A DNA stretch of 64,000 bases from Owenia fusiformis. Its lineage: Eukaryota > Annelida > Polychaeta > Sabellida > Oweniidae. How positions within the stretch are numbered: position 1 is the first letter of the stretch; the number at the start of each line of letters is the position of its first letter. Both the position numbers and the translations under genes were made by a program. Where the stretch lies: the NCBI GenBank assembly GCA_903813345.2, contig CAIIXF020000004.1, positions 16,911,513 through 16,975,512 of the forward strand, written 5' to 3'. The notes under the pieces were generated by a model. It searched no databases, was not told where the DNA came from, and saw only the letters and a list, made by a program, of their open reading frames with translations. Positions 1 to 64,000 of this stretch are shown in pieces.

Positions 1-33
1 ACCTTAGTCAAAAGTAACAATTTTTCCTTAATA

Positions 34-600
34 CAGGGTGAGCCAAAAAGGTAACCCAAACAAATCTTAATAATCCAGTCCAATCATCCTGCATGGATTT
101 AGTGTCATATTTGGCAGAATTGAGTCTTGGTCAATGTATTATCAATCTACCCAGTCTCAGTGGTCTATCTCTAGTGGTCACGATTTTATGGCCATTTTAT
201 ACCATGCCATGAAATATGGGTGTCATGCCTGGAGGCCAACTTGAACGTATCGTGCGTTGTTGTTCAAATCAGGAGCATAAAAATCATGTGTTATGACTCT
301 CATCTTCATTCTTATCTCTTGTTTTAATGTTTCAAGTGTTGTTAGTATCGAAAAAAGGTCCACAGATAAAAAAAAACTGGTGGTATTGATGTCCAGTCAG
401 TTAGGCATATTTCGATATTTTGAGCACATTTTGTAAATGGCCATAAAATCGTGACTATTAAGGATAGATCAATGACACTTAGTAGAATGAAAGAACATTG
501 AACAAGGTAATTGTGCCAAATATGATGTCAAACCCATGCTGAATGACTGGGTTATTAACAAACATTTGGTTGGGTTACCTTTTTTGGCTCATATTAATAA
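34..600. mobile_element. Palindromic MITE, CAGGGTG-ended Tc1/mariner type
   Basis: The left end reads TACAGGGTGAGCCAAAAAGG. The right end near 565-600 is its inverted copy, although the last bases have decayed. The arms pair further inwards: a block with ACGATTTTATGGCCATTT near 180-200 recurs inverted near 432-450. There is no coding capacity. The ends match three better preserved elements at 28715, 37720 and 44894, which are flanked by TA. Classification as Tc1/mariner derived rests on that similarity. Confidence 0.7.
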
Positions 601-1537
601 ACTGATGTCAGGGACGGCGATATTTAACATTTTGTTGCCTTTTCAAGGATATTTTTTGACCACTGATTGTAACAAATCGTTCTCTGTTTTACCAGAAAAG
701 GTATATTATATATCAAATTGAATTTAAAGGGAAAAAACATTTGATAATTTAACAGTTATCAACTAAAAGTAGGGCTTCCTCTATATTTCACCTGGCATTT
801 GCTGTTTTTCTACTTTTGTTTTACATAATCCTTTCCTGAAAACCTCAAAAAACTGTTTTCAGGACAAAATAAGCCTTTACAAATAATTTAGTTGTGCTAT
901 TGAGTTCAAATATGACATATCTTGGAAGTAATTAAACAAAAGTAAGGTCACCCCAAAAGTGGGTGTGGTAAAATATTGAAATTTCAAATATTATTTTCAC
1001 GCTCAATATTCACTTAATGACCCTGATACTTATCAAAGACAATGTTCAGGTGTACAATACCCTCCTTGATATTTTTCATGCAATTCTGATGAATTGATAC
1101 AGAAATAAATACATTGTTATATTAAATTCGGGCTATTTGATGGCCTATTTTCAGATATTTGGCGCTAGAAATGCCAATTATTGCACTCAAATAGTTGGTT
1201 AACAATTTTTAGTTGCTCTTATGTCAGTAAACTATCATAATATTACTCGTTTAGTTGACAAGAGTATTCCATTTTGAAATAAAAAAATATTTACAATCCC
1301 ATACTCAAATGTGGAGGGGGGTACCTGGAATGTGACATTTCATGTTTGTCCACTGCATATATTTTTCTATATTTTTGATATGTTTTTCAACTGGTATCAA
1401 TATACAATATAAGCCTAATTTAAAAACTGTTGCAATTTTTGGGATGTTAAACTTCCATTTGCCTAGCCTAAATGTCATGATTGCACCATGGTCACATCTA
1501 TACAGTTCATCAATGAAGTTTTTAATTGTGAAGATGA
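601..1537. other. Stretch without recognisable gene
   Basis: AT-rich sequence with only short chance reading frames. I see no exon, RNA gene or clear repeat ends here. The lower end of the LTR-element fossil described next may reach into it, but no second LTR is visible. Confidence 0.5.
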
Positions 1538-2901
1538 TCATAAAATAGTAAATAAGCATAAATTGAAGAATTCAATACACATCTCTTGAGGTTGTAGGTC
1601 TTGACGAATCATATCCAACAATGAAACATCAAAGAGTATAGCTTTGTGATGAATTGGTGTCTTTCCTTTCCAAAATAGATGTTCTCCTAATTGTTTCCAT
1701 ATTGTTGAAGATTCAGGTGATCCCTGTCTGGTTATAATTTGATCCAGTTTTTCCTGCTGGGTTTTTATCACTGTTTTATATGTTTCCATTGTTTCAGATC
1801 GTTCCTTGAGTTGATTCTTGATAGCAATGATTGTATTTAGATTATCACAGGTAACTGTCAATACATTCAATCTCGCCTCAGAATCCGTCAGATCAGATTT
1901 CAGTTTGGAGATGGTTTGATCATCCCTAGTTGTACGATCAGAATATTCTTGTAAGTCGCTTTGTAATTCTTGGATCTGTACGTTGAGCTTTAATTACCGC
2001 TGAAATGTTATTGTTCTGTGATTGTAGGGTCTGGATGCGTTCTTTGTATATTCGATTGCCATTCTTCTGTCCATATAATTCGCTCCCTATGCGTTTGTAG
2101 TTGTCCATATTGTATTTATAAATGTCCATATTTACAGTTGCTGTTTGGAAAGATTTATTATGCTGCTTTGGTCGCTCATTTGATTTTAAGAGTTTTGTTT
2201 GTGTTGAAACAGAATTGGTTGCTTTCACGAAATTTTGCTGGATTGTCTGGAATTCCTGGTGATCTCTATCACGGTGTCCATATATTTGGCATTTTGAACA
2301 GAAATACCTGGCATTTTTGAATAGTTCACATTGTCGTTTGGTGTGGTTTACAGATTTACAAAACCAGCATCGTTTCACAAATGAGGTGGTATTCCATTTC
2401 GTTGTAAATTCCATTTTTAAGATTCAGCTTAAGGTTCAGTCCACTTTTCACTTGCTGCTATTTTTGCCTACCCCACTGTTGCTCACCCCACTCCTGGTAC
2501 CAATGTAATGTCCGGGGCTAAGGCCGTGGGTGGCGATAATATAAAAGTCAACAGAAAAGTAATATAAAATACGATAAAACAAATCTATTTCAATTCTTCA
2601 AAAATCATGTTCTGTACAGTCTATGTATAAGCAACAACTGAGACTGGGCCAACACCCAAACTCAAGTGAGTGAATATTTTCCATATATGGAAGTTACAAA
2701 ACAACATTTAACATATAACATGAAAAGCTAAAACTGGTTTGAAACAAAAGATAGTGAAAAGGTAAGGCATGGCAAACAAGAGGATTAAAACATGATACAG
2801 TAGTAACCTAGGGACCTGTTAAAATGAGAATAAGGGAAATATATAGGACTGATCAATATGAAAAGCGAGAAATATAAAAATATGAAAATGGCCATGTTAC
2901 A
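1538..2901 (-). mobile_element. LTR retrotransposon fossil (one LTR plus gag-like region)
   Basis: The segment 2504-2901 (398 bp) reads on the minus strand from TGTAACATGG to GACATTACA, the TG..CA form of an LTR. Directly inside it lies TGGTACCAGGAGTGGGG, placed and shaped like a tRNA primer-binding site. The region that follows (about 1538-2414) has gag-like character, including two adjacent zinc knuckles. No protease, reverse transcriptase, integrase or second LTR is seen, so this is a broken and incomplete copy with several breaks. The family (Ty3-like or other) cannot be fixed and the age is probably old. It abuts a LINE remnant. Confidence 0.6.
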
Positions 2902-2930
2902 TCCCTATCAAGAGAATTTCAAAGACTACT

Positions 2931-3509
2931 TTCCTTAGAGTTATTATCGATGATAAACTTAAATGGAATGAGCATATTGCTCATGTATCTACCAAAATTT
3001 CACAAGTAGAAGGAATTCTTTACAAGGTCAAAAATAAGATAAATCACACTGCAATGCTGTCTATTTATTACTGTCTTATATATAGCCATATAAATTATTG
3101 TATTCTTATCTGGGGAACAGCAACTAAAGCTCTATTGTTTCACATTCTGAAAGTACAAAAAAGGTTCTTAAGACTAATTACAAACAGTGTTAGAACTAAA
3201 GATACTTAAATTAGAAGATATTCATAAACTAAATGTTGGTATTTTGTATTTAATTGTCTCAAATGACCTAAAGAATTACCTCAAACTTTATTCTATGACT
3301 ACTTCATATCAAATGCTCAAACTCATGGTCAAGAGACACGTTATTGATTCAATCTTAGAGCTATTCAATTTAAATCTACATTTGGACAAAGGAGCATTAA
3401 ATACATAGGACAAACAACATGGAATGAATTACCTGAAACTTTTAAACATCTGAATTCTAGAAATAAATTTAAGTCAGATTTGAAAAAGTATTATCTGGAC
3501 AAGTATTAA
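2931..3509 (+). pseudogene. LINE reverse transcriptase, C-terminal fragment (CR1/Jockey-like)
   Basis: The translation begins FLRVIIDDKLKWNEHI, the block that follows the reverse transcriptase core in CR1/Jockey/Rex-type LINEs. It continues through YYCLIYSHINYCILIWG and LKVQKRFLRLITNS to an end near LKKYYLDKY with a TAA stop at 3507-3509. The reading frame is broken near 3185 and again further on, and everything upstream of the palm-domain end is missing. It is a 5'-truncated dead copy, cut on its upstream side by the LTR element. Its 3' tail appears to resume after the MITE at 3506-4065 and to end near 4275 with TGAATAAACAA. Confidence 0.8.
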
Positions 3510-4065
3510 AGGAATATTCCTTGCCAGACCATCTCTCTCCTAATATGGTAGCTATAACCATACATATACTTTCCATGTTTAGTAAAACATAGACAAATGT
3601 TTTGATATTGTCAATATTGATAACTTAAAAATATATTGCTCAATCCCAGTAGGCTGCCATCTTTTAAGATTTCACTCAGGAAGTGATGTCATCGACTCTC
3701 AACTTTGCATATAGCATTAGGTAAGGAGCTATTGGAATTACAAAACCAGCTGAATATTTTTTTCAATTTGGTATATGATTTAAATCCTTCTTGTAATCTC
3801 TTCTTTAATTCTAAGCACAGAAGATAAGGGGTTCTTGTCAAGAAGTGATTTTGTGCTTCTTTCCTATACTGTAATAGGCACGGTTATAACAGGTGAGAGT
3901 CGATGACATCACTTCCTGAATGAAATCTTAAAAGATGGCAGCTTACTTGAAATGAGTAATACAATTTTGAATTAACAATATTGACCATTTCGAAACATTT
4001 TCCCGTGTTTTGCTAAATATGTAGAGTATATATTTGATTATAGCTGGAAAGGAATATTCCTTTAA
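3506..4065. mobile_element. TTAA-flanked palindromic MITE (piggyBac-like target)
   Basis: Both ends carry TTAA (3506-3509 and 4062-4065) followed inward by AGGAATATTCCTT and its inverted copy. The arms also pair internally: GCTGCCATCTTTTAAGATTT near 3653 and GAAATCTTAAAAGATGGCAG near 3925, with the adjoining GGAAGTGATGTCATCGACTC. About 560 bp with no open frame. TTAA flanks are known for piggyBac and Kolobok elements, so the superfamily is an inference. The left TTAA overlaps the stop codon of the LINE fragment. Confidence 0.75.
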
Positions 4066-5280
4066 CTTGATCTGTATAACATTTAGCTATATGTGCTTAT
4101 ATATATGTATATTTCTTTATCTTCTATTACTTTTCTCCTAACTTTCTATCTATAAAAACAGTTTTATATCTTGTCATCTTGATTAATACAATTATGTAAT
4201 ATAATCATATGTAACTATATACACCCGCATGGGTGTCAGTTGACTGTACATTGAACATTGATATAATTGATGAATAAACAACTATGCAACGTGTAAAATA
4301 TATTATGTATTTTTTAATATTCCAAAAAAATCTACAAATATTTTGTTGCGGTTTTATCTTTACATCGTAATTTCAATCACCGCCCAGCTAGCTTTTCAAA
4401 CGAGTGACTTTGAAATATCAAAACTTCATGCTATTCTCATACTTGTAAAACCTAACGTGACTGTCATACACCATTTACTAAGCAGTAAAAATAACTTGCT
4501 ACATGGGTGACAAAATGTTTCTAGTTTCCTGTTGAATGTCGAGTCTCGCATCACACGATTGTGATTTTAGGCGATCTGTCTGATTGGGGTGATGTACGAC
4601 ATTATGTCCAAATCGTACTGAATTTCACCTTATTGAATAACTGGTCAGTATCAAGCGAAGGTAACGGCCGTAATCTTCGCATCTAAGATGGCAGACGGTA
4701 GGTGTCGATTTTGATATTTTATCGAATTAAACTACTTCATAGTTGACGTTATGCTTTGATATTTGAACTCTATCAAGCGTATATGACATCGAAGCTCTGG
4801 AGTATGATCATATGTCCATATACCATTCGTAGGCACCACAGTTCAACGATATCTTCAACCGCTTAAGGGAAGGTATATCTAGAAATGTTTCATGTAGAAA
4901 AAGATTTATAACATCTGCCTATCGAATATACATGTATATATATATATTATGTGTATATGTATTAACTATTTTGATATATAAACTATGCTACACACTTTTA
5001 AGACATCTGAGTCTTAAAAGATTTCTTTTTTTGTGGATAAATGATTGTGTAATTTACGACCTGGATTTCCACCTACCCAACCATCATACAGGGTGTGATC
5101 TTCATCTTTTCAAACATACTATATTGTTATTTTGGATATTTCTAAAGGTCATAGATCCTGAAGCAGAAGTCAAATTTCAATTCTGATGTTAGATAACAGT
5201 TCTGAGAAAATTCACTTCAAGCCAATATTAATGGAATTTTTTTTGACAAACCTTCTAGACTCTGATATCTCAAAATAGAT
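4066..5280. other. LINE tail followed by unassigned sequence with a dispersed-repeat copy
   Basis: 4066 to about 4290 looks like the AT-rich 3' tail of the interrupted LINE. 4640-4800 holds a block around ACGGCCGTAA and CTAAGATGGC that recurs near 60665-60830. A short segment 4833-4872 has acceptor-like and donor-like borders and an open frame (APQFNDIFNRLRE), but no partner exon is visible. The rest shows nothing I can name. Confidence 0.4.
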
Positions 5281-5282
5281 TC

Positions 5283-6140
5283 AAGACAAAAATTCAATTC
5301 CTGCTCTATATAGCGATTCTGGCTGGCTTACCCCGAAAGACACTAGAACACTAGATATTGTGCGTCTATGGAATAGATTCACATTCATGGAAAATAATAG
5401 ACTCACCAAAAAAATATTTAATATTGACTACAATCAACTTAATGGATGGTGTTCAGATATAAAATCAATTTTCAATGAGTTAGGGATGAATGATCATTAT
5501 AACCAGAAACAATATGTTAATATCATCTTTGTTAAGAGGGAACTAAAGTTAAAATTACAAGAAAAATTACGCATAGACATTGAATCACAACCCAAATTGA
5601 GGACTTACATAACTTTTAAACATGACTGCCCAATAGAACAATATTTACTTACATCATCATTGACAAGGGGTGAACGCTCTTTAATAGCTCAGTTAAGAAC
5701 TGGTATACTTCCTTTAGCAATAGAAACGGGGAGATTTACTCAACCGAAAACTCCAGTAAACCAAAGACAGTGCCAAATTTGTAACTCAAATGAAATTGAA
5801 AATGAAAGCCATTTTGTATTTGAGTGTTCATATTATTCAGAAGCTAGAAAGTATATTCTTCAAGAAATCAAAAACAATTCCTTTAAAGATATATTAGAAA
5901 ATAAAAAATATATTAAATGCTTTGGAAAGTATTTGCCAAAAATATTCTATAGAAGGAAAAAAGTTTTATTTAAAAATCAAAATCAATAATAATGTTGAAC
6001 TGAACTGCACTAATTTTATTATATATTTGTATTGTTATAAATGTAACTTATGTAAAATGTGTCTCATAAGCCCAGGTAGGGCTGGCTATCTTAGATAGGT
6101 GATACTTAAATAAATGAATGAATAAATAAATAAATAAAAT
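5283..6140 (+). pseudogene. 5'-truncated LINE, C-terminal zinc-finger end and 3' tail
   Basis: One frame is open from about 5283 to a TAA at 5987-5989. It encodes roughly 230 residues matching the C-terminal end of a non-LTR retrotransposon polyprotein: LRTYITFKHDCPIEQYLLTS, then RGERSLIAQLRTGILPLAIE, then a zinc finger CQICNSNEIENESHFVFEC. This Cys/His finger is typical of LINE ORF2 ends in many invertebrates. The copy ends with GCCCAGGTAGGGCTGGCTA and a (TAAA)n tail at 6108-6138, a LINE-like 3' terminus. The reverse transcriptase core is missing, so the copy is dead. The intact frame suggests it is fairly young. Confidence 0.85.
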
Positions 6141-6454
6141 TTTGTGTTCAAATTTTTAGTTTTTTTATGAGGAACACGAAAATATTGAAGGATGACAGAG
6201 AGATAGAAAAAAGTTGAAAAATACAAGATTTGACATAGTTCTTGACCTTTGACCTAAATAAAAAATGACCTAATTTCACATAAACAGAGACACATTCCTT
6301 GGATAGCCATGAAAGCAGGTTAAAGTAAGATCTTCTAGATTGTGAGAAAACTCGACCATTGATCTTCAAATAGCTGACTTGGTCAGATACAGATAATGTC
6401 GAAATTTTTGTATGAAGTATACCACAGCAAGTAGTTCTCTTCTGTTTCAACTTA

Positions 6455-7360
6455 TTGTGATTGGTTGGTTGGTTGGTTGGTCGATTTGTTAATTGGCTGG
6501 TTATCTTGCATTGTTAACAGCTGTTGCTGGTTGTCTGGTTAATTGGTTGGTTGTCTGGTTATCTGGCTTGTTCACTGGTTGATGAATTGTCTTCTTGTCT
6601 AGTCGCTTGCCTGCTTGGTTGATTGATTGGTTGGCTGCTTGATTAGTTGCCTGTTTGATTAGTGTTTGCTTGCTCGGCCACTTGCCTGCCTAGCTGTTGC
6701 TTGCTTTGTTTGTTTGTTGCTTGATTGCTTTTGCTAAGTTTGTTGCTTGCTTGTTTGCTTAGTTGGTTGCTTTGTTACTAGATAGGTTACTTGGTTGCTT
6801 GTTTGAAGATGTGCTTGCTTGGTTTCTTACTTACTTGTACAGGTAGTTGCTTGCTTGATGTGTGGCTGCGTGCTTTGTCCGCTGCTTGATTTGTTGCTTA
6901 CTGCTTGCTAAATTGGTTGGTTGATTTGCTTTTTGCTTGATCAGCTGATGCTTGATCGGATGGTTTGCTGGTTGGTGGGTTGGATACTTGCTTTGTTGGT
7001 TGCTTGCTAGTGGGATTACTTGCTTTGCTAATCGTATGTTTGGTTGGGTGTTTTCTTTGTGTCTTACTTATTTGTATGGTTGGTTGCTTGCTTACTTGTC
7101 TAGTTAGTTGTCTTGGTTAGTTGCTTGTTTGTCTGCTTGTTTTATGGCTTGCTGCTTGCTTAATTGGTTTCTTGCTTAGTTAGTTTGTTGCTTTGTGGCT
7201 TGCCCGGTTGACTGCTTGTTTGTTTGCTTGCTTGCTAAAGTTTGTTGGTTGCTGGCTTAGTTTTTTCCTTGCTTGGTTGGGTGCTTGTTTGTTTTTTTAA
7301 TTTTATTGTCTGGTTAGTTGCTTGGTTGGTTGGTAACTTGTTCTTTACTTTGTTTATTCA
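6455..7360. repeat. Degenerate TTGG/TTGC tetranucleotide tract
   Basis: About 900 bp built from variants of GGTT, GCTT and GTTT words (TTGGTTGGTTGG at the start, then TTGCTTGCTTGG). The tract is strongly strand-biased, G and T rich on the plus strand. It has no coding potential. Confidence 0.85.
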
Positions 7361-7499
7361 ACCCTACATTTTGTGGTTGATACGTGGAACGCCATCTAGG
7401 TCCAGGCAGTAAATTACATTACCTCGAAAGATGATGGTGTATCAACCGTTGTCAAAATGAGAGAATGGTTACTACCGACCCGAAATCCATGAATGACGT

Positions 7500-8750
7500 A
7501 ACGCAAGAAATGTTATTTCAGTACATATTTAGAAAGTGTATAAACAATAATAATACATGACTAATACTGACACCAAATGGCATATAAAAGTATAATGTCA
7601 AGTATCAAAAAAAGTATTACTAGCAAATAAAAAGAAAGCCCATTACGTTTTATGGAAAATTTGTTCGCATGTTCAATATGGAAGTTGTCACATTGGCGGG
7701 TGTTATAATTATATGTATTGCAGTTTATTTGGAAAGTATCGAGTAGAGAATTTAGTATTTGGTCACCATATTTTACTTGGTACATGAAAATTGCTTTATT
7801 CAGCTTATTTATATCATATATATTCAGAAGATTAAATTCTTTGAATAATGGAGCTATATGATCATTTTTTCCTAAAACAATGCAGACAAATCGTTTTTGA
7901 ATCATGTGAATTTTATTAAGATAAGATTTGTAGTTGTTACCCCAAATAATATTGCAGTAATTGAGTTGAGAGTTAATAAGAGAGTAGTATATACTGAGCA
8001 AAGCACTTTTTGTTAAAAAATTATGGACTCCGTACAAGACCCCAATGCACTGAGAAATCTTTTTTCTAAGTTTTTGATATGCTCTTTGAAAGTTAAATTG
8101 GCATCAATAGCTATTCCTAAGAAAGATATAGAGCTGTCTTGCTTGAGTTTGGTGTCATTTATTTTGAGAAAGTGATTGTTAGAAGTTTTACCTGGTCCAA
8201 AGAGAATCCATTTAGTTTTGTCAATGTTTAAAGAAAGTTTATTGGCATTGATCCAGTCACTGAGCTTTGAAAGTTCTTCATTTGCGGTGTCAAATAGAGT
8301 GGGTAAATCTTTGTGAGAGGCCAAGAGATTGATATCATCAGCAAATTGGATCAATTCAAAGAAATCAGAGGATTTGTAGATGTCATTTATGTAAAGAAGA
8401 AATAAAATAGTACCAAGCACTGAACCTTGAGGGACACCATGAGATAATGAGGTTTGTTTCGATTTACAGCCATTAGAAATAACAGTCTGATGACGTTGAG
8501 TTAAGTAACTTTGAAACCATGAAATGGTAACCTCGTCATGTGAGAGTTTATCTAATACTATATTATGATCAATAGTGTCAAATGCTTTTGAGAAGTCTAA
8601 TGATATCCCTAGATGAGGAATTTTGCTTTCATTTGGACATCTTATCTTTCCAATCAAAGTGAGAAGTGGCATGTATGTAGACTTTTTCTTCTGGAAACCA
8701 AATTGTTTTTTATAGAGTATTTCAAATTTGTTTAAAAAGCTTACAAGGCA
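7500..8750 (-). pseudogene. LINE reverse transcriptase fragment (CR1/Jockey-like), broken
   Basis: The minus strand encodes the core of a non-LTR reverse transcriptase: KKQFGFQKKKSTYMP near 8700, then LGISLDFSKAFDTIDHNI, HGVPQGSVLGTILFLLYIND and the catalytic FADDINLLAS motif at about 8325-8360, then FLGIAIDANLTFKEHI. After a frame change near 8025 the C-terminal part follows (YYSLINSQLNYCNIIWGNN, IHMIQKRFVCIVLG). The apurinic endonuclease and the N-terminus are missing. The catalytic DD pair is kept, but the frame break and truncation make it inactive. It is in the opposite orientation to the two LINE fragments upstream. Confidence 0.9.
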
Positions 8751-8945
8751 ATAATGTACAATATATGCTGATCAAACATGGTTGCAATAAAGAAATATAG
8801 ATATATATGCATAATAGTCAATTACTTTAGGTTTTTAACAGCTGATAGATAGCCATGCATGAATATATTTATAGGATTAGTGCCATTCACCGCTTTACCT
8901 TACTCACTTCGATTTTGAAACGTATGGCTCTCCAACGGAGAAGTG

Positions 8946-9640
8946 GACTGCTGAATAATAGTGACCTTTGGAACACGAATTAAGTTGATCCGCGGCTTAC
9001 TTTCGTTCTCTAACTATGTCATACATCATTATCATCCTTCCGTGCAAGTATTGGAGCGCTGAAGTACTTCCTTTTCGATCGAGACTTTGTAATTGTTAGT
9101 CCAGTGAATGTTTTTTTTCTGCCAAATTCCAATATGGCGATTTCTGCTCGGACATTTTCGTAAATCTCGAACCTAACTCATTCTCAAACGGACCTTTTAC
9201 ACCCTCCATTGGGATCTCCCCATGGGAAAAAAATAATTCATCTGATTTTTCAAAATGAGTATTCTGCTTCAATTATTACATTTATATGCACACTGGTATC
9301 TTGTTGACCTATAGTCAGCACTGTATTGATGTATAGGCCACTTATTAGGGTCATAATTCAATCATGAAGTGTAGAGGCATAGATTCCAAACCAGGAAGTA
9401 TTTTTGTGTCTGTCAAAATCCATTTACATCCTACGCATCCCTGCATCTTATCCAAATATGTTACTACATAATGAAATATAATAGTATAATCTTTGGTTTT
9501 ACAAACTTGTATGATATTTGATAAGTGTAAAAGTTGTTTTTGGAGCATTTTTCTATAGCCATTTTGTAGGGAAAAAAATGATGAAAAAATGTACAATCTT
9601 TTAATTTTAAGTATGACCTGAATCGATTGCAAACTTCATA
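8946..9640 (+). repeat. Left arm of a 10 kb inverted-repeat structure
   Basis: GCAAGTATTGGAGCGCTGAA near 9046 and CTGAATCGATTGCAAACTT near 9618 recur inverted at about 19113 and 18704. The arm contains CCAATATGGC, also matched on the right. The middle of the arm (9240-9600) is less alike. It brackets the tandem array and the foldback element. Confidence 0.75.
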
Positions 9641-9689
9641 TTTGCACATTTGATGAGATAAACCATTTGTGTCGTATTGTGAAATTATT

Positions 9690-12600
9690 AGACTCCAGAT
9701 GAAAATCTGGAGTCTATTGCTTTTGCCAGTTTTCTTTATTATTATTATTATTATTAGACTCCAGATGAAAATCTGGAGTCTATTGCTTTCGTCAGTTTTC
9801 TTTATTATTATTAGACTCCAGATGTAAATCTGGAGTCTATTGTTTTCGTCAGTATTCTTATTCTTATTATTATTATTCTTTGTTTATTATTCTTTCCCAG
9901 TTTTCTCGTTAACTAGAAGATATTGAGTCAAGTCCTATATATGGTCCATTTAGGTCCTAGATGTAGTTTCTCGGAAATTGGGTCAAATTTTTATCTAGGT
10001 CAAAGGTCAAGAACTAGGTCAAATCCAGTACTTTGTCACTTTTTTCGATTTTCTCGGTCGTCCTTTAATATTTTCGATCCGGGTTTTTTTCATTGTGTTC
10101 CTTATAAAAAAGTAGGAAACCTAGGGTCGATTTAGTTTTTTGATATCTCAAACCGATTTCGAGATATCAGTGTCCGAAAACGAGGTCCAAAACAAAGTTC
10201 TCCGAATCAAATGTCCAGGATATTAGTCTTATAGAAAATTTTCTCAGGATTCCGAATCTGAAAACGAAATTTGGATCTGACTACCAGTTCGGAAGTTATG
10301 GCGTTTTGAAAACTCAAAAATCGCTAAATTTGGTGCCCATGTTAAGTCAATGGGAAAAAATATTTTTTTGAAGTGAAAAATACGGAATATAGACTGAGTT
10401 CAGCTTCATATAATCAAAGCTTTTAAAAGAAGGGGACCTCAAAAGCCATCTAGCTTCACAATTTGGACACCGAAATGCCTAGGTCAAAATCTAGGTCAAA
10501 TTCATAGGTTTTCCTTATTTTTTCGATTCTGACACTACACTTTAATTATATTCTTCGAAATTGTGTATACATGTAGCTAAGAATATGCTAATAGTGTTAG
10601 CCTTTTGCCGTCAGAAAGTATTTTGACCCACTTTTGAGATATGGTGTCCGAAAAGTAGGTCAAAATAAAAAGTTCTCCAAATTTGACGTTTGAGTTATGA
10701 ATTAAGTATAAAATTTTCTCAGGAATCCGAATCTGCAAACCAAATTTCGATCCGACTCCAGGTTCGGAAGTTATGGCGTGTCCGAAAAGTAGGTCAAAAT
10801 AAAAAATCTCCAAATTTAACGTATGAGTTATGAATTAGGGGTAGAATTTTGTCAGGAATCCGAATCTGCAAACCAAATTTCGATCCGACTTCCGGTTCGG
10901 AAGTGATAGCGTTTTGAAATTTCGAGAAAAATCGATCTGATGGTATCCTGATAGAAAGTCAAGAGTAGAGAAGAAAATATTGAAAAATTCATCCATCCTT
11001 CCTATCTCATCCTACCCTATCCTTCCTATCTATCCTTCCTTCATATCTTTTCCTTCCTATCCTTCCTATCCTATCCTATCCTTTCTTCCTATTCTATTCT
11101 ATCCTATCCTTCTTTCTTATTCTATCCTATCGTTCTTTCCTATTCTATCCTACCTTCCTATTTTATTTATCCATCTCTTTCTAGATGACTCAGCTTATTC
11201 TGGATGACTCGGCTTATTCTGGATGACTCGGCTAAAAAAAAAGTCTAGATCTGGAGTCTGAAATTGAACTTCGTTCAATTTCCAAAATCTAGTTATTATT
11301 ATTCTTTCAGAATCTTCCTCCTTCCCAGATTTCTCACCAACTAAAAGAATTTACTTTAAGCTGCTTACATGATCAACTAGGGGCAGTACCTGGGATGATG
11401 GGAAATTAGGTCAAATTTTTATCTAGGTCAAGGGTCAAGAACTAGGTCAAATCAAGGTCAAATCAACATTCTGTCAATTATCTTCGTTGTTGTTTGTCGT
11501 AACTACTTCATCTTAGTTTCTACATGTAGCTTAGAAAAAAACAAATCGAGAGTGTGCCATCCGTTTTTTGATTACTCTTAGCGATTTTGAGATATGGCGT
11601 CCTGAAAGTAGGTCAAAACCAAAAAGTTCTCCAGATTTAACATATGAGCTATGAAATAAGGGTAGAATTTTCTCAGGAATCCGAATCTGCAAACCAAATT
11701 TTGATCCGACTTCCCGTTCGGAAGTTATGGCGTTTTGAAAGCTCAAAAATCGCTAAATTTGGTGCCCCATGTAAAGTCAATGGGAAAAAAGATTTTTTTG
11801 AAGTGAAAAATACGAAACATAGACTGAGTTCAGCTAAATATAATGAAAGCTTTTAAAAGAAGGGGACCTCATAAGCCATCTAGCTTCAAAATTTGGACAC
11901 CAAAATGCCTAGGTCAAAATCTAGGTCAAATTCAAAGTTTTTCCTTATTTTTGCGATTCTGACACAACAGATTAATTATATTCTTCGAAATTTTGTATAC
12001 ATGTAGCTAAGAATCTGCTCATAGTGTTAGCCTTTTGCCGTCAGAAAGTATTTTGCCCCATTTTTGAGATATGGTGTCCGAAAAGTAGGTCAAAATAAAA
12101 AATTCTCAAAATTTGACGTTTGAGTTATGAATTAAGTATAGAATTTTCTCAGGAATCCGAATCTGCAAACCAAATTTCGATCCGACTTCCGGTTTGGAAG
12201 TTATGGCGTGTCCGAAAAGTAGGTCAAAATAAAAAAGTTTCAAATTTAACGTATGAGCTATGAATTAAGGATAGAATTTTCTCTGGAATCCAAATCTGCA
12301 AACCAAATTTCGATCCGACTTCCGGTTCGGAAGTTATGGCGTTTTGAAAGCTCAAAAATCGCTAAATTTGGTACCCCATGTTATGTCAATGGGAAAAAAT
12401 ATTTTTTTGAAGTGTAAAATACGAGATATAGACTAAGTACAGCTAAACATAATGGAAGCCCATAAAAGAAGGGGACCTCAAAACCTTCTAATCTTGAAAA
12501 TTTGGACAACAAAATGCCTAGGTCAAAATCTAGGTCAAATTCAAAGCTTTTCCTTATTTTTGCGATTCTGACACTACACTTTAATTATATTCTTCGAAAT

Positions 12601-13710
12601 TGTGTATACATGTAACCAAGAGTGTGCTAATAGTGTTAGCCTTTTGCCGTCAAAAAGTATTTTGCCCCACTTTTGAGATATGGTGTCCCAAAAGTAGGTC
12701 AAAATAAAAAAATCTTCAAATGTAACGTATGAGTTATGAATAATGGGTAGAATTTTATCAGGAATCCGAATCTGCAAATCAAATTTTGATTCGACCTCCT
12801 GTTCGGAAGTTATGGTGTTTTGAAAGCTCAAAAATCGCTAAATTTGGTGCCCCATGTTATGTCAATGGGAAAAAATATTTTTTTGAAGTGTAAAATACGA
12901 GATATAGACTGAGTACAGCTTAATATAATGAAAGCCTATCAAAGAAGGGGACCTCGAAGGCTACTTAGCTCCAAAATTTGGACACCAAAATGCCTAGGTC
13001 AAAATCTAGGTCAAATTTATAGTTTTCCCTTATTTTTGCGATTCTGACATTATATTTAAATGATTTGCTTTAAAATTTTGTATACAGGTAGCAAAGAGTA
13101 TGCTAATAGTGTAAGCGTTTTGCCGTCAGAAAGTATTTTGACCCACTTTTGAGATATGGTGTCCGAAAAGTAGGCCAAAGTTAAAAGTTTTCCAAATTTA
13201 ACGTATGAGTTATGAATTAAGGGTAGAATTTTCTCAGAAATCTAGATCTGCAAACCAAATTTCGATCCGACTACTTGTCCTGGAGTTATGGCGTTTTGAA
13301 ATCTCAAAAATCGCTAAATTTGGTGCCCAATGTTAAATCAATGGGACCGAATAATTTTTTGAAGTATATAAATACGAGATATAGAATGAGTACAGCTAAA
13401 CATAATGAAAGCCCATAGAAGAAGGGGACCTCAAAAGCTACTTTCCTTCAAAGTTTGGACACCAAAATACCTAGTTCAAAATCTAGGTCAAATTCATAGT
13501 TTTTTTATTTTGCGATTCTGACACTACACTTCAATGATATTCTCCGAAATTTTGTAAACTTGTAGCAAAGAGTGTGCTAATAATGTTAACGTTTTGCCGT
13601 CAATAAGTTTTTTGACCCACTTTTGAGATATGGTGTCCGAAATGTAGGTCAAAATAAAAAGTTCTCCAATTTTAAAGTATGAGTTATGAATTAGGGGTAG
13701 AATTTCCTCA
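9690..13710 (+). repeat. Tandem array of about 470-bp units, left block
   Basis: Starts with three copies of a short unit containing AGACTCCAGATGAAAATCTG (9690, 9755, 9810). Larger units follow, recognised by recurring blocks: CCTAGGTCAAAATCTAGGTC, GCCTTTTGCCGTCAGAAAGT, GATCCGACTTCCGGTTCGGA and GCTCAAAAATCGCTAAATTT. Adjacent units start about 470-600 bp apart (near 11918, 12520, 12990 and 13465); the longer ones carry an internal duplication of about 130 bp. A pyrimidine microsatellite (CCTATCCTTC type) sits at 10985-11165. No coding frame is conserved between units. Confidence 0.85.
10985..11165. repeat. CCTATCCTTC pyrimidine microsatellite
   Basis: Degenerate runs of TATCC, TTCC and TATTC words inside the larger array. 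The purine/pyrimidine strand bias is complete over long stretches. Confidence 0.9.
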
Positions 13711-13720
13711 GGAATCCGGA
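13711..13720. repeat. Left 10-bp target duplication of the foldback element
   Basis: GGAATCCGGA here is repeated at 16393-16402, directly outside the two ends of the foldback transposon. Joining the two flanks restores an ordinary unit of the array. Confidence 0.9.
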
Positions 13721-13734
13721 GGGTGTCTACAAAA

Positions 13735-14885
13735 CTAAGACCTAAGACCTAAGACCTACAAAACTAAGACCCCTACGTAATAAAACTAAGACCCTGTTAT
13801 AAAACTAAGACCCCCACGTTATAAAACTAAGACCCTGTTATAAAACTAAGACCCCCCACGTAATAAAACTAAGACCCTGTTATAAAACTAAGACCCCCCA
13901 CGTAATAAAACTAAGACCCTGTTATAAAACTAAGACCCCCACGTAATAAAACTAAGACCCTGTTATAAAACTAAGACCCCTCACGCTATAAAACTAAGAC
14001 CCCCCACGTAATAAAACTAAGACCCTGTTATAAAACTAAGACCCCCCACGTTATAAAACTAAGACCCTGTTATAAAACTAAGACCCCCCACGTAATAAAA
14101 CTAAGACCCTGTTATAAAACTAAGACCCCCCACGTAATAAAACTAAGACCCTGTTATAAAACTAAGACCCTCCACGTAATAAAACTAAGACCCTCCACGT
14201 AATAAAACTAAGACCCTGTTATAAAACTAAGACCCCCCACGTTTTAAAACTAAGACCCTGTTATAAAACTAAGACCCCCCACGTAATAAAACTAAGACCC
14301 TGTTATAAAACTAAGACCCCCCACGTAATAAAACTAAGACCCTGTTATAAAACTAAGACCCTCCACGTAATAAAACTAAGACCCTGTTATAAAACTAAGA
14401 CCCCCCACGTTATAAAACTAAGACCCTGTTATAAAACTAAGACCCCCCACGTAATAAAACTAAGACCCTGTTATAAAACTAAGACCCCCCACGTAATAAA
14501 ACTAAGACCCTGTTATAAAACTAAGACCCCCCCACGTTTTAAAACTAAGACCCTGTTATAAAACTAAGACCCCCCACGTAATAAAACTAAGACCCTGTTA
14601 TAAAACTAAGACCCCCCACGTAATAAAACTAAGACCCTGTTATAAAACTAAGACCCTCCACGTAATAAAACTAAGACCCTGTTATAAAACTAAGACCCCC
14701 CACGTTATAAAACTAAGACCCTGTTATAAAACTAAGACCCCCCACGTAATAAAACTAAGACCCTGTTATAAAACTAAGACCCCCCCCCACGTTATAAAAC
14801 TAAGACCCTGTTATAAAACTAAGACCCCCCACGTTGTAAAACTAAGACCCTGTTATAAAACTAAGACCCTGTTATAAAACTAAGA
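13735..14885 (+). repeat. Left minisatellite arm of foldback element
   Basis: Roughly 27 copies of a 42-bp dimer (one CCCTGTT half and one CCCCCCACGTA half). The C-run length varies from unit to unit and a few units carry CACGTT in place of CACGTA. Confidence 0.9.
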
Positions 14886-15516
14886 ATCAATCATCGTGCC
14901 TTGCTCTGCTCGCGAGGTAGTCTTGCCTCTGGCACATGTGTTCCCCAGTAACATACAGATTCTACAAAAGATAGTCTTATAGATATAGATATAAAGATTA
15001 GCTTAAGGTCTTGGAGAAGTTATTCGAAATTTACACCAAACAGGAAATGAAAAAACCATGTGATTTTAGATTTTTTGAACTAAGATAGCAGAGTTCTGCT
15101 TTGATCTTCTGTCATTTTTACTACTCCCATTTATCATTTACATGACCAGGATCACAATGGTCATGTCAAAATGACTCAACCATGCTGAAATGGTTTTTCA
15201 GCCCTCTGAAAATGTGACTGAAAAAAAGTTAAAAGTAAGGGTATCGGTAAGGTCACTGAACATAATATTTTGATTTTTTCAGAAAATGTGCCCAATATAT
15301 TGCTTCAAATGATAGGAGCTTTGAAAATAAGAAAAATTGTCTGAAACAAAAATTGTGGTCAGATAAAGGAAAATAGACCTCTTTTCAAATAATTTTTTCA
15401 TTTTTTTTCATTTTTTCTCTAGACTATTTCTAGAAATTTAATCAAAATTTCAAAGCTCCTATCATTTAGAGCAATATGTTGGACACATTTTCTGAAAAAT
15501 TCAAAATATTCTGGGG

Positions 15517-16385
15517 GGGTCTTAGTTTTATAACAGGGTCTTAGTTTTATTACGTGGGGGTCTTAGTTTTGTAACAGTGTCTAAGTTTTATAACGTGGGG
15601 GTCTTAGTTTTATAACAGGGTCTTAGTTTTATTACGTGGGGGGGGGTCTTAGTTTTATAACAGGGTCTTAGTTTTATAACGTGGGGGGTCTTAGTTTTAT
15701 AACAGGGTCTTAGTTTTATTACGTGGGGGGTCTTAGTTTTATAACGTGAGGGGTCTTAGTTTTATAACAGGGTCTTAGTTTTATAACGTGGGGGGTCTTA
15801 GTTTTGTAACAGGGTCTTAGTTTTATAACGTGGGGGGTCTTAGTTTTATAACAGGGTCTTAGTTTTATAACGTGGGGGGGTCTTAGTTTTATTACGTGGG
15901 CGGTCTTAGTTTTATAACAGGGTCTTAGTTTTATTACGTGGAGGGTCTTAGTTTTATTACGTGGAGGGTCTTAGTTTTATAACGTGGGGGGTCTTAGTTT
16001 TATAACAGGGTCTTAGTTTTATTACGTGGGGGTCTTAGTTTTATAACAGGGTCTTAGTTTTATAACGTGGGGGGGTCTTAGTTTTATAACAGGGTCTTAG
16101 TTTTATAACGTGGGGGGTCTTAGTTTTATAACAGGGTCTTAGTTTTATAACGTGGGGGGGTCTTAGTTTTATTACGTGGGTGGTCTTAGTTTTATAACAG
16201 GGTCTTAGTTTTATAACGTGGGGGTCTTAGTTTTATAACAGGGTCTTAGTTTTATTACATGGGGGGTCTTAGTTTTATAACAGGGTCTTAGTCTTATAAC
16301 ATGGGGGGTCTTAGTTTTATAACAGGGTCTTAGTTTTATTACGTGGGGGGTCTTAGTTTTGTAGGTCTTAGGTCTTAGTTTTGTA
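15517..16385 (-). repeat. Right minisatellite arm of foldback element (inverted)
   Basis: The reverse complement of the left arm units (GTCTTAGTTTTATAACAGGG alternating with GTGGGGGGTCTTAG forms). It is shorter than the left arm by about 280 bp, so the arms are unequal. Confidence 0.9.
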
Positions 16386-16392
16386 GACACCC

Positions 16393-18700
16393 GGAATCCG
16401 GATCTGAAATCAAAATTGCAATCCGACCCCCGGTTTAGATTCTACGCCATTTTGAAGTTTGAAATTCGCACTTGCCAGTATTCACGATGCAGATTGATCA
16501 AATATACTTTCAAAAATTCCTGCATACCCTACTTTACCTCTCTACCTACTCAGCTACTTATTTGACTACTTACTCAATTACTTAATTAGTTATTACTTAC
16601 TTAGCAACTTACTCAGCTACTAACTCAGATACTTACTAAGCTACTTACTCAGCTACCTACTCAGCTATTTACTCAGTTACTTACTCAGCTACTTACTCAA
16701 CTACTACTAAGGTACTTACTCAGCTAATTACTCAGTTACTTACTCAGCTCTTTACTGATCTATCTAGGTAAAATAAATCTGGAGTCTTAAATTGAACTTG
16801 TTCAATTTCACAAATCTAGTTATTATTCTTCTTCTTCCTCCTTCCCAGATTTCTCACCAACTAGAAGAGCTTACTTTAAGCTGCTTACATGATCAACTAG
16901 GGAATGTATCTGGCTTTCTGGGAAATTAGGTCAAATTTTTATCTAGGTCAAAGGTCAAGAACTAGGTCAAATCCAGTACTTTGTCACTTTTTTCAATTTT
17001 CTCGGTCGTCCTTCAATATTTTCAATCCGGGTTTTTTTCATTGTGTTCCTCATAAAAAAGTAGGGGAAAACAGGTCGATTTAGTTTTTTGATATCTCAAA
17101 CCGATTTCGAGATATCAGTGTCCGAAAACGAGGTCCAAAAAAAAGTTCTCCCAATTCAATGTCCACGCTACTGGTCTTGTAGGAACTTTTCTCAGGATTC
17201 CGAATCTGAAAACCAAATTTCGATCCGACTTCCGGTTCGGAAGTTATATCGTTTTGAAAGCTCAAAAATCGCTAAATTTGGTGCCCATGTTAAGTCAATG
17301 GGAAAAAAGATTTTTTTGAAGTGAAAAATACGAAATATAGACTGAGTTCAGCTAAATATAATGGAAGCTTTTAAAAGAAGGGGACCTCAAAAGCCATCTA
17401 GCTTAAAAATTTGGACACAAAAATGCCAAGGTCAAAATCTAGGTCAAATTCAAAGTTTTTCCTTATTTTTGCGATTCTGACACTACACTTTAATTATATT
17501 CTTCGAAATCGTGTATACATGTAGCCAAGAGTGTGCTAATAGTGTTAGCCTTTTGCCGTCAGGAAGTATTTTGACCCACTTTTGAGATATGGTGTCCCAA
17601 AAGTAGGTCAAAATAAAAAAATCTTCAAATTTAACTTATGAGTTATGAATCAGGGGTAGAATTTTGTCAGGAATCCGAATCTGCAAACCATATTTCGATC
17701 CGACTTCCGGTTCGGAAGTTATGGCGTGTCCAAAAAGTAGGTCAAAATAAAAAAATTCTAAATTTATCGTATGAGTTATGAATTAGGGGAAGAATTTTAT
17801 CAGGAATCCGAATCTGCAAACCAAATTTCGATTCGACATCTTGTTCAGAAGTTATGATGTTTTGAAAGCTCAAAAATCGCTAAATTTGGTGCCCCATGTT
17901 AAATCAATGGGACCGAATAATTTTTTGAAGTGTAAAAATACAAGATATAGAATGAGTACAGCTAAACATAATGAAAGCCCATAAAAGAAGGGGACCTCAA
18001 AACCTACTTTCCTTCAAAATTTGGACACCAAAATACCTAGTTCAAAATCTAGGTCAAATTCTTAGTTTTTTCTTATTTTTGCAATTCGGACACTACACTT
18101 CAATGATATTCTTCGAAATTTTGTATACATGTAGCAAAGAGTGTGCTTATAATGTTAACTTTTTGCCGTCAAGAAGTTTTTAGGCCCACTTTTGAGATCT
18201 GGTGATCGAAATGTAGGTCAAAATAAAAAGTTCTCCAAATTTAACGTATGAGTTATGAATTAGGGGCATAATTTCCTAAGGAATCCGGATCTGAAATTAA
18301 AATTGCAATCCTACCCCCAGTTAAGCCATTTTGAAGTTTGAAATTCGCACTTGCCAGTATTCACGATGCAGATTGATCAAATAAACTTTCAAAAATTCCT
18401 ACATACCCTACTTTACCTCCCTACCTACTCAGCTACTTATTTGACTACTTACTCAATTGCTTAATTAGTTATTACTTACTTAGCTACTCACTCAGCTACT
18501 AACTCAGGTACTTACTCAGCTACTTACTCAGCTACCTACTCAGCTTTTTACCCAGTTACTTACTCAGCTACTTACTCAACTACTACTAAGGTACTTACTC
18601 AGCTAATTACTCAGTTACTTACTCAGCTCTTTACTGATCTATCTAGGTAAAATAAATCTGGAGTCTTAAATTGAACTTGTTCAATTTCACAAATCTAGTT
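16393..18700 (+). repeat. Tandem array of about 470-bp units, right block
   Basis: Continues the array after the foldback insertion in the same orientation as the left block. Near 16817 TCTTCCTCCTTCCCAGATTT restarts the higher-order unit, also found near 11310. Two stretches of TACTCAGCTACT-type repeats (16530-16750 and 18415-18640) each precede TAAATTGAACTTGTTCAATT, which marks the end of each higher-order unit. Confidence 0.85.
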
Positions 18701-19225
18701 AAGTTTGCAATCGATTCAGGTCATAGTGTATTTTTGGTATTTCTGTGATAATCAATGGAAACCAATGGCCTCTATTGGGATCTGCTGATATCCTCATGTG
18801 GAGTCAATGGTACACAGCCCCATGCAAGTCAATACAACCTTACTGGACGAAATGATCCCTATCTCAGCTTATGTGTGTCCGAGCACTTTAATATTTTCCA
18901 AAGTATTATATGACATTTTATTCTTCATGTTACACCTACGAATGATTCATTTTGACCATAGGGATATTTGCCAATAATTGCACATTGTCCTTTATTTCGT
19001 TCGTTGCGTATCTCGCTCCTAGCAAACTGCCATATTGGAAATGGGTCGAAAAATCATTCACTCGATGAACAATTTACAAGTCTTGATCGAAAAAGAAGTA
19101 TTTCAGCGCTCCAATACTTGCACGGATTGATGATACTGATGTAAGACACAGTTAAAGACCAGTAAGCCGCTAATCTCATTATTCATGTTTTAAAGGTCAC
19201 TATTATTCGACTGTCCAAGCGCGCC
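18701..19225 (-). repeat. Right arm of the 10 kb inverted-repeat structure
   Basis: Inverted partner of 8946-9640. AAGTTTGCAATCGATTCAGG begins immediately after the last array unit, and the pairing ends near ATAGTGACCTTT (about 19190-19220). Confidence 0.75.
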
Positions 19226-21367
19226 GTGGGAAAGCTATTATATAAAAGTCCACAGCTTTCGCAGGAAGTGATATTTACGATATTGTAATTGTACAAAGGA
19301 AAGTTTGGTTGATTTAAAAAAAGTATCGTGTTAATGAAATAAAAGGTTTATCTTAATTTTTATCTATTTTTTAAGTGTTTGCAAAATTTCCTTTGTAAAA
19401 CTATAATATTGAGAGGTCTCACAAAATGTTGTATATGCTATTTTGTTCAAACAAGGTTCGGAAAGACATTATTTTTCAATAGGTGGAGATAATAGTAATT
19501 GACAAATATTTCTCTACACGTTGCCCCTTAAAATGAGATAATTGCATAGCATTGTATTCTTGGTATTGGTGCTAGTTTAGAAGGCTTTATAGACCGAAGA
19601 GCAGGTGCTATATCGACAAACACATCCCGCAGGGCTAGGCACAGACATTTTCTGTACCCCGAACGACCGAAGGGAAATGAATAAGTAATGCGCTCCATTG
19701 CTTTCAGCTTAATTTTGGTCACCCAAAATGGACATCTTTAGAACCCCTGAAGAAATGACTTATTCCTTTAAAGGGGTTAAGTGTGTCTCACAACACAACA
19801 TATTGATGCAACAAAAAATGAGAAAGCAAGGGTAAAAGGGGTTGAAAATCAGGACAACATTTCAGAAAAAACATGTTGGTGGGTTGTTTGCATCTTCCCT
19901 GTTATATTCACCACTCTCTTCCTGTAAGAATGTCTGATAAGAAAAAGAATGATTAGATTTTTCGAATCACTTTCAGATTTACACTGGTCGAAACGAAACA
20001 TATGGTGAATACTGAATAGGCCCGTTGAATACGCCTTTTTCTGACGTCTTATTTCTATGTCACGTGTTATGTGTAGACCAATGAGAGAGTGGAGAATATG
20101 ACAGTGATATGATAATATGGTTTATTCATATTATGCTACTTACAATGCTAGTTACATTTCACAAGTCATGTGATACTATTTCATTTCAAGAATCGTATAT
20201 TTTGTGCATTATCTTCCATTTATCTTGCATCCTTGCAAGTATGGTTCACCCTTTGGCTGATCTGGTCTATGGCCAGTACTGCAATAGGTCTATATAGGTC
20301 AGTCGGTCGGTCGGTTCATCGTTCTGTGGGTCGGTCGGCCAGCTGGTCAATCAGTCACTTGTTCGGCAGGTCAGTTAGTCATTCAGATATTTTTAGAAGG
20401 TCAGAGGTCAATTTGCAACCTTGACCTTAAATACTCTAATAAACAACAGTTCAGGCATTCATTATAAATCCAAACTAAAATGAATATAGTAAAATTGTTA
20501 TAGTCATTCTCCTGTTACAATGTATGCATTGGGCATTGTATCCCCTTTTTCTGTTTCGTCTACGTCATGAACATCATCCGGTTGGTAAAAGTGATCAAAG
20601 TGCTAACAATTACGAAAACTTGAACTCTGGATTTATGAGATGTGAAAGTTTGTTTGTTATTTTTAGATTTTGTCGTTTATTTGTGTCACGAGGTGTTTAT
20701 TCGTACAATGAGGCATGCAATTAATATCATGGATAAGCTCACAACAAACAATAAGTGTTTTACGAGTTGGGAAATAATTTACCCGTGTGACAATGTCCTG
20801 TTTTCTTGTTTTAAGTCTCTGTGCACATTAATACTATTAGCTTAGTGCTAATCTCATGCAGTAGAGTTCTAAAATACATTGTACAGAGTTTGTGTCAAAC
20901 ATAAAGGTCAGCTGTAAATCCAAATAACAGTACATGTACTGTATATACACTGTATGTTTGCTCAATCAGACCAGACATTATTGTAAAATACAAAATAAAA
21001 AAAGAAAGAGAAATCCTTGCAGGCAAGGTGTGAACAAAATATGTATTAGAGCTTTGAATGAACATTAAAGATAAATTATCGCCTTTGGTGTACTTTTCCC
21101 ATGGTGTTTATAGCAATCAGTCGACTCCTTGGGCAAAAGTCAATACACGGGTGTCTGATCAGATAATAGGGAGTTAAAGCTTGCATATGAAATCGAAACG
21201 CCAACCTATACGTATGGCCAATCGCCCATACAAATGCATCGCTTACATATTTTTCCGTTCACGTTAAGGTTGTGAAAAACATTGCAAGGTTGAACTCCCT
21301 AATTAATGAATGAAACACAAAAGGCAGTACATGTCATTCCTATTTATGCTGTTCATAACTTAACTCA
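19226..21367. other. Stretch without recognisable gene
   Basis: No exon or repeat end that I can support. It contains a short GTCGGTCGGT-type microsatellite at 20298-20400. This region is downstream of the CUB gene and may include its 3' untranslated part. Confidence 0.5.
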
Positions 21368-21520
21368 TGCCTTGGTCACATTTGCTCCGATTTTCACTAC
21401 GGCGACCGGCCGATTGAGTATTTTGTTCAAAATTGAATACAGTATTGAGCTAAACACTCAATCGGCCGGCGGCCGGCCGATTGTCATATCGTCATGGATC
21501 GGAGCAAATGTGACCCAAGC
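21368..21520. mobile_element. Short palindromic MITE rich in CGGCCG
   Basis: TTGGTCACATTTGCTCCGA at the left pairs with TCGGAGCAAATGTGACCCAA at the right. Inside, ACCGGCCGATTGAGT pairs with ACTCAATCGGCCGG. About 150 bp and GC-rich against its surroundings. Confidence 0.75.
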
Positions 21521-21599
21521 ATAACAGTCGACTTTTGATACATGCATGTACATCTAATCAGATCATGAATGGATGGAATGCAAGCCTATGTATGACCGT

Positions 21600-21800
21600 C
21601 CAATGCTGTTCATAACTTAACTAAACAGTCTATGCATAGCATGTTGTTCATGATTCATCTAACAGTCGACGCATTGGTCAATATACAGCTATGTGAACAG
21701 GTAATGAATGAAGAAATTAAAACAGTCTATGCATATCATGTTGTCCATGATTCAGCTAACAGTCGACTCATTGGGCATTTCCTAGCTGCCTGATCAGGTA
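21600..21800. repeat. Tandem duplication with CTAACAGTCGAC
   Basis: A block running from AACAGTCTATGCAT through CTAACAGTCGAC to GTAATGAATGAA occurs twice (about 21630-21715 and 21720-21805). A looser relative lies near 21115. The second copy overlaps the proposed last coding exon of the CUB gene, which lowers confidence in that exon. Confidence 0.65.
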
Positions 21801-21871
21801 ATGAATGAATAGAGTACAAAATCCTACGCTTTCCATTTTCAGGAGATTTGTCGCTCTTCCACTCCCAGAAC
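21768..21871 (-). CDS. CUB gene proposed last coding exon
   Basis: After a good acceptor (TTTTTGCAG) the phase-1 frame reads GSGSGRATNLLKMES and then about 19 residues to TGA at 21770-21768. The frame agrees with exon 15, but the second half lies in a repeated segment. The true end could differ by splicing to something I cannot see. Confidence 0.5.
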
Positions 21872-24800
21872 CTGCAAAAATTTGAAATATATATATTTTT
21901 GATTGATGATACTGATTTCACCCCGGTGTGTTTAAAGATATCTTTGCATTGTCAAAGTTCTGATCCTTCCAACTACATTAAGATATTTCAAACATATACA
22001 GCACGTTAAATTGTATACCTTTGGCTGTTTCATCGTCAGGTATATTCGTGTAAGTTACTTTATCATTAGATGCCCCTGTGTATGTTGTTGCTCCCTCATC
22101 GAACACGGTAGTGGAAGTTACTTTATCATGAGATATAGAAGTGTAAGTTGTTCTCTCATCAGGCACGACGGTGTAAGTTACTTTATCATTAGACAAAGGG
22201 GTGTAAGTTGTTCTCTTATCGGTCACGGCTATGTAAATTGGTTTATCATCAGCCAAAGTGCTGTAATCTGTTTGATCTTCGGCATCATAAGAGTAAGTTG
22301 TTTTATCCTCAGGATAAGTGGAAATACTTTTTGCTTCAAGATTGCACTCAGCTATGAAAGAGATAAATATAAGTAGTTTTATCCTCATTATAAGTTGTGA
22401 TACTCTTTGGTGCAACATTGCACTCAGCTTTAAAGGAAACAAGAGAAAGTAGTTTCATCCACATAAGTTGACTGTAAAGATACATTTTGGTACAATGGAT
22501 ATATTCTGTTAAGATTGTTCATAAAGATATATCTATCAACTTAAAACATACCTGTTAGAAAATAGGATATGATACTATGTAAGTAATAATTCAATAAATT
22601 ATTACCTCGTTCATTAACTGCTCTGTATGACGCCTGAAAACCTCCCCTTCTAGATGTAGATGTGCTATATTCTACATGTAGCCAGGGTCCTGCAGATTTA
22701 ACAGCACGAGGGAAGGATGCTCCGAAATTTTCACATGAATATGGTTCCTCAATCCTCCCCGTTTCATCTGTTAGATTTACAAAATCATAAATACAACTAA
22801 CACCACCACTACTGATGTAAAAGTCATCGAAGATCAATTCAACCACCTACAAAAAATGTAGATATAATCAACCACCTACACGAAATGTAAAGAAACAATC
22901 ACCCACCTACAAGAAAGGTAAAAACACCATCCAACCACATACAATAAAGGTAAAGACACCATTCAACCACATTCAAAATGTAAAGAAACTATTCAACCAC
23001 ACACAATAAAGGTGAAGAAACCATTCAACTGCATACAAGACAGGTGAAAAAATTCAATCACGTGCAAGAAAGGTAAAGAAAGCATTCAATCACATTCAAG
23101 AAATGTTGAGAAACCATTCAACCATATACAAGAAAGGTAGAAAACATTCAACCACATATAATAAAGGTAAAGAAACCATTTAACCACATAAAATAAATAT
23201 TAAGAAACCATTTAACCATATGCAAGAGGTAAGGAAACCATTCAATTACACGCAGAAGCGTTAAGAAACCATTCAACCACATACAAGAAAGGTAAAGAAA
23301 CCATTCAATTATATAAGAGAAATGTAAAAAAATACAACCACATACACGAAATGTTAAGAAACATTTCAACATTTTCGAAGCCACCGTTGATGATGTCATT
23401 TGTTTGCCGATTTTTGAGCAATCAGAGATGAATGTCATCTCAAGACTTATACATTATAAGTGTTGACTCTGGTCTTCAGTTGACGGCAATAGTGGTACCA
23501 ATTCTGTATCATATTGGCAATGGTTTATGTCAGGTATGGTTCATTACCTTTCCTTTCTGAACATGAATATCCCAGGAACATTCCATATTTCGTGTAGACC
23601 TACGAAAGCACTTAAAGGCAGGTGATGATATTTCTCCTGTACTCTCATACAAATATCGTTTCGTGCATGAATCTGTTAGAATGGTCCTGTTAGTGTTTGA
23701 TACTACAAATAAAGATGATTTGAAGCTCAATAAATGTCAGCTTACTCAAACTAGTAAACAACAAAATATATTTATGGACTTTTACTTGGGAAGGTTGAGT
23801 ATGGGATTCATTCCTAGGGACAATGTGCTGTCGATTGAATATGTATATGAGCTTTCAAGAAGGAAAGTTTTTTGCTGATGTAAACATCCTCCTATGTCTT
23901 CATAGTTAACCATGTCTAGTAAACTTGTTTTCAACAATGAAATGTCAATAGAAATATACAAGAACACAAATGTGTACAAAATGTCCCCACCAATGGGTGA
24001 TAATTTGAGGTCATAAAACATGTAAACATGTAAACGAGACTTTACAGACAAGATTTTAGGATGGAAAATCCAAAATGGCTGCCTTGACATTTACCCAGAA
24101 TGTCAAAAAACAAATCTGTTCCTAGATTTTCATACTAAGAATCATCCCTGAAAATATGACATTGATCTTCCAAATGGTTCACCTGAAAACGCGTAGACAA
24201 GACTTTACAGACAAGATTTTAGGACAGAAAATCCAAAATGGCTGCCATGACATTTACACAGAATGCCAAAAAACTAATCAGATGTAGATTTTCACACTAA
24301 GAATCATCCCTGAAAATTTGAAATTGATCTACCAAACGGTTCACCTAAAAACGCGTAGACAAGACTTTACAGGCAAGATTTTAAGACAGAAAATCCAAAA
24401 TGGCTGCCTTGACATTTATCCAGAATGCCAAAAAAACTAATCAGATCTACATTTTCATACTAAGAATCATCCCTAAAAATTTGAAATTGATCTACAGAAC
24501 GGTTCACCTGGAAATGCATAGACAAGACTTTACATACAAGATTTTAGGACGGAAAATCCAAAATGGCTGCCTTGACATTTACCCAGAATGCCAAAAAACT
24601 AATCAGTTCTACATTTTCATACTAAGAATCATCTCTGAAAATTTGAAATTGATCTACCAAACGGTTCACCTGAAAACGCGTAGACAAGACTTTACAGACA
24701 AGATTTTAGGACGGAAAATCCAAAATGGCTGCCTTGACATTTACCCAGAATGCCAAAAAACAAATCAGATCTAGATTTTTATACTAAGAATCATCCCTGA

Positions 24801-27800
24801 AAATTTGAAATTGATCCACCAAACGGTTCACCTGAAAACACGTAGACAAGACTTCACAGACAAGATTTTAGGACGGAAAAATCCAAAATGGCCGACAATA
24901 AAAAAGTGATTATGTGTTTTTGCTGATTTCTTCTTACAAAATTATCACATATAACTACTGTTAACAACAAAGTACATCTGAAATTATTTATAAAGCTACT
25001 AAATAGTTAAAGTATGAAAACTCAAAAACACCATTCAATATGATACAAAGTATTATCGTGCGCTAACTTTTCTTAAGACATTCAAAATGGCTGACATGAC
25101 TGAGCTAACAGGTCCAAAACCTAATCAGATCTAGAATGAAGTGAGCTGAACAAGATGTTAAAGTTTTAAAAGCAACTGTGAAGCCGTTTTTCTTAAAGTT
25201 TGCAGACAAGGATTTTAGCATTTGACTTCAAAATGGCCGACAGGAAGTAGGTATCGAATTAAAAAAATTTCATCCACATCTGTATGCACTCATAAGTTAT
25301 CCCTGAAAATTTGAAGGTGATATCTGTAGCGGTTTTGGAGAAAACTCCCGGACGTACGGACAGACGGACGGACAGACGGACGGACGGACAGACAGACGGA
25401 CGCGCCTAGGCCGACAATATGGCCCCACACTATGTGGTGGGGACATAAAAACACACCTGTTCTTGCAGGGACTGCCCTATATGATGCATGGAAACCCCTC
25501 ATCGGTACGTCAGAATCACTCAAGAAGTTAACACGCAGCCACGATCCAGTTGATCTATACATGTAGGATTCCTTGTCTCCACACAGCTTAATACTACGAT
25601 GGCCATCATTTAGCTTCACAAAGTCATTCTCACATCCATCGCTAGGTTCTAATCTAAATTCATTGAACAGCAGTTCAATTTCCTGTAAAATGTATTTGAC
25701 AGATATACAATAAAGCAATTTGAGACTCTTTTTTACCGTTATTCCGATGCACGACAATACAGTTGCTTTTCCAAATTAAATGGCATGTTATATTTTAATA
25801 TAAGATTTACCACAGTGTAGGTTACTTGTTTGCAGTTAATTTGTAGTGATTTTAGACGGTAAGTCGTATGGTGTTAAAAAGCATAACGTTGAGTTTGTTA
25901 CAAAAACCTACAACGAAATATCATTGAATACTTACCATACCGTCCCCAACATCAATCTCCCAGGTACAATTTTCTGAATTGGGGTACACATTATTGCAAG
26001 ACTCTTCCAAATATCTAGGTGAGGTGAAATTACCATGACTACTATTTAGATAAAATGGGTGGCGGCATTCTACAACCAAAAAGAAGATTACTTCAATACT
26101 ATGTTTATTTTATATTTTTTATAAACGGGGTAATACATGATTGTGCTATCAATGACCCCTGTTACACAGGCCAGTTGAAATGCTTCGTTACGAAGCAATT
26201 TGACAAAAAGCTTCGTAACGAAGCAATTTTGGGCCAGTGTAACACCTCCGCCTTCGTTGGAAAAGCTTAGTTGATAACGAAGCAATTGAGTAGAAAATTC
26301 AACGAAGGTTAGCTCCCAACGAAGCTTTTTTGGCCTGTGTAACAGGTAGCTTCGTTAGAAAATGCTTAGTTGGCGGTTTGCGCATGCGCGTAATAAAGAA
26401 CACATTCATAATTTTGTATTAAATGAGAGGAATCGCGAGGAAAGAACATGTTTACCGTCTTTCGTAGCATTTCATTCGATTCCCTGCCTTTCCTCGCATT
26501 GATATGACAAAAAGTATTAAACTAAAAACGCAGGTTTTACCGTATATAGTTTTGAATCGTTTATCTGATCTATAGAGAATAAACCTAGAATATTTAAATG
26601 TCCCTCTTTGGAAAGCTCCGTCTCAAGTGTGGAAGGGTAAACTTTTGAAATTACATAAGATATGCTTAAACTAAATAGAAAGTTGTGGCATACATGTTTA
26701 ATATAATTTTTTCTTGCGCCTCGAATAATTATACCTTGAATGTAATCCTAAAGGTGTTAATACCATGATACTGATACAATTGCTTCCCGGTGAACCCGGC
26801 CGGTGAATCACATCAGGGAATACAGCCGATTTGATTGATTCGAAAATGTCTCTCTTCAGAAATCGTATTCAACTGGCTATCGCCCCATTGCAATACATGT
26901 ACTTGTACTATAGTCGTTCCATTATTTTATTCTTCGACGATTTTAAATTGTTATTGAATTTAAACTTCATGTTGAAATATATTGAATTAATTACGTTTCA
27001 AAACTTCCGTATACAAATACGGTAAAACCTGCGGACAAGGAACGGTGGCCAAAATTGTTTCTTGTCGACAGATATTTGCCACAGAGAGGCTGCATGTTTT
27101 AGGCCAGCCCCAAACACTATTGATGTGTCGTAAGACGATGCTTACAACTGATATTCAAGTTTCTTCCTATTTGCGCCATTTTCGAATTCAACGGACGGCT
27201 GATGGATTAACATACTAATTTATGTCAAACTCACTCAAATATGCATGGAGTATTGGCGAGACGAGTAATATTCATATTAAAATGAATTGGTCATGAAATA
27301 GTAGTTACACGCGGTCCTAACTTCGACCGATAATTTGAATTTTTGACCTACCGGATGTTTGAAAATCAAGGATTAAGAGTCTCATACTACACCGTTTTTC
27401 TTCAAACTTGTTCCATTCAAAGCATAACAAAAATCCCTTTATGATGGTACATTATTCTCTGAAACAGAGTCCCTACTTCCAGCGGCATTTTGGTCCCCAG
27501 CTGTAAGAAGGCCTTCTAACAGCTGGGGACCAAAACGCTGCTAGAACGAGGGACTCTTTACAATAAAGTAATGCACCAACAGAAAGGCAATTTTGTTTTG
27601 CTTTTAATGGTATAGGTTTGAAGAAAAACGGTGCAGTATGAGACTCGCAATCCTTGATTTTCAAGCATCTGGTAGGTCGAAAATTCAAATTAACGATCGA
27701 AGTTAGGACCGCGTGAGTTAAACCACCAGCCGATCACCGAGATATTTTAGTAATGGCTACACTATTTGAAATATAACCCAAATCCAATTCCTCCTAGTAA

Positions 27801-30800
27801 TTAACATAGGCCTATTTTTATTCCATATGTTTTCCAAAGGAAATGATAGAAAATGAAAACAATACTTGTAATCGTATTGACAGCTGAAATATATAAAAAT
27901 CGAAATGATAGGAAAAATGTATGGACATGTGTACGGAATGATCACATTCATCTTGTTTTATTTTCCCGAGAATTTTGAAGTAGTCTTTTTCTGTGCTGAC
28001 TTGTTAAAATAAAGATTATAAAAATTAGATTTTTGAGTTTGATCAATGGTTTATATCAAAAGAATAGAAATATTAATCATTGTAATATAAATAAGAAAAG
28101 AAATTTGCTACAAGGGCTAAATTGCCTAAATATCAAGTTGTTTTAAAGTTTACTTGAGTTTTGAAAGGGCTAATTATGCTATAGAGGCCAAATTGGTCAG
28201 TTGAGCCCAGGTTGTCCACATGTAAAGACATAGGCAGTTGAAGATTAGTTTTAGATAGATAATTTTAGGTGTGCACACTTTAGATAAGTTAGATAATCAA
28301 GATAAGTTACAAATTACAAACGAAAGAAACATCTTACCAACAAGGAGACAAGAACAACACGCTAAGGTAATCTTTCGATCACATGGTGGCAGCGGGTGGG
28401 GCAGATGAGTAATGCGCACGCGCAACGAAGCATTTTAAGTGCAGTGTAACACCAAATAATTGCTTCGTTAGGGTTGGATAAAGCCAGTGTGGACACAATT
28501 TTTTCGCTAACCTTCGTTACAAAAATGCTTCGTTAGACTCAACCCAGCAGTGTAACAGGTACCAATGTCTTAGCAGTCAGATCGCATTATTGCTATACGT
28601 TATTATTTATTAATTGGTTAAAAATACGCCTATTAGAGCCTTGCCCAAGTCGATGTATTTTTTCAAATTCTATTTTCACCATTAGTTGATAATTGAAATA
28701 GATAAAAGGTAATACAGGGTGTTAAAAAAACGCAACCCAAAGAAATCGCTATATCTTGGAAAATACTAATCCAATTATGTTCTTTTTTTCAGGAAAAGAA
28801 AGAAGAGACTGTGTATGTATAGCTCCCGTTGTCAGTAAGTTGTTAAACATGATGCCTTGGACACCTGCTCAAATGACAGTTGAACTAGGAAAATATGAAA
28901 ACGCAGTCAGAGGTGACTGCCACAGCAATAAAACCAAATAACGTTCTAACCATGGTGTTTTGGCACTTCAGATTTGGCAAAAATTATCCTCATTCAATGT
29001 GTGGTGAATTTGTGGAGTTTCATTAAAATCACTCCAGGGACTTTACAGTCATGGTCAAAATGCCTTCTTAAAACTGTAAAGTCCCTGAAGTGATTTTGAT
29101 TTCACTCTACAGATTTATCATACAGTGAATGAAGATGATTTGTGCCAAATTTGAAGATCCAAAACACTATGGTTAGGAAGTTATTTAATTTTTTTGCGGT
29201 TGCAGTCACCCCTGACTGCGTTTTTCGTATTTTCCTAGTACAACTGTCTTTTGAGCAGGTGTCCAAGGCATCATGTTTTACAACTATCCATTTACAGGAG
29301 CTGTTCATACACAGTCTCTTCTTTATTTCCTGAAAATATGAACATAATTGAACTAGTATTTTTCAAGATATAGCGATTTCTTCGGGTTGCGTTTTTTTGA
29401 ACACCCTGTACCAATTTTGGCAAGACTATGAGAAAATACAACACGCTATGTAAATGATAGCTAAATACAAATTTAAGTTGACAATGCACTTGTGTTGATA
29501 GTACTATTTGAAAAAGGCAATTTTGGATTTTCTCACCATTCAATTTTAATATTCGAAAATACAGAACGAGGAGTGATCAAAAATTAAAGGACGATTTATA
29601 CACAGATATTTCGATTGATTTAATGGTGGATTCTTCCACAGGGTCGTGGGTCTCTTATGCGACACTATACACGACGTACTCAATTGCCCCATACCTTTCA
29701 AATAAATTAAGCGTTATCAATATACATATGTATCGCTTATTTTCATCTTCAGGTTTTACGGTTGGTGGGTTTAAAGAAATATCAATCAGAAACACCTATA
29801 TGTAGAATACGCCCATAACTTTTAGATAACTCCTCGCATGGCTCTTTAACCTTTTTTATTAACAGCTTTGTATGTTGCCCAAAACGCTGCCCTCTTAAAC
29901 AAAATTATGTTATATTCGACACGTAGCCAGGGTCCTGCAGATGCAATAGGATTAGGGGAATTCGCACACAAATGTTGTTCATCCATTTCCCCCGTTTCAT
30001 CTATTATTTTGACAAACTCAAAAATACAACTGTCGGAGTAATAGGTTTCGAAGAACAATTCAATTATCTGCAAAAAATGTTGTCTAATCTCTGAAAGTTA
30101 TATAGTACAGTTTAGTGGTTATCACGTTTGTGTTGTTATTAAGGACTCCGTGCATTGTGTGCTGAATCATTCCATGAAGATGTTATTTCCAAGACCGCAT
30201 GACCGCGCAGAAATGTAATGTAACAAAATATGGGGGTATTTCCAAAGTAAAAACATTAAAAAAATACCACAATATTATCATACGTTTTAAAATAGTATTA
30301 TAATAGTATGTTACAATAGTATGAGCAGTATTCATCTTACTTGATGACCACCCTTTATTGTAATGAGACAATAAACACCGAGTAACAGAGCATAAACGGA
30401 AACAGTTTCTACTTGATCAGTCATTTATTGAAACCAGAACGAGACTATGACGTCACATCACATTTAAAGGGATGCTATAAATTTAGTATTACATAATTAT
30501 ATGACATTTATAAGCAATTAATTACGTGAACATGATTCATTACCTTTCCTTCCTGAGCATAAATATCCCAAGAGCATTCCATATCACCCATGAATGGACG
30601 AAAACACTTTTCTCCAGGTGTGAATATTTCCCCTTCACTCTCGTACATATGTCTTCTAGTGCATGATTCTGTAAGGGTGGTTCTATTCTTTTTGGAGACT
30701 AGAAATAAAGATTATTTCAAGTGTCAGCGTATTTAAGCCATGAAAAGGCCGAAAGTATTTATAGGCTTTTACTGGAGTGCCTACCTTGGAAGATTTATGA

Positions 30801-33800
30801 GCTTTGGTGATTTCTCTATCTTGACTAACGAGTCATCCATGGAGTCAAAGACCCAGAAGTTTCCAAGTCTTAGTCCACGAAACATGCGGAATGTCCGCGA
30901 TCAACTTTCATAATATTTAGTTTTGGGGAGGGGGTCAAACTCAAAGCAAGATTTATTTAGTTTCCTATTAGTCATTGAAATGTTGATACCTCCCCTAACA
31001 GCATACATATTAAGACACATACATGTACTGGAATTGACTGCCTTATATGATGCATTGAAACCTCTTCTTGTTCCTCCCAGAGGATCACTGTAAAATGCGA
31101 TACGAAGCCACGATCCAGTTGATCTATACATGTAGGATGTCTTGTCTCCACACAGTTTAATACTACGATGGCCATCATCTAGCATAACGAAGTCTGTTCC
31201 ACATCCACTCCAAAGTTCTAATTCAAATTCATTGAACATCAGTTCAATCTCCTGTAAAATATAAAACACAAATATGACTTGAATGGTGGGATTAAACGTG
31301 TTTAACGACTACGAGTTGTTTGTAGAATGAATTGGGGGGGGGTTATTTCGTACATTTCGCTTATTTTTTTATCTAAAAAACATCAATACACTTTACAACA
31401 TTTTATTGACTATGGGATTGCTCCATATAATTCATGATATATATGAAAGATATTTCTCATTTTCAAGGATTATCTATGGATTAACACCCAGGTATTTCCA
31501 TTTTTCAAACTTCGGAAGGCTGGGAATCATTGATAATCAATATAAATGCTGTTTTAAATCAATTTCATGTCTGCCAATAATTTCTCAAATTGTGTAAACT
31601 GAACACATTCTTTAATCCCAAGAATATTCTCTTGGAGGAATTTCTCATAGAAATCCAATGGTATAGTATTTGGTTTGTTTTGGTTTATATCACAACCAAA
31701 TCTTTTATTATTGTAATAAAGGTATGCTTAACTAAATATATTAAAAAGTACAGCTCTCGTCAGGAATGTTCCCTTTGTTAAAGATTTACTTCTCTGTTAT
31801 CTCAAAATCTGCTTGGATTCGTACATCGCTACACCAGACACCCTATACAAGTGATCTAATCCATGGCACTAAAAACGGTAAAAACGGTGACCCTACTGTA
31901 CGCTACGGAAATGGAGAAAATATTTATCAGCTAGTTCGGTGCGCAACAGCGTCCAGTCGTCTGGGAGATTGTTTTCACTTTGTAGAGAAAACAATTCTAA
32001 ACCTTTGGGACCTTTGGATAGAAGAGTTAAAAGCCTTAGCAAAGTAACCTCCTTTGTTTACATTCGCCAAAACGTAAAAATAGAAAACGTTTCATAATTT
32101 TTTAAAAACCTCAATTATTGGAAGAGATTTCACTTGTTGGTCACGGGTATTTCAGTCAAACACGAAAAAGCAGGCCAGTGCCGTTCGTAACACCTTTTTA
32201 AATCTTCTCTCCACGGGTAAAAAAAAGAAAAAGAAAAGAGGGGTTATCTTTTGGTCACTTAATTTATATTATGTACAAAGTGTTTTCATTTAATTTTCCT
32301 CAATGAGTACCGGATTTTCTCGCATATACGCCCCCCTAAATTTAGGCCCATGGGCCAAAAATCGAATGTAGTACGCCTATACGCCCATGGGCCTATAAAA
32401 AATGACTATTTATTGATTTTTTCAATAAATTCAAGAGTATTTTGTCACTGGCAGATCGTTCTGTCGTTACTTTGTTTCAACATTAAGTTCAACGCTGTGC
32501 CGTAAGTGGCAGTGGTGGATCGTTCTGTTGTTACTTTGTTTCAACATTAAGTCCAAGGTTGTAGGTGACATTTCCTTTATAATTCTTACAAAACCTGCGG
32601 TAGGACTACAACAGTAGGTACAGTAGTCTTTGAGGAGCCATTGTATTCATCAGCTCTTCTCACCTTTACGCCCACTGGGCCAAAAATCGAAAGTAGTACA
32701 CTTATACGCCCATGGGCGAAAAATAAGAGGTAAAATAACAGACGAAATTACCCCTTCTTTCCGTTATACGCCAATGGCTTATATGCGAGAAAATCCGGTA
32801 CGTGTTACTAAGATTAAACCAACTTGCTAATGATATTATTATTTTATATTTAATAAATTAATTTCACCAACACGAATGTATTATGTTCCGTTATAATTAG
32901 CAACTGATCGAGCAGATCAAGGGAAGAGACACAAATGAACAACTGCTGGAAAAAGTATTATAAACTGTCGTTCTTGTTCTCGTTATTTGAGAATTCGAGA
33001 GATAAAGTATAATCTTGAATCCAGACATCAAGATTACTGGCAGACTTGAGGCCCAGCAAGCGTTTTTGATATCTTAAAGATGATGTTTGAAAAATATTTG
33101 TTCTATTTTAAGCAAGAAATAGCATTGGATACTAACCATACCGTCACCAACATCAATCTCCCATGTACAATTTTCTGAAATACGGTACATATTATCGCAA
33201 GAGTCTTTCAAATAGCCAGGCGAGTGGAGAGCACCATGACTAATATTTAAATATATTGGGTGACCACACTCAGGATCTTCTGCAAATATAAGAATAGTTT
33301 TTGCGTATGCAGGGTGGATCAGTATAGGACGTGTAAGACATGCATTTTATTTAAAGTCATGTATATTTTATTTGTAGTTGGCCTTTATTGTGTTGTTTGT
33401 CCGTGGGTTGAATGTAGAACTTCACTGTCCTTTGTGCAGTCAGTTCGCGCATATATCCTAAATCCCACTCCAAGAGTATGAGTATGAACACTTTACTGTC
33501 TATGCCACACCTGTCACGCCTTCTTCCAATAGCCCCTATCCCCCATTGTACTGACTTTTGCAATGTTTAAAAGTTGGGTCCGAGCTGAATTTTGCCCCAC
33601 TTTGTAAAATTAGTGATTATTCGGCCAGCCATGACTCCCTGTGAATGAATGATATTCCATTGCAAAGAGGAGTAATTTGGTTTTTTGGTTTTATGTTTTC
33701 TTCCAATATTGCATTGGGCTCCGTACACTGACTTTTGTGATGTTTATAAATTGGTCTCAAGCTAATTTTGGCCCACTTTGCAAATGGAATGATTACTCGC

Positions 33801-36800
33801 CCAACCGTGACCAAATGTCAATGAATGATATATCATTGTAAAGAGGAGACACGTGGCTTTATGGTGCATTGAAGATCTATCTTAAACGCAATGTACATGA
33901 GTGTGTGAACTCATACACTAGTCACTGCTATGAATAGTAAAATGAGCAATATGTGGTTTATCAGAAACCAAAAACATTTTTATTGAAACAAATTTTTTAA
34001 ATGAAAAAGAACTAAATCTTATCCAAAAACCGGGTTTGAAAGTTTGTATATACTGTATACGATGGTACATACCTTCAGGAACTGCGATGTATGATGCATG
34101 GAACCCTCTTTTAGAAAAAAAGAGATCACTTTCGAAATCAATATATAACCAATTGCTTTTAGATCTTCGAGTATGGAATTGATGTGTATCACAAATTTCA
34201 TACAGATCACCATCATCTCTTATTCTTACATAGTCATACTTGCAAGTACCACTAGGTGAAGGTCGTTCCAATTCAAACACAACAAACTTTAGTTCAATTA
34301 CCTGTAATTGGAAATGGTTTTGGTTATTTGTTGTTTTCACATGTATTTTATTGATGTAAATCTTTACTAGGCTCCTAGATTACATTTTTGTATCCGTTCA
34401 GTTGTTTTTGAATGTTATTTTCCACATTGTTTTTCATTTCTAGTTGAACCTGTGACCAGTTTGATTGCTTCAGGATTTAATTTTGTCCATTGACAATTTG
34501 AGGTTGAATGTGTGCTAAAGTCACACCGGAATAGCCTGACAATGGTAAAGTCAGGTACCGTTGTCACAAATGGCGGACATAACCGTCGCTTCAACTTTTT
34601 AATCACTTGGTCCTCGTTTCATGGGACTTTATCGTCGCTAATTCTGTGCATGTGTTAAGCTCGTGTGATGATGTATTATATGAAATTCAAATTTCTATCA
34701 AATGGGGTCGTGAATTGGCACAATATACATGTATCGTCTTTGATATCGTCAATGACAACTGAATCTGACTTTGAAATTTTGAAATAATTTACAAAGACAA
34801 CGGCATATGGTAAGATATGACATCGAACTATGGTGGATGTATTGAATTGGAACATAGGAAATGACAACGGTAAATAGACACTTTACCGTCATCTTTACAT
34901 ATACCGTTTTCAAATAATACCGTTGTCACCTCAATTTTACATCACAATTGACCCACACCTTCCGATGTCATTTATACAGAATCCGTTGTCCTGTGTCATA
35001 TTATGATCGGTAAAAGCCTTTATTTCGATGGTAGAACATATTTAACTATATGATTTGTAGAAAAACACTTTGAGTGATTGCAATACCAAAGGAATTTAAT
35101 CTAGCCGCTCTATTAGACATACACTACATGAAAATCGAATTGAAGCGACGGTTATGTCCTCCATTTGTGACAACGGTATCTGACTTTACCGTCGCCAGGC
35201 TATTCCGGTGTGAAAGTAGCGAGAACTAAAGTGTTGATAACAGTCTTGTATTTAATGGACTATGATCATAGATGCTGAAAGGTTTAGGTGAGGTTTGATA
35301 AATTGTTTTTTTACGTTAGCTCATAACTAAAGTTAGGGTATTGGGTATTTGGACATTCGCATTGTCATACTATTCGGTATTTTTCTTTTTTGTCCTATTG
35401 AATATAAAGGTGTGATGTAAATAGTTATATAAACGCACGCATGTGGTATCTAAAGTCTCAACGCGAAATTCCTTATGCACTGGTGTAATTGCACCAAATG
35501 CTAGCCATGCTAGGATGTACGTCGTCTGGGGTTGGATTACACCCCTTTTAGTGTATTATCAAGCCATACACAGTGTAGTAATTTGATTTTTCGTGTCGTG
35601 AATTTGTCATTTGAATCGCTCTTCAACCACTATTAAAAACAAGGTTGTACTCACCATTCCTTCACTCACATGTATTACAAACTCACAGCTTGCTGAGTTT
35701 GGATACGTCGCAGTTGGATCATCAGACATGAACCCTGGGGATGAAAAGTCACCAGAACTTCCATTCAAATATATAGAGTCGGAGTCCCCTTTACATTCAG
35801 TAATAAAGGTAGCAGCTGTGTTCGCTTGAGCAACGGTAGTCATCGAAACTATAATAAAACATGCTGAATCTTGTATGGGGTACACGTAGCCTAAAGAGAA
35901 CATTTGAGACTATTTTAATTTGTGTTTGTAATTTCTTGACGTGTGTTTTCTGTGTTTTTGAATTTTCAGGGTGAATCTTTATTAACATATTATCTGTAAA
36001 GTAAAAAGATAAACTTCTTCAGATAGGGATTTCTTTTTAAATGAACAGTAGAAAATCGGATGTAGTATTGTTACCATTAATGAATGAAAATTCCGGTATT
36101 TTAAATCTTCTTACCTATCTCATCTTTGTCAATAGCCTCAAATGTTGCATAAAACCCTTGTCTCGCTATTTCCCCATCAGTATTCAACAGCACGAGCATC
36201 CAATTCCCTCTAGACTTAATGGGATAGGGTGCCTTTGAACCACACAAAAATGATCCAAGGTTTCCATAGAAATCCCAAAGTCTTATGTGGTCAAATTCAC
36301 ATCTTGGGTGATACTCGATGTCAAAATCATGAAATGTTAGATTAACAACCTAAAAATATTACAATATTGTTGAAATATATAAGGCATAGACATGAATTAT
36401 ATACAAACGCGTTTAATAATCTTAACTTTGGTTAGTTAAATATCAGAAAATATCAAATTCAGAAAAAATTGCCAACTGCTGAGCACACCATAGCTACACC
36501 ACCAGCTAAAACAAATGTGGTCATATAACCATAAAATTGCAGCAATCGTAGAGAAAATAATTTGTTGACACATTTCACAAGAGAACTAGTAGGATACATA
36601 TAAAGGTATGTAATTCATTTATGGATCAAGATGGTATATCTATGGGGCCTATCTCTGCAACTCACCATATTGGAATCAACGTTGATCAACCAGGACATGT
36701 GCTGATTATGTTCATAGCCACAGGTATCGTATCCAGGTGATGAGAAGCATCCACTACTTCCATTGAAACAGAATGTATGTCCACAATCTAATAACAGAAA

Positions 36801-39199
36801 TGTTTTTTGGTTCTGTAGTTTTGAAAACGTGTATATTTGAATACGTTTCATTAAATTGGCGGTCACTTAAAGTAAATGGAAAATCACTCTACAAATTGAA
36901 ATCCGACTATTATTATTTACCAAAGTGAATGACAGTCTATATTAGCTTTAAAATGTTATGATTTCAAAATATGGGTAGATGTGCTCTACCATTGGTCGTT
37001 TTCAGAAGCAATCCAGAAACATTCAAATAATGGCAAAGATGGAAGTCCCAAATTCACATTTTTACATTCACATTCGCATTTCTCGAAACACCCAATCATA
37101 ATTTAGACAGTGACAATTAAAAAAAGTAACAACTCACCAAAAAATAATACTATTAAACAATATTCTATTAATTTAACTGTGTAAGTAAAGCAGTATTGAT
37201 TTGTATAAAGTTATTGTAAAGAATACCTGTTTCGTTTTTCGTCGTAGCACACTTTTTTGGCGTTGTTTGAGTAAATGATTTCTCTGTGTCTCTTGGGACT
37301 TGTGTATATGTTTGAATTGGTGATTTAGCCGAGCCATTCCCATTTATTGTTGAGTCATTTGTAACGTTTGTTTGATCGCTTGTAGATGTAAGTGTTTTGA
37401 TGGTAGAGGTTTGACCTGTCGTTATGGTTTTATCAATTGCCATTTTCGATGAAGACATCCGGATATTCTTTGGAGTCATATTCATCGTAAACGATTCCAT
37501 ATTGATGGTTTGATGATTGCTGTATGTAGATGGGGTCTTATCCATCGAAATTGATGAAGACATCCGGGTATCTTCTAGAGACGCACTTGTTGTCGAAGGT
37601 CCTCTTTTGCTTGTTGGATCATTGCTGATTGATTCTTATTAAAGTAAAAAAGCAAAAAGATCAACAAGATAACAATTTACATCACATATAGCTACATAGC
37701 CAACCAGCAACAAATTATACAGGGTGGGCCAAAAAAAATTGCAACTTTTTTAAAAGGCTAGAAAAGTATCAAAACATAAGGGTATTGCCATAAAAAATTA
37801 TTTACAGAAACTTAAGGATAGGTATATATTACCATTTAAATACTAAAGCTAAACTGGACTTCAATCTTTTTTATCAGATCTTTGAATATCAATGGTCTAT
37901 TGTTCATGTGTCCGAGATTTACCGTTTTTCCTAGAAAATGTTTCATTTATGTGATCAACAATAACACATTCATTATGTTCACTAAATCTGTTACAATCTT
38001 GGATAACTGTTCAACCAATGTCTAGTACAGTTTATATCAGTATCTAGTCACTATGATATTATGTATCTATTGATTATTTATTAAACAAATTTTATGCATC
38101 ATCCTTTCACCTTCTCTACAAGGAGACACGGGCAGAACTGGTGAATGGCGCGATCCAGCGATTCTTGTGGTAGTTATCTCCACTTCTCCTGCAGAACTTC
38201 TTTTAGTTTAACAATAGTTTGTGGGGGATTACCATTAACTGCAATAAGCTGCTCCAGGTGCCCCAATGGTGATAGTCACCGGAGTTTGCATCTGGGGTAT
38301 TTGACTAATGAATCAAGGCTTATTCTCCTCCAGATATTCCAAAGTGACTTTTGCCCGATGGCTGGGAACGATACGGAAGGTGAACGGGGATGCATAGAAC
38401 ATTTGTTTAATAGATAATTAATAAATACAAGATAACATAATACCATAGTGACTAGATACTGATATAAACTAGACATTGAGGTAGACATTGTTTAAACAGT
38501 TATTCAAGATTGTAGCAGATTTAGTGAACATTATGAATGTGTTATTGTTGATCACATAAAATCATAGAAAGTCACATTTTCTAGGAAAAATGGTAAATCT
38601 CAGACACATGAACAATTGACCATTGATATTCAAAGATCTGACAAAAAAATTTGAAGCCAGCTGTAGCTTTAGCATTTAACTGGTAAAATATGCCTATCCT
38701 TAAGTTTCTGTAAATAATTTTTTATGGCAATACCCTTATGTTTGGATACCTTTTTAGCCTTTTAAAAAAGTTGCAAAATTTTTTGGCCCACCCTGTAGGT
38801 ATAGTTTCATCTACGGAACCCGTAACAAGAATATGGTACCGTACGCTCAAACAGTTCCGTGTAGGACGATTTCAAACAACTAGCTCAAACATCATCGCCA
38901 TTTTTGTAAGGTAAGGTCACCATATTCAATGAAATTATAAGTTATATTCCGTGGTAATGTAAACAAAGCCAGTTAAACGGCTGTGATCATTTGATCATCT
39001 TTATCAAAGATATAATATTTTTACTTGGTTTAATGTGTCATGTTTTGTACTACACTCTAAAATAAAATTTAATATCTAAAAACATGTAACTCATCGGCAA
39101 TAAATACGTTATATATAATACATTTAAGATGTCGATCGACTTACCAAAATGGCCCCAAAACAGCAAGAGTCCAATGTAGAATGTAGTCGCACCAAACAT
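21768..39199 (-). CDS. Secreted six-CUB-domain protein (gene span, 16 exons)
   Basis: Exons, in transcript order: 39199-39145, 37634-37227, 36787-36666, 36349-36115, 35848-35655, 34301-34073, 33279-33137, 31251-31023, 30698-30544, 30067-29851, 26069-25936, 25682-25457, 23702-23548, 22846-22606, 22351-22019, 21871-21768. All borders are AG/GT and all phases agree, giving 1059 residues. The order is signal peptide, Ser/Thr-rich linker, six CUB domains (about 155-914), Thr-rich repeat tail, short basic end. CUB domains are extracellular binding modules of about 110 residues, often calcium-dependent. No protease, EGF or membrane domain is present, so a binding or matrix role is likely but the ligand is unknown. 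I do not recognise a named orthologue. Confidence 0.85.
22019..22351 (-). CDS. CUB gene exon 15: Thr-rich repeat tail
   Basis: About 111 residues made of a degenerate repeat of about 20 residues, seen as NDKVTYTVVPDERTTYT and relatives (DKVTYT, RTTYT, EDKTTYS). Thr, Tyr, Asp and Lys dominate. Likely an extended glycosylated or cross-linkable stalk. The phase-1 acceptor is TTCATAG. A partial duplicate of the exon start lies at 22352-22431. Confidence 0.75.
22352..22435 (-). repeat. Duplicated start of exon 15 with its acceptor
   Basis: CTGAGTGCAATGTTGCACC after TTTAAAG copies CTGAGTGCAATCTTGAAGC of exon 15. The following bases through GAGGATAAAACTACTT also match the exon. It could serve as an alternative 3' splice site, but its frame runs into a stop before the real exon. 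Confidence 0.7.
22606..23702 (-). CDS. CUB domain 6 (exons 13-14)
   Basis: LTDSCTKRYLYESTGEISSP, CFRRSTRNMECSWDIHVQKG, then VVELIFDDFYISSGGVSC, YDFVNLTDETGRIEEPYSC and AGPWLHVEYSTS, ending GGFQASYRAVNER. The intron between the halves is largely a minisatellite built from copies of the exon 14 acceptor region. Confidence 0.9.
22847..23375 (-). repeat. Minisatellite derived from the exon 14 splice acceptor
   Basis: About 14 degenerate copies of a roughly 38-bp unit, read on the minus strand as CTTTCTTGTAGGTGGTTGA and variants. The real exon 14 border is TTTTTTGTAG|GTGGTTGAA, so the unit spans the splice site. At least two copies nearest the exon keep an intact TGTAG|GTGG. Others have TGTATGTGG, losing the AG. 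Confidence 0.85.
23979..25448. mobile_element. Element with ATGTCCCCACC ends and six 162-bp tandem repeats
   Basis: The left end ATGTCCCCACCA pairs with TGGTGGGGACAT at the right. Six tandem copies of a 162-bp unit start near 24038, 24201, 24363, 24526, 24688 and 24850 (GACTTTACAGACAAGATTTT, CCAAAATGGCTGCCTTGACA). A GGACGGACA microsatellite (25353-25402) lies near the right end. No transposase seen. Superfamily unknown. Confidence 0.65.
25457..26069 (-). CDS. CUB domain 5 (exons 11-12)
   Basis: ECRHPFYLNSSHGNFTSPRY, CTWEIDVGDGM, then EIELLFNEFRLEPSDGC, NDFVKLNDGHRSIKLCGD and GSWLRVNFLSD, ending MRGFHASYRAVPART. A long repeat element (23979-25448) ends about 9 bp beyond the exon 12 donor. Confidence 0.9.
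26158..28559. mobile_element. 2.4 kb element with CCTGTTACAC ends and AACGAAGC subterminal repeats
   Basis: The left end CCTGTTACACAGGCC and right end CAGTGTAACAGG are inverted copies. Both flanks of the interior are dense in AACGAAGC/GCTTCGTT, the kind of repeated subterminal motif that serves as transposase binding sites in hAT and related elements (inference). No open transposase. A second MITE (27308-27715) is nested within. It lies in the CUB gene intron between exons 10 and 11. Confidence 0.65.
27308..27715. mobile_element. Palindromic MITE with 5-bp AGTTA target duplication
   Basis: The ends are CACGCGGTCCTAACTTCGA and its inverted copy, with AGTTA at 27303-27307 and 27716-27720. The arms pair almost throughout, and the centre GGTCCCCAGCTGT pairs with ACAGCTGGGGACC. 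No coding capacity. Confidence 0.88.
28715..29408. mobile_element. Palindromic MITE, CAGGGTG ends, TA target
   Basis: TA flanks at 28713-28714 and 29409-29410. The ends CAGGGTGTTAAAAAAACGCA and the inverted TGCGTTTTTTTGAACACCCTG then pair for about 340 bp each side, up to a short loop near 29060. No transposase part was recognised. Confidence 0.85.
29851..30698 (-). CDS. CUB domain 4 (exons 9-10), duplicate of CUB 6
   Basis: LTESCTRRHMYESEGEIFTP, CFRPFMGDMECSWDIYAQEG, then IIELFFETYYSDSCIFEFVK, ETGEMDEQHLCANS and AGPWLRVEYN. CUB 6 matches it almost motif for motif. The donor GGTTAAAG at the end of exon 10 is weak. Confidence 0.87.
31023..33279 (-). CDS. CUB domain 3 (exons 7-8), duplicate of CUB 5
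   Basis: ECGHPIYLNISHGALHSPGY, CTWEIDVGDGM, then EIELMFNEFELEL, CGTDFVMLDDGHRSIKLCGD and GSWLRIAFYSD. Nearly the same as CUB 5 in both exons. The exon 8 donor could be GTATGT at 31022 (preferred) or GTACAT at 31028. Both keep phase 1 and differ by two residues. Confidence 0.88.
32310..32798. mobile_element. MITE with CCGGATTTTCTCGCATATA ends, TA target
   Basis: The inverted ends CCGGATTTTCTCGCATATAC and GCTTATATGCGAGAAAATCC are flanked by TA (32308-32309, 32799-32800). CGCCCATGGGC blocks recur near both ends. An internal duplication carries GATCGTTCTGT (about 32456 and 32518). Probably Tc1/mariner or pogo type, by target site. Confidence 0.75.
33520..33855. repeat. Two-copy tandem repeat of about 190 bp
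   Basis: A block with TTTGCCCCACTTTG, then ATGAATGATAT and TTGCAAAGAGGAG occurs at about 33530-33670. It recurs with more change at about 33715-33850. It lies in the intron between CUB gene exons 6 and 7. Confidence 0.6.
34073..35848 (-). CDS. CUB domain 2 (exons 5-6)
   Basis: ECKGD..YLNGSSGDFSSPGF and CEFVIHVSEGM form the first half. VIELKFVVFELE then CKYDYVRIRDDGD and YEICDTHQF form the second, ending KRGFHASYIAVPE. The intron splitting it (34302-35654) carries a complete 691-bp MITE. Confidence 0.9.
34522..35212. mobile_element. Palindromic MITE with 5-bp AAAGT target duplication
   Basis: AAAGT at 34517-34521 and 35213-35217. The ends CACACCGGAATAGCCTGAC and the inverted CCAGGCTATTCCGGTGTG then pair inwards (CCGTTGTCACAAATGG, CATAACCGTCGCTTCAA). 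Not coding. The end motif and target length resemble the element at 27308. Confidence 0.88.
36115..36787 (-). CDS. CUB domain 1 (exons 3-4)
   Basis: The first half reads CGHTFCFNGSSGCFSSPGY and ends WLINVDSNM at a phase-0 intron. The second half holds VVNLTFHDFDIEYHPRCEFD then HIRLWD and FLCGS, the standard CUB pattern of an acidic calcium-type loop and the third and fourth cysteines. Extra cysteines (CFNGSSGCF, DTCGY) set it apart from the other five domains. Confidence 0.9.
37227..37634 (-). CDS. CUB gene exon 2: Ser/Thr-rich linker
   Basis: About 136 residues, very rich in Ser, Thr, Asn and Lys and nearly free of hydrophobic runs. This composition suits a disordered, O-glycosylated stalk. 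Its 5' acceptor (TTTAATAAG) is modest. Only one Cys, near the end (KKCATTKNET). Confidence 0.75.
37720..38795. mobile_element. Foldback-type mariner element with transposase remnant in loop
   Basis: TA flanks (37718-37719, 38796-38797). Ends CAGGGTGGGCCAAAAAAAAT and the inverted copy. The arms pair for nearly 390 bp each. The loop (about 38110-38400) carries a broken Tc1/mariner transposase on the minus strand. The element lies in intron 1 of the CUB gene. Confidence 0.88.
38110..38400 (-). pseudogene. Tc1/mariner transposase C-terminal remnant
   Basis: Minus-strand frames give PSHRAKVTLEYLEEN, then TPDANSGDYHHWG, then QTIVKLKEVLQEKW and QESLDRAIHQF. These match in order the C-terminal catalytic part of Tc1/mariner transposases: the AxxHxAK block, the third catalytic Asp of the SPDLNPxDYxxWG type motif, and the tail helix. 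They lie in different frames, with stops in between, so the gene is dead. Confidence 0.75.
39145..39199 (-). CDS. CUB gene exon 1: signal peptide
   Basis: ATG at 39199-39197 encodes MFGATTFYIGLLLFWGHF with a hydrophobic core, as expected for a signal peptide. It ends in phase 1 at a strong donor (G|GTAAGT), which fits the phase-1 acceptor at 37634. No earlier in-frame ATG was needed. Confidence 0.8.
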
Positions 39200-40034
39200 T
39201 ATGGCAGAGTGGGCAACTCCCTAAATGATCACACACTAATACCAGGACATGATTAAAATTACGAATTATCATGTATTAATTCCTATCCCCTATTAATATA
39301 TTGTCCTGCCACTTTTTAATAGAATTAGAACACAAATGATATACAAGCGTACCAATAAGATTGCCACTAAAAGAACATATTTTCAATGAAACTTTTTGCA
39401 AGGGTCAAATTGGCAAAGTATCAATTTCAACCAGTAGGGTCAAGTTGTTCCTTTAAGAACCATTTAATGGGTGACCTTAAGTTGGTTATCAATTATATAA
39501 TGTACTGCAGTTATATGAAATAGCGTGTTCAGGTTGGCTGGAATGGGACCCACCTTGCCTAGCTATATATGTGTGAATCCGATATTAGAGGTTGGCGTTT
39601 TTAGTGTCACCCTGTATAAGACCGTGACAAACACGTCGATCAGTATTAATTAATGAGATTAAATCACTCATATAGATTGACACGAAATCAGAAATTATAA
39701 CTCGGCATGCTTGTTGTCTGGTTTCAAAAAGTATTAATCCAATATTTGCAGTTTGAGTTTCTCGCTCTGTTTTCTCAATGTTACCAAGCAATATGTTGCC
39801 ATAGAGTCCGAATGTCCAAAGTATTAAAAAACATAGCCTAATAAGGGGAACTTTGAAAAATTTAGGCCCTCTTTTTGAATTTAAATATCTGGGAAAATAT
39901 TATTATTCCATTGTATATAATGGCTCATATTGCCTAAATCAAGTGTGCAACTGTACGTACAGTCACGCAATTGGTCCATCGCTCAATGTCAGGTATAATG
40001 TTTCTAGAAGAGAATGTAAATATAATTGATTCTA

Positions 40035-40345
40035 TAAGTTATTGAATGATTTGAAGTGCAATACAGGATATATTCTGTTCGAGAAATTCCGTATTGGAAC
40101 GAGACGAAGTCGAGTGCCAATACAGAATATCGAGACAGAATATATCCTGTATTGCACTTCAAATCATTCAATAACGTTTTTATCGTGTGATCCTCTGTAT
40201 TGCTACTGAGATTGTCCCCTCCGTACCAATATTTTCTGTATTGCTACGGAGCTGATCAACGGGGACAATCTCAGTAGCAATACAGATTGGTACAGCACAA
40301 GAACTGACCAATCAGAGGGCTTCATTTTACAGATCATACGATAAA
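40035..40345. mobile_element. Double-hairpin MITE
   Basis: TTGAAGTGCAATACAGGATA near 40052 pairs with its inverted copy near 40145. A second stem follows directly: ATTGCTACTGAGATTGTCCC near 40200 with GGGGACAATCTCAGTAGCAA near 40262. TTTATCGTGTGATCCTCTG and the inverted CAGAGGG..ATCATACGATAAA bracket the second stem. Confidence 0.75.
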
Positions 40346-40844
40346 ACTTGATATATGCATACGTATATTGAATCACTCATAAGATTGAGCCCATTGATTT
40401 AAAGTGTCCGCCTTTTCTGGTTACGTATTTAATCTAGCGCAAGTTAACGCTAGCGGATTAGACGAGTTACTTTTTCATATGGGTGTGAAGGCTCTCTCAA
40501 CAAGAGGATTTCGCAACAGCACTTATACACCCTATTTAAATACGAAAACAAGCGATGCGAATAATCATGTGCGCACGGTGCGGATATTAACTGTTATTTT
40601 TGATTTTGGATTCGTGATATTTCACAAACTATCTTTGTGAACAGAATTCCTAACAAAAAGGAAATTGTGTAAATAGGTCTGTACTTAATTCTATAGCAAC
40701 ACATCAAGCAAAAGTACTCTCTGCGAAAAAAATAATTTGAAATTGTGCAGGTAGCTATTACACAGCGTAAACATCATTCATTTAAAATTGGTGATCGAGA
40801 TTACCAATCAATACAGATTGCATCTTGAAAGTTGAAAGGTTTCT

Positions 40845-41010
40845 GTGTGATTCTATACAAAAATGGGATACATGAAAGGAAAATGTGCTACCTATAAACA
40901 AGTGATGGTGCGGATATCCGTAAAGTGACGATATCCAAACCCCTTGTTAAGAGGTAGCACATATCCGATAACTGTTTTCAATTTTCTTAAAATTCACACA
41001 GAAAGTTTAA
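40845..41010. repeat. Small inverted repeat
   Basis: GTGCTACCTATAAACAAG pairs with CTTGTTAAGAGGTAGCAC (about 40888-40972), and TTTCTGTGTGA pairs with TCACACAGAAA outside it. Confidence 0.6.
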
Positions 41011-41160
41011 GCATTTCAAAATGCAAAAAATAATTTATATCGATGGGTCAGCTCCATCATCAAGTTTTATGAATGTTCGTTGTAGTAAAACGGCAATTCT
41101 TCTTCCAATTCTTTGCTATGGCCAAAGGATGATTGCTTATATTAGTGCGTCGTGTTAAAG

Positions 41161-42370
41161 CAAGGGAAAGATCAATACCCGGTGATTTCAGCGGGAAGTG
41201 GCGTTTCGTTCATTGGATGAGCTGCGCGCGCACGCATAAATGTGATTATCCAATATAATTAGGGGAGGGCTATTTGAAGTAGTTTTTGGTCTCAGGCGCG
41301 ACCCAGGGCTGTTGTCTTAAGGACATTTCGTTGAAAATGAGCCATTCGGCTGATAATTGGTAAGAGTTTGCGATCTTATAATGTATAACTGTTACTCAGA
41401 CACATATTTTGACACGATTCTGTTGGAAATAAGCTTTGAACCGAGAGATATTCACGATTGATATGCACATTTTTGATTGTGCCATTGCTTTTCTATTGCA
41501 CAACCCATGTATTGATAGAAGAAACATTAATAATACAGATTGGTTTACCTTCAATACATGGCAGACACTACATATCGGTCTATTAATACCAGTTTGTGCC
41601 TTAAATAGTTTTATATTTCCATCCACGGCCTGGAGCCCTGGGTGTGTTTGTCTCTTATGTGTATGCTTGTGCATGGACTTCTTATCACTAGCAGAATTTA
41701 ACATGATGCAAACTCGACATTATAACTCATGCTGTAACATTTTGACTTCGCTGGAAAACAATAGGAATTATTTTTCTTGCCAATCAATCATGAATCACAA
41801 TCAAAATTTCAGAATGATCAATCAGGCAATGATCCAAATCAAGTTATAACATTATATGATATTCAGCAAGAAGTCCGGTAGAAATACAGATATAACTAAA
41901 ATAAACATCAAAGCTGAAAGTTAAAAGCTAATCTGTCAATTTTCTGTCTGCAAAAGAGCGTCCCAAGAGCGTTTACATTTGACACAATAACAGACTGAGG
42001 CCTTGAAATCTAGGATTCCCCAGGAAAATATGACGTCATACTAATTAGCATAAGGATTTCCCTATTGGGGTGGGTCGAGCCTTGTTCGAAAACACAATCC
42101 ATAAATACATGCTAATTTCTAAGGAGATAGGAAGTGTATAACGTGTTTATCGATTTTGTTTAAATATTTAATCAATTATCAAATTGTTTAAGTGGATAAA
42201 GTGGTCACACTTGCTTCAATTCATAGCGAAATCGACGGATAGAAACTGACCGAATTCCCGATATCCTACCCCGTATTACTGTAGGCTATAAGCACAGTGA
42301 CCTACAGAGGGCGCTATCACAAACAAGTACTGGACGAACCGATAAATTCCCGGGTATTGTAACGCCCTTG
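41161..42370 (+). mobile_element. 1.2 kb element with CAAGGG ends, 7-bp duplication (copy 1)
   Basis: Starts CAAGGGAAAGATCAATACCC and ends with GGGTATTGTAACGCCCTTG, an imperfect inverted pair. It is flanked by GTTAAAG on both sides (41154-41160, 42371-42377). A near-identical copy lies inverted at 57426-58617. No transposase is recognised; the 137-codon frame at 41436-41849 is shortened in the other copy and looks like chance. A 7-bp duplication is unusual. P-like or Dada-like elements are possible. Confidence 0.88.
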
Positions 42371-43810
42371 GTTAAAGAAGGCAAAACACAACTACACTTA
42401 CTACAGACACACTTTCACTTTTACAACAGAATAACTAATCAATAAAATGCAACGTTACTGGACAATTTTAATATACGCCCAGAACATTTTGCCCGTAAAT
42501 ATCTATTTCCAAGACAAAAAAATGCCACCTTCTAACTGGACAATTCTAATATACGCCCAGAACATTTTGCCCGCAAATATCTATTTCCAAGACTATGATA
42601 TGATAATGTTATCATACTATATGTTTTTGATGTACAATCAATTGGCCTTTTGGACATCACGTTTAGTAATTAAAATTTCTAAAAATGTTTTTATTTAACA
42701 TTGCATTCAAATGGAAAATTCTTTATTTACTAAAAAATTGCACAATCCAAATCTTCTTCAAAAAATTGCGATTATACTTACTATGAGCCGGGACTATGAA
42801 AATACAAGTTTGTATGGTAATAATTATGAAAATTCACCTTCCGGATATCTTGAGAAAAATATGAGATAATTAACTTTGAATCAGTGGGAAAACATAATTA
42901 GTCCATTGTACATGTATGAAGTCTCATATTAACAAAATGTCTTGATAGATCATCACGAGTGTGTCATATAAAAAGAGATCAAGAAAATGTATGATGAACG
43001 GTGAAAAATGAAAAAAAGTCTGCCGGGTTTCTCTAGGTGTTTTAAACTTACAAACCAGCGCTTTAGTCGACTGCGTCACGTGGCATTTGAACAAATCAAC
43101 TGAATTTTCCAAATCAAGAAATATCAATGTTTAATTCAGTATTCTTTTTTGGCATTAGAAATGCGCTAATTGACTGCGCAATGGGCACTGAAGTTTTACC
43201 TCAAAGGAAAGCTTTGCAAAATCATCTTTATGTTGGTAAATTAAAACAAATACATTTTGACTTGTAGTTCTTCATCATGGATTTTTATTCAAATTCTAAA
43301 TAAGATTAAAAAGCTAAATAGCTCAAAAGTATACATACAAATAAACAGATATACAATGTCACTTTGTACATTAAAAATATATTCTAATAAAACAAATATC
43401 AACAATTTTTTGTAAACAATTTTCCCAATTTTCAAATACTACTGCATTTGTTTCATATTGCTTTCCACAGGAACATGGTCTTCAACTTGTATTCTAGATA
43501 AAAAAGAATCCTATGGTCAGGTTCTACATTCTTTTCAACACAATAACACATGTGTGTGTTATACGCATGTGTTTATTTCATCAAAGTAAACAACGATAGT
43601 AAACAACTACACACATATTGAAAAGGGTGTAAAGGCCCACTGCATACATCAAGTTTAAAGTACATCTAATCTTCTTTTAGTTTGAAAGATTCAATGAATC
43701 GATTATTTCTTTGAAGGACTCAATTTGAAATGAAATGAATTGATTCATTGGACAACAATGAGATCACAGGGTATTAAAATCAGTGTTATAATACAAATAT
43801 AATATATATA
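42371..43810. other. Intergenic stretch with a 78-bp tandem duplication
   Basis: 42457-42600 holds two copies of a 78-bp unit (ATATACGCCCAGAACATTTT). Nothing else recognisable to 43810. Confidence 0.5.
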
Positions 43811-44437
43811 GTAGCCTGGCCAGAACAAGCCATGCCTCTCTATTTTCTCAATAACTTTCTCAATTTTAAATATTTTTTCATGAAATTTTCACAGTATAAA
43901 CTTTAAAGAATTCCTAACATACAATTTTTTTATATGGTAAATGCCTCATTAATTTCATTGTTACAACCTTTTAAAAAATAATGTCATATTCTGTTGATGG
44001 GTCATTTTTGTCGCCATTTTTTCTAAAAAGATACGAAAAATCTAAATTAGGTTTTGTCCAAATATACAGATTGTCTTGTTCTTGGTGTGAAACACTGTCT
44101 GCTGTCTTCTCTAAGGTATGCATAAGTATTTTGTGATGTTTGCTTGGTATTATAATACTGTTTTGATGGATTGTCCTTTGAATTTTTTGTAAAAACCATC
44201 TCTGTGAATTTTCAAAATTTAGCAGACGACTTTTGTGATTTTTGAACCTCAGAGTTTGAAGAGCTCATATTTTAAGGAGCATATTGTAATTCATTTTCAA
44301 GGCTAAAATTTTATCTAAAAAATGTGTATGTTAGGAATTCTTTAAAGTTTATTCTGTGAAAATTTCATGAAAAAATATTCGAAATTGAGAAAGTTATTGA
44401 GAAAATACAGAGGTATGACTTGTTCTGGCCAGGCTAC
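43811..44437. mobile_element. Palindromic MITE, GTAGCCTGGCCAG ends, TA target
   Basis: TA flanks (43809-43810, 44438-44439). Ends GTAGCCTGGCCAGAACAAG and the inverted copy. The arms pair through TTCTCAATAACTTTCTCAAT and AAGAATTCCTAACATAC. End motif shared with the element at 52221. Confidence 0.85.
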
Positions 44438-44444
44438 TATATAA

Positions 44445-44720
44445 TCATACTTCATTGTACATAAATATACTTCATTCTATATAATCATACTTCATTGTAC
44501 ATATACTTCATTGTTTACAGATATACTTCATTGTGCATCATTATATTTCAGTGTATACAATCATACTTCATTATTCATAAATATACTTCATTGTATATAA
44601 TCATACATGTACTTCATTGTACACAAATACATACTTCATTGTATATAATTATAATTCACTGTGCATGTTCATATTTCAGTGTACATAAGTATACTTTACT
44701 GACATAATTAACTTGAACAT
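44445..44720. repeat. ATACTTCATTGTA minisatellite
   Basis: About ten degenerate copies of a 24-28 bp unit with TACTTCATTGTACATAAAT and TATAATCATACTTCATTG variants, directly after the preceding MITE. Confidence 0.8.
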
Positions 44721-44893
44721 ACAAGCAACTTCATTTTCCATTATTATTCCTCAATGTTCATTAGCATACTCATACATCTGTATCATCGACAATACTCAAG
44801 CAGTACTAATATAAAATATAACTACAATGTAGTACTAAAAATAAGTAGTAATTTTCACTAGTGTATACATTTGTAAAGCAGTATATGTGTATA

Positions 44894-45925
44894 CAGGGTG
44901 ATCAATAAATAAGGTAAAAGTATCTGGTATTTTGTAAATATTGGTCCAAACATCCTGAAATTTGGTCAGAATATACTTTGTACATTTCTAAATTAAAATA
45001 TTTGAATATATAACTTCTGTCATATGATTGGTTAATATTATAGTTACCATGGCAACTGGAGTCGGGGGTACCCGGGGCAATTTTATTGCATCCAATTTGA
45101 ACAAAAAATAATAGAAGCATATCTTTTTCAAACTGAAAAGAAATAAACGTGGGTGCCAGCATTTATTGTTTCTATAATACTTTGTTTTCATTGTTACATA
45201 TTTTCTTGCAAATTTGATGTTTGATGTCACTGAAAAGATAAATATATAATGAAAACTGATGTGATCAAAGAAAGTCTATGACACAGGTCAATGATGAAAA
45301 ACAATACCCATAGAAGAGATTTGATGAGAGCGAAGAGAAAGAAGCTAAGAGGCCCGCAAATGCTCCATCTCACAATGCTATTCTCACGTTACAAACCATT
45401 GAAGCACTGGGTTTTCCTCTGTTAGGTCATGTACTATACTCCCCTGACTTGTCCCCTTATGATTTTACCTTCATGGTGAGCTGAAGAGGGAGTTGATGAA
45501 GTTTCTCATGGGAAGACTTGAAGTCAGCTATCTTGAAAATGTGCAGGCTATATGAAAATGGGTTTAAAAAGGTGTTCAAAGACTGGAGTAGAGGACATGA
45601 ACTACAGTATATGTTAAAAAACAAAGGACATTAAGTAGAGTAGTTATGAAGTATAAAATAAGAATATGATATGCCATTTCAATTGTGATTTGAAATATAT
45701 TATCAAAAGTGCTTCGACTGAAAATTTAGTTTTTGATAGTTGCCCCGGGTCTTCATGCTTTCTGTTGCTATGGCAACCATAACTTCAACCAATCATATCA
45801 CTTTGATCTGTAACTTAATATATCAATTCAATAATGTTTGAACATTATTCTGTGCAAGTTTTATGAGGATTGGGTAAAATCTGAAGAAATCCCAGATACT
45901 TTTACCTTATTTATTGATCACCCTG
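44894..45925. mobile_element. Foldback-type mariner element with transposase remnant in loop
   Basis: TA flanks (44892-44893, 45926-45927). Ends CAGGGTGATCAATAAATAAG and the inverted copy. The arms pair with mismatches for about 200-250 bp (ATATGATTGGTT, CCATGGCAAC, CCCGGGGCAA). The loop holds a mariner transposase remnant on the plus strand. Confidence 0.88.
45350..45640 (+). pseudogene. Mariner transposase C-terminal remnant
   Basis: The plus strand reads HNAILTLQTIEALGFPLLG, VLYSPDLSPYDFTFM, then after a stop YENGFKKVFKDWSRGHELQY. The YSPDLSPYDF segment is the third-Asp motif of mariner transposases, with the preceding DNARPH block degraded to SHNA. It is broken by stops and lacks the N-terminal half. 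Confidence 0.82.
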
Positions 45926-46355
45926 TAAGAAAGACGTGTAGTCTAAGGTCAACTTACTGAACACCACAATGTTCATGTGGTTTTATATAATTATACCCTG
46001 TATTATTGTATATTCTATACTTAATAGTGGTAAATAATTGCAAAACATTGTTATATAAAACAGAACATCATCATATAAAATGATCAAAACGATGATAAGG
46101 AACTATTATACATATACATGTTATTATAGTGCAATAAAAAATCCACCATGGATTGCCTGTTTTGAAGTTTGTCATTTGCTCTGTGATACTGCATTTTCCA
46201 TTAATTTATCACAATAGTCCCATAAACAATCCAAAATAATGCCAGTGAAACGAAAGAACCTTTGATTAGATTTGAGTGAGCGGAACCATTGGCTACATGT
46301 ACAGGAGCTTTCGAGTGACCCTCTTGAAAGATGGGTATAGTAATTAATATCTTTA
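45926..46355. other. MAO-like gene 3' flank and untranslated region
   Basis: AT-rich. On the minus strand AATAAA overlaps the stop codon region (46352-46357), which is too close to be a convincing poly(A) signal. No other feature seen. Confidence 0.4.
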
Positions 46356-47206
46356 TTATTTAGAGCAAGCATCATTCAGCTTCCAGACACCGATTCCTAT
46401 TCCCATGGCAGCTACAATGAACCCAAAGAACCCTAGGAACTTCAGCAATCCCCCCACTGAAGGCAAATATCTCTCTATGCCAGAGCTCTCAATTGGTTTC
46501 TCAGGTATGACACCAGGGTATGGTTCCTCTTGCCGTATCTCATCACTAGGAATCCTGCCCAATGCATGGAGGATCTATAATGTACATAAAAGAAATAATC
46601 ATTTTAGAGCTGGGGTTTCTATAAAGGCCCATTACTGTATACCATGTTCTATATTGTGTCTCATCACATGCAAACTGAATAAACGTAGCTGCAACTTTCT
46701 ACGGTCAATTTTCAAACTCCATGGATGTGCAAAGTAATTTAGAATTTGGAACCATTTCAAAATATGATGGGGACCACACTGTTCTGTAATTAGATCGTGA
46801 CATATCATCTCGTTTGAAGTACGTTGTCACAGAACATAATTGATGTAATTCGACCATACTAATGTAGGTATACGTTAACGTCTTTGTGCAATCAGATATC
46901 AATTGCAGTAAGTGTGACCCGAAGGAACTGCGAATGAGATGGACGTATTGAAGGATGTTTATAAACAAATAGATAATTAATTTAGACATTTTTTCCGACC
47001 ACAGCCAGATTTAGCCCATTGCATTTTTCAATTTTTTGAGTGACTGGAAAGAACAGTTGAGAACAAGTTTGGTGTGATAGGGGTAACAACAAACCTCTCT
47101 TGCAGCTCTCTCTCCTGATTGGACAGCTCCCTCCATGTAACCACTGTGATACGTTGCAGTTTCCTCCCCTGCGAAATACACTTTTCCTATTGGTTCACTC
47201 AAATAT
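46356..47206 (-). CDS. MAO: MAO-like exons 11-12: FAD C-terminal motif and membrane anchor
   Basis: [20 protein letters not shown], then [17 protein letters not shown] and [18 protein letters not shown]. Tyr439 lies in SGYMEG. The end [20 protein letters not shown] plus [11 protein letters not shown] is a hydrophobic helix with a short basic tail, the tail-anchor form used by MAO for the mitochondrial outer membrane. Stop TAA at 46358-46356. Confidence 0.95.
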
Positions 47207-50200
47207 CTGAAATAGATACATAAAAAGTGCAGTACATAGAAAATGAAAATATCAGAGAAAATGGAATGAAAGTACATGTACTGTGTGAGACCATATTTGA
47301 TAAAAACTACAACAATTTTCCTGAATTTTTTTTTTATTTATTTATTTCATGATAATATAACAATGGAATGTACAAACATTAAACACACTGAGAGCATCCT
47401 TTGATGAACATCACAACATCATTATTCAAAACAATAGTAACAGCTTACATAAATCAACAGTTCAAACAATAGTCAAAACAAAAATAAAAAACACAAATCA
47501 TCAATCAACCGAAAAATGGATAAAAACAATAATTAGTCTATGTCATTCATGAACTACTGTATATAATACCATTGGTCATCTAAGCTATCATTAATGGATC
47601 CTAGGAGGCACTGAGCCCCAGAGCACCGGAAAATATTTAATTTACAAATGTGAGGCACAAAGATTTATTGTCAACTGAAAGAGTGAAAGTGAAGCTCTCA
47701 TTTAAGAAGTGAAGTTGAACGACTACAATGGGTAGGAGGCATTGAGCTAACGTAGCATCCCCCAGAGAATATGTGACTTACTTGCCATATTTTGAGAGGA
47801 CCCCAGGAGGCATTACGTTACCATAGCCACCCCCAGAGAATTCTTCCTCCATCCAATTCTTCTCTACATAGTAGATTGGTTCCAGGAACTTGTCACACCT
47901 GAACAGCTTTGCATAATGTTTACATATGGCATTTTTCCTGAAATGTACATGTGCAATTTAAATGTCTAAGCACAAGTGCCTAAGAGAAAGGACCAAAAAC
48001 TGTAATGAAACCTAGCAAGAAAAGCAAACTCTTCGTGCAAATCTATCATACATGGAACGTACCTATCAATTGGCATATGTTCACATTTCAAGGTTTCTTA
48101 ACATATAAGTCCATGGGACAAAATAATCTGCATCAGGAAAGTGTTCACTTTGAGAGATGTTCATATTAAGAGATGTTTGGGATTACATGTACTGGTTTTA
48201 ATATGCTGGTGTTATTGGATAAAGCACATTGCTATTTCAATCATATACCTTTCTTCTTTGGACATATCACACATATCTCTGCACTCATTGGCTGTAATAA
48301 TGCCCAGAATGGCAGGTACATTGTTCTCTTCTTCAGCAAAGTCATCAGGTAGTGTGGTCTGAACTGGTCCATCATGACTCATAGCCATGCCACTCAGATC
48401 TGCAAGTTGATTATTAGTGCAATGTTTAGCACAAAGGATATGCTTTTGGTGTCCATTTTTTCTCAGGCCTTTAGCCAGGGGGATTCGATGGGTTCAAGCA
48501 AACCCCCTTGGCCAAACATTCTTTCAAAATCATGCAGTTTTTCACCATTCTGAGCACTTTTTAAGTAATTTTGGTCAATTTTGGACCAAAATTGTCCAAA
48601 GTGAATCCACTGGCATTTTTCAAAAAGTGCACCCCTAAGCAAATCCTGGCTACCGGCCTGTTTTCTCCTTACACTTTGATGTTTTGAAAGTGGGTTATTA
48701 TCATGATAATGAAAAATTAATAATAATGATGAAACTTGTGTTATGATCCTCAGGTCTTTCTAATTCCACTCCATTCAACAGGAACCTTTACAGCATCAAA
48801 CTGTTATAAATGGAGTTTCTGTATAATTCTAGATGTGTTCTGACTACCACTACATGTGCATGTACTTACTCATGTCTCTCCAGAAAGCAGTTTCATAGAA
48901 CATCATGGTTTTGATGACTGAACCCATTGGGATCCTTTGTATTAATTGTAATTTCATTGGTGGCAGCGGTGGAACAAATCTCACTCTATTTAGCAGCCCT
49001 TGAGGTATAGTGCTTATCACATGTTTACCCTACAAAATATATGAAATACAAATAAAATTCTGGGTCTAATATAAAGATTATGAAAAGCTTATTGTATGTA
49101 CCTCATACATTTCTCCATTCTCGCAACAGACCCTGGCAATATTGTCTCTCTGTTCAATACGACTGACAGGACATAACTACAGATCTGATACTACATCAAA
49201 TAGAACTCTAATTTAAAAGCTTATTGTATGTACCTCATACATTTCTCCATTCTCACAACAGACCCTGGCAATATTGTCTCACTGTTCAATACGACTGACA
49301 GGACATAACTACAGATCTGATACTACATCAAATAGAACTCTAATTTAAAAGCCTATTGTATGTACCTCATACATTTCTCCATTCTCACAATAGACCATGG
49401 CAATATTTTCTGTCTGTTCAATACGACTGACAGGACATAACTACAGATCTGATACTACATCAAATAGAACTCTAATTTAAAAGCTTATTGTATGTACCTC
49501 ATACATTTCTCCATTCTCGCAATAGACCATGGCAATATTTTCTGTCTGTTCAATACGAATAACAGGACGTGACAGCAGGACTTTGTCCCCTAGAGTTTCT
49601 GCCATTCTCTCCAGCAGTGTAGAAAGTCCCCCAATCAATTTCCTCTCCTAAAATACAAATTCAAATTCTGTGTTCTCTGCTTTTCATATAATATATACAC
49701 TAATTAATAGGGGGTGTGAAAAATAAATTTCCTTAGTTAAAAACAAAAGATTTTTAATATGTTGTTTTAATATGTTGTTTTGTTATGTTACTTTCAAAGA
49801 CAACTTGATAACAGCAACGCCAATGCGTAGCAAATCTCACCAAACAACCATGGCTTAAACTTCGGAAATCGAAAATGGCTCCCAATTAGGAAAATTGTCA
49901 CTGGACAATGTAATATACATGTACATGTACTTCTTAACATACAAACATATGACATATTAACAAAATCACTATTTTTTCAGTTATAGCAAAAATGTTTAAA
50001 TAGCCTGTGACAGCCACCATTTTCCAAGATGGCCATGGGTAATATATTCATAACTTAATCAATTTCCTGTATAATTTTTACATTTTTACACTTTGATATT
50101 ACAGATTTGTATTTTGTACCTAAAATACATTATAATTGACGCTACAATTTCATTTCAATTTGAGTATGTGTATAATAGAGCCATACTTTGAAGAGATTTG

Positions 50201-53200
50201 AAAATTATTTGCAAAATCCAACATTAGGTGGCCATTTTAAATTTCCTGAGTCCAAAAATCAGAAAAACATACAATATTTGCAATCTACTCTAAAAACATA
50301 GAATATGTGTGAAACAAAATATTTTATGGATAATATAACTTTCAAAATTCCAAACAGTTATAGCTAATACTTTGGTTAGAAATGAAAAGCTTGAGATTTT
50401 CACACATCTTTAAAGCGGCGGCTATTTACCAATATATATTACAGTATTCTAGCTATTTTCTGGACAGAGGGATGGACTGACTGTTTGATGGACAGAGGGC
50501 TTCACTACTTGTATACCCCTACTAAACTTCATTTGTTCAAATAATTTTAAAACATTCAAAAAAAGACAATTGATGTATTACTAAATAAATATTGATTATT
50601 GAACGTTTATGCCCATTTATGAATATAAATACATATTTGACAATCGATGTTCACAAACAATACTCAATAGACAATATGTAAGCTTCTTAAATGTTAGTAA
50701 ACACTAACTAAAATATTCATATTATATACACATACATGTACCTTTAACATGGGCTATAGGAATACTACCTGTCACTATTTTTACCTGTGCTCCATTTTCT
50801 ACAGAACCCATTCGTACCAGGCCTCCTCCAGATTTGATGCCTGCCAGGAATTGTAGAAGGGAAACTTCATGTAGCTCTGCACAACTAGCTCCTTTTGTAG
50901 ACACAGTAAATATTTCCTTTGCAAATCTAAATATGGGATAAATGCCCAAAAGGAGATACATGTACATTATCAGAATTAATAATATGACATTATTCAAGCC
51001 TGTGCCAAGAGTCTAAATCTCACTGAGGCAAAATTAATCTATTTCCAAGTAGCCTAGCCTAGAAAAGTTTCATAATCCCATGACCCATGAACATCTGGAA
51101 GTGGAACACTTTTCAAAATCAATGACCCATGAACATTTGAAGTTGAACACAAAATTTCATGACCCATGAAAAACTGTTGAAGGTTTTCCCCAGCACAGGG
51201 TTAAGAGGTTTAAATATTTATTCTTAAATGCACATAAAATTAATTTGTATGCATTGTGTTGAATAGGTTCCTATCAGTATTCAAATAAAGTGTGACATAA
51301 AGGTACAGTGTGACATATTCAAGTTAGTATATGCTTACTCTGTCCAGCAATGCTTGTCCATGAATTCCTTCATTGTCATACTGTCCCATTCCTCAGCATG
51401 TGGAGCCTTCCAAGGGGCCTCTACTGGGATCTGAAATTTGGGACAAGCACTTATACATATATACTGTACTTAGTGGGATCTTTTGGAAACTGACATCAGG
51501 AGAATAAATCTTAAAGTGGCAACAAAGGGCAGATACAAGATGATGAAAGCAACTTTTGAAGGCTTGAAAAACTGCCAAATTTTTGATAACATATTTTGCT
51601 CTCATCATTCCATTTTATGACAATTTTCAAACTTGACAAACAGAGGAGTAACAAATGATTTTAGGGTAAATTATTCTTGCAAAATTGCCATATATGATCC
51701 AGGCCCATAGCTAGGATTTGCCAAGGGGGGTTCACTTTTTGAAAAATCCAGGGGGGGGGTCATTTTTGACAATTTTGGTCCAAAAATGGCCAAAATCACA
51801 TAAAAAGTGCTAAGAATGGTGAAAACTTGCATGATTTTGAAAGAATTTTTGTTTTGGCCAGGGGGGGTTCGCTCAACTCCCCCCCCCCTGACTATGGGCC
51901 TGTGATCCACCTCACTATTGATATTAATGATGACCAAATTACAATACAACTCAATCAGAGTTAGTAATATGGGTCATATAAAAGGGAGACCCATAATTCC
52001 CACGGGTCAATAATTTCATTTACACAGGGTCTCTTAATATTGATACATTAGCTTACCTCTTCACTCATCTTTTCCACCATTTGGAATATGTTGTTCAAGT
52101 CCAGTATCTTGATAGGGTCATAGATGTTAGGTACGCCCTTGAATGTTTGCCATCCAGTCTGTAGAACATACCATATACGCAATAGGTTAACGGAAGCATA
52201 CAATACATGTATAATAGATAGTAGCCCGGACAGATTTGTTCAATGGTCACTTTTTCTTTAATAACTTTTTTAATTTTCAGTATTATCAAAATCTGGTTAC
52301 ATATTTGAAAACTAGAGTAAAATTCTGACATACAAAAAACATATTTAAGGAACGTCTCTTAATTTATTGATATTAAAGGTGTTCATAGTATAAATGACGC
52401 AAATAAATAATTCATCATTTTGCCTCATATTTGTTCAAAATGGCGGCATATTTTGTAAATTTGAATGCTCAGTTGAAAGTTAATATTAAAAGATTGTCGT
52501 AGGACTATAGGGCCATGCTGCCACTGTTACAATCCTGATGGAATGCAGCAACTGACCAATTATCAAATACAAGAAGTCAACTCCCTCCAAGGGTATATGA
52601 AATCAACTGTATTGAAATGTTCGGGGCTGTGTGCAATAGGATGTGAAAAGGTTAGTTGGCGCCCCAATGTGTGGGGTGTGACGAGAGTAGGTCCTCAATC
52701 TTTTCAAGAGCTCCAAACAGCCATCTCAGAGGCTATTGAAAAGCTGAAGAACAATTCACATGCATTCCAAAGATGGGTTAAGAGGTGTGTGACTGGGAAA
52801 GACATTACAAACTGTGGCAGTGTGACCCTATAGTTGCACAGATTACACGAACTAGGGTTGCTAATCCACTACGAGTAACAATGGAATGGCCAAAAAACCA
52901 GCGACCTTACCAATATACTGTATAATTATACAATGTACAAACCTTTTTAAGTACTGGTATATACACAAGTCAATTTAAAACAAAAGGTTATAAATGCAGT
53001 CATTACCTCATACCAAGGCAGCAGTCTACATGATTTCGTAGGCCTATGCCATTTCTTAAATATTAACTTTCAACTGAATATTCAAACCACAAAATATGGC
53101 GCCATTTGAACAAATATGAGACAAAATGGTAAATTATGTATTTGCGCCACTTATACTATGAACGCCTATAATATCAATACATTAAGAGATGTTCCTTAAA

Positions 53201-56200
53201 TATGTTTTTTGTATGTCAGAATTTTACTCCAGTTTTCAAATATGTAATCAGATTTTGATAATACTGAAAATTAAAAAAGTTATTAAAGAAAAAGTGACCA
53301 TTGAACAATTCTGTCCGGGCTACTATGCAGTCTTCACAATGTTAGTTTGAATTTACATTCTATGATAGGCCATTCAATATGGCGAAAGTCAGCACGAGTT
53401 GGATAGAATGTCGCACTAAGCCCGAACCAAAGGTGAGTGCATTTGATTGAATAGATCAAATAGATGTATGGTCGCACATGTATGCAAAAGAAGGGCTACT
53501 CTGTATTCTGATTGGTTGAGAAACTTAATAAGAGAACCATCATGTTTGAATACAGATTCACCTATTGATTAAATTGAATAGGCAAGGTCAATGGTTATAT
53601 ATATGTATATTGTTTTGTTTTTCTTTGACGTACATTGTATAATACATGTAGGTCAAATTTGTTTTTCTTAGATTACCATAAAATAAGTCATATTGTAGTC
53701 TTATGCCTAATTTCCACAAGGGAACGGTCTTGAAATTGATAAAGGAACAATCATATCCTGCATGTGACAAATTTGCCCAAAAACTGAGGCCCACTTTTCA
53801 GAAAAGACCAATATTTTCAGATCCAATATAGTGTGGGGGAGGGGGCCTGTCCTCACCCATATCTGAAAGTGTGCCAGTGTTCATAATTGAAATTTGAAAA
53901 ACTAACCTTTGAACTGAGGACTGTCTTCTCCACTTCTCTAACAATTTTCCATTCCATTCCAAACTCCTTAGCGAGTCTTTGCATGCATCTCTGAGTGGGC
54001 CCAACATAGCCTCCTCCTACTTCTGTGTAGCCTATAACAGGGTCCTGAAATAGAATTAAATTGAATGAAATGGGATACAATATGGAGTGGACCCAACATA
54101 GCCTCCTCCTACTTCTGTGTAGCCTATAGCAGGGTCCTAAAATAGAATTAAATTGAATGAAATGGGATACAATATGGAGTGGACCCAACATAGGCTCCTC
54201 CTACTTCTGTGTAGCCTATAACAGGGTCCTAAAATAGAATTAAATTGTAGTAAATGGGATAGAATCTGGAGTGGGCCCAACGAAGGCTCCTCCTACCTTT
54301 GTGTAGCCTATAACAGGGTCCTAAAATACAATTAAATTGAAGTAAATGGGATAGAATCTGAAGTGTGTCCAACATAGCCTCCTCCTAACTCTGTGTAGCC
54401 TATAACAGGGTCCTAAAATAGAATTAAATTGTAGTAAATGGGATAGAATCTGGAGTGGGCCCAACGAAGGCTCCTCCTACCTCTGTGTAGCCTATAACAG
54501 GGTCCTAAAATACAATTAAATTGAAGTAAATGGGATAGAATCTGAAGTGTGTCCAACATAGCCTCCTCCTAACTCTGTGTAGCCTATAACAGGGTCCTAA
54601 AATAGAATTAAATTGTAGTAAATGGGATAGAATCTGGAGTGGGCCCAACAAAGGCTCCTCCTACCTCTGTGTAGCCTATAACAGGGTCCTTAAATACAAT
54701 TAAATTGAAGTAAATGGGATAGAATCTGAAGTGGGTCCAACATAGGCTCTTTCTACCTCTGTGTAGTCTATAACAGGGTCCTAAAATAGAATTCAATTGA
54801 AAGAAATGGGATGCAATATGGAGTGGGCCCAACATAGGCTCCTCCTACCTCTGTGTAGCCTATATCAGGGTCCTAAAATAGAATTAAATCGAAGTAAATG
54901 GGAAAGAATCTGGAGTGGGCCCAACATACTGTAGGCTCCTCCTACATGTACCTCTGTGTAGCCTATAACAAAGTCCTATAATAGAATTAAATTGTAGTTA
55001 ATGGGATAGAATCTGGAGTGGGCCCAACATAGGCTCCTCCTACATGTACCTCTGTGTAGCCTATAACAGGGTCCTAAAATAGAATTAAATTGTAGTAAAT
55101 GGGATAGAATCTGGAGTTAGTCTAGCACAGGCTCCTCCTACATCTGTGTAGCTTATAACAGGGTCCTAAAATATACCCTTGCATTCATTTGACTTCACTT
55201 CTTAAAAGAGAGCATCCTCTTCATTTTTTCAGTTTACAATAAATCTCTGATCTCACCGAGCCAATCAGAGTTCATTGTCAAAATACGGACGACTTTCTAT
55301 GTGGTCATTTCCTCTGACATCACCCCATACTTACTGGGCACGTATTTAGCATGTGTTCCTTCCACTTCGCTGATTGGTTGAGAAAAGGTCAGCGAGGTAG
55401 ATTTGAAATGATTTACCAGGGCTGTCACAGCACTTATCTATGGGGCGGGGCTGCTAAACTGAAATATAGCCTTTACTAGGCAGAGGGTAGTTTATAACTA
55501 GACTCTGTGCACAGGGTACCTAAAATAGAATTAAATGTTAGTAAATGTGATAAAATCTGAAGGATTTCATAATTCATTAAGGCTTTATTGCTTGTGAGCA
55601 TTCAATATATTTACATGTAAGCATGACTACATGTAATTGTGGTTTAAATGTGGATACTCTTTCATATGATTTACACTTAATTATGTAAACATGTATACTT
55701 AACAACATGTATTATAAGTAATAAATTCTAATTGTCAACAATTTGCAGAGGCAAGAAACAATATATCACCATTTTTAATCTACTGTCTCCTCAAAAGAGG
55801 CTGATCCCTCTTTATACCCCCCCCCCCCCCCCCCCTATGTACAGTACATTGTCAAGACAATCAAACTTGATTAAAATAACAAGACTAAGACATGATTAAA
55901 AGCAGTATGACATACTGTTTTCATTTTATTTTAGATCACACACCAGGGGTTACACTAAAATCTCACAACAGGCTAAATAAATGAAAAGAACAGGCAAACT
56001 TAAAGGAAATCATAAATTTAACATGGAAAAGTTGAAGTCACTAAAAGCAACCATTGTAAATCGCCTGCTGCCTGCTGCTAATGAAACCCCTCTACACTCT
56101 AGTGGATGCATGTAAATGTACTTACCCTAAGTGTGTGAACTCTTCCCCCTAATCTGTCTCTTGCTTCTATGAGAACAACATCCAGGCCTACTTCATTGAG

Positions 56201-57339
56201 GAGCTTAGCAGCACTCAAGCCTACAAAACAGTTTGAATTGAGTATACTCAACCACATAAACAAGATAGTCTGGATTGAGTATACTAAAGCATTTAGACAG
56301 GATAGTCTGAGTTTGGTATACTTGAGCTCATGAACAAGACAGTATGGATTGGGTATACTCAAGCTCATAAACAAGGCAGTCTGGATTGGGTATACTCAAG
56401 CATTTAAAAAGGATAGTCTGAGTTAAGTATACTCGATCGAGCTCATGAACAAGACAGTATGGATTGGGTATACTCAAGCTCATTTTTCTAATTATCAACG
56501 TGAGAACACCTGGTGGTTATAATTTTTTTTTTTGGTGGTTATAATAGGGACGACAGATTTATTTCATTGTGTACCATAACTGAGGCATGATTGCACGAAG
56601 AAATACGTTTTTGATCGCAAATTTCAACAGTCAAATTCCTCCATTTATTGGTACATGTACATGTACTTCCAGGCCACTTCCGGGCCAGTCAAACGGGGAA
56701 AAAGAAAAATGTTCCCGTTCTACCGATACATGTACACTGTATACCCAGACAATTGTGGATTCAACCATGGGCTTTCAACTAGAGTTGTTCAACTAAAGCC
56801 CATGATTCAACTACACGAAAAGAATGCTAAAATACCAAGGAATCTATTGAAGTAGGTATCTTAAGTGTAAGGGGCGTAGATAATTCTCCCAAGTAGTAAT
56901 CGTACAGGCAAAAGATTGCGCTCGGTCCAGGATTATAGTCCTGGCACGGGATAAGTTGTTCGTACCCATGTGACCACCACGGAGCAGCGACATCTAGGCT
57001 ACATGTACTAAATGTATAGTACATGTACCATTCTGACTGAAGGCTGTATTTTTATGTAAAATGATCGCTGCATGTTCCTGTGGTAACTACTGGGTTTGGA
57101 TCTACTTGTGATGATGAATCACATGACACAGTGACAGTCCTGCCAGAAACGACAAAAAATCATTGAAATCAATAATCATATGTTTAATATTTTTATTCGA
57201 GATTGACTCCATTAGACAGTGATCAAACATCTTAAAGTTGAACCTAACCTTTTCATATAGTTATATCACGTGTCTTACCTGCGAATCCTGCCCCTATTAT
57301 GACAACATCCACTCTCTTAATCGGTGGATTTTGTATCAT
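46356..57339 (-). CDS. MAO: Monoamine oxidase-like flavoenzyme (gene span, 12 exons)
   Basis: Exons: 57339-57279, 56220-56126, 54044-53907, 52158-52057, 51430-51339, 50926-50785, 49647-49498, 49029-48870, 48399-48249, 47937-47782, 47206-47095, 46574-46356. Borders are GT/AG and phases agree, giving 525 residues against 527 and 520 for human MAO-A and MAO-B. MAO oxidises amines to aldehydes with FAD, releasing H2O2 and ammonia, at the mitochondrial outer membrane. Kept: the GAGFAG dinucleotide fold, Lys300, Gln210, Tyr402 and Tyr439 (aromatic cage) and a C-terminal anchor, each at the MAO-B number plus four. Lost: the FAD-linking cysteine, which is Gly401. The 5' exon is open upstream of the ATG, so a longer N-terminus is possible. 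Confidence 0.93.
47300..47775 (-). repeat. Intron repeat with LINE/SINE-like tail and partial copies of exon 10
   Basis: A T-rich start (47325-47345; on the minus strand an AATAAATAAATAAAAA tail) suggests a retroposed insert. At 47733-47775 a block with AGGAGGCATTGAGC and CCCCCAGAGAAT copies exon 10 (AGGAGGCATTACG, CCCCCAGAGAAT). A weaker copy is near 47600 (AGGAGGCACTGAGC). Confidence 0.55.
47782..49647 (-). CDS. MAO: MAO-like exons 7-10: active-site segment
   Basis: [20 protein letters not shown], then the second FAD-domain part [42 protein letters not shown] with Lys300, and AFWRDMNLSGMAM. Exon 10 has [20 protein letters not shown]. In vertebrate MAO this last motif is SGGCY, with cysteine joined to FAD; here the codon is GGC (Gly) in place of an expected TGC. 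The following Tyr402 is kept. Confidence 0.92.
48464..48660. mobile_element. 200-bp MITE with CAGGCC ends (copy 1)
   Basis: CAGGCCTTTAGCCAGGG at the left and CTGGCTACCGGCCTG at the right. Possible TTTTCT duplication. A related copy lies at 51700-51902, opened by CAGGCCCATAG. Such ends are common in hAT-like MITEs of invertebrates (family knowledge, tentative). Confidence 0.7.
49098..49497 (-). repeat. Three tandem 132-bp copies of the exon 7 3' edge with donor site
   Basis: Copies end at 49102, 49234 and 49366, each with GGAGAAATGTATGAG|GTACAT, the same as the real exon 7 end at 49498. Each carries about 70 bp of exon (CGTATTGAACAG onward) followed by intron. Copies at 49102 and 49366 stay open in the exon frame; the middle one has a stop. 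Confidence 0.9.
49700..50784. other. MAO-like intron 6, no recognised element
   Basis: AT-rich intron without repeat ends or exons that I can support. Confidence 0.5.
50785..54044 (-). CDS. MAO: MAO-like exons 3-6: substrate-domain part
   Basis: [20 protein letters not shown] follows the Rossmann part, then [40 protein letters not shown], and TFAKEIFTV-type sequence through [18 protein letters not shown] to ENGAQ. The order and spacing follow human MAO (VGPTQ, PWxAPxAEEWDxMTM, HEVSxLxFL, NGGQ). Exon 3 is followed upstream by a long array of its own 5' edge (54045-55165). Confidence 0.92.
51055..51180. repeat. Three-copy short tandem repeat
   Basis: CATGACCCATGAACAT-type units of about 45 bp occur three times in the MAO-like intron. 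Confidence 0.65.
51700..51902. mobile_element. 200-bp MITE with CAGGCCCATAG ends (copy 2)
   Basis: Flanked by TGATC (51695-51699, 51903-51907). Ends CAGGCCCATAGCTAGG and the inverted CTGACTATGGGCCTG. The interior matches the copy at 48464, including ACAATTTTGGTCCAAAA and CATGATTTTGAAAGAAT. Confidence 0.8.
52221..53323. mobile_element. Foldback-type Tc1/mariner element with transposase remnant
   Basis: TA flanks (52219-52220, 53324-53325). Ends GTAGCCCGGACAGATTTGT and the inverted copy. The arms pair for about 280 bp (AATAACTTTTTTAATTTTCA). The loop holds a transposase tail on the plus strand. The element lies in the MAO-like intron between exons 3 and 4. Confidence 0.86.
52610..52833 (+). 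pseudogene. Mariner-type transposase C-terminal tail
   Basis: The open frame ends [39 protein letters not shown] and a stop at 52831-52833. A final helix of this kind with RW.KRC resembles the C-terminus of mariner-like transposases. Upstream catalytic motifs are absent. The assignment leans partly on the TA-flanked element around it. Confidence 0.55.
54045..55165 (-). repeat. Array of about 12 copies of the exon 3 5' edge with acceptor
   Basis: Unit about 92 bp. Read on the minus strand, each has TTCTATTTTAG|GACCCTG, then TATAGGCTACACAGAGGTAG, then GGAGCCTATGTTGGGCCCAC, then intron. This is the first 50 bases of exon 3 ([11 protein letters not shown]) with its acceptor. Most copies keep the AG. 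Copies differ by a few bases each. They span the intron directly upstream of exon 3. Confidence 0.92.
55170..56125. other. MAO-like intron 2, poly-C tract only
   Basis: Apart from a run of about 19 C near 55819-55836, nothing recognisable. Confidence 0.5.
56126..57339 (-). CDS. MAO: MAO-like exons 1-2: FAD-binding Rossmann fold
   Basis: [20 protein letters not shown], then [20 protein letters not shown], then [12 protein letters not shown]. The GxGxxG fingerprint, split by a phase-1 intron inside AG|G, and the acidic end of the second strand (IEARD) bind the ADP part of FAD. The ATG is at 57339-57337. An acceptor-like TTTCAG precedes the exon near 57386, so exon 1 probably has an untranslated exon upstream. 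Confidence 0.9.
56224..56490 (-). repeat. Tandem repeats next to the exon 2 acceptor
   Basis: About six copies of a 40-48 bp unit with GTATACTCAAGCTCATGAAC (plus strand). On the minus strand ACTGTCTTGTTCATGAGCTTG resembles the exon 2 border ACTGTTTTGTAG|GCTTGAG, so the unit probably began as a copy of that border. No copy keeps a clear AG. Confidence 0.7.
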
Positions 57340-57425
57340 CTTTAGAAGTTGTAGGCCTTTGCAATATACGGGAAAATACCGAACGCTGAAACAAATAGCT
57401 ACTTAGTAATTTGTAATAGTCAATG

Positions 57426-58617
57426 CAAGGGCGTTACAATACCCGGGAATTTATCGGTTCGTGCAGTACTTGTTTGTGATAGCGCCCTCTGTAGGTCACT
57501 GTGCTTATAGCCTACAGTAATACGGGGTAGGATATCGGGAATTCGGTCAGTTTCTATCCGTCGATTTCGCTATGAATTGAAGCAAGTGTGACCACTTTAT
57601 CCACTTAAACAATTTGATAATTGATTAAATATTTAAACAAAATCGATAAACACGTTATACACTTCCTATCTCCTTAGAAATTAGCATGTATTTATGGATT
57701 GTGTTTTCGAACAAGGCTCGACCCAAACCAATAGGGAAATCCTTATGCTAATTAGTATGACGTCATATTTTCCTGGGGAATCCTAGATTTCAAAGCCTCA
57801 GTCTGTTATTGTGTCAAATGTAAACGCTCTTTTGCAGACAGAAAATTGACAGATTAGCTTTTAACTTTCAGCTTTGATGTTTAAATATTCTGTATTTCTA
57901 CCGGACTTCTTGCTGAATATCATATAATGTTATAACTTGATTTGGATCATTGCCTGATTGCTCATTCTGAAATTTTGATTGTGATTCATGATTGATTGGC
58001 AAGAAAAATAATTCCTATTGTTTTCCAGCGAAGTCAAAATGTTACAGCATGAGTTATAATGTCGAGTTTGCATCATGTTAAATTCTGCTAGTGATTAGAA
58101 GTCCATGCACAAGCATACACATTAGAGACAAACACACCCAGGCTCCAGGCCGTGGATGGAAATATAAAACTATTTAAGGCACAAACTGGTATTAATAGAC
58201 CGATATGTAGTGTCTGCCATGTATTGAAGGTAAACCAATCTGCATTATTAATGTTTCTTCTATCAATACATGGATTGTGCAATGGAAAAGCAATGGCACA
58301 ATCAAAAATGTGCATATCAATCGTGAATATCTCTCGGTTCAAAGCTTATTTCCAACAGAATCGTGTCAAAATATGTGTCTGAGTAACAGTTATACATTAT
58401 AAGATCGCAAACTCTCACCAATTATCAGCCGAATGGCTCATTTTCAACGAAATGTCCTTAAGACATCAGCCCTGGGTCGCGCCTTAGACCAAAAACTATT
58501 TCAAATAGCCCTCCCCTAATTATATTGGATAATCACATTTATGCGTGCGCGCGCAGCTCATCCACTGAACGAAACGCCACTTCCCGCTGAAATCACCGGG
58601 TATTGATCTTTCCCTTG
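57426..58617 (-). mobile_element. 1.2 kb element with CAAGGG ends, 7-bp duplication (copy 2, inverted)
   Basis: Reverse-complement copy of 41161-42370, flanked by its own 7-bp repeat GTCAATG (57419-57425, 58618-58624). It lies just upstream of the first MAO-like exon, so it may cover promoter sequence. The two copies differ by few substitutions and small gaps. Confidence 0.88.
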
Positions 58618-58875
58618 GTCAATGGTGATTGTATATACTGCAAACAAATACTTGGCGTTTACAACTTGTGCTTGAAATTTCGTTCGTATTTTCTTCGTGA
58701 AAATTGAAAAGAACGAAACGATGCCACACATCCGGTTGCAAAATCTGGTGAGAATTTTTAGCTTTTTTGGTTTTACTTCTCTCTCTTTCAACATTGATAT
58801 ATTTTATAAATAGTGTTCATATGTATTTAGATCTAGTTAATATCTCTTCATTGACGTAATATGCATGCATAGAAA

Positions 58876-59480
58876 CATAGATCCCGGCCAGATTCTTCTG
58901 TAGTAGGATCAGTAGCTCAATAATATTTCCTCAAGATGAGACACCTCAGAAAATTTCAAATTTTAAAATGACGATTCTGGAGCCATTTCTGAAAAATATG
59001 AGACAAATCATACCTCATTCGAAGGGTCTTGTTATTCTTTACCTTTTTTATCACCAATGGCCGTTATTCAAGCAATACTGCGTTGATAAGAGGCCAAAAC
59101 AGTGATATTTTATCGCCGGACTCTTGTCTGTCCAAATCTGAATGTTGCTCCCGTGGTTCCAGAAATGTGACGTCATCATTACAATGATATTTGGACACAC
59201 AAGAGTCCGGATTTCGTGAAAAATATTCGCCGTATTGAAAGTCAAATAACTGCATCCATAGGTTATTTACTCGAAACCAAACAAGTAGAAATAGAAATAT
59301 GAAGATCTCAGCTATAAAATAAGTGCAAAATCTGTCACGGGGAAACAGGTACCATTTTGTATAAGGAACGTTTTGAAAGGTGGTCACTTTTTTTTCGAAA
59401 TTTTCCAATTTAGTGTCGTATCTTGTGAATTATTCTTTGAGCCTATGATCCTACTACAAAACGATCTGGCCAATATCTGT
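58876..59480. mobile_element. Palindromic MITE with 9-bp GCATAGAAA duplication
   Basis: GCATAGAAA at 58867-58875 and 59481-59489. Ends CATAGATCCCGGCCAGAT and the inverted ATCTGGCCAATATCTGT. TTTGTAGTAGGATCA-type stems follow. No open frame. A 9-bp duplication points to a Mutator-like origin (inference). Confidence 0.8.
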
Positions 59481-59489
59481 GCATAGAAA

Positions 59490-60000
59490 GAAGTCCTAGT
59501 CCCACATTTACTATTTCAGATTTGCAGAAATCTTGATCTTTTGAGAGAGATCTGAGATGGCTTTGGATAGGGCCCTACATGTATCTCCAGTCTTGATATT
59601 CCTACCCCAACAAATGTGGGGTCGATATTCTAGTGCCAATTCTCCCCCACACTTGAAACCTATTCCTTATCGTGTATCTCGGAGGAATTTCAAAGCAAGT
59701 TGAAAGAAAGTTGAAATTATTGATAAATAATTATAGACTGCGGACTATTCTGTAGAAGTGCTCTAGTAATGGATCTCGCTTTTCATGGAAGGTCACACAT
59801 TCCAACATATTTCAAACAATTTGTATGATTATAATAGACACTTTCTGGGTAGTTGGACTTTATGTAGGGGTGGCAGAAGGCCCTCAGGCCAATTTATACC
59901 CCTACCCTAACAAAACCTTGGGGGTACTTTAATACCACCCAATAAAAATAATACTAATGCATATCAGATATTCATCGTTTTATAGAGGGTAGGGCATGCC
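59490..60000. other. Stretch without recognisable feature
   Basis: No exon or repeat end that I can support. Confidence 0.5.
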
Positions 60001-60002
60001 AT

Positions 60003-60466
60003 GGTTAGTCAGTGCCAGAAATTTCCAATCTCTGACTCATATGGTTACCATGGAAACAGTATTTATATCTCACAATCTTCTCAATTTGACCCCGTCCCAA
60101 ATGTGTCCTTAAGTTCTCAAAGTGAAATATTTGCAAATCTGTTTGGATTTTGTGGCTGCAACTTTGTCAAAAGTTGAATTAATATGTATGTATTCATACT
60201 AAAGCACTAAAAACTTGATATAATGATCTCATAAATTAATAATATTTATCAAATGTAGTCACACACAACTGCTTTTAGGGAAAAGTGGGCGTGGCACTTT
60301 TTGGTACTTGTGTAATTGTTGCAGCATTAAATGAAAAATACTTATTACACTAACAACAATTGACATTTAATTAGCATCTACTAACATTGTGTAACATTGT
60401 AGTATGTTCATTATCATTATTAGATACTTTAAATATTTTATATAAGTGTTATCATGACCCTTCCCT
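60003..60466 (+). repeat. Left arm of a 4 kb inverted repeat
   Basis: TTTGGATTTTGTGGCTGCAA, GGTTACCATGGAAACAGTA and TAGTCAGTGCCAGAAAT all recur inverted at 63527-63993. The arms differ at roughly one base in eight. Confidence 0.8.
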
Positions 60467-60664
60467 ATCATAGGTCATTAATGGTCAAATTAACTTTTAA
60501 GTCCTAGAGGTCCTTAGTCTTTTTAGCTTGTCAAAGTCGTATTCATTGACTTGAAGCTAGAATATAAATAGTTTCATTGATCAAGAGCTATGAGTTAAAA
60601 TTTATTAATACATTTGTCAGGGTTAGAGCCATTTTATGCAATTGGAAAGTAATGGACCGACACT

Positions 60665-60830
60665 GATCAGTACCAAGTGAAGGTAACGGCCGTAACCTTC
60701 GCATCTAAGATGGCGGACAGTAATTGTCGATTTTGATATTTTTAATTTTCATTGAATTAAACTACTTTAGAGTTGATGTTATGTTTTGACATTTGCACCA
60801 AATCAGGCTTAAATGACATAGATGTAGTAA
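60665..60830 (+). repeat. Dispersed repeat copy, promoter-like ATGGCGGAC block
   Basis: GAAGGTAACGGCCGTAACCT, CTAAGATGGCGGAC and TTGTCGATTTTGATATTTT match 4640-4800 with scattered changes. Confidence 0.75.
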
Positions 60831-62269
60831 ACATGAATAAACGATATGTGAAATGTTATGCCCTGCCTTAATACATAACTAAGATTTTCTCGGATAAATG
60901 GTGTCTTGCAATTGACTAACTGATTCTATTATCAACATCAGGTAATGCATGATCTATCCAATGGATTAATGAAAATACTTGATTCCAATATGGCAAAATA
61001 AATTATTCCATGTATGAATTGCATAGTGCATCATTTTGCAGATATTACATAATGCATTCATTGACTCATGGTCAACAAGGTACGGGTAAAACTCCTTTTA
61101 GTATTTCACAAAATAATGAAATATAAACAATTTACACATTTCTGAAATGCTGTACCTTTAGTGATTCCTTCAACCTGGAAAGTGGTTTGTTATGTTAAAA
61201 CTTAAAATAATATCTAAACAAATCTGTTTAGTGTATAAAAACAATAAAAGTTAATATGTTTAATATCAAATATTATTAGACATATGAATATAACCTAAAA
61301 TAAGAAATCTTGTTCTCGTATTCCATTTTAAAATTGGTTGAATGATTTTGGCACAGTAGAAATGATGGTCATGATTAAATATTATATGTAATATGCCCTG
61401 ATGCTGTAACATCAATGGCCCTTTATAATCAGGTATGACTGAAATACTGGACAAGATCTTATAAGGTTACAGTTTCCATATAACGTATGTTCCATATTAC
61501 TACCCAAAATCTCCATTGTGTAAGTTTATGAGTCATTATCCCTCATAGGTTATTATGGCAAATGCCTATCCTTGTCTAGAATATGTCATTTTATCAATTT
61601 TATAAACAAGTATACAATTACACGCCCCCCCCCCCCCCCCTCCCACACCAAAACTCCATTTTCTTTATCAAATCTTTCTACCTCTATCTGTTATGATTCT
61701 CTGTCAGGCTTCCCCAATTTTCCATACTGTCAAGTAAACATCTAAATAGGATAGTTCTAGCTATTGCTGTTGTTTTGAAATGTTGACTTTTCTTGGGGAA
61801 ATATTGTTTCAATTCTGACAGAAGTTTTTAGCCAATATCATTCAATTTATCAATATCCAAACGCAGGGTTTCAGAAAGTATGCATTTTGTTTGTGCCTGT
61901 ATTTTCATCATGTGTACTTATTAAGACAGCTATATTTAAACGTAAATACATTAAAACATGATACATATAATCTTTTGACAATTTCTTCAGTAAAGTGGCC
62001 ATTTTGAAAAATGATATATAGCTTGTACCTTTGTTTGATGCTCAACAAGATGTTCGACTGGATTTGCCTTTGTCTAATTCATATACAAAATACGAGAATA
62101 TACTAAATACGAGAATCAGAATCTTATTCTACAAAACGGGTGTTCATGGAAGTAGCACTAATTATTGCACCATTGCTATAAATCGTGTGATTTGATTGGC
62201 TAATTCAGAACCATGTGACTAAAAATACCAGCGTATTTCACAGCTCACTGAATTATTTCCATATTTAAA

Positions 62270-62420
62270 AGACGTATTGTCCAGCGTATTGCCCGCCTGG
62301 GGATTCTGACAACTGCACTTTCAATGATTTTTGCAACATGTATTACCATCGCCCTACGGGCTGCGGGCAATACATATTGCAAAAATCATTGAAAGATGAA
62401 CAGGTATTGCCCTCCATAGA
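62270..62420. mobile_element. Hairpin MITE with GGGCAATAC stems
   Basis: TTTCAATGATTTTTGCAACA near 62320 pairs with TTGCAAAAATCATTGAAAG near 62375. TATTGCCCGC and GCGGGCAATA pair further out. Confidence 0.7.
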
Positions 62421-63526
62421 ATGAAATATTTGCTTAACATTTCTTACTGTTTCGGGCTTAATATCAATTTTGTTATAAACTGAACAAAGCAGCACCTTTA
62501 ACATGCAGCTAATTCTCCCATCTAACCAAGAGAGCCTCTTTTAATATATCGAAATTTAAAAATTGCCTCTGATTCAATTTGTTCAATCAAATCTAAAATG
62601 GTAATACCTTTTTACTGCTTCGAACTTCCTTATATTTTATACCATTGGGGTAGGATGTTTGTCTCTTTCAATTAATGCTTTCACCAGAAACATGGATATC
62701 ACTAATTTTGATTCATATTTAAAATGGTGTGCATGAATAGACCTGTATATTTTATACCAAATAGAGACACTTCCCTGGAGAGTTCTAAATCTCTATATGT
62801 TAACAGCCTAGTTCCCACATCCCTTGTTGACTTTGCTTCCATATTTCCTGTGAAGCCGTGGAACAGTTCTCTTGTTCTTTACAATTTTCCATTTTAATGT
62901 AACTCAATGAATAAGGCCAATTCATATCACTGGCTTCCCCAGGTCATTTGAATTCCTTGCAATTTTTAAATCAGCAATAAAGAATAATGGGTTAAATTAT
63001 CAAATAATGAAAAAGTTGCAAATTATGAGATTTGTTATATAGCTTCGAAATCTTGCTGAAGTGTAGTTTAACTATAGGTTAACAGGCTAAATTCTCATTG
63101 AGATAATTTTAAAGAATCTTAAACATTGACTTATTGTTTCAGTGGTCCTATTAAAGTTCATGTGTACACAATCTGAACAACATCCAGTTTCAAACACTTC
63201 TGATTATCATCAAGTTTCAAACACAATCTGAACATCATCAAATTCAATGCAAATGCAGTTTTACTTTAATCCAACAGAACGAATATGGTAAATCAATAGA
63301 CTAAGTGACACATGTCAAGTCAATGGTAAATACTTGTATCTAGCCCAACTAGCACAAGTGTTGCCATCTACCGACTAGTATCAATCCATCTATCCATATA
63401 CATAGCACCTAATGAGGTCACGACTTCAAGTAAAGCTTTTTCCCTTGTCTATGGTAAAAAATAAGTTAAACAGAAAAGTTAGTTTGACACCATTGGTGAT
63501 GCCCACCTTGTATGGTATAGGGATAA

Positions 63527-63993
63527 AAGGAAAGTTCATGATAACACTTACATAAAATAATTTAAGTATCCAATAATGATAATGAACATACCTATTACAA
63601 TGTTACACAATGTTAGTAAATGATAATTAAATGTCAATTATTGTTAGTGTAATATGTATTTTTTGCTTAATGCTGCAACAATTACACAAGTTCCAAAAAG
63701 TGCCACGCCCACTTTTCCCTAAAAGTAGTTGTGTGTGACTATATTTGATAGATATTATTGATTTATTGGAGCATTATATCAACTTTTTAGTGCTTTAGTG
63801 TGAATATATACATATTTATACAACTTTTGACAAAGTTGCAGCCACAAAATCCAAACAAATTTGCAAATATTTCACTTTGAGGGCTAAGGGACATATTTTG
63901 GAGGAGGTCAAATTGAGAAGATTTTGAGATATAAGTACTGTTTCCATGGTAACCATATAAGTTAGAGATTGGACATTTCTGGCACTGACTAAA
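63527..63993 (-). repeat. Right arm of the 4 kb inverted repeat
   Basis: Inverted partner of 60003-60466. It runs to within a few bases of the window end, so its true border may lie outside. Confidence 0.8.
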
Positions 63994-64000
63994 CATTGTA

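Follow-up and report, generated by a model that had tools for sequence, protein, structure and literature searches.

Foldback elements occur in flies, sea urchins, nematodes and plants. FB of Drosophila and TU of sea urchin have inverted arms of short direct repeats and produce target duplications of 9 and 8 bp, respectively, and elements of the P superfamily, which includes Galileo, produce duplications of 7 bp. For the described systems that follow, here and below, the comparison draws on excerpts of the cited papers. Target duplications measure 8–11 bp in Mutator elements generally, 9 bp in Rehavkus and 8–10 bp in Phantom (PMC6446971). For Tm1, a Mutator/Foldback family of root-knot nematodes (Meloidogyne), duplications of 8–10 bp, mostly 9 bp, are given for 45 of 53 elements (PMC3169594).

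The locus described here lies in a stretch of 64,000 nucleotides from the annelid Owenia fusiformis (contig CAIIXF020000004.1), referred to as the window. A first-pass annotation, made from the letters alone, had proposed a foldback transposon composed of inverted 42-bp minisatellites, and this structure is borne out to the base (Table 1). The termini are perfect, with the outermost 20-mer GGGTGTCTACAAAACTAAGA exactly inverted between the two ends, both of which read GGGTGTCTACAAAAC. The left arm (1,166 bp) contains 55 unit motifs, all on the plus strand, and the right arm (874 bp) contains 41, all on the minus strand; Tandem Repeats Finder (TRF) describes the left array as 26.3 copies with a period of 42 and 93% match and the right array as 19 copies with 87% match. 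Each 42-bp unit is dimeric, with halves of 19 and 23 bp, and AAACTAAGACC is present in each half as well as within the terminal sequence of the element. The window element therefore has the long inverted arms of direct repeats that define the foldback class. The 10-bp target duplication that had been claimed is found on both sides, and the empty site, which had been held to be readable, was recovered in two places. The joined flanks with one copy of the 10-mer match a second host-repeat copy in the window (17987-18579) at 92.5% over 601 bp and L069:2123-2721 at 99.2% identity over 599 bp. The 10-mer is single at both sites, with one base changed in L069, and because both flank matches are uninterrupted the empty site can be read directly.

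Table 1. Positions in the window of the foldback element, its empty site and the surrounding host repeat.
Feature	Position	Strand	Details
Foldback element, whole	13721-16392		2,672 bp
Left copy of target duplication	13711-13720		10 bp, GGAATCCGGA
Left arm	13721-14886	+	terminal GGGTGTCTACAAAACTAAGACC, short TAAGACC repeats, ~26 42-bp dimer units (19 + 23 bp)
Middle domain	14887-15518		632 bp
Right arm	15519-16392	-	42-bp units inverted relative to left arm, closed by identical perfect terminal sequence
Right copy of target duplication	16393-16402		10 bp, GGAATCCGGA
Paralogous empty site in second host-repeat copy	17987-18579	+	single GGAATCCGGA at 18280-18289
Host repeat block	9684-18698	+	133/476-bp tandem repeats; left limit approximate
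Palindromes in host repeat	9690-9838		AGACTCCAGAT...ATCTGGAGTCT
Helitron-type 3' ends of host repeat	16819 and 18698		hairpin, CTAG|T

The family was then followed across a single genome assembly (498 Mb in 525 contigs). The end motif, with up to 2 mismatches allowed, was found 149 times (70 on the plus strand and 79 on the minus strand) against 4 matches of a reversed-pattern control, and the unit-dimer pattern gave 2,893 exact matches against 0 for its reversed control, counts that exclude chance in both cases. Another version of the end, in which position 16 is A instead of T, gave 51 exact matches, mostly at the same loci, and none for the control. The end motifs are dispersed in the genome, i.e. 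the family is not confined to the window. Flanks were compared in 57 pairings, with about 35 of the 149 end motifs falling outside pairing or reading; 17 of these pairings have the flanks of the window element, and the 40 other rows represent 39 independent loci, since the L108 left end was paired with two candidate right ends. Only the ends were read for 17 of these 39 loci, and 21 were read through. Exact 10-bp target duplications flank 36 of the 39 independent loci, and one further locus, L025, has a duplication of 9 bp. When flanks from different rows were matched as a control, 0 of 1,560 pairs exceeded 6 bp. The first-pass annotation had looked to ends with 9–10 bp duplications as the means of checking its reading, with copies lacking paired ends or duplications counting against it; of the 38 clearly paired independent copies only L022 lacks a duplication, and the L108 left end has none with either of its candidate partners. 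This check thus speaks for the most part for the annotation. Dispersed copies with target-site duplications, together with empty sites, are as expected of foldback elements.

Two further insertions, L017 and L086/L087, lie in the host repeat at other positions, and their flanks adjoin without an insert in the host repeat of the window, providing additional empty sites. Apart from the 17 copies with the window's flanks, no target common to the insertions was seen among the flanks compared. The arms of independent copies contain from about 10 to 100 putative sites, and dimer length is exactly 42 bp in 609 of 699 dimers from 16 independent elements. Of the 21 independent loci read through, 5 have no middle (L010, L012, L013, L025 and L048), with only ~30–40 bp of one end left in L012 and L025. 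These loci are still flanked by 9- or 10-bp duplications, and each may have inserted already reduced or been reduced after insertion.

The 17 copies with common flanks, including that of the window, also have a common duplication (exact in 11, with one mismatch in 6). Across flanks and middle they differ pairwise by 0.1–2.1%, with a mean of 1.4% (1,075 aligned columns), and compared with the window copy their middles are 97–99% identical and their flanks 97–100% identical over 220 bp. A pair of marker units, counted by eye, can also be seen in the right outer arm of 14 of the 17. All 17, the window copy among them, go back to one insertion event, and the window copy does not represent an insertion of its own. 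The repeat into which this insertion fell ends in the hairpin AAATTGAAC-TT-GTTCAATTT, next CACAAATCTAG and next a T, with a terminus reading ...TTCAATTTCACAAATCTAG; ATCTGGAGTCT lies near the 3' ends and recurs in palindromes on the left side. A search for this 3' end with up to 2 mismatches found 423 genome copies and none for the control. The hairpin and CTAG were built into the search pattern; in all 26 ends inspected, CTAG is followed by T. The 3' hairpin, CTRR end and insertion before T that characterize Helitrons are found in the host repeat, and the 3' end together with the ATCTGGAGTCT palindromes is what we take to be the anatomy of a Helitron or Helentron. The Helitron N-terminal domain has 58 matches in the genome (57 above the cut-off), and open frames of more than 2,000 codons contain 35 of these. 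Because the host repeat has a Helitron-type 3' end, the 17 copies probably spread as its passengers, and multiplication of the window copy along with this Helitron-like repeat, a point on which the first-pass annotation was silent, is the most likely history.

Arm maps in which each unit was coded by its exact sequence were used to compare the sister copies. The arms had been suspected of instability, and arm lengths among the 17 sisters indeed range from 529 to 3,835 bp at no more than 2.1% divergence, with the reservation that these lengths, like the flips described below, come from a single assembly in which repeats may be misassembled. The outermost and innermost units are mostly retained and the centre is variable, with what look like block duplications. 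Three copies that are only 0.2–0.4% apart in flanks and middle (window, L020 and L042) have left arms of 54, 53 and 36 units. The middle is inverted relative to unchanged flanks in 3 of the 17 copies (L011, L028 and L043). L011 and L043 retain the right outer marker units beside the right flank and have inner marker units swapped between arms, the pattern that recombination between inverted arms should leave; the right outer marker is lost in L028, so the flip in this copy rests on the orientation of its middle. In a tree of the copies, L028 and the unflipped L016 form a pair (support 0.77), and L011/L043 cluster with the unflipped L045 (0.73), a placement that, at modest support, suggests at least two flips. 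The right arm of L026 contains an inverted 133-bp copy of the left flank, adjoining an extra terminal end, an arrangement compatible with template switching between the arms. The flips and the copied flank are strong evidence of recombination between arms in place. Rare unit variants are shared more within than between independent elements (0.44 versus 0.17 shared variants, permutation p = 0.02), but numbers are tiny and no claim of arm homogenisation is based on them.

The first-pass annotation had proposed a search for a longer relative carrying a Mutator-type transposase. The longest independent loci read through measure 14.9 kb (L037+L038) and 14.2 kb (L039+L040), and both were searched by stop-to-stop frames. 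The 14.2-kb copy was rejected as a transposase carrier, its size being due to nested retroelements. Outside a nested element, L037+L038 has minus-strand fragments of a transposase-like gene (joined-locus positions 14099 to 12616). The gene is interrupted by stops and frame changes, its catalytic part is absent and a C-terminal piece is what is left; no other candidate turned up within the family. This piece holds a C-x-C...C-x-H stretch, judged by eye and recall to be of SWIM type, and presumably resembles invertebrate Mutator-type transposases. The broken gene gave no Pfam match at E values up to 1 and does not appear in the list of 31 genomic SWIM matches (E up to 10); its last piece has only one further match in the genome, at 35% identity, and no relatives in a scan of viral contigs. 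No intact transposase was found between family ends in the frames of the two longest copies, with Pfam, with MULE and SWIM domains or in searches of the species' own genome, and the 8 MULE-domain loci of the genome have no 42-bp units within the 3-kb stretches read (1 of the 8 checked partially). A SWIM-type frame at L037:8663-9310 was also discarded as the gene of the foldback element; it belongs to the nested element, a different one with inverted ends of ~190–270 bp, a 9-bp duplication CATCATTTT and an empty site in L039, and its protein showed no homology to the last piece of the broken gene by BLASTP. The 195 bp beside the broken gene are 97.4% identical to positions 14903-15097 of the window, in the middle domain, and of 16 elements compared with L037+L038, the window element alone carries the full stretch. 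It is because of its position beside this shared segment that the broken gene is linked to the foldback family, and on that positional tie a Mutator-like driver is held to be likely, short of proof; the gene could be a captured fragment.

Other explanations of these structures were weighed against this evidence. The arms are tandem arrays and change via recombination, as would a satellite array that a rearrangement had folded or inverted, with no transposon involved, but 36 independent loci with exact 10-bp duplications, along with readable empty sites, leave that reading with practically no chance, and it is regarded as already refuted by the target duplications. Repeated site-specific insertion at one position of the host repeat is a second alternative for the 17 copies, and L017 and L086/L087 do make the host repeat a repeated target, although they struck elsewhere in it. 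The near-identical middles and flanks of all 17 copies, the identical pair of right-outer marker units in 14 of them and the lack of a common target among the other insertions argue against such targeting, which was set aside on flank comparison, arm maps and divergence data and is considered very improbable. The 17 copies may instead have spread with a dispersed satellite, through extrachromosomal circles or ectopic exchange, and not by Helitron transposition. The host repeat forms head-to-tail arrays with internal 3' ends, TTATT follows 19 of the 26 inspected 3' ends and is often the beginning of another repeat copy, and no Rep/helicase gene was tied to the host-repeat 3' end. The CTAG|T boundary is sharp, however, and 7 of the 26 ends continue differently, six of them, judged by eye, into unrelated sequence; there are also 423 dispersed 3' ends, and Helitron proteins are present in the genome. 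This satellite route is possible, with a real though minor chance of being the correct one.

For the foldback element itself, mobilisation by a transposase of another superfamily, such as a P-element relative as in Galileo or a Rehavkus-type enzyme, would make the arms convergent. Foldback structures have arisen in several superfamilies, according to the excerpts compared (PMC4079207; PMC3573991), and no intact driver was found for this family in the searches above. Against this, the 10-bp duplication lies within the 8–11 bp of the Mutator (MULE) superfamily, unlike the 9 bp of Rehavkus (PMC6446971), and the transposase-like piece has, by eye and recall, the SWIM-type stretch, so that another superfamily appears unlikely. 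We regard with considerable confidence a non-autonomous, Mutator-type foldback DNA transposon with recombining arms as the best explanation, the window copy deriving from one insertion that spread with a Helitron-like host. The element would be cut at its GGGTGTC ends by a transposase supplied in trans, and insertion would proceed via a staggered cut of 10 bp. The 42-bp units most likely arose by amplification of the subterminal end motif AAAACTAAGACC; after insertion they expand, shrink and recombine between the inverted arms, sometimes flipping the middle and possibly removing it. The ancestor of the window copy inserted into a tandem repeat of the Helitron-like element and was probably multiplied as that element spread. 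The ends, duplications, empty sites, common insertion, changes in arm length and, within one assembly, the flips are direct observations; the Mutator transposase, its action in trans, the Helitron as carrier, the units as binding sites and the molecular route behind each arm change are inferred.

A more tentative proposal, which we consider rather doubtful, is that each arm offers the transposase a series of binding sites in helical phase and that each inserted copy is an invertible switch, its middle flipped by arm recombination; a dimer of 42 bp, about four turns of DNA, suits phased sites of this kind yet does not demonstrate binding. If true, the 17 host-borne descendants would constitute a natural replicate experiment on the survival and rearrangement of a giant genomic hairpin in a eukaryote. 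The change of a kilobase inverted repeat can be read here against point divergence: arm lengths shift by hundreds of bases at a divergence of 0.1–2.1% in flanks and middle. The findings also suggest a cut-and-paste element multiplying as a rider in a Helitron-like repeat, in which case copy number alone would overstate transposition.

Foldback elements as a kind are already known, and the family is notable among them for its near-uniform 10-bp duplications and for the 17 copies from a single insertion; within the literature searched by full text with its terminal and unit sequences, no publication names the element, and the 5 papers containing one of these sequences appear from their titles to be unrelated. 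Its likeness to FB and TU lies in the general architecture of the arms, and its 10-bp duplication differs from the 7 bp of the P superfamily and the 9 bp of Rehavkus. Phantom and Rehavkus are comparable as Mutator-related animal elements, some with minisatellites, and Rehavkus has in addition a PHD finger and a minisatellite placed before its 3' end (PMC6446971, in excerpt). Galileo has long inverted ends that vary in length and are unequal between the two ends of one copy, for which recombination and recruitment have been proposed, and its repeats have been proposed as additional transposase sites; it has a P-superfamily transposase and ~210-bp repeats in up to three copies in the group described, and a flipped middle like that of the Owenia sister copies does not appear in the part of the text compared (PMC3573991). 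Among the literature compared, as excerpted, Tm1 and Tetris are nearest in structure. Tm1 has composite inverted arms with a variable number of short motifs, some elements without a transposase, a Mutator-like driver and no clear target consensus (PMC3169594). Its terminal 7-bp motifs are asymmetric and its unit is ~14 bp, whereas the Owenia element has symmetric ends, a 42-bp dimer, arms of up to 3.8 kb and a duplication of 10 bp in 36 of 39 loci. Tetris of Drosophila virilis resembles it in the tandem repeats inside inverted ends, the 8–10 bp duplications, the lack of an intact transposase among the copies found and the link to satellite-like arrays (PMC4079207). In Tetris, which seeds satellites, an outer flanking domain as long as 866 bp precedes the ~220-bp units, whereas the Owenia element, a passenger in another repeat, has its units directly after ~45 bp of terminal sequence.

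A second minisatellite, with a unit of about 75 bp, lies directly inward of the 42-bp foldback arm, for example in the family locus L035. It was found in the 15 other foldback elements compared with the longest copy (L037 and L038), and in the longest copy itself it occurs on both sides, inverted. Two insertions were also seen in L037, the larger being a nested 5.7-kb element whose inverted ends begin GGCTTTGTATAAAAAACC, with a 9-bp target duplication (CATCATTTT) and a piece of a SWIM-type protein inside, and the other measuring about 950 bp, with inverted CACTGTTGCTCATAAAT ends and a TA target. The second-longest copy (L039 and L040) contains the empty site for the larger element, and its matching stretch is free of the CACTGTTGCTCATAAAT-ended insertion.

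No 42-bp foldback units were found near the MULE-domain frames of L052 and L054. In L052, the one of the two scanned for domains, the frame also contained FLYWCH and a weak PHD-finger match below the cut-off.

Coordinates of repeats, insertions and open frames
Feature	Sequence	Positions	Details
Host repeat	window	9684-18698	tandem units 133/476 bp
Host repeat 3' ends	window	16819; 18698
25-bp inverted repeat	window	9612-9636; 18701-18725	TATGACCTGAATCGATTGCAAACTT
1.2-kb repeat pair	window	41161-42370; 57426-58617	97% identity
~75-bp minisatellite	L035	1439-1805
Nested element	L037	3754-9474
Its empty site	L039	near 1152-1160
~950-bp insertion	L037	about 1150-2103
MULE-domain frame	L052	469-2319	617 codons
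MULE-domain frame	L054	469-2319	617 codons

Elsewhere in the window, the members of a 1.2-kb repeat pair stand in opposite orientations, 15 kb apart.

The 25-bp inverted repeat is present at both borders of the host block that carries the window's foldback copy, as if the block had inserted into a small hairpin present beforehand. Helitron N-terminal domains gave 58 matches across the genome, 35 of them within open frames of >2,000 codons, 25 of which are outside the twelve large contigs. Both 3' ends of the host repeat consist of a hairpin and a terminal CTAG followed by T; 423 such ends were counted genome-wide, frequently arranged head to tail. The host repeat is Helitron- or Helentron-like.
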